Positions 1 through 36,939 of a stretch of 36,939 nt of DNA are shown one piece after another. Both the position numbers and the translations under genes were made by a program. This stretch comes from Streptomyces hainanensis (GTDB taxonomy: Bacteria; Actinomycetota; Actinomycetes; Streptomycetales; Streptomycetaceae). How positions within the stretch are numbered: the first letter of the stretch is position 1; the number at the start of each line of letters is the position of its first letter. Location of the stretch: the NCBI RefSeq assembly GCF_004348415.1, contig NZ_SMKI01000011.1, positions 1 through 36,939 of the forward strand, written 5' to 3'. Under the pieces are notes generated by a model. The model made no database searches, was not told the origin of the DNA, and was given only the letters and a program-made list of their open reading frames with translations.

Positions 1-512
1 GGTTCGGGGTGGGGAAGACCACGTTTGTGGGGTCGGTTTCGGAGATCAATCCGCTGCGGACCGAGGCGGTGATGACGTCCGCGTCGGCGGGGATCGATGA
101 TCTGACGCACACGAGTGGGAAGACCACCACGACGGTGGCGATGGACTTCGGTCGTATCACGTTGGATCAGGATCTGATTCTGTATCTGTTCGGTACGCCG
201 GGTCAGGATCGTTTCTGGTTCATGTGGGATGACCTGGTGCGGGGTGCGATCGGTGCGATCGTGTTGGTGGACACCCGGCGGTTGGCGGACTGTTTCCCGG
301 CGGTGGACTACTTCGAGAACAGTGGTCTGCCGTTCGTGATCGCGTTGAACGGGTTCGACGGGCATCAGCCGTACTCGCCCGAGGAGGTGCGGGAGGCGTT
401 GCAGATCGGCCCCGACGCCCCGATCATCACCACCGACGCCCGTCACCGGTCCGAGGCCAAGAGCGGTCTGATCACCCTCGTCGAACACGCCCTGATGGCG
501 CGCCTGCGCTGA
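1..512 (+). CDS. cvnD: Conservon ATP/GTP-binding protein CvnD-like, 5' truncated by window edge
   Basis: Small Ras/MglA-like GTPase of a Streptomyces conservon (cvnABCD), which in the studied cases forms a membrane-associated complex resembling a eukaryotic G-protein system. The frame is open from base 3, and the gene begins outside the window. Visible motifs are the end of the P-loop (FGVGKTT, first residues), a switch-like GTPGQDRFWFMW stretch and a NGFD element in the position of NKxD. The C-terminus is complete (stop at 510-512). Codon use differs from the neighbours, with more GGT, CGT, GAT and TTG codons, so its local GC is lower. Its position just before the FAH-family gene and gltX fits cvnD1 of S. 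coelicolor, but that assignment is from memory. Family is confident; the paralogue number is an inference. Confidence 0.88.
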   Translation, partial: FGVGKTTFVGSVSEINPLRTEAVMTSASAGIDDLTHTSGKTTTTVAMDFGRITLDQDLILYLFGTPGQDRFWFMWDDLVRGAIGAIVLVDTRRLADCFPAVDYFENSGLPFVIALNGFDGHQPYSPEEVREALQIGPDAPIITTDARHRSEAKSGLITLVEHALMARLR

Positions 513-519
513 GGCCGTC

Positions 520-525
520 TAGGCT
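520..525 (+). promoter_or_regulatory. Candidate -10 element of the FAH-family gene
   Basis: TAGGCT ends 7 nt before the GTG start at 533, and no Shine-Dalgarno precedes the GTG. The arrangement suits a leaderless transcript. No convincing -35 is visible 16-19 bp upstream. Confidence 0.35.
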
Positions 526-532
526 GGCGGCC

Positions 533-1315
533 GTGCGCATCGCCAGATTCTCCATCGACGGCACCGTTGGCTTCGGCGTGGTCGAGGAGGAGCCCGCCGC
601 CGATGGCGGGCTCCAGCTCGACATCATCAAGGGCCACCCGTTCGCCGCGTTCGAACGCTCGGGTCGCCGCGTGCCGGTGAGCCAGGTCCGCCTGCTGCCT
701 CCGGTGCTGCCCAGCAAGATCGTGGCCATCGGCCGCAACTACGCGGAACACGCCCGCGAGCTGGGCAACGCCGTGCCCGAGGTGCCGGTCACCTTCTTCA
801 AGCCGTCCACCTCCGTGATCGGCCACGGCGACGAGATCGTCTACCCCTCGATCTCCTCCGACGTGCACCACGAGGCGGAGCTCGCCATCGTCATCGGCCG
901 CCTCTGCCGCGACGTCCCCCGCGAGCGTGCCCGCGACGTCATCCTGGGCTACACCTGCGCCAACGACCTGACCGCGCGCGACGTCCAGCAGCGCGAGACG
1001 CAGTGGGCGCGTGCCAAGGGCTTCGACACCTCCTGCCCGCTCGGCCCCTGGATCGAGACCGACCTCGACCCGGCCGACCTCGCCGTGGGCTGCACGGTCA
1101 ACGGCGAACAGCGGCAACTCGGCCGCACCAGCGAGATGGTGCGCTCGGTCGAGGACCTGATCGTGCACATCACCGAGTCGATGACCCTGCTCCCGCAGGA
1201 CGTCATCCTCACCGGCACCCCGGCCGGCGTCGGCCCCGTCCACGTCGGCGACGAGGTCGCCGTCACCATCGAAGGCATCGGCACTCTCACCAACAAGGTC
1301 GTCAAGCGTGACTAG
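533..1315 (+). CDS. Fumarylacetoacetate hydrolase family protein
   Basis: 260-aa enzyme of the FAH superfamily, whose members cleave C-C bonds or decarboxylate/isomerise beta-dicarbonyl acids with a divalent metal. The FAH core is visible from about residue 60: [14 protein letters not shown], then [10 protein letters not shown], then the metal-binding acidic pair in [12 protein letters not shown], then [10 protein letters not shown] and a C-terminal [17 protein letters not shown]. The substrate cannot be deduced; many bacterial members act on oxaloacetate-, acylpyruvate- or homoprotocatechuate-type acids. The GTG start at 533 has no ribosome site but lies 7 nt after a TAGGCT hexamer. The gene overlaps gltX by 8 bases, so the two are probably cotranscribed. 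Family is certain, reaction is not. Confidence 0.9.
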
Positions 1316-2810
1316 CCCCGACTCCCCCGCCCCGATCCGCGTCCGCTTCTGCCCGTCCCCGACGGGCAACCCGCACGTCGGGTTGGTGCGCACCGCCCTG
1401 TTCAACTGGGCGTTCGCCCGGCACCACGGCGGCACCCTGGTCTTCCGGATCGAGGACACCGACGCGGCCCGGGACTCGGAGGAGTCCTACGAGGCGCTGC
1501 TCGACGCCATGCGCTGGCTGGGGCTCGACTGGGACGAGGGCCCCGAGGTCGGCGGCCCGCACGCCCCCTACCGGCAGTCCCAGCGGATGGACGTCTACGC
1601 GGACGTCGCCGGCAGGTTGCTGGCCGCCGGCCACGCCTACCACTGCTACTGCACCCCGGAGGAGCTGGCGGAGCGCCGCGACGCCGCCCGCGCGGCCGGC
1701 CGCCCCTCCGGCTACGACGGCAAGTGCCGCACGGTCACCGACGAGCAGCGCGCGGCCTACGAGGCCGAGGGCCGGGAGCCCATCGTGCGCTTCCGGATGC
1801 CGGACGCGCCGATCACCTTCACCGACCTGGTCCGCGGCGAGCTGACCTTCACCCCGGAGAACGTGCCCGACTACGGCATCGTCCGGGCCAACGGCGCCCC
1901 GCTCTACACCCTGGTCAACCCGGTGGACGACGCGCTGATGGAGATCACCCACGTGCTCCGCGGCGAGGACCTGCTCTCCTCCACGCCCCGGCAGATCGCG
2001 CTCTACCGCGCGCTGGGCGAGATCGGCGTCGGCACCGGCCGGGTGCCCGCCTTCGGCCACCTCCCCTACGTGCTCGGCGAGGGCACCAAGAAGCTTTCCA
2101 AGCGCGACCCCGAGTCCTCGCTCAACCTCTACCGGGAGCGCGGCTTCCTGCCCTCCGGGCTGCTCAACTACCTGTCCCTGCTCGGCTGGTCGATCGCCGA
2201 GGACCGGGACGTCTTCACGGTCGACGAGCTGGTGGCCGCCTTCGACATCGCCGACGTGGTGCCCAACCCGGCGCGCTTCGACCTGAAGAAGTGCGAGGCG
2301 ATCAACGCCACCCACATCAGGGACCACCTCTCCACCGAGGACTTCGTCGCGGCCTGCGAGCCCTGGCTGCGCGCCCCGCACGCTCCCTGGAAGCCGGACG
2401 CGTTCGACCCGGTCGCCTTCGCCGCGCTGGCCCCGCTGGCCCAGACCCGGGTCACGGTGCTCTCCGACATCACCGACAACGTCGACTTCCTGTTCCTCGA
2501 CGAGCCGGTGAGCGACGAGGCGTCCTGGCAGAAGGCGATGAAGCCGGGCGCCGAGGCCGTCCTCGGCACGGCGCGGGAGAACCTGGCCGCCTTGCCGGCG
2601 GCCGACTGGGCGGCGGAGCCCCTGAAGGCCGCCGTGCTCGCCGCCGGTGAGACCCACGGGCTGAAGCTCGGCAAGGCCCAGGCGCCGCTCCGGGTGGCCG
2701 TCACGGGCCGCACGGTGGGCCTGCCCCTGTTCGAGTCCCTGGAGGTCCTGGGCCGGCAGCGCACCCTGGCCCGGGTGGACGAGGCCCTGACCCGACTGAC
2801 CGCGGGCTGA
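1308..2810 (+). CDS. gltX: Glutamyl-tRNA synthetase
   Basis: Class I aminoacyl-tRNA synthetase of 500 aa that charges tRNA-Glu. Actinomycetes that lack GlnRS use a non-discriminating GluRS, which also loads Glu on tRNA-Gln for GatCAB amidation. The N-terminus [21 protein letters not shown] contains the HIGH-equivalent HVGL (about residues 22-25), and the KMSKS loop appears as KKLSKR (about 261-266). The C-terminal anticodon-binding half is present and length is normal. The GTG start at 1308 lies inside the end of the FAH-family gene (8-bp overlap), giving translational coupling. Downstream on the same strand are tRNA-Gln and two tRNA-Glu genes, substrates of this enzyme. Identification is secure. 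Confidence 0.97.
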
Positions 2811-2848
2811 CAACCCCGGCCCGGGGGGCGGCGGCCCAGGATCTCGTT

Positions 2849-2877
2849 TTGGACCACCGTCCCCCATCGGGTAGTGT
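2849..2877 (+). promoter_or_regulatory. Promoter of the tRNA-Gln/Glu operon
   Basis: TTGGAC (2849-2854) and TAGTGT (2872-2877) are separated by exactly 17 bp, a good match to the vegetative sigma consensus. Transcription would start near 2884, about 75 nt before the tRNA-Gln. The tRNAs thus have a promoter independent of gltX. Confidence 0.7.
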
Positions 2878-2959
2878 TCTTCCTGCCGCCAAGGAGGCCA
2901 GACAGGCCGGAAACCAAGGCGGTCACCCGAACAGAACCCCAGCCGGGGTTGAGTTTTGG

Positions 2960-3031
2960 TGGGGTATGGTGTAATTGGCAGCACGACTGATTCTGGTTCA
3001 GTTAGTCTAGGTTCGAGTCCTGGTACCCCAG
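2960..3031 (+). tRNA. tRNA-Gln (CUG)
   Basis: A 72-nt cloverleaf. The acceptor TGGGGTA pairs with TACCCCA, with discriminator G. The anticodon stem ACTGA/TCAGT encloses the loop TTCTGGT (anticodon CTG), and the T-arm loop is TTCGAGT. CCA is not encoded. First gene of a three-tRNA operon. Confidence 0.96.
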
Positions 3032-3053
3032 CACGATCTTTCACGAGATCAAG

Positions 3054-3126
3054 GCCCCCGTTGTGTAGCGGCCTAGCACGCCGCCCTCTCAAGGCGGTAG
3101 CGCCGGTTCGAATCCGGTCGGGGGTA
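3054..3126 (+). tRNA. tRNA-Glu (CUC), copy 1
   Basis: A 73-nt cloverleaf. The acceptor GCCCCCG pairs with CGGGGGT (first pair G-U). The anticodon stem CCGCC/GGCGG holds loop CTCTCAA (anticodon CTC), and the T-loop is TTCGAAT. The discriminator is A and CCA is not encoded. It is identical to the copy 100 bp downstream. Confidence 0.97.
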
Positions 3127-3153
3127 CGGTGATCCACCAGGATCTCCTTGTGA

Positions 3154-3226
3154 GCCCCCGTTGTGTAGCGGCCTAGCACGCCGCCCTCTCAAGGCGGTAG
3201 CGCCGGTTCGAATCCGGTCGGGGGTA
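3154..3226 (+). tRNA. tRNA-Glu (CUC), copy 2
   Basis: Identical in sequence to the tRNA-Glu at 3054-3126, with a 27-nt spacer between them. It is followed by a hairpin terminator and is the last gene of the tRNA operon. Confidence 0.97.
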
Positions 3227-3242
3227 CTCGACGGCACGTGGC

Positions 3243-3262
3243 CTCCTCGCTCAGGCGAGGGG
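3243..3262 (+). terminator. Terminator of the tRNA operon
   Basis: Stem CTCCTCGC (3243-3250) pairs with GCGAGGGG (3255-3262) around a TCAG loop and is followed by GTCTTTGT. It lies 16 nt after the second tRNA-Glu and just before the convergent MerR gene, so it may work in both directions. Confidence 0.65.
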
Positions 3263-3281
3263 GTCTTTGTCGTGTTCGGGC

Positions 3282-3923
3282 TCATGCCGGGCCGGTGTCG
3301 AACCGGCGGCTCGCCTCCTCGGCCTGGGCTAGCCGGCGCAGGCTCAGCAGCACCGGCTCGTAGAGCACCGTCAGGGCGACGGCGGCCTCGAGTTGGGTGG
3401 TGGGCGCCTCGAACTCCTCGACCAGCGCGACCTCGTGGGCGGCCAGCTCGGCCGCCAGCCGCCCGTAGGGCAGGAGTTGGGACACCTCGCAGGGGTAGCC
3501 GAGCCGCAGCAGCGCGGCGAGCGAGGAGACCAGCGAGACGTGGGCCGGGTTCTCCGGCACCACGCGCCAGCCGAGCAGCGTCTGCAACTCCTCGGCGGTG
3601 TGCTCCGCCGCCTCCGTGGTGGCCTGGTCGCCCTCCGTGACCCGGGCGGCGCCCGGGAGCGCGGCGACCGCCGTGCCGAGGCGGGACAGCTGGTCCATCG
3701 AGTCGTCGTCCACCGCGGCCAGCACCTCGCGGGCGGTGGCCACCGGCACCCGCCCCACCTGCACGAGTGCCCGCACCAGGCGCAGCCGGCGCAGGTGCTC
3801 CTCGTCGTACTCGGCCTGGGTGGCGCTGACCCGCCGGCCGGGCGGCAGCAGGCCCTCCCGCAGGTAGTACTTGATCGTCGCGATGGAGACCCCGCTGCGC
3901 TCGCAGAGCTCGGCCAGCCGCAT
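3282..3923 (-). CDS. MerR family transcriptional regulator
   Basis: 213-aa DNA-binding regulator. The N-terminal MerR winged helix-turn-helix is plain: MRLAELCERSGVSIATIKYYLREGLL, then the second helix region with EEHLRRLRLVRALVQVGRVP (about 40-65). The C-terminal effector domain is helical and contains no cysteine or histidine cluster, so a metal sensor is unlikely and an organic ligand is more plausible. The ATG at 3923 is preceded by GAGGACG. A longer open frame continues upstream but does not resemble MerR. The gene is divergent from the DUF4188 gene, and a perfect palindrome lies between them, so it most likely controls that gene and itself. Family is certain, ligand unknown. Confidence 0.92.
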   Translation of the reverse strand: MRLAELCERSGVSIATIKYYLREGLLPPGRRVSATQAEYDEEHLRRLRLVRALVQVGRVPVATAREVLAAVDDDSMDQLSRLGTAVAALPGAARVTEGDQATTEAAEHTAEELQTLLGWRVVPENPAHVSLVSSLAALLRLGYPCEVSQLLPYGRLAAELAAHEVALVEEFEAPTTQLEAAVALTVLYEPVLLSLRRLAQAEEASRRFDTGPA

Positions 3924-3962
3924 CGTCCTCGCCCCCCTCTTGCATTCTTCCTTGGTGAGTGG

Positions 3963-3984
3963 CACTATCCAATCATGGATAGTG
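3963..3984. promoter_or_regulatory. Perfect 9-4-9 palindrome, probable MerR operator
   Basis: CACTATCCA (3963-3971), spacer ATCA, then TGGATAGTG (3976-3984), a perfect inverted repeat. A further CTATCCA half-site occurs at 3988-3994. The repeat lies after a -35-like TTGGTG (3952-3957) and overlaps a -10-like GATAGT (3978-3983), a spacer of about 20 bp. This resembles MerR-family promoters, where the operator sits inside an over-long 19-20 bp spacer. The regulator assignment is inferred from position. Confidence 0.7.
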
Positions 3985-4022
3985 AGGCTATCCAAGGATG
4001 GGTCGGAGAAGAGGCGGGAGCC

Positions 4023-4505
4023 ATGGCGGCGAGGATCATCGAGGGCCGGATGACGGCGGCCGACAACGGGGGAGTGACGGTCTTCCTGATCGGCATGCGG
4101 ATCAACAGCTTCTGGCGGCTGGGGTCCTGGTGGCCGACGTTCCTGGCGATGCCGAGGATGCTGAGGGAGCTCTCCCGGGAGCGGGAGCGCGGGATGCTCG
4201 GCTACCGACTGCTGTTCGGCGGGCCGCGGCTGATCTACGTCGTGCAGTACTGGCGATCGCACGAGGAGCTGCTGGCCTACGCCTCCGCTCAGGACGGGCT
4301 CCATCGGCCGGCCTGGGCGGCGTTCAACCGCCGGCTGCGCGCGGGGCGGGGGAGGGTCGGCTTCTGGCACGAGACCTATGTCGTGCCGGCCGGGGCGCAC
4401 GAGCAGTTCTACCTGAACATGCCGCCCTTCGGGCTGGGCGAGGCCACCGGCGTCATACCGATCGGTCGGCGCGGAGAGCGGGCCGCCGAGCGGCTCGCCG
4501 TCTAG
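4023..4505 (+). CDS. DUF4188 family protein (monooxygenase-like fold)
   Basis: 160-aa protein resembling the DUF4188 family, which databases group with small dimeric alpha-beta-barrel monooxygenases; no reaction is established that I know of. Visible features are [11 protein letters not shown] near the N-terminus, a tryptophan-rich [12 protein letters not shown], then [18 protein letters not shown] and a conserved GFWHETYVV near the end. There is no signal peptide. I chose the ATG at 4023 because GGAGAAGAGG lies upstream and the in-frame ATG at 3975 falls inside the palindrome and likely -10. The gene is divergent from the MerR gene and probably its target. A role in detoxification or quinone/fatty-acid oxidation would be a guess. 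Confidence 0.82.
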
Positions 4506-4519
4506 CGGAGGCGCCGGGT

Positions 4520-5251
4520 TCAGCCCCCGGTGCGCCGCAGGGCCTCGGTGAGGCGGCCGGCGGCGTCCAGCAGGGCCTGGGCGTGCATCCGGCCGGGGTG
4601 GCGGGTCAGCCGCTCGATCGGCCCGGAGACGGAGACGGCCGCCACGACCCGGTTGGACGGCCCGCGCACCGGCGCCGAGACGGACGCCACACCGGGCTCC
4701 CGCTCGCCGATGGACTGGGCCCAGCCGCGGCGGCGCACCCCGGAGAGCGCGGTGGCGGTGAACCGGGCGCCCTGGAGTCCGTGGTGCAGCCGCTCGGGCT
4801 CCTCCCAGGCCAGCAGGATCTGGGCGGCCGAGCCGGCCTTCATGGGGAGCGTGGAGCCCACCGGCACGGTGTCCCGCAGCCCGGAGAGCCGCTCGGCGGC
4901 GGCCACGCAGATCCGCATGTCGCCCTGGCGCCGGTAGAGCTGGGCGCTCTCCCCGGTCAGGTCGCGCAGCCCCGTCAGCACCGGGCCCGCGGCGGCCAGC
5001 AGCCGGTCCTCGCCGGCCGCGGCGGCCAGCTCGGCGAGCCGTGGGCCCAGCACGAACCTGCCCTGCATGTCGCGGGCCAACAGCCGGTGGTACTCGAGCG
5101 CCACCGCCATCCGGTGCGCGGTCGGCCTGGCCAGCCCCGTCGCCCCGACCAGACCGGCCAGTGTGGCCGGCCCGGACTCCAGGGCCCCGAGCACCAGCGC
5201 CGCCTTGTCCAGAACGCCCACACCGCTGGAATCGCCGCTAGAGTTGTCCAT
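4520..5251 (-). CDS. ndgR: IclR family transcriptional regulator NdgR (AreB-type)
   Basis: 243-aa IclR regulator. An N-terminal winged HTH (about 14-75, with [21 protein letters not shown]) is followed by an IclR effector domain with [12 protein letters not shown] and the [25 protein letters not shown] signature split over about 185-215. Orthologues next to leuCD (NdgR in S. coelicolor, AreB in S. clavuligerus) control leucine and other amino-acid biosynthesis and influence antibiotic production. The start ATG at 5251 has no Shine-Dalgarno. Instead TTGCGT-17 bp-GAATAT ends 6 nt before it, so the mRNA is probably leaderless. Stop is at 4520-4522, tail-to-tail with the DUF4188 gene 14 bp away. 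Orthology rests on the leuC neighbourhood and sequence. Confidence 0.93.
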
Positions 5252-5257
5252 GCAACG

Positions 5258-5286
5258 ATATTCGCGTCTCACACTGTGAAACGCAA
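5258..5286 (-). promoter_or_regulatory. ndgR promoter, probably leaderless
   Basis: On the minus strand, TTGCGT (5286-5281), a 17-bp spacer, then GAATAT (5263-5258). The ATG begins 7 nt after the -10, so the predicted transcription start coincides with the start codon. The spacer and -35 coincide with the 21-bp palindrome, as expected for autoregulation. Confidence 0.65.
5264..5284. promoter_or_regulatory. 21-bp near-perfect palindrome, probable NdgR operator
   Basis: GCGTnTCACA and TGTGAnACGC arms flank a central C at 5274. Nine of ten arm pairs match, the exception being the fifth base. The site lies between divergent ndgR and leuC and covers the ndgR -35/spacer. IclR-family proteins bind such palindromes, and NdgR/AreB is known to act on leuCD. 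Binding here is inferred. Confidence 0.65.
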
Positions 5287-5374
5287 GTTCAATTTTCGAG
5301 AGAAGGCGGCAGGCTGGGGGGCAGTGTTCCGCGTCGTGTGCGCGGAGCGCGGTCACCGGCCACGTCCGGCCGAG

Positions 5375-5405
5375 GCTCCCGCCGCCCGGGGCGGGCCCCG
5401 GGAGC
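5375..5405 (+). other. GC-rich hairpin in the leuC leader
   Basis: GCTCCCG (5375-5381) pairs with CGGGAGC (5399-5405), and the enclosed CCGCCC/GGGCGG can extend the stem. It lies about 45 nt before leuC in the 165-nt ndgR-leuC gap. No T-tract follows, so it is not an obvious terminator. I found no leucine-rich leader peptide before it. It could be an mRNA structure affecting leuC expression. Confidence 0.35.
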
Positions 5406-5450
5406 GGACGAGGGCCACCCGAGACCAGCGGCGATGCCGGAGGGAATGCG

Positions 5451-6875
5451 ATGGGACGGACACTGGCGGAGAAAGTCTGGGACGACCATGTCGTCCGGCG
5501 CGCGGAGGGCGAGCCCGACCTGCTCTACATCGACCTCCACCTGCTCCACGAGGTGACCAGCCCGCAGGCCTTCGACGGGCTGCGCAAGAACGGCCGCCGG
5601 GTGCGCCGCACGGACCTCACCATCGCCACCGAGGACCACAACACCCCCACGCTCGACATCGACAAGCCCATCGCGGACCCGGTGTCGCGCACCCAGCTGG
5701 AGACCCTCCGCAGGAACTGCGCGGAGTTCGGCGTCCGGCTGCACCCGCTGGGCGACGCCGAGCAGGGCGTGGTGCACGTCGTCGGCCCGCAGCTCGGCCT
5801 GACCCAGCCGGGCACGACCGTGGTCTGCGGCGACAGCCACACCTCCACGCACGGCGCGTTCGGCGCGCTGGCCTTCGGCATCGGCACCAGCCAGGTCGAG
5901 CACGTGCTGGCCACCCAGACGCTGCCGATGGCCCCGTTCCGCACCATGGCGGTCACCGTGCTCGGCGAGCTGCCCGCCGGCGTCACCGCCAAGGACCTGA
6001 TCCTGGCGATCATCGCCAGGATCGGCACCGGCGGCGGCCAGGGCTATGTCGTCGAGTACCGCGGCGAGGCCATCGAGAAGCTCTCGATGGAGGCGCGGAT
6101 GACCATCTGCAACATGTCGATCGAGGCCGGCGCCCGCGCCGGCATGATCGCCCCCGACGAGACGACGTTCGCCTACCTGAAGGGCCGCGACCACGCGCCC
6201 GAGGGTGCCGACTGGGACGCCGCGGTCGCCTACTGGAAGACGCTGCGCACCGACGAGGACGCCGTCTTCGATCACGAGGTCGTCATCGACGCCGCCGAGC
6301 TCGCGCCGTTCGTCACCTGGGGCACCAACCCGGGGCAGGGCGCGCCGCTGTCGGAGTCCGTGCCCGACCCGGCCTCCTTCGCCGACCCCAACGAGCGCAC
6401 GTCGGCCGAGCGGGCCCTGGAGTACATGGGGCTCACGGCCGGCCAGCGGCTGCGGGACATCTCGGTGGACACCGTGTTCGTCGGCTCGTGCACCAACGGC
6501 AGGATCGAGGACCTGCGCTCGGCCGCCGCCGTGCTCGACGGCCGGCAGATCGCGGACGGGGTGCGGATGCTGGTGGTGCCCGGTTCGGTCCGGGTGGCGC
6601 TGCAGGCCGTCGAGGAGGGCCTGGACAAGGTGTTCACGGCCGCCGGCGCCGAGTGGCGGCACGCCGGGTGTTCGATGTGTCTGGGCATGAACCCCGACCA
6701 ACTCGCCCCCCAGGAGCGCTGCGCCTCCACCTCCAACCGCAACTTCGAGGGCAGGCAGGGCAAGGGCGGCCGCACGCACCTGGTCTCGCCGCAGGTCGCC
6801 GCCGCCACCGCGGTCACCGGCCGGCTCGCCTCCCCGGCCGACCTGGCCACCGCCCCCACCCCCGTCGAGGTCTGA
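5451..6875 (+). CDS. leuC: 3-isopropylmalate dehydratase large subunit
   Basis: 474-aa aconitase-family large subunit of isopropylmalate isomerase, converting 2- to 3-isopropylmalate in leucine synthesis with LeuD. Recognisable are the N-terminal [21 protein letters not shown], the EDHNTPT segment, the [22 protein letters not shown] block (about 125-146) and the [4Fe-4S] ligands: the cysteine in [14 protein letters not shown] and the pair in [10 protein letters not shown]. Length is typical. The ATG at 5451 has GGAGGG six bases upstream. It is divergent from ndgR and lies 14 bp before leuD, forming a two-gene operon ending at the strong hairpin at 7508. All key residues are present. Confidence 0.98.
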
Positions 6876-6889
6876 GGTCACCGAAGGAC

Positions 6890-7483
6890 ATGGAAGCTTT
6901 CACCACCCACACCGGCCGCGCGGTCCCGCTGCGCCGGAGCAACGTCGACACCGACCAGATCATCCCCGCGCACTGGCTCAAGAAGGTCACGAGGGACGGT
7001 TTCGAGGACGGCCTGTTCGAGGCCTGGCGCAAGGACCCGGAGTTCGTGCTCAACCGGCCCGAGCGCGCCGGCGCCACCGTGCTGGTCGCCGGACCCGACT
7101 TCGGCACCGGCTCCTCCCGCGAGCACGCCGTCTGGGCCCTGCAGAACTACGGCTTCAAGGCCGTGATCTCCCCCCGCTTCGCCGACATCTTCCGGGGCAA
7201 CTCGCTGAAGAACGGCCTGCTCACCGTGGTGCTCCCGCAGGAGACCGTGGACACGCTGTGGGCGCTGGTCGAGGCCGACCCGGCGGCGGAGATCACCGTC
7301 GACCTCGTCGAGCGCAAGGTGGTGGCCGAGGGGATCGAGGCGGGCTTCGAGCTCGACGAGAACGCCCGCTGGCGGCTGCTCGAAGGGCTCGACGACATCA
7401 GCATCACGCTGCGCGACGAGGACCAGGTGGCCACCTTCGAGGCCGGCCGCCCCTCCTTCAAGCCCCGCACCCAAGTGGCCTGA
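6890..7483 (+). CDS. leuD: 3-isopropylmalate dehydratase small subunit
   Basis: 197-aa swivelling-domain subunit of isopropylmalate isomerase, working with LeuC. Typical motifs are [15 protein letters not shown] near residue 19, [17 protein letters not shown] (about 70-86), [19 protein letters not shown] and a C-terminal [11 protein letters not shown]. The ATG at 6890 follows GAAGGA closely and lies 14 bp after the leuC stop, so the genes are coupled. Expression is expected to follow leuC under NdgR control. Length is normal for the family. Confidence 0.98.
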
Positions 7484-7507
7484 CACTCCGGGCCGCTGCC
7501 CGTTCGA

Positions 7508-7547
7508 CGCGACGCCCCCGCCGGTTGTGACCGGCGGGGGCGTCGCG
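7508..7547 (+). terminator. Strong terminator after leuCD
   Basis: A perfect 18-bp stem, 7508-7525 with 7530-7547, around a TGTG loop. It contains GACGCCCCCGCCGG and its complement and is followed by CGTCTTCCCC. It starts 25 bp after the leuD stop. Confidence 0.85.
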
Positions 7548-7621
7548 CGTCTTCCCCCGTACGACACGGGCGTTGGGGGCTTAGAGGGCGATACCAGTGC
7601 CAAGGTGGCACAATCGGCGAC

Positions 7622-7876
7622 ATGGAACGCGACGGTCAACTCGAACTCTACGACCGCCTCGCCGCTCGACTGAGGGACGCGCACCGCACGGTGCGGGCCC
7701 TGCAAGTGCCTGAGGACGTACGGCAAGCTCTCACCCGGAAGCTGCTGATCATCACCGCGGCGGCCAAGCAGGACCTGCCCGGCGCCGCGCGTCGTCTGGA
7801 CCGGCTGATGGAGGACGTTGACGCGGGGTGGCCGGCTCGGGATCGGCCCGGCGAACGTCGCGACGCGACCTCGTGA
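7622..7876 (+). CDS. Small conserved actinomycete protein, function unknown
   Basis: 84-aa basic, helical cytoplasmic protein beginning MERDGQLELYDRLAARL and ending in a charged tail. I recall a similar small hypothetical between leuD and the HU gene in other Streptomyces, and that context plus the GC-biased third codon positions supports it being real. No domain, signal peptide or cysteine motif is visible. Most of it (about 5-70) should form two or three amphipathic helices. A -10-like CACAAT ends 7 nt before the ATG; an AAGGTGG lies too far upstream to be a good ribosome site. No function proposed. Confidence 0.72.
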   Translation: MERDGQLELYDRLAARLRDAHRTVRALQVPEDVRQALTRKLLIITAAAKQDLPGAARRLDRLMEDVDAGWPARDRPGERRDATS

Positions 7877-7932
7877 AGGTCTCGCGATGGTCGAGTTCGT
7901 TGCGACACAAGGGTGATTAGCCCGTTTCGCGT

Positions 7933-7961
7933 TTGATTTGCGGAATATATCTGCCTAACGT
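7933..7961 (+). promoter_or_regulatory. hupS promoter
   Basis: TTGATT (7933-7938), 17-bp spacer, TAACGT (7956-7961), in an unusually AT-rich stretch for this genome. Transcription would start near 7968, giving a leader of about 45 nt that ends with the GGGGAAG ribosome site before the GTG at 8013. Confidence 0.7.
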
Positions 7962-8012
7962 GCGAAAAAGCTTGGACACATTCGTTCCAGCAATGCCTGC
8001 GAAGGGGAAGAC

Positions 8013-8597
8013 GTGAACAAGGCGCAACTCGTAGAGGCGATTGCCGACAAGGTTGGCGGCCGCCAGCAGGCCGCCGACGCGGTCGATATCGTCCTCGACG
8101 CCATTATCCGCGCGGTGGTCGCGGGCGAGCGGGTCTCGGTGACCGGCTTCGGATCGTTCGAGAAGGTCGACCGGCCCGCCAGGTACGCCCGCAACCCGCA
8201 GACCGGTGAGCGGGTGCGGGTCAAGAAGACGTCGGTGCCGCGCTTCCGCGCCGGCCAGGGGTTCAAGGACCTGGTGGCCGGGACCAAGAAGCTTCCCAAG
8301 AACGACGTCGCGGTGAAGAAGGCCCCGAAGGGCAGCCTCTCCGGCGGCACGACCACCAAGAAGGCCGCGACCAAGAAGGCGGCGGCCAAGAAGGCCACGG
8401 CGAAGCGCACCACGGCCGCGAAGAAGACCGTGGCCAAGAAGACGACGGCCGCGAAGAAGACCACGGCCAAGAAGACCACCGCGAAGAAGGCCGCGGCCAA
8501 GAAGGCTCCGGCCAAGAAGGCCACCGCCAAGAAGGCCCCGGCCAAGCGAGGGTCGTCCCGCTCTGCCACCAAGAAGGCCACGTCGCGTCGCAGGTGA
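8013..8597 (+). CDS. hupS: HU-family nucleoid protein with histone H1-like tail (HupS/Hup2)
   Basis: 194-aa DNA-binding protein. Residues 1 to about 92 are a standard HU fold (NKAQLVEAIADKVGGRQQAADAV, VTGFGSFEKVDRPARYARNPQTGE, a proline-containing arm, then FRAGQGFKDLVAG). From about residue 105 to the end is a lysine/alanine tail of repeated KKA, KKT and KKAAAKK units, like histone H1 or mycobacterial Hlp. In Streptomyces this HU-H1 fusion is developmentally expressed and compacts spore nucleoids; the second HU (HupA) lacks the tail. GTG start at 8013 with GGGGAAG upstream. The tail is encoded by nearly repetitive AAG/GCC codons, making it prone to length changes. Confidence 0.96.
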   Translation: MNKAQLVEAIADKVGGRQQAADAVDIVLDAIIRAVVAGERVSVTGFGSFEKVDRPARYARNPQTGERVRVKKTSVPRFRAGQGFKDLVAGTKKLPKNDVAVKKAPKGSLSGGTTTKKAATKKAAAKKATAKRTTAAKKTVAKKTTAAKKTTAKKTTAKKAAAKKAPAKKATAKKAPAKRGSSRSATKKATSRRR

Positions 8598-8695
8598 CGG
8601 CCTCAGCGCGCGGCCACCCCCGCGGGCCGGTCTCCCTCCCGGAGCCCGGCCCGCCGTCGTTCCGATCCCTCGGCCGAGCACCTATGCTCGGCGCC

Positions 8696-8899
8696 ATGCA
8701 GGCCACCGCTTACACCTACGATCCCGAGACCCGCTCCGGCAGCGTCCTCCTGGACGACGGCACGCCCCTGGAGTTCGGCGCCGACGCCTTCGACGCCGGC
8801 GGCCTCCGCCTGCTGCGGCCCGGTCAGCGGGTCCGGATCGAGGTGACCGGCGCCGGTGAGCGGCGCGTCGTCACCTTCCTGACCCTGCAGACGCTGTAG
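8696..8899 (+). CDS. Small OB/cold-shock-like hypothetical protein
   Basis: 67-aa protein, MQATAYTYDPETRSGSVLLD onward, rich in beta strands, ending VVTFLTLQTL. The pattern of a short beta barrel with LLDDGTPLEFGADAF and LRPGQRVRIEV resembles cold-shock/OB-fold proteins of actinomycetes, but it lacks RNP motifs, so RNA binding is only a possibility. The ATG at 8696 has no Shine-Dalgarno. TTCCGA-17 bp-TATGCT ends 7 nt before it, suggesting a leaderless message; an alternative ATG lies at 8684. It converges with cofC and overlaps its 3' end by 29 bp. Confidence 0.78.
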   Translation: MQATAYTYDPETRSGSVLLDDGTPLEFGADAFDAGGLRLLRPGQRVRIEVTGAGERRVVTFLTLQTL

Positions 8900-9554
8900 G
8901 GGCCGCGGGGGCGGTCAGCCTCCGCACCCGGGCCGCCGTGCGCGGCCCGACGCCGAGCGCCAGCGCGTCGCGCAGGTCGTCGCCGGTGTCCACGTCGCGC
9001 CGAACGCTTTCGACTCCGTCGAGCAGAAGTTCGGTTGCGCCCGATGCGTCGTGGCGTGACCTGGAGCGCCCACCGAACGCCGGCTCAAGGGGCATTCCGG
9101 GCATCGCCGCGAGCAACGTTGTACCCACCCCCGCGGCGTCCGCGAGAAAGCTCCGGGACCGCTCGCCCGCCGCCGCCAGCACCCGCGCGAGCTCCGCGGG
9201 GCGCAGTGCCGGCAGGTCCGCGTTGAGCGCGGCCACGGCGGCGCCGGGATCCTCGTTCCTGACGGTCGACTCGCCGTGCGCGAGCGCCGCGTTGAGCCCG
9301 CGCCCCGGCCGGTCGGGCGTGACGGCCGCGCCGAGCGCCGTCAACCGCTCGCCGGCCAGCGGATCGTCGGTCACCACCAGCACTTTCCGCACCAGCGGGC
9401 AGGCCAGCGCGGCCGACACCGTGTCCTCGGCGAAGGCCAGCGCGAGGGAAGGCCGCAGCGCCTCCCCGGCCGTCGGGGTCAGCCGGCTCTTGGCCAGGCG
9501 CAGTGGTTTCAGCGGCACGAGCAACGCCCAGCCGGGACCATCCGTGTCACGCAC
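8871..9554 (-). CDS. cofC: 2-phospho-L-lactate (phosphoenolpyruvate) guanylyltransferase, F420 biosynthesis
   Basis: 227-aa nucleotidyltransferase (CofC/FbiD) that activates phospholactate or phosphoenolpyruvate with GTP for coenzyme F420 synthesis. The CofC-type N-terminus WALLVPLKPLRLAKSRL (about 7-23) carries the nucleotide-binding lysines. VRKVLVVTDDP, RGLNAALAHG and the metal-binding AALNADLPAL follow, with a later GTTLLAA and FGGRSRSRH. The GTG at 9554 follows AAGGGAG by 9 nt. It is divergent from plsC, and its last 29 bp overlap the convergent gene ending at 8899. F420 serves redox enzymes in actinomycete primary and secondary metabolism. Gene symbol follows bacterial usage (also fbiD). 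Confidence 0.93.
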   Translation of the reverse strand: MRDTDGPGWALLVPLKPLRLAKSRLTPTAGEALRPSLALAFAEDTVSAALACPLVRKVLVVTDDPLAGERLTALGAAVTPDRPGRGLNAALAHGESTVRNEDPGAAVAALNADLPALRPAELARVLAAAGERSRSFLADAAGVGTTLLAAMPGMPLEPAFGGRSRSRHDASGATELLLDGVESVRRDVDTGDDLRDALALGVGPRTAARVRRLTAPAAPTASAGSGR

Positions 9555-9759
9555 GGTGTCATTCTCCCTTCCTCCCTGGTGTCTCGTCCGTCGGCGCGAA
9601 GGCCGCTCGCCGGGCGCCCACGACGGCGCATTAGGGTGCAAACTTGGACCGTCGCGGCGGCGGATCGAGCTGCTGGACAGCCCCCCACCCCGGGGCGACA
9701 CTTGTGCGACTGTCCGCAGCGGACCGCGCCGGAGCAGTGCAAGAGGAGATGGTGTCCCA

Positions 9760-10521
9760 GTGTCTCGCCGCAGAATCGGCTTCTGGTACCGACTGGCCGC
9801 ATTTCTGGTAAAACCGACGATGAGCATGCTCTTCAAGCGGGACTGGCGTGGAATGGAGCATATTCCCGGTGAGGGGGGATTCATCGCGGCGGTGAATCAC
9901 AACTCCGTTCTCGACCCCTTCTCCTACGCGCACTTCCAGTACAACACCGGGCGGGTCCCCAGATTCCTGGCCAAGGACAGTCTGTTCAACCGGGCCGTGG
10001 TCGGCCGGTTCATGCGGGGCACCGGGCAGATTCCCGTCTACCGCGAGACCGGCGACGCCGCCGACGCGTTCCGCGCCGCCGTCGTGGCCGTGCGCTCCGG
10101 CGAGTGCGTCACCTTCTACCCGGAGGGCACCCTCACCCGTGCCCCCGGGCTCTGGCCGATGCAGGGCAAGACCGGCGCCGCCCGGGTGGCGCTCGCCACT
10201 CGGGCCCCCGTGATCCCCGTCGCCCAGTGGGGCGCCCACGAGGCGATGCCGCCCTACGTGGCGCGGGGCAAGTTCCGTCCCGTTCCCCGCAAGACGCTCA
10301 CCGTCGTCGCCGGCCTGCCCGTGGATCTGGGGGAGTTCTACGACCAGGAGCCCACGCCCGAGGTGCTCCGCGAGGTCACGGACCGGATCATGGACGCCGT
10401 CACGGCCCTGCTCGCCGGGATCCGTGACGAGATCCCGCCCGTGGAACGCTATGTTCACCGGAGTACATCGGCTGACCGGCGTGGCTCGGTGAGCGCGCCT
10501 GAGGAGGAGAAAGCGGAGTGA
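9760..10521 (+). CDS. plsC: 1-acylglycerol-3-phosphate acyltransferase (PlsC family)
   Basis: 253-aa membrane-associated acyltransferase that makes phosphatidic acid from lysophosphatidate. The catalytic HX4D motif is in [15 protein letters not shown] (about residue 45), block III is FYPEGTLTR (about 120) and the block IV proline region is VIPVAQWG. A short hydrophobic N-terminus ([18 protein letters not shown]) precedes the core. The GTG start at 9760 has AGGAG 11 nt upstream. The stop overlaps the gpsA start in GTGA, so the two glycerolipid genes are coupled. The gene is divergent from cofC, and the 205-bp gap contains no clear -35/-10 pair. Several plsC paralogues are normal in Streptomyces, so exact acceptor is uncertain. 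Confidence 0.93.
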
Positions 10522-11519
10522 CACGCGTCGCCGTCTACGGCACCGGATCCTGGGGGACCGCCTTCGCCATCGTCCTGGCGGACGCGGGTTGCGAGGTGAC
10601 GTTGTGGGCCCGCCGCCCCGAGGTGGTCGAGGCCGTCAACGCCACCGGGACCAACCAGGAATACCTGCCCGGCGTCCGGCTGCCCGAGTCGGTCCGTGCC
10701 ACCGCCGACCCCGCCGAGGCCGCGCGGGGCGCCGAGTTCGCCGTGCTCTCCGTGCCGTCCCAGACGCTGCGCGACAACCTGGCCGGCTGGGCCGGGCTGC
10801 TGGCCCCCGACACCGTGCTCGTCTCGCTGATGAAGGGCATCGAGCTCGGCACGGCGAAGCGGATGAGCGAGGTCATCGAGGAGGTGGCCGGCGTCGGCCC
10901 GGAACGGGTGGCCGTGCTGTCCGGGCCCAATCTGGCCCCGGAGATCGCCGAACGCCAACCGGCCGCGTCCGTCGTCGCCTGCGTCGACGAGACCGTCGCC
11001 AAACGGCTCCAGGCCGCCTGCCACACCCCCTACTTCCGGCCCTACACCAACACCGACGTCATCGGCTGCGAACTCGGCGGCGCCGTCAAGAACGTGATCG
11101 CGCTCGCCGTGGGCATCGCCGACGGCATGGGCCTGGGCGACAACACCAAGGCGTCCCTGATGACCCGTGGGCTCGCCGAGATCAGCCGGCTCGGCCTGGC
11201 CATGGGCGCCGACGCGCTCACCTTCGCGGGCCTCGCCGGCATGGGCGACCTGATCGCCACCTGTTCGTCGCCGCTCTCCCGCAACCACACCTTCGGCACC
11301 AACCTCGGGCGCGGCATGACCCTCGAGGAGACCATCGCCGTCACCCGGCAGACCGCCGAGGGCGTCAAGTCCTGCCGCTCGGTCCTCGATCTGGCGCGGC
11401 GTCACGGCGTCGACATGCCGCTGACCGAGACGGTGGTGCGCATCGTGCACGAGGGCACGTCCCCGCAGGTGGCGGTGGGTGAGCTGATGTCGCGAACCGC
11501 CAAGGCCGAGCAACACTGA
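10518..11519 (+). CDS. gpsA: NAD(P)-dependent glycerol-3-phosphate dehydrogenase
   Basis: 333-aa enzyme making sn-glycerol-3-phosphate from dihydroxyacetone phosphate for phospholipids. The Rossmann motif [14 protein letters not shown] is at residues 3-16, [11 protein letters not shown] near 110, the conserved [19 protein letters not shown] with the catalytic lysine near 190, and [17 protein letters not shown] follows. Full length. GTG start, overlapping plsC by 4 bp. The product feeds plsC-type acyltransferases, which explains the pairing. The stop codon lies within the -35 region of the ddl promoter. Confidence 0.98.
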
Positions 11520-11544
11520 CTGCCGCCCTCCCGTTAGGTAGCCT
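11516..11544 (+). promoter_or_regulatory. ddl promoter
   Basis: CTGACT (11516-11521), 17-bp spacer, TAGCCT (11539-11544). Predicted start is about 11551, only some 3 nt before the ddl ATG at 11554, so the mRNA would be nearly leaderless. The -35 covers the gpsA stop codon. Confidence 0.55.
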
Positions 11545-11553
11545 CAGGGGGTT

Positions 11554-12702
11554 ATGAGCAGCGAGATCTCCCCCCAGAGCCCCCACGCCAAGCCGCGCGT
11601 CGCCGTCGTCTTCGGCGGGCGTAGCTCCGAGCACACCATCTCGGTGGTCACCGCAGGAGCCGTGCTGCGGGCCATCGACCGTGACCGCTACGACGTGCTT
11701 CCCATCGGCATCACCACGGACGGCCGTTGGGCGCTCACGGCCGACGATCCCGACCGGATGGCGATCGTCGAGCGCTCGCTGCCCAGCGTCGAGCAGATCG
11801 CCGAGCCGGGTACCGGCGACGTGGTGCTGCCGATCGGCCCCGGCCGGCGTGAGGTGGTCTACTCCGAGGCCGGCTCGGTGCCGAAGGACCTCGGCGACGT
11901 CGACGTCGTCTTCCCGATGCTGCACGGCCCCTACGGCGAGGACGGCACCCTGCAGGGGCTGCTGGACCTGGCGGGCGTGCCCTACGTCGGGTCCGGGGTG
12001 CTGGCCTCGGCGGTCGGCATGGACAAGGAGTACATGAAGCGGGTCTTCACCTCCTTCGGCCTGCCGGTCGGTCCCTACGTGGTGGTGCGGCCCCGCGAGT
12101 GGGAGGCGGACCGGGGCGCGGCCCTGGCCCGGATCACGGACTTCGCCGACGAGCACGGCTGGCCGCTCTTCGTGAAGCCGGCCCGCGCCGGCTCCTCGAT
12201 GGGCATCTCCCGGGTCGCGGACCCGGCGGACCTGCCGGCGGCCGTCGAGGAGGCCAGGCGGCACGACCCCAAGATCATCGTGGAGTCGCTGCTGCGGGGC
12301 CGGGAGATCGAGTGCGGTGTCCTGGAGTTCGAGGACGGCGCCCGCGCCAGCCTGCCGGCCGAGATCCCGCCGGTCTCCAGCCACGACTTCTACGACTTCG
12401 AGGCCAAGTACATCGACTCGGCCGACGGGATCGTGCCGGCCCCGCTGACCCCCGAGGAGACCGCCCGCGTCCAGGAACTGGCGGTCCGCGCCTTCGACGC
12501 GGCCTCCTGCGAGGGGCTCGTCCGGGCCGACTTCTTCCTGCAGGAGAACGGCGAGTTCGTCATCAACGAGATCAACACGATGCCGGGCTTCACACCGATC
12601 TCGATGTTCCCGCGCATGTGGGAGGCGAGCGGTGTGAGCTACCCCGAACTCGTCGACCACCTCCTCCAGACGGCACTCCGCCGCTCGACGGGCCTCCGCT
12701 AG
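11554..12702 (+). CDS. ddl: D-alanine--D-alanine ligase
   Basis: 382-aa ATP-grasp ligase making D-Ala-D-Ala for peptidoglycan. Signature elements: VAVVFGGRSSEHTIS (about 12-26), LHGPYGEDGTLQGLL (about 125-140), the ATP-grasp lysine in FVKPARAGSSMGIS (about 205-218), EIECGVLEF and the C-terminal metal/ATP site FINEINTMPGF-type sequence (VINEINTMPGFTPISMFP). The omega-loop family residues look like ordinary Ddl; nothing indicates a D-lactate ligase, but depsipeptide specificity cannot be excluded by eye. Length is normal. ATG at 11554 with a promoter just upstream. It is followed by a 308-bp gap with a hairpin. Confidence 0.96.
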   Translation: MSSEISPQSPHAKPRVAVVFGGRSSEHTISVVTAGAVLRAIDRDRYDVLPIGITTDGRWALTADDPDRMAIVERSLPSVEQIAEPGTGDVVLPIGPGRREVVYSEAGSVPKDLGDVDVVFPMLHGPYGEDGTLQGLLDLAGVPYVGSGVLASAVGMDKEYMKRVFTSFGLPVGPYVVVRPREWEADRGAALARITDFADEHGWPLFVKPARAGSSMGISRVADPADLPAAVEEARRHDPKIIVESLLRGREIECGVLEFEDGARASLPAEIPPVSSHDFYDFEAKYIDSADGIVPAPLTPEETARVQELAVRAFDAASCEGLVRADFFLQENGEFVINEINTMPGFTPISMFPRMWEASGVSYPELVDHLLQTALRRSTGLR

Positions 12703-12902
12703 CCGAACGGGCACGGCCGCGGAACGGGCATGGCTGCCCTGCCCGTCCCACCCTCTGATGCGACGCGGGCCCGGCACCGGGCCGGCCCGGCCGGGTACCC
12801 GCCGGCGCGGGGCGCGTGGGCGCGGGCGCCAGGCGCGGTACGTGGTCCTGGCGAGGGGGCGTTCACTCCGGTCCGGTCGGGCGCGAGCGCGGGCCGAACC
12901 GA

Positions 12903-12934
12903 GGCTGTTCACGGGCGCGACCCCGTGAACAGCC
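12903..12934. terminator. Hairpin in the ddl / DUF3515 intergenic region
   Basis: A perfect 13-bp stem GGCTGTTCACGGG (12903-12915) with CCCGTGAACAGCC (12922-12934) around a 6-nt loop. It lies between convergent ddl and the DUF3515 gene, so it may terminate both. The rest of the 308-bp gap (12703-13010) is GC-rich, and I see no gene in it. Confidence 0.6.
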
Positions 12935-13010
12935 GGCCGACGGCCGTGCCGGGGCACCCGCCTCGGCAGGGGGAACGGCCCGGCCCGGGGCCCCGACGGC
13001 CACCGCCCGG

Positions 13011-13517
13011 CTAGTGGTGGTCCGGCGGGGAGTGGAGCGCGTCCGGCGGGATGTGGTCGAGGACGGCGGCGGCCACGTCCAACAGGGGGTTGACCTCGGG
13101 GGCGTAGTCGTCGGGGACCGTCATCTCCACGAAGAACTCCCGCTCCGCCGTGGTGAACCGGGCGCCGTCCGACTGTTCCTCGTACAGCCAGGTCACGTCG
13201 TTCACGCCCACGAACTCCGCGCCGGGGTCGTAGGTCTCGCTGCCCGCCGTCATCACCGCCGGTTCGGGCACTCCGCAGCGCAGCACGATCGCCGGGTCGC
13301 CCCAGACGGCCACGTAGGGTGAGTCCCCGGCGGCCGTGCCCCGGGACTCACCGTCCACCTCGTCCGGGAGGTCGGTGGCCAACGCCTCGCAGGCCCGCGC
13401 CGTCTCGCCCGTCGGCGACGGCGCGGTCACCTCGGGGCCGCCGGCGGACGAGTCGCACGCGCCGGCGGTCAGGAGCACCGTGGCGGCCAGCAGGCCGCGG
13501 CGTATCGGAGACCGCAC
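13011..13517 (-). CDS. DUF3515 family lipoprotein
   Basis: 168-aa secreted lipoprotein of actinomycete family DUF3515, function unknown. The N-terminus MRSPIRRGLLAATVLLTAGAC is a typical lipoprotein signal, with the lipid-modified cysteine at 21 in AGAC, a slightly relaxed lipobox. The mature domain contains a conserved RACEALATDLPDEV, the VAVWGDPAIVLRCG segment with a second cysteine, and FFVEMTVPDDYAPEVNPLLDVA. The GTG at 13517 is the only reasonable start. It lies downstream of the Lrp-like gene on the same strand (19-bp gap). DUF3515 genes commonly neighbour ddl and thiL in Streptomyces, which agrees with this location but does not reveal a role. Confidence 0.88.
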   Translation of the reverse strand: MRSPIRRGLLAATVLLTAGACDSSAGGPEVTAPSPTGETARACEALATDLPDEVDGESRGTAAGDSPYVAVWGDPAIVLRCGVPEPAVMTAGSETYDPGAEFVGVNDVTWLYEEQSDGARFTTAEREFFVEMTVPDDYAPEVNPLLDVAAAVLDHIPPDALHSPPDHH

Positions 13518-13536
13518 CCCGCGAGCATACGAGGGC

Positions 13537-13770
13537 TCAGAGGTGGACGATCGGGCAGGTCAGGGTCCGCGTGATACCCGCCACCCCCTGGACCTTGGCG
13601 ACCACGAGCCGGCCGAGGTCGTTCACCGTCTCCGCCTCGGCCCGCACGATGACGTCGTAGGGCCCTGTGACGTCCTCGGCCTGGAGAACGCCGGGGATTC
13701 CGGAGATGACGTCGGCCACGGTGGACGCCTTGCCCACCTCGGTCTGGATCAGGATGTACGCCTGTACCAC
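13537..13770 (-). CDS. Stand-alone Lrp/AsnC ligand-binding (RAM) domain protein
   Basis: 77-aa protein consisting only of the C-terminal RAM domain of Lrp/AsnC regulators: VQAYILIQTEVGKASTVADVISGIPGVLQAEDVTGPYDVIVRAEA split over residues 2-46, ending in TRTLTCPIVHL. There is no HTH. Such stand-alone RAM proteins form decamers that bind amino acids and may assort with full-length Lrp proteins; no regulatory target is established here. The GTG at 13770 has GGAGGA a few bases upstream. A longer open frame continues upstream in this phase to 14094 but overlaps thiL and is not Lrp-like. It is divergent from thiL and followed by the DUF3515 gene. Confidence 0.9.
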   Translation of the reverse strand: MVQAYILIQTEVGKASTVADVISGIPGVLQAEDVTGPYDVIVRAEAETVNDLGRLVVAKVQGVAGITRTLTCPIVHL

Positions 13771-13903
13771 GGGTCCTCCACGGCGGCTACGAGGAACGGG
13801 GGCGCTACCGTAGCGCGTCGTGACCGGCACTGGGAGACTGCGGCGGGTGCTGATCACGGCAGGTTGACCCGTGGTCCGGCGAGATGAGCATGAGGAGAGC
13901 TGA

Positions 13904-14866
13904 GTGAAGGGGACTGTGGGGGAGCTCGGGGAGTTCGGGCTGATCCGGGAACTCACCTCCCGGATCGGTGGCGCGCCCGCCGTGCGGCTCGGTCCGGGGG
14001 ACGACGCCGCGGTGGTCGCCGCGCCGGACCGGCGGGTGGTCGCCAGCACCGACATGCTCCTCGAGGGCCGGCACTTCCGCCGCGACTGGTCCACCGCCTA
14101 CGACGTCGGCCGCAAGGCCGCCGCCCAGAACCTCGCGGACGTCGCCGCCATGGGCGCCGTGCCGACCGCCCTCCTGCTCGGCCTCGTGGTGCCGGCCGAA
14201 CTCCCCGTCACCTGGGCCCTGGAACTGATGGACGGCATCAGCGACGAGTGCCGGGTGGCCGCCGCCGGGGTGGCCGGCGGCGACATCGTGCGCGGCGAGA
14301 CGATCATGGTCTCGATCACCGCGCTCGGCGACCTCGGCGGGCGCGAGCCGGTCACCAGGAGCGGCGCCAGACCGGGCGACATCATCGCCGTCACCGGCTG
14401 GCTCGGCTGGTCGGCCGCCGGGCACGCCGTGCTCTCCCGCGGCTTCCGCTCCCCGCGTGCCTTCGTCGAGGCGCACCGCCGCCCCGAACCGCCCTACCCG
14501 GCGGGTCCCGCGGGCGCCGCGCTCGGCGCGACCGCGATGACGGACGTCAGCGACGGCCTCATCGCGGACCTGGACCACATCGCGGCGGCCAGCAAGGTGC
14601 GGATCGACATCCGGTCGGCCGCGCTGGACATTCCCGCGCAGATGTCGGACATCGGGCAGGCCGTCGGCGTCGATCCGCTGCACTGGGTGCTCACCGGCGG
14701 CGAGGACCACGCCATCGTCGCCGCCTTCCCGTCCGAGACCAAGCTGCCGGCGCGCTGGCGGCCGATCGGCGAGGTGTTGCCGGCCAGGGGCCGGGGCGTG
14801 CCGCGGGTGACGGTGGACGGCGCGGCCTGGGAGCAGGCCGGCGGCTGGGACCACTTCGCCGGCTGA
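13904..14866 (+). CDS. thiL: Thiamine-monophosphate kinase
   Basis: 320-aa PurM-like kinase phosphorylating thiamine monophosphate to thiamine diphosphate. Motifs are [16 protein letters not shown] at the N-terminus, [10 protein letters not shown] (about 26-35), [15 protein letters not shown], the [10 protein letters not shown] block, [10 protein letters not shown] and the C-terminal [18 protein letters not shown] start at 13904 with GAGGAGAG upstream. It lies 25 bp before thiD, forming a thiamine salvage/phosphorylation pair. Length is typical. No TPP riboswitch is recognisable in the short upstream gap. Confidence 0.96.
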
Positions 14867-14891
14867 CGCGGCCGCTGAGTACCGTCGGGGC

Positions 14892-15728
14892 ATGGGAACA
14901 CCACCGCGCACGCCGCCGCGCGTGCTGACCGTCGCCGGCTCCGACTCCGGCGGCGGCGCCGGCATCCAGGCGGACCTCAAGACCATGCTGGCGCTCGGCA
15001 CCCACGGCATGAGCGTGCTCACCGCGGTGACCGCGCAGAACTCGCTCGGCGTGCAGGGCGTCTGGGAGCTGCCGGCCGACGCGGTGCGGGCCCAGTTCCG
15101 GGCGGTGGTCGACGACATCGGGGTGGCGGCGGTCAAGACCGGGATGCTCGCCTCCGCCGACCTGGTGGAGACCGTGGCCGGCCTGCTCGCCCCGCTCGAC
15201 GTGCCCGTGGTCGTCGACCCGGTGGGGGTCTCCAAGCACGGTGACCCGCTGCTCGCCGTCGACGCCCTGGACGCGGTGCGCGGCCGGCTGCTGCCGCTGG
15301 CCACCGTCGCCACCCCGAACCTGGCCGAGGTCGCCCAGCTCACCGGGGTCGTGGTGGAGGGCGAGGACGATCTGCGGCGGGCGGCCGACGCCGTGCTCGG
15401 GTACGGCCCGCGCTGGGCGCTGATCAAGGGCGGTCACCTGTCGGGCGACGCCACCGACCTGCTGACCGACGGCACCGTCGAGCACTGGCTCCGCGCACCC
15501 CGCCTCGACAACCGGCACACGCACGGCACCGGTTGCACCTACGCCTCGGCGATCGCCGCCCGGCTGGCCGCCGGCGACCCGGTGCCCGAGGCGGTGGCGG
15601 CGGCGAAGGAGTACGTGACCGGCGCCATCCGGGCCGGCTTCGCGTTGGGCGCCGGCATCGGGCCCGTGCACCACGGGCACGCGCTGGCACCACGACCGGG
15701 CGGCGCCCCGCCCGCCGGCCTGTCATAA
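14892..15728 (+). CDS. thiD: Hydroxymethylpyrimidine/phosphomethylpyrimidine kinase
   Basis: 278-aa ribokinase-fold enzyme that phosphorylates HMP and HMP-P in thiamine synthesis. Clear motifs are [21 protein letters not shown] (split over about 8-28), [35 protein letters not shown] and the C-terminal [18 protein letters not shown] with the catalytic GTGC. ATG at 14892; no real ribosome site, but TACCGT ends 6 nt before it, so a leaderless message is possible besides readthrough from thiL. The C-terminus is followed after 55 bp by the DAK gene, with no rpmB between. Confidence 0.96.
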
Positions 15729-15783
15729 GCTGCCAGCGGCCGCCCGCCGGCCCGGCAGCACAAGCCCCGAGGAAGGACCACCC

Positions 15784-17481
15784 GTGTCGCATCCACTGGA
15801 CGCCGACGCGGTACGGCGCTGGTGCCGGATCGCGCTGGACGCCGTGGGCGGCGCCCGCGAGGACATCGACGCGATCAACGTCTACCCGGTGGCGGACGGC
15901 GACACGGGCACCAACCTCTATCTCACCCTGGAGTCCGCGGGGCAGGCCGTGGCGGCCGCGGCCACCGGGAGCCCGACCCTGGCCGAGGCCGTCCGCGGCA
16001 TGGCGCACGGCGCGCTGATCGGCGCCCGGGGCAACTCGGGCACCATCCTGGCCCAACTGCTGCGCGGCATGGCCGAGGTGTTGGCCGAGACCGAGACCGA
16101 GGCCGAGACCGAGACCGAGGCCGGGAGCGAGGCCGGGACCGGGACCGGCGGCGGGAACGCCGGCGGGGCCGCGGCGGGGGCCGGCGCGGACGCCGTGCGG
16201 CGCGCGCTGCGCCGCGCCGCGACCGGCGCCTACCAGGCGGTCGCGCACCCCGTCGAGGGCACCATGCTCACGGTCGCCACGGCGGCCGCCGACGCGGCCG
16301 AGCGCGCCCCCGGCACGACCGCGGCCGACGTGGTCGCGGCGGCCTGCGCGGGGGCCCGCGGCGCGCTCGCCGCCACCCCGGGGCAGCTCGCGGTGCTCGC
16401 CGAGGCGGGCGTGGTGGACGCCGGCGGCTGCGGCCTGGTCGCGATCCTCGAAGCGCTGGACGCCGCGTTGTCCGGCCGCGCGCCCGACGTCTCGTTCCGC
16501 GAGCGGCTGGGGCGCGCCGGCCGGCCGGGGGCTGGGCCGGTCGGTGGGGGCGCCGAGTGCCCGGTGGCCGCGCACGCCTCCTACGAGGTCATCTATCTGC
16601 TCGACGCGTCGGACGAGGCCACCACCAGGCTGCGTGACCGGCTCGACGCGCTGGGCGACTCGCTCGTCATAGGCGGCGGGGACGGGCTGTGGCACGTCCA
16701 TCTGCACACCGCCGAGCCGGGCCAGGCGGTGGAGGCCGGCGTCGAGGCCGGCCGCCCGCACCGGATCAGGATCACGGCGCTCGGCGGCGAGGCCGCGCCC
16801 CCGGCGGGCGCCCCCCGGGCCACGGGGCGCGCGGTGGTCGCGGTGCTGCCGGGCGACGGCCTGGCCGGACTCTGCGCCGAGGCCGGCGCCACCACGCTGA
16901 CCGCCCGACCCGGCGAGGCGCCGGGCGCCGGCGAGTTGGCCGCCGCGATCGTCGGCGCGGCCGCCGACGAGGTGGTGCTGCTGCCCAACGACGACGAACT
17001 CTGGCACGCCGCTGCGGCCGCCGCCGAGCAGGCCCGCGTCGCCGGCGTCCGGGTCGCGGTCGTGCCGACCCGCTCCCCGGTCCAGGGCCTGGCCGCGCTC
17101 GCCGTGCACGCCCCGGAACGCCGCTTCGACGAGGACGTGGTCGCCATGACCGCGGCGGCCAGGGCCACCCGGTTCGGCGAGGTGGACGTGGCGGAGCGGC
17201 AGTCGTGGACCATGGCCGGGGTCTGCCAGGCCGGCGACGTGCTCGGCCTCGTCGACGGCGACGTCGCCGTGATCGGCGCCGACCCGGCCGAGGTGGCGAG
17301 CGAGGTGCTCGAGCGCATGCTGGGCGGCGGCGGTGAGCTGGTCACCCTGGTGCTCGGCACCCGGGCGCCCGCCGGGCTCGCCGACCGGCTCGGCGAACAG
17401 GTGCGCCGCGGCCACCTGGGCGTGGACACCGTGGTCTGCGCGGGCGGCCAGAGCGCGCCGCTGCTGATCGGCGTCGAGTAG
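15784..17481 (+). CDS. DAK2 domain protein (YloV / FakA-like)
   Basis: 565-aa protein with an N-terminal DAK2 (DhaL) ATP-binding domain: DAINVYPVADGDTGTNLYLTLESA split over about 36-60 carries the metal-binding aspartates, and ALIGARGNSGTILAQLLRG follows. Next come a low-complexity insert at about 102-135, the GTMLTV segment, and a C-terminal DegV-like region (ending GQSAPLLIGVE). In Firmicutes the relative FakA phosphorylates fatty acids bound to FakB (DegV proteins); whether the streptomycete protein does so is not known to me. The GTG at 15784 has GAGGAAGGA upstream. It lies directly before recG, as in many Gram-positives. The insert includes an exact 18-bp tandem duplication. Confidence 0.9.
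   Translation: MSHPLDADAVRRWCRIALDAVGGAREDIDAINVYPVADGDTGTNLYLTLESAGQAVAAAATGSPTLAEAVRGMAHGALIGARGNSGTILAQLLRGMAEVLAETETEAETETEAGSEAGTGTGGGNAGGAAAGAGADAVRRALRRAATGAYQAVAHPVEGTMLTVATAAADAAERAPGTTAADVVAAACAGARGALAATPGQLAVLAEAGVVDAGGCGLVAILEALDAALSGRAPDVSFRERLGRAGRPGAGPVGGGAECPVAAHASYEVIYLLDASDEATTRLRDRLDALGDSLVIGGGDGLWHVHLHTAEPGQAVEAGVEAGRPHRIRITALGGEAAPPAGAPRATGRAVVAVLPGDGLAGLCAEAGATTLTARPGEAPGAGELAAAIVGAAADEVVLLPNDDELWHAAAAAAEQARVAGVRVAVVPTRSPVQGLAALAVHAPERRFDEDVVAMTAAARATRFGEVDVAERQSWTMAGVCQAGDVLGLVDGDVAVIGADPAEVASEVLERMLGGGGELVTLVLGTRAPAGLADRLGEQVRRGHLGVDTVVCAGGQSAPLLIGVE
16087..16146 (+). repeat. In-frame microsatellite-like repeat inside the DAK2 gene
   Basis: An exact 18-bp unit at 16087-16104 is repeated at 16105-16122 and encodes ETETEA twice. 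It is followed by degenerate copies encoding GSEAGTGTG. It sits between two halves of the DAK2 domain and can vary in multiples of 6 or 18 bp without frameshift. Confidence 0.85.
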
Positions 17482-17568
17482 GCCCGGCGGGTCGCGCGGT
17501 CCGGTGGGCCAGCGGGCCAGTGGGCGCCGCGGGCACGCCTTGTCGGTGGGATGGTGTGCAATGGCAGC

Positions 17569-19788
17569 GTGACCGCGTCGCAAGAACCCCTGGCCCAACC
17601 TCTGGGAAAGGTCGTCGGTGGCACCACCGCCAAGGTGATGGCCGCCCATCTCGACCTGCACACGGTCGGCGACCTGCTGCACCACTATCCCCGGCGGTAC
17701 GCCGAGCGCGGCGAACTGACCGGCCTCGCCGACCTGCCGCTCGACGAACACGTCACGGTCGTCGCCGAGATCGCCGACGCCCGCGCGCACACGTTCAACC
17801 GGGGCCGCGGGGCCCGCCTCGAGGTGACCCTCACCGACGGCCGTGGCCGGCTCCAACTGGTCTTCTTCGGCCACCGGGCCGTGCACCACCACGAGAAGGT
17901 GCTGCTGCCCGGCCGGCGCGGCATGTTCGCCGGCAAGGTCTCCCGGTTCAACCGCGTCCTCCAGCTCTCCCACCCCGCCTACGAACTGCTCGACGAGGAG
18001 TCGGGCGACGAGGCGGTCGCGGAGTTCGCCGGCCGGCCGCTGCCCCTCTACCCGGCCTGCAAGCAGCTCGAGTCCTGGCGCATCGCCAAGTCCGTGGCCG
18101 TCGTGCTCGACTCGCTGGCGGCCACCGGATGGGCCGGCCTCGCCGACCCGCTGCCGGTGGCACTGCGGGACGGCCGCGGGCTGCTGCCGCTCTCCGAGGC
18201 GTTCGAGAAGGCGCACCGGCCGCGCGGCCGGGCCGAGATCGCCCAGGCGCGCTCCCGCCTCAAGTGGGACGAGGCGTTCGTGCTCCAGGTCGCGCTGGCC
18301 CGCAGGCGCCGGGTCGCGGCCCAGCAGCCCGCCGTGCCCCGGCGGCCCGCCCCCGGCGGTCTGCTCGAAGCGTTCGACGCCGGGCTCCCGTTCACCCTGA
18401 CCGACGGGCAGCGCCGGGTCAGCGAGGAGATCTTCGAGGACCTCGCCCGCGACCATCCGATGCACCGGCTGCTCCAGGGCGAGGTCGGCAGCGGCAAGAC
18501 CCTGGTGGCGCTGCGCGCGATGCTGGCCGTCACGGACTCCGGCGGCCAGTCGGCGCTGCTCGCCCCCACCGAGGTGCTCGCCCAGCAGCACCACCGCTCG
18601 ATCACCGAGATGCTGGGCGGTCTCGCCGAGGGCGGCATGCTGGGCGGTGCCGAGCGCGGCACCAGGGTCGCGCTGCTCACCGGCTCGATGGGGGCCCAGG
18701 CCAGGCGCCGGGCGCTGCTCGAGGCCGTCACCGGCGAGGCGGGCGTGGTCATCGGCACCCACGCCCTGATCGAGGACGTGGTGCGCTTCCACGACCTGGG
18801 GTTCGTCGTGGTCGACGAGCAGCACAGGTTCGGCGTCGAGCAGCGCGACGCGCTGCGCGGCAAGGGGGAGCGCCCGCCGCACCTGCTGGTGATGACGGCC
18901 ACCCCGATCCCGCGCACGGTCGCCATGACGGTCTTCGGCGACCTGGAGACCTCCGTCCTCGACCAACTCCCCGAGGGGCGCTCGCCGATCGCCAGCCACC
19001 TGGTGCCGGCCCGCGACAAGCCGCACTTCCTGGACCGGGCCTGGCAGCGGGTGCGGGAGGAGGTGGCCGCCGGCCACCAGGCGTACGTGGTCTGCCCCCG
19101 CATCGGGGACCCCGCCACGGGCGAGGCGGCGGACGAGCCCGCCGGGAAGAGCGATCCCGAGGGCGAGGAGCGGCGTCCGCCGCTGGCCGTGCGCGACGTG
19201 GCGGAGCAGCTGTCCGGCGGCCCGCTCGCCGGGCTGCGGGTCGAGGTGCTGCACGGTCGCCTGGCGCCCGAGGCCAAGGACGACGTGATGCGCCGCTTCA
19301 CCGCGGGCGAGGTGGACGTGCTGGTGGCCACCACGGTGATCGAGGTCGGGGTGAACGTGCCGAACGCCACCGTCATGGTGATCATGGACGCCGACCGGTT
19401 CGGCGTCTCCCAACTGCACCAGCTGCGCGGCCGGGTCGGCCGCGGCTCGGCGCCCGGGCTCTGCCTGCTGGTCAGCGAGGCGCCGGAGGGCGGCCAGGCC
19501 CGCGCCAGGCTGGAGGCGGTGGCAGCCACCACGGACGGCTTCGAGCTCTCCCGGATCGACCTGGAGCAGCGCCGCGAGGGCGACGTGCTCGGCGAGGCCC
19601 AGTCGGGCGGGCGCAGCAGCCTGCGGATGCTGGCCGTCATCGACGACGAGGAGCTGATCGCCGAGGCGCGGGCCGAGGCCACCGCGCTGGTCGACGCCGA
19701 CCCGGAGCTGGCCGGCGCACCGGAGCTGCGCGCCGCCCTCGACTCACTGCTCGACGCGGACCGCGAGGAGTTCCTGGAGAAGGGCTGA
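17569..19788 (+). CDS. recG: ATP-dependent DNA helicase RecG
   Basis: 739-aa branch-migration helicase that rescues stalled forks and processes Holliday junctions. An N-terminal wedge/OB domain (about 1-170, with LHTVGDLLHHYPRRYAERGEL and GRLQLVFFGH) precedes helicase motif I GEVGSGKT (about 304-311), Ia APTEVLAQQHH, motif II as DEQH in VVVDEQHRFGVEQ (about 415), III MTATPIPRT, V ATTVIEVGVNVPNA and VI QLRGRVGRG. The RecG-specific C-terminus GFELSRIDLEQRREGDVLG is complete. I chose GTG 17569 because similarity begins there and TGCAAT ends 6 nt before it; the ATG at 17551 would add six residues. It follows the DAK gene by 87 bp. Confidence 0.97.
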   Translation: MTASQEPLAQPLGKVVGGTTAKVMAAHLDLHTVGDLLHHYPRRYAERGELTGLADLPLDEHVTVVAEIADARAHTFNRGRGARLEVTLTDGRGRLQLVFFGHRAVHHHEKVLLPGRRGMFAGKVSRFNRVLQLSHPAYELLDEESGDEAVAEFAGRPLPLYPACKQLESWRIAKSVAVVLDSLAATGWAGLADPLPVALRDGRGLLPLSEAFEKAHRPRGRAEIAQARSRLKWDEAFVLQVALARRRRVAAQQPAVPRRPAPGGLLEAFDAGLPFTLTDGQRRVSEEIFEDLARDHPMHRLLQGEVGSGKTLVALRAMLAVTDSGGQSALLAPTEVLAQQHHRSITEMLGGLAEGGMLGGAERGTRVALLTGSMGAQARRRALLEAVTGEAGVVIGTHALIEDVVRFHDLGFVVVDEQHRFGVEQRDALRGKGERPPHLLVMTATPIPRTVAMTVFGDLETSVLDQLPEGRSPIASHLVPARDKPHFLDRAWQRVREEVAAGHQAYVVCPRIGDPATGEAADEPAGKSDPEGEERRPPLAVRDVAEQLSGGPLAGLRVEVLHGRLAPEAKDDVMRRFTAGEVDVLVATTVIEVGVNVPNATVMVIMDADRFGVSQLHQLRGRVGRGSAPGLCLLVSEAPEGGQARARLEAVAATTDGFELSRIDLEQRREGDVLGEAQSGGRSSLRMLAVIDDEELIAEARAEATALVDADPELAGAPELRAALDSLLDADREEFLEKG

Positions 19789-19821
19789 CGGAGGCCGCGA
19801 GCGGGGCCGCGAAAGGGCATC

Positions 19822-19841
19822 TGACGCCCCGTCAATTGTCA
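19822..19841 (+). promoter_or_regulatory. Inverted repeat and -35-like element before the 171-aa gene
   Basis: TGACG-CCC-CGTCA (19822-19834) is a perfect 5-3-5 palindrome, followed at once by the -35-like TTGTCA (19836-19841). A matching -10 is not clear. It may regulate the gene starting at 19939. Confidence 0.3.
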
Positions 19842-19938
19842 GTGCCGCCTGCGAGGATGACATCAGTCGAAAGGCGGAGGGCGCGGGTTTCTCCCAGGCC
19901 CGCGCGCCGCCAGGACCGGACCCTTGGGGGTTGCTCGC

Positions 19939-20454
19939 ATGGCATTCCGGCACACCAACGAACTGCCGCTCGGTGACAAGATCTTCCGCATCGAGCTGGC
20001 CAGCGACGACGACATCACCGTGACCCTGACCCTGATCGGCTGGCGCGAGGGCCGGCAGGGGGCCCCGCTGGCCTCCGGCACCCTCACCATGCCGCTGGCC
20101 GACGTGCCCACGCTGCGCATCGCCCTCAACCGCGGGCTCCGCGCCCTGGCGCTGGCCGCCGACGTGGCCGAGCCCATCCCCGACCGCGACATCCTGCGCG
20201 AGCTCTTCCCCGGCCACGGCGCCCCCTGGGTGCCGCGGCACGAGGAGGACCTCACCCAGCGCTTCCACGCCGGCGAGACCATAGCCAGGATCGCCGCCCG
20301 GTTCGGCCGCACGCCCGACTCGGTGCGCACCAAGCTCCGTGAGCTCGGTCACGACCCGCGCCGCCCGGAGTACTGCCCGCCGGACGGCTGTCTGTCCTGG
20401 TCGCGCTACGTTTCCCCGGCCCTGGTGGGCTCGGCGGCGCCGCAGGAGGGCTGA
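19939..20454 (+). CDS. Conserved actinomycete protein with C-terminal HTH-like segment
   Basis: 171-aa protein I do not recognise as a named family. The N-terminal half (MAFRHTNELPLGDKIFRIEL, DDITVTLTLIGWREG) looks like a beta-rich domain. Residues about 110-140 (RFHAGETIARIAARFGRTPDSVRTKLRELGH) have the spacing of a helix-turn-helix like those in sigma-70 region 4 or GcrA-type proteins, so DNA binding is plausible. Two cysteines occur near YCPPDGCLSWSRY. It is probably conserved after recG in Streptomyces, from memory. ATG at 19939 with GGGGG 8 nt upstream. A strong hairpin follows at 20467. Confidence 0.78.
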   Translation: MAFRHTNELPLGDKIFRIELASDDDITVTLTLIGWREGRQGAPLASGTLTMPLADVPTLRIALNRGLRALALAADVAEPIPDRDILRELFPGHGAPWVPRHEEDLTQRFHAGETIARIAARFGRTPDSVRTKLRELGHDPRRPEYCPPDGCLSWSRYVSPALVGSAAPQEG

Positions 20455-20466
20455 CGGGGTGAGATT

Positions 20467-20494
20467 CGAGCGGGAGGTGGGATCCTCCCGCTCG
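20467..20494 (+). terminator. Hairpin terminator after the 171-aa gene
   Basis: A perfect 11-bp stem CGAGCGGGAGG (20467-20477) with CCTCCCGCTCG (20484-20494), loop TGGGAT, 13 bp after the stop codon. No T-run, as is common in high-GC terminators. Confidence 0.7.
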
Positions 20495-20639
20495 TCCCGA
20501 TCGTCATAGAAGTATCCGCATTTCCACCCCTGGCGCGGCCGTTCGTGATTCGGTAAAACGGTCACCCGGACCGCAGTCGAGGCACTACGGTGAGTGCGCC
20601 AGGGGCGGGCTCAGGAGAGGCAAACCGGGAGGATTCCGC

Positions 20640-21116
20640 ATGACCGATCGGCCAGAGGCGCTGCCGGAGCGGGAGGCCCCGTCCGTCGCGGAGCTCGAGC
20701 GGATGTTCATGGGCGGTGCCTGGCCCGGCACCGGGTTCGGGGCCGCACGGCCCGCCGCCCTCGGCGTCCGCATCCCCGGCCAACGCGCCTACCCGGGCGC
20801 GGACTCCAGGGACCACGCCCGGCGCCTGCTGCGTCGCGCGGTCAACGAGGACCGGCCGGGCGACGAGGTGGTCGACCTGGTCACCGGCGCCCGCGGCTAC
20901 GACATCGAGCGGCTGCCCGAGCTCTACCCCCGGCCGGACGACGGGCGTTGGTGCGCGCTCTACGAGCACGCCTTCCTGATGGCCGACGACACCGAGCTCT
21001 GCCTCTACGAGCTGGAGCACGACCACACCCCGGACCGCCGGCTGGTCTGCGAGGTCTACCCCGACGAGATCACCGCGGGCCTCGCCGCCCGGCGGTGGGA
21101 GCCGCCCGTCACCTGA
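20640..21116 (+). CDS. Conserved hypothetical protein, DUF6227-like
   Basis: 158-aa acidic cytoplasmic protein without signal peptide or membrane segment. The region from DHARRLLRRAVNEDRPGDE (about 60) through ALYEHAFLMADDTELCLYEL and a C-terminal RRLVCEVYPDEITAGLAARRW resembles the actinomycete-only family DUF6227 as I remember it; no function is known. ATG at 20640 with GGGAGG upstream and normal codon use. It stands alone between two hairpins (20467 and 21163), so it is probably monocistronic. Family name is moderately confident. Confidence 0.72.
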   Translation: MTDRPEALPEREAPSVAELERMFMGGAWPGTGFGAARPAALGVRIPGQRAYPGADSRDHARRLLRRAVNEDRPGDEVVDLVTGARGYDIERLPELYPRPDDGRWCALYEHAFLMADDTELCLYELEHDHTPDRRLVCEVYPDEITAGLAARRWEPPVT

Positions 21117-21162
21117 CCCGGTCGGCGCACCGGCGATCGGGCGGGCCGAGGAGCCGGGCCGC

Positions 21163-21180
21163 CGGGGCCGGGTGGCCCCG
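21163..21180 (+). terminator. Candidate terminator before rsmD
   Basis: CGGGGCC (21163-21169) and GGCCCCG (21174-21180) form a 7-bp stem with a GGGT loop, 46 bp after the preceding stop codon. No T-run follows; strength uncertain. Confidence 0.4.
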
Positions 21181-21248
21181 ACGGCCGGCGTCCCGTATAG
21201 CGTGGTGGGGACAGACGGCCCCACGGAAGAGCTCTGCGAAGGACGCCC

Positions 21249-21848
21249 ATGACGCGCGTGATCGCCGGCACCGCCGGCGGCCGGCGGCTCGCCGTGCCGC
21301 CGGGCGGCGGCACCCGGCCCACCTCGGACCGGGCCCGGGAGGGCCTCTTCTCCACCTGGTCCGCCCTGTGGGGCCCGCTGGACGGAGCGCGGGTGCTCGA
21401 CCTGTACGGCGGCTCGGGAGCCGTCGGTCTCGAGGCGCTCTCCCGCGGCGCCGCGCACGCCCTGCTCGTCGAGCAGGACGCCAGGGCCGCCAGGACGATC
21501 CGTGAGAACATCCGGACCCTGGGCCTGCCGGGCGCCGAACCGCGCACCGCCCGGGCCGAGCAGCTGGCCGCCACGCCGGCCCCCGGCCCCGCGTACGACC
21601 TGGCCTTCCTCGACCCGCCCTACGCCGTCCGCGACGACGATCTTCGGGAGATCCTTCTCACACTCGCCGCGAACGGCTGGCTCGCGGTCGAGGCCGTCGT
21701 CACCGTGGAGCGGAGCACCCGCGGGGGCCCGTTCGCATGGCCGGCCGGTTTCGGCGGTCTGCGTTCGCGCCGCTACGGCGAGGGAACGCTCTGGTATGGC
21801 CGGACCGCCGACCACCACGTCACCGACCACGTCACCGACCGGTCATGA
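21249..21848 (+). CDS. rsmD: 16S rRNA (guanine966-N2)-methyltransferase
   Basis: 199-aa SAM-dependent methyltransferase modifying G966 of 16S rRNA on the small subunit. The RsmD N-terminus MTRVIAGTAGGRRLAVPPG and RPTSDRAREGLFSTW precede the SAM-binding VLDLYGGSGAVGLEALSRG (about 50-68), EQDARAARTIREN and the catalytic DPPY in LAFLDPPYAV (about 124). ATG at 21249 with GAAGGA upstream; a TAGCGT -10-like element lies about 50 nt upstream. The stop overlaps an in-frame ATG of the coaD reading frame (ATGA), though coaD probably starts 27 bp later. The rsmD-coaD pairing is conserved widely in bacteria. Confidence 0.96.
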   Translation: MTRVIAGTAGGRRLAVPPGGGTRPTSDRAREGLFSTWSALWGPLDGARVLDLYGGSGAVGLEALSRGAAHALLVEQDARAARTIRENIRTLGLPGAEPRTARAEQLAATPAPGPAYDLAFLDPPYAVRDDDLREILLTLAANGWLAVEAVVTVERSTRGGPFAWPAGFGGLRSRRYGEGTLWYGRTADHHVTDHVTDRS

Positions 21849-21874
21849 CGAACCGGAATAACGAGGAGAGACCG

Positions 21875-22354
21875 TTGCGCCGCGCAGTCTGTCCGGGGTC
21901 CTTCGACCCCATCACCAATGGCCATCTCGACATCGTCGCCCGCGCGTCGAAGCTCTACGACGTCGTGCACGTCGCGGTGATGATCAACAAGTCCAAGCAG
22001 GGCCTCTTCACCGTCGAGGAGCGCATCGCCCTGATCGAGGAGTGCACCGAGAGCTACGGCAACGTGGTCGTGGAGGCCTTCCACGGCCTGCTCGTGGACT
22101 ACTGCAAGCAACGTGACATCCCGGCCATCGTCAAGGGGCTCCGCGCGGTGAGCGACTTCGACTACGAGCTGCAGATGGCCCAGATGAACAACGGACTCTC
22201 GGGCGTGGAGACCATGTTCATCCCCACCAACCCGATCTACAGCTTCCTCTCCTCCAGTCTGGTCAAGGAGGTCGCCACCTGGGGCGGCGACGTCGCGCAC
22301 CTGGTGCCGGAGCCGGTGCTGCGCGCCCTCCGGGAGAAGCTGGCCCGCGACTGA
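21875..22354 (+). CDS. coaD: Phosphopantetheine adenylyltransferase
   Basis: 159-aa enzyme joining 4'-phosphopantetheine and ATP to dephospho-CoA. It begins LRRAVCPGSFDPITNGHLDI with the (T/H)xGH nucleotidyltransferase motif in TNGH. KGLRAVSDFDYELQMAQMN and YSFLSSSLVKEVA, which line the substrate site, are present. I place the start at TTG 21875 because GAGGAG lies six bases upstream and the length then equals the usual 159-161 aa. The in-frame ATG at 21845, overlapping the rsmD stop, would add ten residues absent from relatives as I recall them. Confidence 0.96.
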   Translation: MRRAVCPGSFDPITNGHLDIVARASKLYDVVHVAVMINKSKQGLFTVEERIALIEECTESYGNVVVEAFHGLLVDYCKQRDIPAIVKGLRAVSDFDYELQMAQMNNGLSGVETMFIPTNPIYSFLSSSLVKEVATWGGDVAHLVPEPVLRALREKLARD

Positions 22355-22429
22355 CCCGTTCCGGGACTTCGCCGCCGGGCGGCGCAAACGCTGCCCGGTG
22401 GCGCCTCGTTGCCCGTACCCTCGATGTTC

Positions 22430-23536
22430 GTGGACGTACAGCAGAAACTCGACGAGATCGCCGCGGCGGTCCAGAGCGCCAAGAGCATGCCCATGTCGGC
22501 GTCCTGTGTGATCAACCGGTCCGAGCTGCTGGAGCGGCTCGAGCAGGTGCGTTCGGCGTTGCCCGGCTCCCTGGCCCAGGCCCAGGAGGTGCTCGGGGAC
22601 CGCGAACAGGTCGTCGCCCAGGCGCAGGAGGAGGCCAGGCGGATCGTCGAGGCCGCGCACTCCGAGCGCGGCTCGCTGGTGGGGAACACCGAGGTCGCCC
22701 AGCAGGCCAGGAACGAGGCCACCAGGATCCTGGCGGAGGCCCGCCGGGAGGCCGCCGAGGTCAAGGCCGAGGCCGACGACTACGTGGACAGCAAGCTCGC
22801 CAACTTCGAGGTCGTGCTGGGCAAGACGATCGGCTCCGTGGACCGCGGCCGGGAGAAGCTGCTCGGCCCCGACCGGGGTGACCAGGCCGAGTTGCTCGCC
22901 AACGCCGAGGCCTACGTGGAGGCCCAGTTCGGCGCGATCGAGGCCGTGCTCCGCAAGACCCTGGAGGCCGTCGGCCGCGGCCGGCAGAAGCTCACCGGGT
23001 ACCGCCCGATCGACGAGCTGGCCGAGCACGTGGCGGCCCAGGACGCCGGCGCGGCGGACGGCGGCGCCCGCCCGGCCGACGCCTACCAGCAGCAGGACCA
23101 TGAGCAGGGCATCTACGACTACCTCGGGATGGCGAGGGCCGAGCAGCCGGCCGGCGCCGGCTACCCCGAGGCCGACCCCTACGCGGCGCTCCAGCCCACG
23201 GCGTCCACCGGCGGCTACGGGCAGCAGCAGGACGGCTATGCCCAGGAGGGCTACGCCCAGGGCGGCGGCTACGGGCAGCAGGAGTCCTACCAGGGCCAGG
23301 ACGTCTACCCCGGGCAGGACGCGTACGCCGGCCAGGCCGGCTACGGCGGGCAGGGCGCCGCCGGCGGCTACGCCCAGGAGCCGCCCTACGGCGGCCAGCC
23401 GGCGCTCCCCGCCGTGCCGACCCAGCCGCCGTCCTACGACTACCGGCCGGCCGGCACCCTGGACGAGGCCAGCCTGTTCGACACCAGCATGATCGACGCG
23501 GAGCAGCTGCGCCGCTACCAGCAGGGTCAGCACTGA
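22430..23536 (+). CDS. DivIVA-like cell division/growth coiled-coil protein
   Basis: 368-aa cytoplasmic protein. Residues 1-90 and 95-190 are mostly coiled coil (VDVQQKLDEIAAAVQSAKS, then QAQEEARRIVEAAHSERGS and ILAEARREAAEVKAEADDY), similar to ATP-synthase-b/DivIVA-like proteins described as cell division initiation proteins in actinomycetes. The motif DSKLANFEVVLGKTIGSVDRGREKL and a second copy (EAQFGAIEAVLRKTLEAVGRGRQKL) are an internal duplication split near 110-135 and 165-190. Residues about 260-325 are a disordered Y/G/Q-rich repeat tract. The C-terminal LFDTSMIDAEQLRRYQQ is a conserved tail. GTG at 22430 is preceded by TACCCT 8 nt upstream and no Shine-Dalgarno. Precise role unknown. 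Confidence 0.86.
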   Translation: MDVQQKLDEIAAAVQSAKSMPMSASCVINRSELLERLEQVRSALPGSLAQAQEVLGDREQVVAQAQEEARRIVEAAHSERGSLVGNTEVAQQARNEATRILAEARREAAEVKAEADDYVDSKLANFEVVLGKTIGSVDRGREKLLGPDRGDQAELLANAEAYVEAQFGAIEAVLRKTLEAVGRGRQKLTGYRPIDELAEHVAAQDAGAADGGARPADAYQQQDHEQGIYDYLGMARAEQPAGAGYPEADPYAALQPTASTGGYGQQQDGYAQEGYAQGGGYGQQESYQGQDVYPGQDAYAGQAGYGGQGAAGGYAQEPPYGGQPALPAVPTQPPSYDYRPAGTLDEASLFDTSMIDAEQLRRYQQGQH

Positions 23537-23570
23537 GGCCACCGCCGGGCCCGCTCCGAGCCGGCTCGGA

Positions 23571-23600
23571 TTGGGTGCCGGCCGGCCCGTGAAGTATGCT
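23571..23600 (+). promoter_or_regulatory. Promoter of the DUF177-rpmF operon
   Basis: TTGGGT (23571-23576), 18-bp spacer, TATGCT (23595-23600). The predicted start near 23607 leaves the only in-frame ATG (23596, inside the -10) outside the transcript. Confidence 0.6.
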
Positions 23601-23721
23601 GACTGTTCGGCCGCGTCATCGTCCTCGATCGCGGCTGCCGCCCGGCCCCCGGTCAACAACTCGGTCTGGAGCCGTCGCGCGGCGCCACGCGGCCACCGCC
23701 ATCGCGAGAAAGCAGAAAGCC

Positions 23722-24357
23722 CTGAACGCCCCGCTGGATCACCGAGCCCCCCTCGTGTTCGACACACGCGAGCTGGGGCGGCGTCCCGGTGCGCTCAAGC
23801 GGATCTCCCGCACGGTCGAGGCCCCCGCGGACCTCGGCGTCGAGGTCATCGGCGTGCCGACGGGAGCCGAGCTGGACGTGGACCTGCGCATGGAGTCGGT
23901 GATGGAGGGGGTGCTCGTCACGGGCACCGCCCGCGCGCCGCTGGCGGGGGAGTGCGTAAGGTGTCTGGAGCCGCTGACCCTTGAGGTCGAGGCGGACTTC
24001 CAGGAGATGTACTCCTATCCGGACCTCGAAGGCCACGGCCGCTCGGCCGAGCCGGCCGACGAGGACCGGGACGAGGAGACGCTGTACCTCCAGGCCGACC
24101 TGTTCGACCTTGAGCCCGTGCTGCGGGACGCGGTGGTGCTCGCACTGCCGCTGCAGCCGGTGTGCCGGGACGACTGCCCGGGCCTCTGCCCCGACTGTGG
24201 GGCACGGCTCGCGGACGATCCGGACCACCAGCATGACGAAGCCGTCGACATCCGTTGGGCGGCGTTGCGTGAGTTCGCCGGCCTCCGGTCGGCCAGCTCC
24301 GAAGGCAACCAAGAGAAGGCACCCCGCGACAGCGGGGACGATCCACAGGAGAAGTAG
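23722..24357 (+). CDS. DUF177 / YceD family protein, start codon non-canonical
   Basis: Accessory protein linked to 23S rRNA or L32 metabolism; DUF177 genes almost always precede rpmF. Visible: [24 protein letters not shown] at the conserved N-terminus (split over the first 25 residues), [21 protein letters not shown] with a Cxx[22 protein letters not shown] and the cysteine-rich [13 protein letters not shown] of family members. The upstream frame is open to an ATG at 23596, but that ATG lies inside the -10 hexamer. No ATG, GTG or TTG lies between it and 23755. I mark CTG 23722 as the likely initiation codon by homology; AAA occupies 23716, where I remember a start codon in relatives. rpmF follows by 2 bp. 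Confidence 0.8.
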
Positions 24358-24359
24358 CC

Positions 24360-24533
24360 GTGGCTGTTCCGAAGCGGAAGATGTCGCGCAGCAACACGCG
24401 CCACCGCCGGTCGCAGTGGAAGGCCGCTGCCCCCAACCTGGTGCGTTGCGAGCGTTGCCAGGAGCCGAGGTTGCAGCACATCGCGTGCTCGAACTGCGGC
24501 ACGTACAACCGCCGTCAGGTCCTCGAGGTCTGA
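24360..24533 (+). CDS. rpmF: 50S ribosomal protein L32
   Basis: 57-aa ribosomal protein beginning [20 protein letters not shown] and ending [13 protein letters not shown]. It carries the zinc-ribbon cysteines as CERC and CSNC, so it is the zinc-binding C+ type. GTG start at 24360 with AGGAG about 9 nt upstream inside the end of the DUF177 gene, two bases after its stop, so translation is coupled. rnc follows after a short gap. The DUF177-rpmF-rnc-mutM order is conserved in actinomycetes. Confidence 0.97.
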
Positions 24534-24540
24534 TCGGCGG

Positions 24541-25347
24541 GTGACAGGCTTCATGTCACACGCCAGGAAGTCGCAACCCCAGGCGTCTGAGGACACGGCC
24601 TCGTCCCTCGTGATTCTGGAAGGGCGGCTCGGCTACCGGCTTGAGCCCGCCCTTCTGGTGCGTGCGCTCACCCACCGCAGCTTCGCCTACGAGAACGGTG
24701 GGTTGCCCACCAACGAGAGGCTGGAGTTCCTGGGGGATTCGGTGCTCGGCCTGGTCGTCACCGACACCCTCTATCGCAAGCATCCCGACCTGCCCGAGGG
24801 CCAGCTCGCCAAGTTGCGGGCGGCCGTCGTGCAGGCCAGGGCGCTCGCCGAGGTCGCCCGTGATCTCGATCTGGGCGCCTTCGTCCGGCTCGGTCGGGGC
24901 GAGGAGGGCACCGGCGGCCGGGACAAGGCGTCGATCCTCGCGGACACGCTGGAGGCCGTGATCGGCGCGGTCTATCTCGACCAGGGTCTTTCGGCGGCCG
25001 ACGAGTTGGTCCACCGGCTCTTCGACCCGGTGATCGAGCGTTCGTCCAACCTCGGCGCCGGTCTGGACTGGAAGACCAGCCTCCAGGAGCTGAGCGCGGC
25101 CGAGAGTCTCGGCGTGCCCGAGTACGTGATCAGCGAGACGGGTCCCGACCACGAGAAGACCTTCACCGCTGCCGCCCGTGTCGCTGGCGAGACCTACGGC
25201 ACCGGCACAGGTCGCAGCAAGAAGGAAGCCGAGCAACAGGCCGCGGAGACCGCCTGGCGCGCGATCCGCTCCGCCGTCGACGTGCGGAACGCGGCCAACG
25301 CCAACGGACACCAGGACCAGGCCGAAGAGGACGGCGTCGGTGCCTGA
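24541..25347 (+). CDS. rnc: Ribonuclease III
   Basis: 268-aa double-strand-specific endonuclease processing rRNA precursors and mRNA; in Streptomyces it is AbsB, a global regulator of antibiotic production. The catalytic signature [18 protein letters not shown] is at about 58-75, the second acidic motif [16 protein letters not shown] near 140, and a C-terminal dsRNA-binding domain ([20 protein letters not shown] to [16 protein letters not shown]) fills about 175-250. The GTG at 24541 or the ATG at 24553 may be the start; neither has a strong ribosome site. The stop overlaps the mutM start by 8 bp. Confidence 0.96.
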
Positions 25348-26188
25348 ACTGCCCGAGGTCGAGGTCGTGCGACGCGGCCTCGAACGCTGGGTCGGCGGCC
25401 GCACGGTCGCCGACACCGAGGTACTGCACCCGCGCGCCGTGCGCCGTCATCCGGCGGGCGCCGCCGACTTCGCCGACCGGCTGCGCGGCACGCTGGTCTC
25501 GGGCGTGCGGCGGCGGGGCAAGTACCTGTGGCTGCCGCTCGGCAGCGACCTCGCGCTCCTCGCCCACCTCGGGATGAGCGGCCAACTGCTGGTCAAGACG
25601 GGCCGCGCGCCGGACGAGAAGCACCTCAGGGTGCGGATCACCTTCGCCGACCCCACCGGCGGCGAGCTGCGCTTCGTCGACCAGCGCACCTTCGGCGGGC
25701 TCTCGCTGCACCCGCTCGCCGCCGACGGCCTGCCCGACGTGATAGGGCACATCGCCCGCGACCCGCTCGACCCCGAGTTCGACGAGGACGCGTTCCACGC
25801 GGCGCTGCGCCGCCGCAGGACCACCGTGAAGCGGGCGCTGCTCGACCAGTCGCTGATCAGCGGCGTCGGCAACATCTACGCGGACGAGTCGCTGTGGCGG
25901 TCCGGGCTGCACTACGAGCGGCCCACGGCCACGCTGACCCGGCCCACGACGGCCGCGTTGGTCGGCCACGTCAGAGACGTGATGAACGCGGCCCTGGCCG
26001 TCGGCGGCACCAGCTTCGACAGCCTCTATGTCAACGTCAACGGAGAGTCCGGGTACTTCGACCGCTCGCTCGACGTCTATGGTCGCGAGGCCGAGCCGTG
26101 CCGGCGTTGCGCGACCCCGGTGCGCCGCAGCCCGTGGATGAACCGCTCGAGCTACTTCTGCCCGCGCTGCCAGCGGCCGCCCGGGTAA
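25340..26188 (+). CDS. mutM: Formamidopyrimidine-DNA glycosylase
   Basis: 282-aa base-excision repair enzyme removing 8-oxoguanine and FapyG. After the GTG (25340) come the catalytic Pro2-Glu3 in [14 protein letters not shown]. Also seen are the lysine in [12 protein letters not shown] (about 57), [11 protein letters not shown], the H2TH region [18 protein letters not shown] (about 168-185) and a C-terminal zinc finger [20 protein letters not shown] with CPRCQ. Complete and active-looking. It overlaps rnc by 8 bp and ends the DUF177-rpmF-rnc-mutM operon, facing the CAP gene 16 bp away. Confidence 0.97.
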
Positions 26189-26204
26189 CGCTCAAGGCCC
26201 GGCC

Positions 26205-27053
26205 TCAGTAGCCGAAGTCCTGTGTCCACCAGGGGCCGCCGTCGCCGAGGTGGACGCCGACGCCCAACGTGCGGAACTCGCAGTTGAGGATGTTCTCGCG
26301 GTGTCCCTCGCTGTCCATCCAGGCGTCCATCACGGCCTGGGCGTCCTGCTGGCCCCGCGCGATGTTCTCGCCGCCGAGGTTGGCTATGCCCGCGGTCAAC
26401 GCCCGGTCCCAGGGGGTGAGGCCGTCCGGGTCGGTGTGGTCGAAGAAGCCGCGGTTGGCCATGTCCAGGCTGAAGTCGGCGGCCAGTCGGGAGAGCCCGG
26501 TGTCCAGCGTGAGCGGCTGGCAGCCGGCGTTCGCCCGCTCCTCGTTGACGAGCGTCAGCACCGCCTCGGCCATGGCCGTCTCCGGGGCCGTGCTCGGGGT
26601 CGGCTCCTCGCTGGCGGACGGCGGGCTGGTGGGGCTCTGCTCCGCCTCCTCGCTCGGCGTGGTGGGGGCCGGCGTCGTGGACTCGGTCTCGTCCGGGGTC
26701 GGTTCCGGTGCCTCGGTGGTCGGCGGGGCCGAGGACTCCTCGGGCGAGGGCGAGGGGGACTCCGCGTCCGGCCGGGTCGTCTCCTCGGCCGGCTCCGTGC
26801 CGGGGTCCTCCTCGGGCGTCCGCTCCTCCTGCCCACCGAGCTCGGTGGAGGGCGAGGGCGTCAGCGACGAGGGACGGGTCGACGCCCGCTGGTCCTGGGC
26901 CTGGACGTCGTCGGGCTCGTTGTTGAGGCCGAAGCCCTGACCGAGCCCCGGCAGCAGCCCGGATCCCACGGCCACCGCGCCCACCGTGAGGGCTGCGGAG
27001 GCACCGACCAGGCCGGTACGCGCGTGCCCCCGGCGTCGGCGATGGCGTCCCAT
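26205..27053 (-). CDS. Secreted CAP (SCP/PR-1) domain protein
   Basis: 282-aa exported protein. MGRHRRRRGHARTGLVGASA is a positively charged signal with a hydrophobic stretch to about residue 40. Residues about 50-160 form a Ser/Thr/Pro/Glu-rich linker of the type that crosses the cell wall. Residues about 165-282 are a bacterial CAP domain: LVNEERANAGCQPLTLD, DMANRGFFDHTDPDGLTPWDRA with the conserved histidine, GENIARGQQDAQAVMDAWM and SEGHRENILNCEFRTLGVG. Bacterial CAP proteins of this YkwD type have no settled biochemistry. ATG 27053 is preferred over the upstream GTG at 27074; GAGG lies about 13 nt upstream. A 16-bp palindrome lies 39 bp upstream of the start. Confidence 0.9.
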   Translation of the reverse strand: MGRHRRRRGHARTGLVGASAALTVGAVAVGSGLLPGLGQGFGLNNEPDDVQAQDQRASTRPSSLTPSPSTELGGQEERTPEEDPGTEPAEETTRPDAESPSPSPEESSAPPTTEAPEPTPDETESTTPAPTTPSEEAEQSPTSPPSASEEPTPSTAPETAMAEAVLTLVNEERANAGCQPLTLDTGLSRLAADFSLDMANRGFFDHTDPDGLTPWDRALTAGIANLGGENIARGQQDAQAVMDAWMDSEGHRENILNCEFRTLGVGVHLGDGGPWWTQDFGY

Positions 27054-27091
27054 GCAGAGCACCGTCCTCGTCACTCAGTGAAGATCATCGC

Positions 27092-27107
27092 TCACCCGAT
27101 CGGGTGA
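27092..27107. promoter_or_regulatory. 16-bp perfect palindrome between the CAP gene and acylphosphatase
   Basis: TCACCCGA/TCGGGTGA, in the 133-bp gap between divergent genes, close to the CAP start. It looks like a dimeric-regulator operator; the binder is unknown. Confidence 0.4.
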
Positions 27108-27186
27108 TTCGTCATCGCGTGACTGTACGGCATCGGGGCGGCGACGGAAGTGCTCGGAAGTGAAAAGCCGGGATAGCGTGCGTCAC

Positions 27187-27516
27187 ATGGATCACCCCGC
27201 GTCTCCCCCCGGCGGCCCCGCCGAGCCCGTCGACCCGGACGAGCCCGTCCGGTTGACCGTCTGGGTGCGTGGCCTGGTGCAGGGCGTGGGCTTCCGCTGG
27301 TTCACCCGTGCCACCGCCCTGGCCGTGGGGGAGTTGAGCGGTTTCGCCCTCAACCTCGCCGACGGCCGGGTCCAGGTGGTGGCCGAGGGGCCGCGGGACC
27401 GCTGCGAGCGGCTGCTGGCCTGGCTGCGGGAGGGCGACACGCCCGGCCGGGTGGACGGGGTGACCGAGATATGGGACACACCCCGCGGCGGCTACCGGGA
27501 CTTCGCGATCCGCTGA
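27187..27516 (+). CDS. Acylphosphatase
   Basis: 109-aa small hydrolase of acyl phosphates. The family core follows a 20-residue acidic/proline N-terminal extension: [20 protein letters not shown] includes the VxGxVQGVGFR signature with the catalytic arginine, and [18 protein letters not shown] carries the catalytic asparagine. The ATG at 27187 has no ribosome site and lies 7 nt after TAGCGT, so the message is probably leaderless. In many actinomycetes the gene precedes smc, as here; the functional link is unclear. All catalytic residues are present. Confidence 0.95.
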
Positions 27517-27634
27517 GGGCACCGCCCCACACCGGGGGAATGTCCCGGAAACTGCTTGCCAACCCCGCTCCGACGTGCAAGGCTGCCGCCAGAAACCGCC
27601 CGGGGGCCACTCTCCGCTCCCGCGGACCGAAACC

Positions 27635-27656
27635 ACCGCCCCTCGTCGCGGGCGGT
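27635..27656 (+). terminator. Candidate terminator after acylphosphatase
   Basis: ACCGCCC (27635-27641) pairs with GGGCGGT (27650-27656) around an 8-nt loop. Located in the 335-bp gap after acylphosphatase, before the next predicted promoter. Confidence 0.4.
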
Positions 27657-27697
27657 AGGCGGCCCAGCCGCCCCAGCCTCTACGCGGTGTGATCGTG

Positions 27698-27726
27698 TTG
27701 ACCGTCCCACTTTTTGGTGAGACGCT
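27698..27726 (+). promoter_or_regulatory. Predicted promoter of the 68-aa coiled-coil gene
   Basis: TTGACC (27698-27703), 17-bp spacer, GACGCT (27721-27726). The -35 is strong and the -10 weak. It would give a leader of about 120 nt before the ATG at 27852. Confidence 0.45.
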
Positions 27727-27732
27727 GAAACT

Positions 27733-27811
27733 CCCGCGCATCCCAGCTGTGTGGCCCTGAAAACCAAGGGCGAAAGCGGACGTCGCGGGTTCAATCCCTC
27801 ACGACCCACCA
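27733..27811 (+). other. Structured leader with tRNA-like T-arm
   Basis: CCCGCG (27733-27738) pairs with CGCGGG (27784-27789), enclosing a hairpin GCCCT/AGGGC (27754-27771). Overlapping its 3' side is GGGTTCAATCCC, a tRNA T-arm match, followed by CACGACCCACCA, which looks like a tRNA 3' end with encoded CCA. No matching 5' acceptor strand exists upstream, so this is not a complete tRNA. It is either a degenerate tRNA 3' half or a structured 5' leader. Confidence 0.35.
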
Positions 27812-27851
27812 ACGGCTTCGGTCGGTCACTCAGTGTGGAGGACCATCCATC

Positions 27852-28058
27852 ATGGCAAAGGCGCTTCTCGGACACGTCGGCGGCTCCGACCCCCGAGTCC
27901 TCGCCGAGATGCGACGGCTTCAGCAGCGCGTGCAGGACCTGGAGACCCAGCTCCTCCGGGTCCAGGCGGAGAACGACGCGCTGGCCGCCGCCGCTCGGCA
28001 CGGCGACTCGGTGCTCGACAGCATCGACATGCCCAAGGCGGAGCCCGCTCTGACCTGA
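27852..28058 (+). CDS. Small conserved coiled-coil protein, function unknown
   Basis: 68-aa acidic protein. MAKALLGHVGGSDPRVLAEM is followed by a heptad-rich helix (about 18-48, RRLQQRVQDLETQLLRVQAE) and a short tail ending in EPALT. I remember near-identical small proteins before smc in Streptomyces, so it is a real gene, but no function is known. The coiled coil suggests oligomerisation. The ATG at 27852 has GGAGGACC about 9 nt upstream. It has a long upstream leader and is followed by a hairpin at 28107, so it is probably monocistronic. Confidence 0.85.
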   Translation: MAKALLGHVGGSDPRVLAEMRRLQQRVQDLETQLLRVQAENDALAAAARHGDSVLDSIDMPKAEPALT

Positions 28059-28106
28059 CCTCAAGGACGAGGCCGGGCCGCGAAGGCACTGCTAGCGGAT
28101 AATGCG

Positions 28107-28126
28107 AGGGACGCTTCGGCGTCCCT
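28107..28126 (+). terminator. Terminator after the 68-aa gene
   Basis: AGGGACGC (28107-28114), TTCG tetraloop, GCGTCCCT (28119-28126), then TCGTCATG. A compact stable hairpin 48 bp after the stop codon. The remaining gap to smc (28127-28281) shows no gene. Confidence 0.75.
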
Positions 28127-28267
28127 TCGTCATGTCCGGCCTCCTCCCGGCCGAACCCGGGGCCCCGACCGACGACTGATCGCGTCGGCCTACTCACTGA
28201 TGTGCCCTCCTTCCTCCACATCGAAACGGCGAATCGTCCAAAGGACGAATCGGGCCACCTCGCCCGG

Positions 28268-28273
28268 TAAAGT
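28268..28273 (+). promoter_or_regulatory. Candidate -10 element of smc
   Basis: TAAAGT ends 8 nt before the smc GTG at 28282, and there is no Shine-Dalgarno. Upstream at 17-18 bp only a weak ACGAAT/GACGAA is seen. Suggests a leaderless smc transcript. Confidence 0.4.
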
Positions 28274-28281
28274 CGCACGGC

Positions 28282-31200
28282 GTGCACCTCAAGAGCCTGA
28301 CCCTGCGCGGGTTCAAGTCCTTCGCCTCGGCCACGACGCTGCGCCTGGAGCCCGGCATCACGTGTGTGGTCGGGCCGAACGGCTCGGGCAAGTCCAACGT
28401 GGTGGACGCGCTCTCCTGGGTCATGGGCGAGCAGGGCGCCAAGTCGCTGCGCGGCGGCAAGATGGAGGACGTCATCTTCGCCGGCACCACGGGCCGCCCG
28501 CCGTTGGGCCGCGCCGAGGTCTCCCTCACCATCGACAACTCCGACGGCGCGCTGCCCATCGACTACACCGAGGTCACCATCACGCGGACCATGTTCCGCA
28601 ACGGCGGCAGCGAGTACCAGATCAACGGCAACACCTGCCGGCTGCTCGATGTCCAGGAACTGCTCTCCGACTCCGGCATCGGCCGTGAGATGCACGTCAT
28701 CGTCGGCCAGGGCCAGCTGGACTCCGTGCTGCACGCCGACCCCACCGGGCGCCGCGCCTTCATCGAGGAGGCCGCCGGCGTGCTCAAGCACCGCAAGCGC
28801 AAGGAGAAGGCGCTGCGGAAGCTCGACGCGATGCAGGCCAACCTGGCCAGGGTCCAGGACCTCACCGACGAACTGCGGCGGCAGCTCAAGCCGCTCGGCC
28901 GGCAGGCCGCGGTGGCCAGGCGGGCCGCCGTCATCCAGGCCGACCTGCGGGACGCCAGGCTGCGGCTGCTGGCCGACGACCTCGTCGCCCAACGGGCCGC
29001 GCTGCGCGCCGAGATCGCCGACGAGGCCGCGCTCAAGGAACGCAAGGAGAGCGCCGAGACGCGGCTGAAGGACGCGCTGCGCCGGGAGTCGGAGCTCGAA
29101 CAGGATGTGCGGACGCTCGCGCCCCGCGTGCAGCGCGCCCAGGACACCTGGTACGCGCTCTCTCAACTCGCCGAGCGGGTCCGCTCGACCATCAGCCTGG
29201 CCGACGCCCGGGTCACCAGCGCAACCTCGCAGGCTCCCGAGGAGCGCCGCGGCCGCGACCCCGAGGACATGGAGCGCGAGGCGGCCAGGTTCCGCGAGCA
29301 GGAGGCCGAGCTGACCGCCGCGCTGGAGGCGGCGAGCCGGGCGCTCGAGGACACCGTCGACCACCGCGCGGACCTGGAACGCCGGCTGGCGCAGGAGGAA
29401 CGGCGGCTCAAGGACGTGGCCCGCGCCATCGCCGACCGGCGCGAGGGGCTCGCCAGGCTGCACGGCCAGGCCAACGCGGCCCGCGGCCGGGCCGCCACCG
29501 CCCAGACCCAGATCGACCGGCTGGCCGTCTCCCGTGACGAGGCCGCGGAGCGGGCCGCCGAGGCGCGGCGCGAGTACGAGGCGCTGAGCGCCGAGGTCGC
29601 CGACCTCGACGCGGACGACACGGGGCTGGCCGACGAGCACGACGCCGCCAAGCGGGAACTCGCCGCGGCCGAGGCCGAGCTGAGCCGCGCCAGGGACGCC
29701 GTCACCACCACCGAACGGGAGCGGGCCGCCGTCTCCGCCCGGCACGACGCGCTCGCGCTCGGGCTCCGCCGCAAGGACGGCAGCGGCGCACTGCTCGCCG
29801 CCGGCGACCAGTTGACCGGGCTGCTCGGCCCCGCCGCCGAACTGCTCACCGTCGCGCCCGGCTTCGAGGTCCCGGTGGCCGCCGCGCTCGGCGCCGCGGC
29901 CGACGCCGTCGCCGTGGACGGTCCCGCCACCGCCGTCGAGGCCCTGCGCCTGCTGCGCAAGCAGGACGCCGGCCGCGCCGCGCTGCTGCTCGGCGGCGTG
30001 CCGGGGGACGAGCCGGCCCAACCGCCGGCGGACGGCACGCGGCGCGCCGCCGACCTGGTCAGCGGCCCGCCGGAACTGCTGCCCGCGGTGCGCTGGCTGC
30101 TGCGCGGCGTGGTGGTGGTCGCCACCCTGGAGGACGCGCTCGACCTGCTCGCCACCCGGCCCGAACTGACCGCCGTCACCGGCGAGGGCGACGTGCTCGC
30201 CCGCCACCTGGCGCAGGGCGGTTCGGCCGGCGCGCCCAGCCTGTTGGAGGTGCAGGCGTCCGTCGCCGAGGCCGCGGCCGAGCTGCGCGAGCTGACCGGG
30301 CGGCGCGTCGAACTGACCGCCGACCAGGCGGCGGCCGCGGAGCGCCGGGCCACCGCCGTCGCCAGGGTGGAGGAGTTGGCCCAACGGCGCAGCGCGGCCG
30401 AACGCGCCAGGTCGAAGGTGGCCCAGGACGTCGGCCGGCTCGCCGGGCAGGCCAGGGGCGCCGCCGGGGAGGCCGAGCGGGCCGAGGCGGCCGTCGTCCG
30501 GGCCCAGGAGGAGTTGGCGAAGGCCGTCGAGCAGGCGGAGGAGATGGCGGAACGGCTGGCCGTCGCGGAGGAGTCGGGCGACGTCGACGAGGAGCCCGAC
30601 ACCTCCGTCCGCGACCGGCTCGCCGCCGACGGCGCCAACGCCCGGCAGACCGAGATGGAGGCGCGGCTCCAGGTCCGCACCCACGAGGAGCGGGTGAAGG
30701 GCCTCGCCGGCCGGGCGGACGCGCTCGACCGCGGGGCGCGCGCCGAGCGGGAGGCGCGGGCGCGCGCCGAGCGGCGGCGCGCCCGGATGCGGCACGAGGC
30801 CGAGGTGGCCGGCGCGGTGGCGGCCGGTGCCCGCCAACTGCTGGCGTATGTCGACGCCTCGCTGGAGCGGGGCGGGACCGAGCGGGAGGCCGCCCAGCTG
30901 GCGAAGACCGAGCGGGAGCAGGCCCTGGTGGCCGAGCGGGCCGGCGGCCGGGAGCTCAAGGACGAGTTGGACAAACTGACTGACTCGGTGCACCGCGGCG
31001 AGGTGCTGGGGGCGGAGAAGCGGCTGCGGATCGAGCAGTTGGAGGGCCGGGCCCTCGAGGAGCTGGGTGTCGATCCGGCGGTCCTGGTCGACGAGTACGG
31101 GCCCGACCAGCCGGTGCCGCCCTCCCTGCCGGCCGAGGACGAGGTGCTGCCCGACGACCCGGAGGACCCGCGCAACCAGCCGCGCCCCTTCGTCAGGTCG

Positions 31201-31842
31201 GAACAGGAGAAGCGGCTCAGGGCCGCCGAGCGTGCCTACAAGCAGCTGGGCCAGGTCAACCCGCTGGCGCTGGAGGAGTTCGCGGCCCTGGAGGAGCGGC
31301 ACAAGTTCCTCAGCGAGCAGCTCGACGACCTCAGGAAGACCAGGGCCGACCTGCTCCAGGTCATCAAGGAGGTCGACGAGCGGGTCGAGCAGGTCTTCAC
31401 CGCCGCCTACCACGACACGGCCCGGGAGTTCGAGGGCGTGTTCTCCCGGCTCTTCCCCGGTGGCGAGGGGCGGCTGATGCTGACCGACCCGTCGGACATG
31501 CTCACCACCGGCGTGGAGGTGGAGGCCCGGCCGCCCGGCAAGAAGGTCAAGCGGCTCTCCCTGCTCTCCGGCGGCGAACGCTCGCTGACCGCGGTGGCCC
31601 TGCTGGTGTCGATCTTCAAGGCGCGGCCGAGCCCCTTCTACGTCATGGACGAGGTGGAGGCCGCCCTCGACGACACCAACCTCCAGCGGCTGATCCGGAT
31701 CATGGAGGAGCTGAAGGACAGCTCCCAGCTCATCGTGATCACCCACCAGAAGCGCACCATGGAGGTCGCCGACGCGCTCTACGGCGTCTCCATGCAGGGG
31801 GACGGGGTGTCCAAGGTGATCAGCCAGCGGCTCTCGGCCTGA
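28282..31842 (+). CDS. smc: Chromosome segregation protein SMC
   Basis: 1186-aa condensin ATPase that organises and segregates the chromosome with ScpA/ScpB. The N-terminal head VHLKSLTLRGFKSFASATTL has Walker A GPNGSGKSN (31-39) and the RGGKMEDVIFAGT and GQGQLDSVL segments. A long coiled coil (about 165-500), the hinge (about 500-655, with LLGPAAELLTVAPGFEVPVA), a second coiled coil and the C-terminal head with signature LSGGERSLTAVALL (about 1094) and Walker B FYVMDEVEAALDD (about 1118) follow. GTG start at 28282 matches the universal N-terminus. Charged Ala/Arg/Glu coiled coils make the opposite strand look open, but no gene is there. Complete. Confidence 0.98.
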   Translation: MHLKSLTLRGFKSFASATTLRLEPGITCVVGPNGSGKSNVVDALSWVMGEQGAKSLRGGKMEDVIFAGTTGRPPLGRAEVSLTIDNSDGALPIDYTEVTITRTMFRNGGSEYQINGNTCRLLDVQELLSDSGIGREMHVIVGQGQLDSVLHADPTGRRAFIEEAAGVLKHRKRKEKALRKLDAMQANLARVQDLTDELRRQLKPLGRQAAVARRAAVIQADLRDARLRLLADDLVAQRAALRAEIADEAALKERKESAETRLKDALRRESELEQDVRTLAPRVQRAQDTWYALSQLAERVRSTISLADARVTSATSQAPEERRGRDPEDMEREAARFREQEAELTAALEAASRALEDTVDHRADLERRLAQEERRLKDVARAIADRREGLARLHGQANAARGRAATAQTQIDRLAVSRDEAAERAAEARREYEALSAEVADLDADDTGLADEHDAAKRELAAAEAELSRARDAVTTTERERAAVSARHDALALGLRRKDGSGALLAAGDQLTGLLGPAAELLTVAPGFEVPVAAALGAAADAVAVDGPATAVEALRLLRKQDAGRAALLLGGVPGDEPAQPPADGTRRAADLVSGPPELLPAVRWLLRGVVVVATLEDALDLLATRPELTAVTGEGDVLARHLAQGGSAGAPSLLEVQASVAEAAAELRELTGRRVELTADQAAAAERRATAVARVEELAQRRSAAERARSKVAQDVGRLAGQARGAAGEAERAEAAVVRAQEELAKAVEQAEEMAERLAVAEESGDVDEEPDTSVRDRLAADGANARQTEMEARLQVRTHEERVKGLAGRADALDRGARAEREARARAERRRARMRHEAEVAGAVAAGARQLLAYVDASLERGGTEREAAQLAKTEREQALVAERAGGRELKDELDKLTDSVHRGEVLGAEKRLRIEQLEGRALEELGVDPAVLVDEYGPDQPVPPSLPAEDEVLPDDPEDPRNQPRPFVRSEQEKRLRAAERAYKQLGQVNPLALEEFAALEERHKFLSEQLDDLRKTRADLLQVIKEVDERVEQVFTAAYHDTAREFEGVFSRLFPGGEGRLMLTDPSDMLTTGVEVEARPPGKKVKRLSLLSGGERSLTAVALLVSIFKARPSPFYVMDEVEAALDDTNLQRLIRIMEELKDSSQLIVITHQKRTMEVADALYGVSMQGDGVSKVISQRLSA

Positions 31843-31851
31843 CGTCGCCGC

Positions 31852-32487
31852 TCAGCTCAGGATGCCCCTGCGATACGCGGTCGCCACCGCCGCGGCGCGG
31901 TCGTTCACGCCCAACTTGCCGTAGAGGTGCGTGAGGTGGGTCTTGACCGTGGCCTCGCTGATGAACAGCTCCCGGGCGATCTCCCGGTTGGCGGTGCCCC
32001 GCGCCACCAGGGCGAGCACCTGCCGTTCCCTGGCGGACAGCGGTTCGTTCCCCGGCGAGCGGACCGCCGAGACCAGCCGGGAGGCCACCGCCGGCGACAG
32101 CACTGTGCGGCCCTTCGCCGCCGCGCGGACCGCCGCGAAGAGCTCGTCGCGCGGCGCGTCCTTCAACAGGTAGCCGGTGGCGCCCGCCTCGATGGCCGGC
32201 AGGGTGTCGGAGTCCGTGTCGTACGTGGTGAGCACCAGCACCCGGGCGCGGGCGCCGCGCCTGGTCAGCTCGGCGATCGCCGCGACCCCGCCGCCGCCCG
32301 GCATCCGCAGGTCCATCAGGACCACGTCCGGGTCGAGTTCGGCGGCCAGCGCCACGGCCGCGACGCCGTCCGCCGCCTCGCCGAGCACCACGAAACCGGG
32401 CTCGGACGCGAACATGCCGCGCAGACCGTCCCGGACGACGGGGTGGTCGTCGGCGATCAGCAGGGAGACGGGGGCGGCTTCAGTCAT
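31852..32487 (-). CDS. NarL/LuxR-type response regulator
   Basis: 211-aa two-component regulator. Receiver domain 1-120: acidic pair DD in LLIADDHPVVRDGL, phosphoacceptor D59 in VVLMDLRMPGG, switch T87/T88 in VLVLTTYD and K109 in GYLLKDAP. C-terminal LuxR HTH (about 148-205): LSARERQVLALVARGTANRE, then LFISEATVKTHLTHLYGKLG. The ATG at 32487 lies inside the last codons of the kinase gene (8-bp overlap), so the pair is translationally coupled. Stop is 10 bp from the convergent smc stop. It is the last gene of the four-gene minus-strand cassette and probably controls the ABC exporter genes at its head. Confidence 0.95.
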   Translation of the reverse strand: MTEAAPVSLLIADDHPVVRDGLRGMFASEPGFVVLGEAADGVAAVALAAELDPDVVLMDLRMPGGGGVAAIAELTRRGARARVLVLTTYDTDSDTLPAIEAGATGYLLKDAPRDELFAAVRAAAKGRTVLSPAVASRLVSAVRSPGNEPLSARERQVLALVARGTANREIARELFISEATVKTHLTHLYGKLGVNDRAAAVATAYRRGILS

Positions 32488-33739
32488 GACTGAGCAAGGG
32501 TACTCGGGCCGACACGGCGGTGCCCTGGCCCACCTCGGACTCCACGGTCAGCGAGCCGGCGACGCGTTCGGCGCGGGCGCGCATGCTGGCGAGCCCGAAT
32601 CCGCCGGCGCCGGTGCGCTCCGGCAGCGCCGCCGGGTCGAAGCCCAGGCCGTCGTCGCGCACGTCCAGCGTGACCTCCTGCCCGAAGAAGGTCAGCGTCA
32701 CGCCGACCCGGGACGGGCGGCCGTGCCTGGCCGCGTTGGACAGCGCCTCCTGGGCTATCCGCAGCAGCGTCGCCGAGACCTCGTGGTGCGGCTCCCGCTC
32801 CCTGCCGGTGAGCGTGAACTCGGCCGGCACCCCCGCCCGGTCCGACCAGTCGTCGACCGTCTTCCGCAGCGCGGCGGGCAGCGGGTCGCTCGCCAGGGCG
32901 ACCGGCGCCAGGTTGGCCACCGAACGGCGGGCCTCGCCCAGGCTGTGCCTGGCCAGCGCCGCCGCCCGGTCCACATGGCCGCGGGCCAGCTCGGGATCCG
33001 GCACCAGGGACACGGCCTGGAGCTGGGTGATGATGCCGATCAGGCCCTGCGCGATGGTGTCGTGGATCTCCGCCGCCAGCCGGCGCCGCTCGTCGGCGAC
33101 CCCCGCCTCCCGCGCCTGCACCAGGAGCTGGGCGTGCAGGGCGGCGTTCTCGTCGAGGGCCTGCTGGAGCGTGGCGTTGGTGCGCTCCAACTCCTTGATG
33201 AGGCTTGCCCTGGCCTCGGCCTGCGCCTGTTCCTTGGCGCCCAGGTGGCTGAACACCGCGACCAGCGACAGGTGCACCCCGAACAGCGCGGCGAACACCG
33301 TCAGGGTCGGCCACGAGTGCAGCTGCGCCGGTCCGCCCAGGTTGGACGACGCCATCACCGCCGCCGTGGCGACGAGACCGGGGCGCACCAGCCGGTCCGG
33401 GAGCACCCGGTCCGCGGTGAAGTAGCCGATGACGGCGTAGACGCCGAAGAACCCGTTGAACCAGGTGAGGGCGAGGGATATCGCCCAGCGCGTGAAGTAG
33501 TACCAGGCGCCGGCGGTGGAGGGCTTGCCCGATCCGCGCTGCCAGCCGAGCTCCAGGGCCACGGCCGCGACGGCCAGCGCCGCCGTGGCGTACCAGCCGG
33601 CCCTGGTCATGCCGAGTTCCTCGCTGGTGGCGCCGGCCAGCACCAGCCCGCACCCGAGCAGGACGTGCGGACCCCACCGGTCGAAGACGGCCCAGCGCCG
33701 CTCGACCTCCGTCCCGTCTGTCATGTGCCCAGTCTGCAT
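32480..33739 (-). CDS. Two-component sensor histidine kinase (NarX/DesK type)
   Basis: 419-aa membrane kinase. Residues about 25-160 contain four to five hydrophobic segments (HVLLGCGLVLAGA, ATAALAVAAVALELG, ALTWFNGFFGVYAVIGYF, TLTVFAALFGVHLSLVAVF) with little extracellular sequence, so it probably senses an intramembrane signal. A coiled coil (about 165-215) leads to the HisKA_3 motif RRRLAAEIHDTIAQGLIG, phosphoacceptor His near 226. The ATPase domain has NAARHGRP-type N-box, VRDDGLGFDPAALP and GGFGLASMRARAERVAGSL. ATG 33739 has GGGGGA upstream; ATG 33724 is the alternative. It follows the permease by 25 bp and overlaps the response regulator. Confidence 0.94.
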   Translation of the reverse strand: MQTGHMTDGTEVERRWAVFDRWGPHVLLGCGLVLAGATSEELGMTRAGWYATAALAVAAVALELGWQRGSGKPSTAGAWYYFTRWAISLALTWFNGFFGVYAVIGYFTADRVLPDRLVRPGLVATAAVMASSNLGGPAQLHSWPTLTVFAALFGVHLSLVAVFSHLGAKEQAQAEARASLIKELERTNATLQQALDENAALHAQLLVQAREAGVADERRRLAAEIHDTIAQGLIGIITQLQAVSLVPDPELARGHVDRAAALARHSLGEARRSVANLAPVALASDPLPAALRKTVDDWSDRAGVPAEFTLTGREREPHHEVSATLLRIAQEALSNAARHGRPSRVGVTLTFFGQEVTLDVRDDGLGFDPAALPERTGAGGFGLASMRARAERVAGSLTVESEVGQGTAVSARVPLLSHD

Positions 33740-33764
33740 CGACCGTCCCCCTTCGCCGGCACGC

Positions 33765-34526
33765 TCACTCCCAGCGGAACCAGCGGACGGACGCCGCCGT
33801 GAGCACGACCGTCCACAGCGTGAGCACGCCGAGGTGCGACCAGCCGGGCCAGTCGCCGCCGGCGGCCTGGCCGAGGGCCAGGGACGCCGCCCCGAACGGG
33901 GTCAGCTCCACGATCCGGGCCAGCACGTCGGGCATCGCCTGGACCGGCAGCCAGAGTCCGGCGCAGAACATCATCGGGAACGTCACGGACGTGCCGATCG
34001 CGTTGGCGGCCTTGGTGGTGCGGGCGAGCGCCGTGGCCAGGGTGCCGAGGGCGAGGGCGGCGGCGACCGAGAGCAGCAGCGCGAGCCCGTAGCCGAACGC
34101 CTGCCGGGGCAGCGCGACGTCGAACACCAGCCGGCCGGCGGCCAACGAGAACAGCGCGGAGCCGAGCGCGGCCGCGCCGTGCAGGCCCATCTGCGCGCCG
34201 AGCAGCGCGGACGGCGGGATCGGCGTCGTCGACATCCGGCGCAGCACGCCGTGCTCGCGGTAACCGGCGACGACCGCAGGCATGCCCTGGATACCCGCCA
34301 TGATCAGGGCGAGCAGCACCACGACGGGGACGTACACGTCGATGGTGCGGAGGCCGTCGAGATCGTCGTTGGCCTCGCGGAACGACGGGATGGCGCCGAG
34401 GATCCCCAGGAGCAGGGTGGGGAACAGCACCACCCAGAACAGGGTGGCGGGCTCCCGTCGGAAGAGGCGGGCCTCGGCCCGCAGCACGGCGGTGGTGGCC
34501 CGCGGCGACAGGGCGGCGGTGCTCAT
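33765..34526 (-). CDS. ABC-2 type transporter permease
   Basis: 253-aa membrane subunit of a DrrB-like exporter. Six hydrophobic segments are visible, beginning ATLFWVVLFPTLLLGILGAI (about 26-46), then VYVPVVVLLALIMAGIQG, LGSALFSLAAGRLVF, YGLALLLSVAAALALGTLA, FPMMFCAGLWLPVQAM and GVLTLWTVVLTAASV near the end. The ABC-2 signature region REHGVLRRMSTTPIPPSALL lies between segments 2 and 3. The ATG at 34526 overlaps the stop of the ATPase gene as ATGA. The exported compound is unknown; relatives export drugs, antibiotics or lipids. Confidence 0.93.
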   Translation of the reverse strand: MSTAALSPRATTAVLRAEARLFRREPATLFWVVLFPTLLLGILGAIPSFREANDDLDGLRTIDVYVPVVVLLALIMAGIQGMPAVVAGYREHGVLRRMSTTPIPPSALLGAQMGLHGAAALGSALFSLAAGRLVFDVALPRQAFGYGLALLLSVAAALALGTLATALARTTKAANAIGTSVTFPMMFCAGLWLPVQAMPDVLARIVELTPFGAASLALGQAAGGDWPGWSHLGVLTLWTVVLTAASVRWFRWE

Positions 34527-35425
34527 CGGTCGGCTCCCGTGAGGTCGAGGAAGGCGTCGTTCAGGGTGGCGTCGGAGACGCGGAGCTGGTGGGCCGTGAT
34601 GTGACCGCGGGCCAGCAGGGTGATGACGGCGTCGACCGTCCCGTCCGTGCCGGCGAGCGTGACCCGGCCGTCCTTCCAGGCGATGGACGCCACGCCGGGC
34701 AGCGCGGCGAGCCGGCTCTCGTCGAGCGGCGCCGAGGGCGTGAAGCTGATCACGGTGGCGCCGGCCGACCGGCCGACCAGGCCCGCCGGGGTGTCGAGCG
34801 CGGCGACCCGGCCCTGGTCGATGACGGCGATCCGGTCGCAGAGGCGTTGGGCCTCCTCCATGAAGTGCGTGACCAGGAGGACGGTGACGCCACTGTCCCT
34901 GACGTCCTCGATCAGCTCCCAGGTGGTGCGGCGGGCGTGTGGGTCGAGGCCGGTGGTCAGCTCGTCGAGGACGACGATCCCGGGCCGCCCGACCAGGGCG
35001 AGCGCGATGAACAGGCGTTGCTTCTGGCCGCCGCTCAGCCGGGCGAAACGGGTGTCGAGCCGGCCGCTCAGACCGAGGCGCTCGGCCAGCGGGCGCCAGT
35101 CGGCGGGGTTCGGATAGCAGGCGGCGTACAGTTCCAGCGCCTCGCGCACGGTGAGCTTCGCCTGCAACCGGCTCTCCTGGAGCTGCGCCCCGAGGACCAG
35201 GGCCAGCTTCCCGTGGTCGGCGACCGGGTCGAGGCCGGCGACCCGCACCCGGCCCGCGTCCGGCACCCGAAGGCCCTCGACGCACTCGACGGTGGTGGTC
35301 TTGCCCGCGCCGTTGGGGCCGAGGATGCCGAAGATCTCGCCCTCCTCGACGGCGAACGAGACGCCGTCGACCACGGTGCGGCCGCCATAGGACTTGCGTA
35401 GTTCGCTGACTTCGATGACCGACAT
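34523..35425 (-). CDS. ABC transporter ATP-binding protein (DrrA-like)
   Basis: 300-aa nucleotide-binding subunit. Walker A GPNGAGKTT (36-44), Q-loop in LGAQLQESRL, signature LSGGQKQR (130-137), Walker B IVVLDELTTGLDP (D154, E155, with Leu in place of the usual Pro, a variant I recall in actinomycete DrrA-type proteins) and H-loop LLVTHFMEEAQ. A C-terminal extension of about 80 aa is typical of drug-export ATPases. The ATG at 35425 has GGGAGG upstream. It is the first gene of the cassette ATPase-permease-kinase-regulator. A perfect 24-bp palindrome lies 56 bp upstream. Confidence 0.95.
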   Translation of the reverse strand: MSVIEVSELRKSYGGRTVVDGVSFAVEEGEIFGILGPNGAGKTTTVECVEGLRVPDAGRVRVAGLDPVADHGKLALVLGAQLQESRLQAKLTVREALELYAACYPNPADWRPLAERLGLSGRLDTRFARLSGGQKQRLFIALALVGRPGIVVLDELTTGLDPHARRTTWELIEDVRDSGVTVLLVTHFMEEAQRLCDRIAVIDQGRVAALDTPAGLVGRSAGATVISFTPSAPLDESRLAALPGVASIAWKDGRVTLAGTDGTVDAVITLLARGHITAHQLRVSDATLNDAFLDLTGADR

Positions 35426-35480
35426 GCCGCCAGCCTCCCGTTCGGACCGGGCCCGGGACATCGGCCGTCGAGCTGGAGGT

Positions 35481-35504
35481 CGGGTCAACCGATCGGTTGA
35501 CCCG
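35481..35504. promoter_or_regulatory. Perfect 24-bp palindrome upstream of the ABC cassette
   Basis: CGGGTCAACCGA (35481-35492) and its exact complement TCGGTTGACCCG (35493-35504). It contains a -35-like TTGACC on each strand. The shape (perfect, no spacer) is common for TetR-family operators. It lies between divergent cassette and ftsY. No TetR gene is in the window. Confidence 0.65.
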
Positions 35505-35618
35505 CGACTACGACCTCGGCCCCCGTCCGGGCGACCCCACCAGGCGCCGGGCGGGAGTTGGGCGGAAGCGGGGGAGATGGGGCGACCCGTCCCCCGTGGG
35601 TGGAACACGTCGGCGATA

Positions 35619-35673
35619 CTTGAGGGCGCCCGGGGCCCGGTGGGCCGAGAACCCGGGCCCGCCGCTCCTCAAG
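35619..35673 (+). other. Nested hairpin in the ftsY leader
   Basis: Outer stem CTTGAGG (35619-35625) with CCTCAAG (35667-35673), inner stem GGGCCCGG (35633-35640) with CCGGGCCC (35653-35660). It ends 18 nt before the ftsY ATG and just before its AAGGGA ribosome site, so it could influence translation or act as a transcription barrier. Confidence 0.45.
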
Positions 35674-35691
35674 GCACCACCAAGGGAACCG

Positions 35692-36918
35692 ATGGACATT
35701 GTCATCCTCGTCGTAGTCATCGCCGTGGTCGCCGTCGCCGCGATCAGCGGGCTCGTCGTCGCGCTCCGCGGGAAGCAGGCCGGGAAGCAGGTGCCGCCCA
35801 GCCCGCCCGCCGACGACGAGACGGCCACCAGGACCGCGCCCCCGGCCGAACCGCACGTCGGTGACGAGGCCGCGCCGCCGGCCGAGGAGGAACGCCGTCG
35901 CACCATCGAGGACGTGACACTGCCGGCCGACGAGGCCGCGGCGGCCGAGGCCGAGGCGCCGCCGGTGCCGGTCGAGGTGCCCGAGCCGACCGCCGGCCGG
36001 CTGGTACGGCTGCGGGCCAGGCTCGCCCGCTCGCAGAACTCGCTGGGCCGCGGGCTGCTCACCCTGCTCTCCCGGGAGCGGCTCGACGACGACACCTGGG
36101 ACGAGATCGAGGACACCCTGATCACCGCCGACGTGGGCGTCGGGCCGACGCAGGAACTCGTCGGCCGGCTGCGCGAACGGGTCCGGGTGCTGGGCACCAG
36201 GACGCCCGACGAACTGCGGGCACTGCTGCGCGAGGAGCTGCTCGCCCTGATCGGCACCGACCTCGACCGCGTGGTGCACACCGAGGGCGGGATCTCCGAG
36301 ACCGGCGAGGAGCGGCCGGCCGTGGTGCTGGTGGTCGGCGTCAACGGCACCGGCAAGACCACCACCACGGGCAAGCTCGCCCGGGTGCTGGTCGCGGACG
36401 GCAAGTCCGTGGTGCTCGGCGCGGCCGACACCTTCCGGGCCGCCGCCGCCGACCAGCTCCAGACCTGGGGCCAGCGGGTCGGCGCCCGCACGGTCCGCGG
36501 CCCGGAGGGCGGCGACCCGGCCTCGGTGGCCTTCGACGCCGTCCGCGAGGGCATCACCGAGGGCGCGGACGTGGTGCTGGTCGACACCGCCGGCCGGCTG
36601 CACACCAAGACCGGCCTGATGGACGAACTCGGCAAGGTCAAGCGGGTGGTGGAGAAGCAGGGCCCGGTCAACGAGGTGCTGCTGGTCCTCGACGCGACCA
36701 CCGGCCAGAACGGCCTGGTCCAGGCGCGGGTCTTCTCGGAGGTCGTGGACGTCACGGGCATCGCGCTCACCAAGCTGGACGGCACGGCCAAGGGCGGCAT
36801 CGTGGTCGCGGTGCAGCGGGAGTTGGGCGTGCCGGTCAAGCTGGTCGGGCTCGGCGAGGGGCCGGACGACCTGGCGCCGTTCGACGCGGAGGCGTTCGTC
36901 GACGCCCTGCTCGACTGA
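35692..36918 (+). CDS. ftsY: Signal recognition particle receptor FtsY
   Basis: 408-aa SRP-GTPase that docks SRP-ribosome complexes at the membrane. The N-terminus MDIVILVVVIAVVAVAAISG is a transmembrane segment (1-25), typical of actinomycete FtsY. An acidic, proline-rich A domain (about 30-100) follows, then the N domain (LRARLARSQNSLGRGLLTL) and G domain with GVNGTGKTTTTGKLA (about 216-230), DTFRAAAADQL, the G3 DTAGRLHT, TKLDGTAKGG and the closing GEGPDDLAPFDAEAFVDALL. Full length. ATG at 35692 with AAGGGA upstream. It follows smc in the same orientation but is separated from it by the minus-strand cassette. Confidence 0.97.
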   Translation: MDIVILVVVIAVVAVAAISGLVVALRGKQAGKQVPPSPPADDETATRTAPPAEPHVGDEAAPPAEEERRRTIEDVTLPADEAAAAEAEAPPVPVEVPEPTAGRLVRLRARLARSQNSLGRGLLTLLSRERLDDDTWDEIEDTLITADVGVGPTQELVGRLRERVRVLGTRTPDELRALLREELLALIGTDLDRVVHTEGGISETGEERPAVVLVVGVNGTGKTTTTGKLARVLVADGKSVVLGAADTFRAAAADQLQTWGQRVGARTVRGPEGGDPASVAFDAVREGITEGADVVLVDTAGRLHTKTGLMDELGKVKRVVEKQGPVNEVLLVLDATTGQNGLVQARVFSEVVDVTGIALTKLDGTAKGGIVVAVQRELGVPVKLVGLGEGPDDLAPFDAEAFVDALLD

Positions 36919-36939
36919 ACCGGGGATTTCCCCCCACCC

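Follow-up and report, generated by a model that had tools for sequence, protein, structure and literature searches.

The window, that is, the whole stretch of 36,939 nucleotides of Streptomyces hainanensis DNA analysed here, carries on its forward strand an acylphosphatase-like gene (27160-27516), a leader, a gene encoding a protein of 68 amino acids (27852-28058, with the start codon at 27852), and smc (28282-31842), in this order. The first gene is presumed to be acylphosphatase-like from its place and from the gene order in relatives. The 68-aa protein, whose gene is served by the leader, is coiled-coil-like and runs from MAKALLGHVGG to EPALT. Between its gene and smc, a hairpin (GGGACGC-TTCG-GCGTCCC) was noticed by eye at 28106-28125. 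It follows the 68-aa gene, which therefore may be a separate transcript. This hairpin is missing from the output of the terminator scan, and the scan of 27500-28300 returned no sigma-70-like or terminator-like sites at the scanner's thresholds.

Homologues of the 68-aa protein are found in all 150 genomes of the family Streptomycetaceae (17 of 17 genera) and in 160 of 246 genomes of the class (67 of 103 genera). The best 80 of its 583 named relatives are all from Streptomyces. No Pfam or NCBIfam family is matched by the protein at the cut-off. In 19 of the 20 loci fetched for the gene-order check, 18 of which come from other families, smc follows the small gene within 1.4 kb and in the same orientation; three family loci obtained earlier agree. 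The gap between the two genes is below 0.5 kb in 17 of these 19 loci and wider in L260 and L263. In the single exception (L270, from f26), smc is absent from the neighbourhood of the small gene. To judge from sequence, the 68-aa protein thus appears to represent an unnamed family, and its position upstream of smc suggests a link to SMC. SCO5576 denotes an acylphosphatase and smc carries the number SCO5577, which leaves the 68-aa gene probably without an SCO number. It would therefore be invisible in many transcriptome tables.

The leader has a predicted promoter of its own at 27698-27726 of the forward strand, where the preliminary description had placed it. TTGACC (27698-27703) is followed, after a 17-nt spacer, by GACGCT (27721-27726), and the TGA directly ahead makes this an extended -10. 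The arrangement TTGACC-N17-GAnnCT is kept in all 122 leaders of the family, preceded by the triplet TGA (116 leaders) or TGC (6 leaders), and a related form is seen in 74 of the 79 leaders from other families. The exact string TGATCGTGTTGACC has one copy in the genome of S. hainanensis.

The -10 hexamer has G in place of the initial T. This G is found in 122/122 family leaders, with a conserved TG ahead of it, and deviates from TANNNT, which is the form reported for the -10 of S. avermitilis (PMC8780764). This fixed deviation may point to an activator protein or to a sigma factor of a special type. MtrA is reported to bind at smc in two species of Streptomyces (PMC5845573, Table 1; ChIP-seq data in GSE84311). 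This binding is a lead for the promoter but not for the RNA.

Of 199 Streptomyces genomes, 196 contain a match to the DNA of the leader. Among the 30 positions immediately before the small gene (-30 to -1), 29 are at least 95% identical over 59 loci from 58 genomes, whereas only 5 of the 30 positions before smc reach this level at the same loci. The promoter and the ribosome-binding block are conserved far more than the neighbouring smc leader. The folding energy of the whole leader is unremarkable (z -1.06, with 30 of 200 shuffles as good). What precedes the small gene looks like a conserved mRNA leader and not a tRNA. The preliminary description had proposed to check relatives for conservation and covariation. 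Both are found, the covariation in the 5' stem of one genus.

The leader sets used below overlap to some extent. The 122 family leaders comprise 115 distinct sequences, with G087 counted twice, and the leaders of the 80 named Streptomyces overlap with them, so these two sets are not independent. From the class, 79 of 80 loci could be read, as L176 ends at a contig edge. Alignment A2 holds 32 of 50 leaders after thinning; the 18 left out include all long g14 leaders. A3 has 52 rows (29 from the family and 23 from others) drawn from block-carrying families only (f1, f8, f13, f17, f18, and f22); seven of the family rows were added by hand, and L106 was picked for its GACA/UGUC change. A4 contains 14 of the first 18 g7 leaders, A5 contains 8 of 11 g14 leaders, and A6 contains 26 of 35 g7 leaders. 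Omitted from A6 were L082, L114, L117, L121, and L249, which have a different inner region, and the near duplicates L241, L243, L245, and L253. The 117 control genes come from one Streptomyces genome, with their starts picked by a script rule.

At the 5' end of the predicted RNA, CCCGCG (27733-27738) pairs with CGCGGG (27784-27789) around an inner hairpin. This is the long-range helix of the preliminary description, and it is recovered when 27731-27789 is folded (-27.6 kcal/mol, z -3.09, with 1 of 200 shuffles as good). We call this domain (27733-27789) P1. Its 3' strand, which pairs with the 5' end of the RNA, CCCCGCGC(A), contains the letters that had been likened to a T-arm. In 32 of 37 single-sequence ensembles, the 5' end has at least three expected pairs with the central part of the leader. 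For the 14 g7 leaders of A4, the RNAalifold prediction combines P1 with a stem inside it (P1b) and with two further helices, P2 and P3. The covariation score of A4 is 0.140 against 0.107±0.011 for shuffles, 2 of 500 of which score as high; the rows of A4 to A6 are related, and such shuffle counts therefore overstate the evidence. For P1 and P1b in the 26 g7 leaders of A6, double changes occur in four pairs (10 cells), and the score is 0.135 against 0.096±0.009 (0/500 shuffles), with P1 supplied from the A4 consensus and not predicted on A6. The score is 0.066 or less once the partner strand is slid. The strongest sign that the leader functions at the RNA level is the covariation of P1 and P1b; it comes from related sequences and mostly from P1b, the letters of which are absent from the window.

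P1 is missing from the RNAalifold consensus of the 32 mixed leaders of A2, and only 8 of 34 family leaders, and none of 16 others, pair in P1 better than their shuffles (p below 0.05). The mixed alignments A2 and A3 show no covariation. The minimum-energy fold of L066, which at 88 nt is among the shortest family leaders, is P1-P2-P3, and that of a 75-nt piece of L132, from another family (f17), is P1-P3. On A6, the unprompted RNAalifold consensus brings the Shine-Dalgarno region into pairing with the 5' end, in place of P1. Pairing of CCCCGCGC with GCGUGGAGG over the Shine-Dalgarno sequence has more than one expected pair in 0 of 37 ensembles. Since it has no weight in single-sequence ensembles, it is kept only as an alternative.

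The preliminary description had also seen in the leader a likeness to the T-arm and CCA end of a tRNA, and had suggested that it might be a tRNA in decay or a scar left by tRNA-targeted integration. The letters are all there, GGGTTCAATCCC at 27787-27798 and CACGACCCACCA at 27800-27811, and they include ACCCACCA, which looks like a tRNA 3' end. In reality, positions 27787-27811 complete the 3' strand of P1 and link it to P2. The T-loop pattern GGTTCRANYCC occurs five times in the window against 0.39 expected, a number reached by 0 of 100 shuffles; three of the five matches are real tRNAs and one lies within smc. The match in smc is a chance T-loop, GGTTCAAGTCC, at 28310-28320, inside the start of the gene. 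The resemblance of the leader to a T-arm with CCA is not confirmed beyond chance. An exact T-loop is found in 1 of the 122 Streptomycetaceae leaders, which is the window's own, and in 1 of the 80 named Streptomyces leaders (best 80 of 583 relatives), that of Streptomyces sp. MP131-18. ACCCACCA alone is slightly commoner (12 of 122 family leaders, and 20 of 80 named Streptomyces leaders among the best 80 of 583). GGGTGC is present in 80 of the 122 family leaders and GGGTTC in two.

ARAGORN and Rfam (at the gathering threshold) detect only three tRNAs in the window, all at 2960-3227, and ARAGORN finds none in 40 scanned loci (39 from relatives and the window's own). Between 27500 and 28100, none of 4227 Rfam families is matched at E up to 10. 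The genome holds no second copy of the leader, other matches being 15-26 bases long with E above 2. The leader does share with tRNA (RF00005) the GGGTTCAATCCC stretch and a CCA 12 bases further on, but a 5' half is missing, neither ARAGORN nor Rfam reports a match, and the T-loop letters, which are specific to the lineage, are not conserved. A scar is further opposed by the presence of the leader in nearly all genomes of the genus, mostly without a T-loop, and by the gene order kept beside smc. Both origins were rejected on these grounds, and we regard a tRNA remnant or scar as highly improbable.

The Shine-Dalgarno sequence, GGAGG (27837-27841), lies in the 3' strand of a hairpin at 27824-27844, GGUC-A-CUC-AGUGUG-GAG-GACC, which we call P3. 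RNAalifold gives P3 as a consensus without prompting, both on 32 family leaders and on 52 leaders of six families. In this consensus, GGUC and CUC, separated by a bulged base, pair across a six-base loop with GAG and GACC; the ribosome-binding block as a whole reads GGUC-A-CUC-AGYGUG-GAG-GACC. On the 32 leaders, P3 with two outer pairs is all that is predicted, with no helix upstream. The strict motif is present in 112 of the 122 family leaders and in 73 of the 80 named Streptomyces leaders (best 80 of 583). Outside the family, at least six of the seven P3 pairs can form in 35 of 79 leaders compared with 2 of the 117 control genes, and all seven in 30 compared with none. The families concerned are f8, f13, f14, f17, f18, and f22, with the bulge missing in f14. 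P3 is absent in this frame from the other 44 of the 79 class leaders, including all those read from f9, f19, f26, f28, and f31. Some f19 leaders seem, by eye and without a count, to have GGCC..GGCU replacing the helix.

The P3 helix is nearly invariant. Over the 52 leaders of A3, 98.9% of its 364 cells are paired and no double change occurs. Shuffles cannot separate P3 from conservation of sequence. The energy of P3 is ordinary (z -1.0). A covariance model of the block, R1, which was built partly from sequences that it later found, hits 88 of the 296 genomes of the class, each at one place; 28 of the 88 belong to the window's genus and 60 do not. A smaller search, of 21 relatives, gave matches at E up to 1 in 16 of them, including the 13 of the window's genus and three of f45/f46, one of which is weak; there are a few further weak matches, and G001 carries two strong copies of the block.

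A conserved hairpin that pairs the Shine-Dalgarno sequence is thus found, yet it dominates few of the single-sequence ensembles. When family leaders are folded with their own first codons, only 8 of the 37 ensembles give P3 more than two expected pairs. The Shine-Dalgarno sequence is paired mostly into the start of the coding region in 15 of the 37, and with an upstream stretch in g14; in nearly all 37 it is mostly paired with something. Unusual occlusion of this sequence was considered as evidence and dropped, because about a quarter of the 117 control genes (~26%) are as occluded as the family median or more. What stands out here is conservation rather than strength.

The family keeps a direct repeat, GGUCGGUC, in 108 of its 122 leaders, and also a GACC upstream of it. 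In the window, GACC (27803-27806) can pair with the first GGUC (27820-27823), forming P2, or with the second (27824-27827), forming P2b. The first of these pairings can coexist with P3; the second excludes it. The first register appears in the unprompted consensus of A4, and the second in those of A5 and A6. An upstream partner for the second GGUC is present in 112 of 114 distinct leaders (those of the 115 examined with a readable P3 frame), compared with 57.9 expected from base shuffles, and the inner ACCG/CGGU pairing of P2b is present in 71 of the 114. In g14 leaders, P2b arises unprompted and shows a single double change (GACA with UGUC), a weak test in which 62 of 500 shuffles are as good. 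The Shine-Dalgarno sequence is not freed in these leaders but pairs with a run of pyrimidines upstream. A switch between P2 and P2b may follow from these alternative pairings, and is a proposal rather than a result.

With moderate confidence, we favour a cis-acting 5' leader RNA of about 120 nt that controls translation of the smc-adjacent 68-aa protein. On this model the leader may hide the landing site of the ribosome and so set the amount of the protein. Transcription would start a few bases past the extended -10. The new 5' end of the RNA would fold back first, as P1, and the short hairpin P2 would form next. P3, or a related pairing, would then cover the ribosome-binding site and hold down translation until it is opened. 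Pairing of the upstream GACC with the first copy of GGUCGGUC would leave P3 intact, and a shift to the second copy would break it. A protein, a small RNA, temperature, or a ligand are candidates for the trigger. Transcription of the leader, a reduction of translation by P3, and the opening of P3 by P2b are inferred. The computed support consists of the conserved promoter and Shine-Dalgarno block, P3 arising unprompted, a 5' stem that covaries in one genus, and one block per matching genome. A cis-acting RNA had been among the suggestions of the preliminary description; deep conservation, an unprompted consensus hairpin over the Shine-Dalgarno sequence, and the covarying 5' stem (in one genus) support it, and the lack of double changes in P3 and its prominence in a minority of ensembles count against it.

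The same block can be read differently, as a site selected for its sequence and bound by an RNA-binding protein or a small RNA, the hairpin being the frame that presents it and the bound factor blocking or helping the ribosome. This would account for a P3 conserved as sequence down to its loop (AGCGUG, AGUGUG, or AUCGUG) with no compensating changes, for the single block per matching genome, and for the fact that most single-sequence ensembles favour some other fold over P3. It fits less well with the bulged base, which varies (A, U, or G, and absent in f14) while the pairs persist, and we consider it possible but rather doubtful. A plainer explanation would be that the region holds ordinary conserved signals, a fixed promoter and a strong ribosome-binding site for steady expression with no switch, and that its folds are by-products of G+C-rich sequence. 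The energies of the leader and of P3 are indeed near those of shuffles, occluded ribosome-binding sites are common among the control genes, and P3 is dominant in few ensembles. However, conservation reaches past the promoter and the Shine-Dalgarno sequence, a P3-type helix is rare in the control genes, and the 5' stem covaries in one genus, so that this explanation is unlikely.

The cis-acting leader RNA, as favoured here, has a wider version in which the leaders form an undescribed family of translational RNA switches, present in several Actinomycetes families, attached to one gene, and controlling a coiled-coil protein tied to smc. We put this forward only tentatively, as something that may well prove wrong. 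If it is true, the leader would use its conserved 5' end and its GGUCGGUC repeat to toggle the ribosome-binding site between hidden and open, and a cell signal would be linked to production of a chromosome-associated factor. The strong conservation of the leader, together with the unnamed gene adjacent to smc, points to an overlooked regulated factor.

Searches of the literature (open-licence papers) found no description of the leader or of the small gene. Leaders that sequester the Shine-Dalgarno sequence are a known kind, which includes riboswitches, RNA thermometers, and the leaders of ribosomal-protein genes. Most riboswitches have a fixed ligand-binding core; in contrast, the family leader varies from 93 to 180 nt in length after the -10. 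PMC8780764 names actino-pnp as a cis-regulatory element in Streptomyces. That element belongs to a different gene, and the window leader matches no Rfam model, but both would be conserved cis-regulatory leaders of Streptomyces. Apart from its lack of an Rfam family match, the leader resembles Shine-Dalgarno-sequestering leaders in being a long conserved 5' leader with upstream helices, in its consensus hairpin over the Shine-Dalgarno sequence, and in a possible competing hairpin that shares one strand with it.
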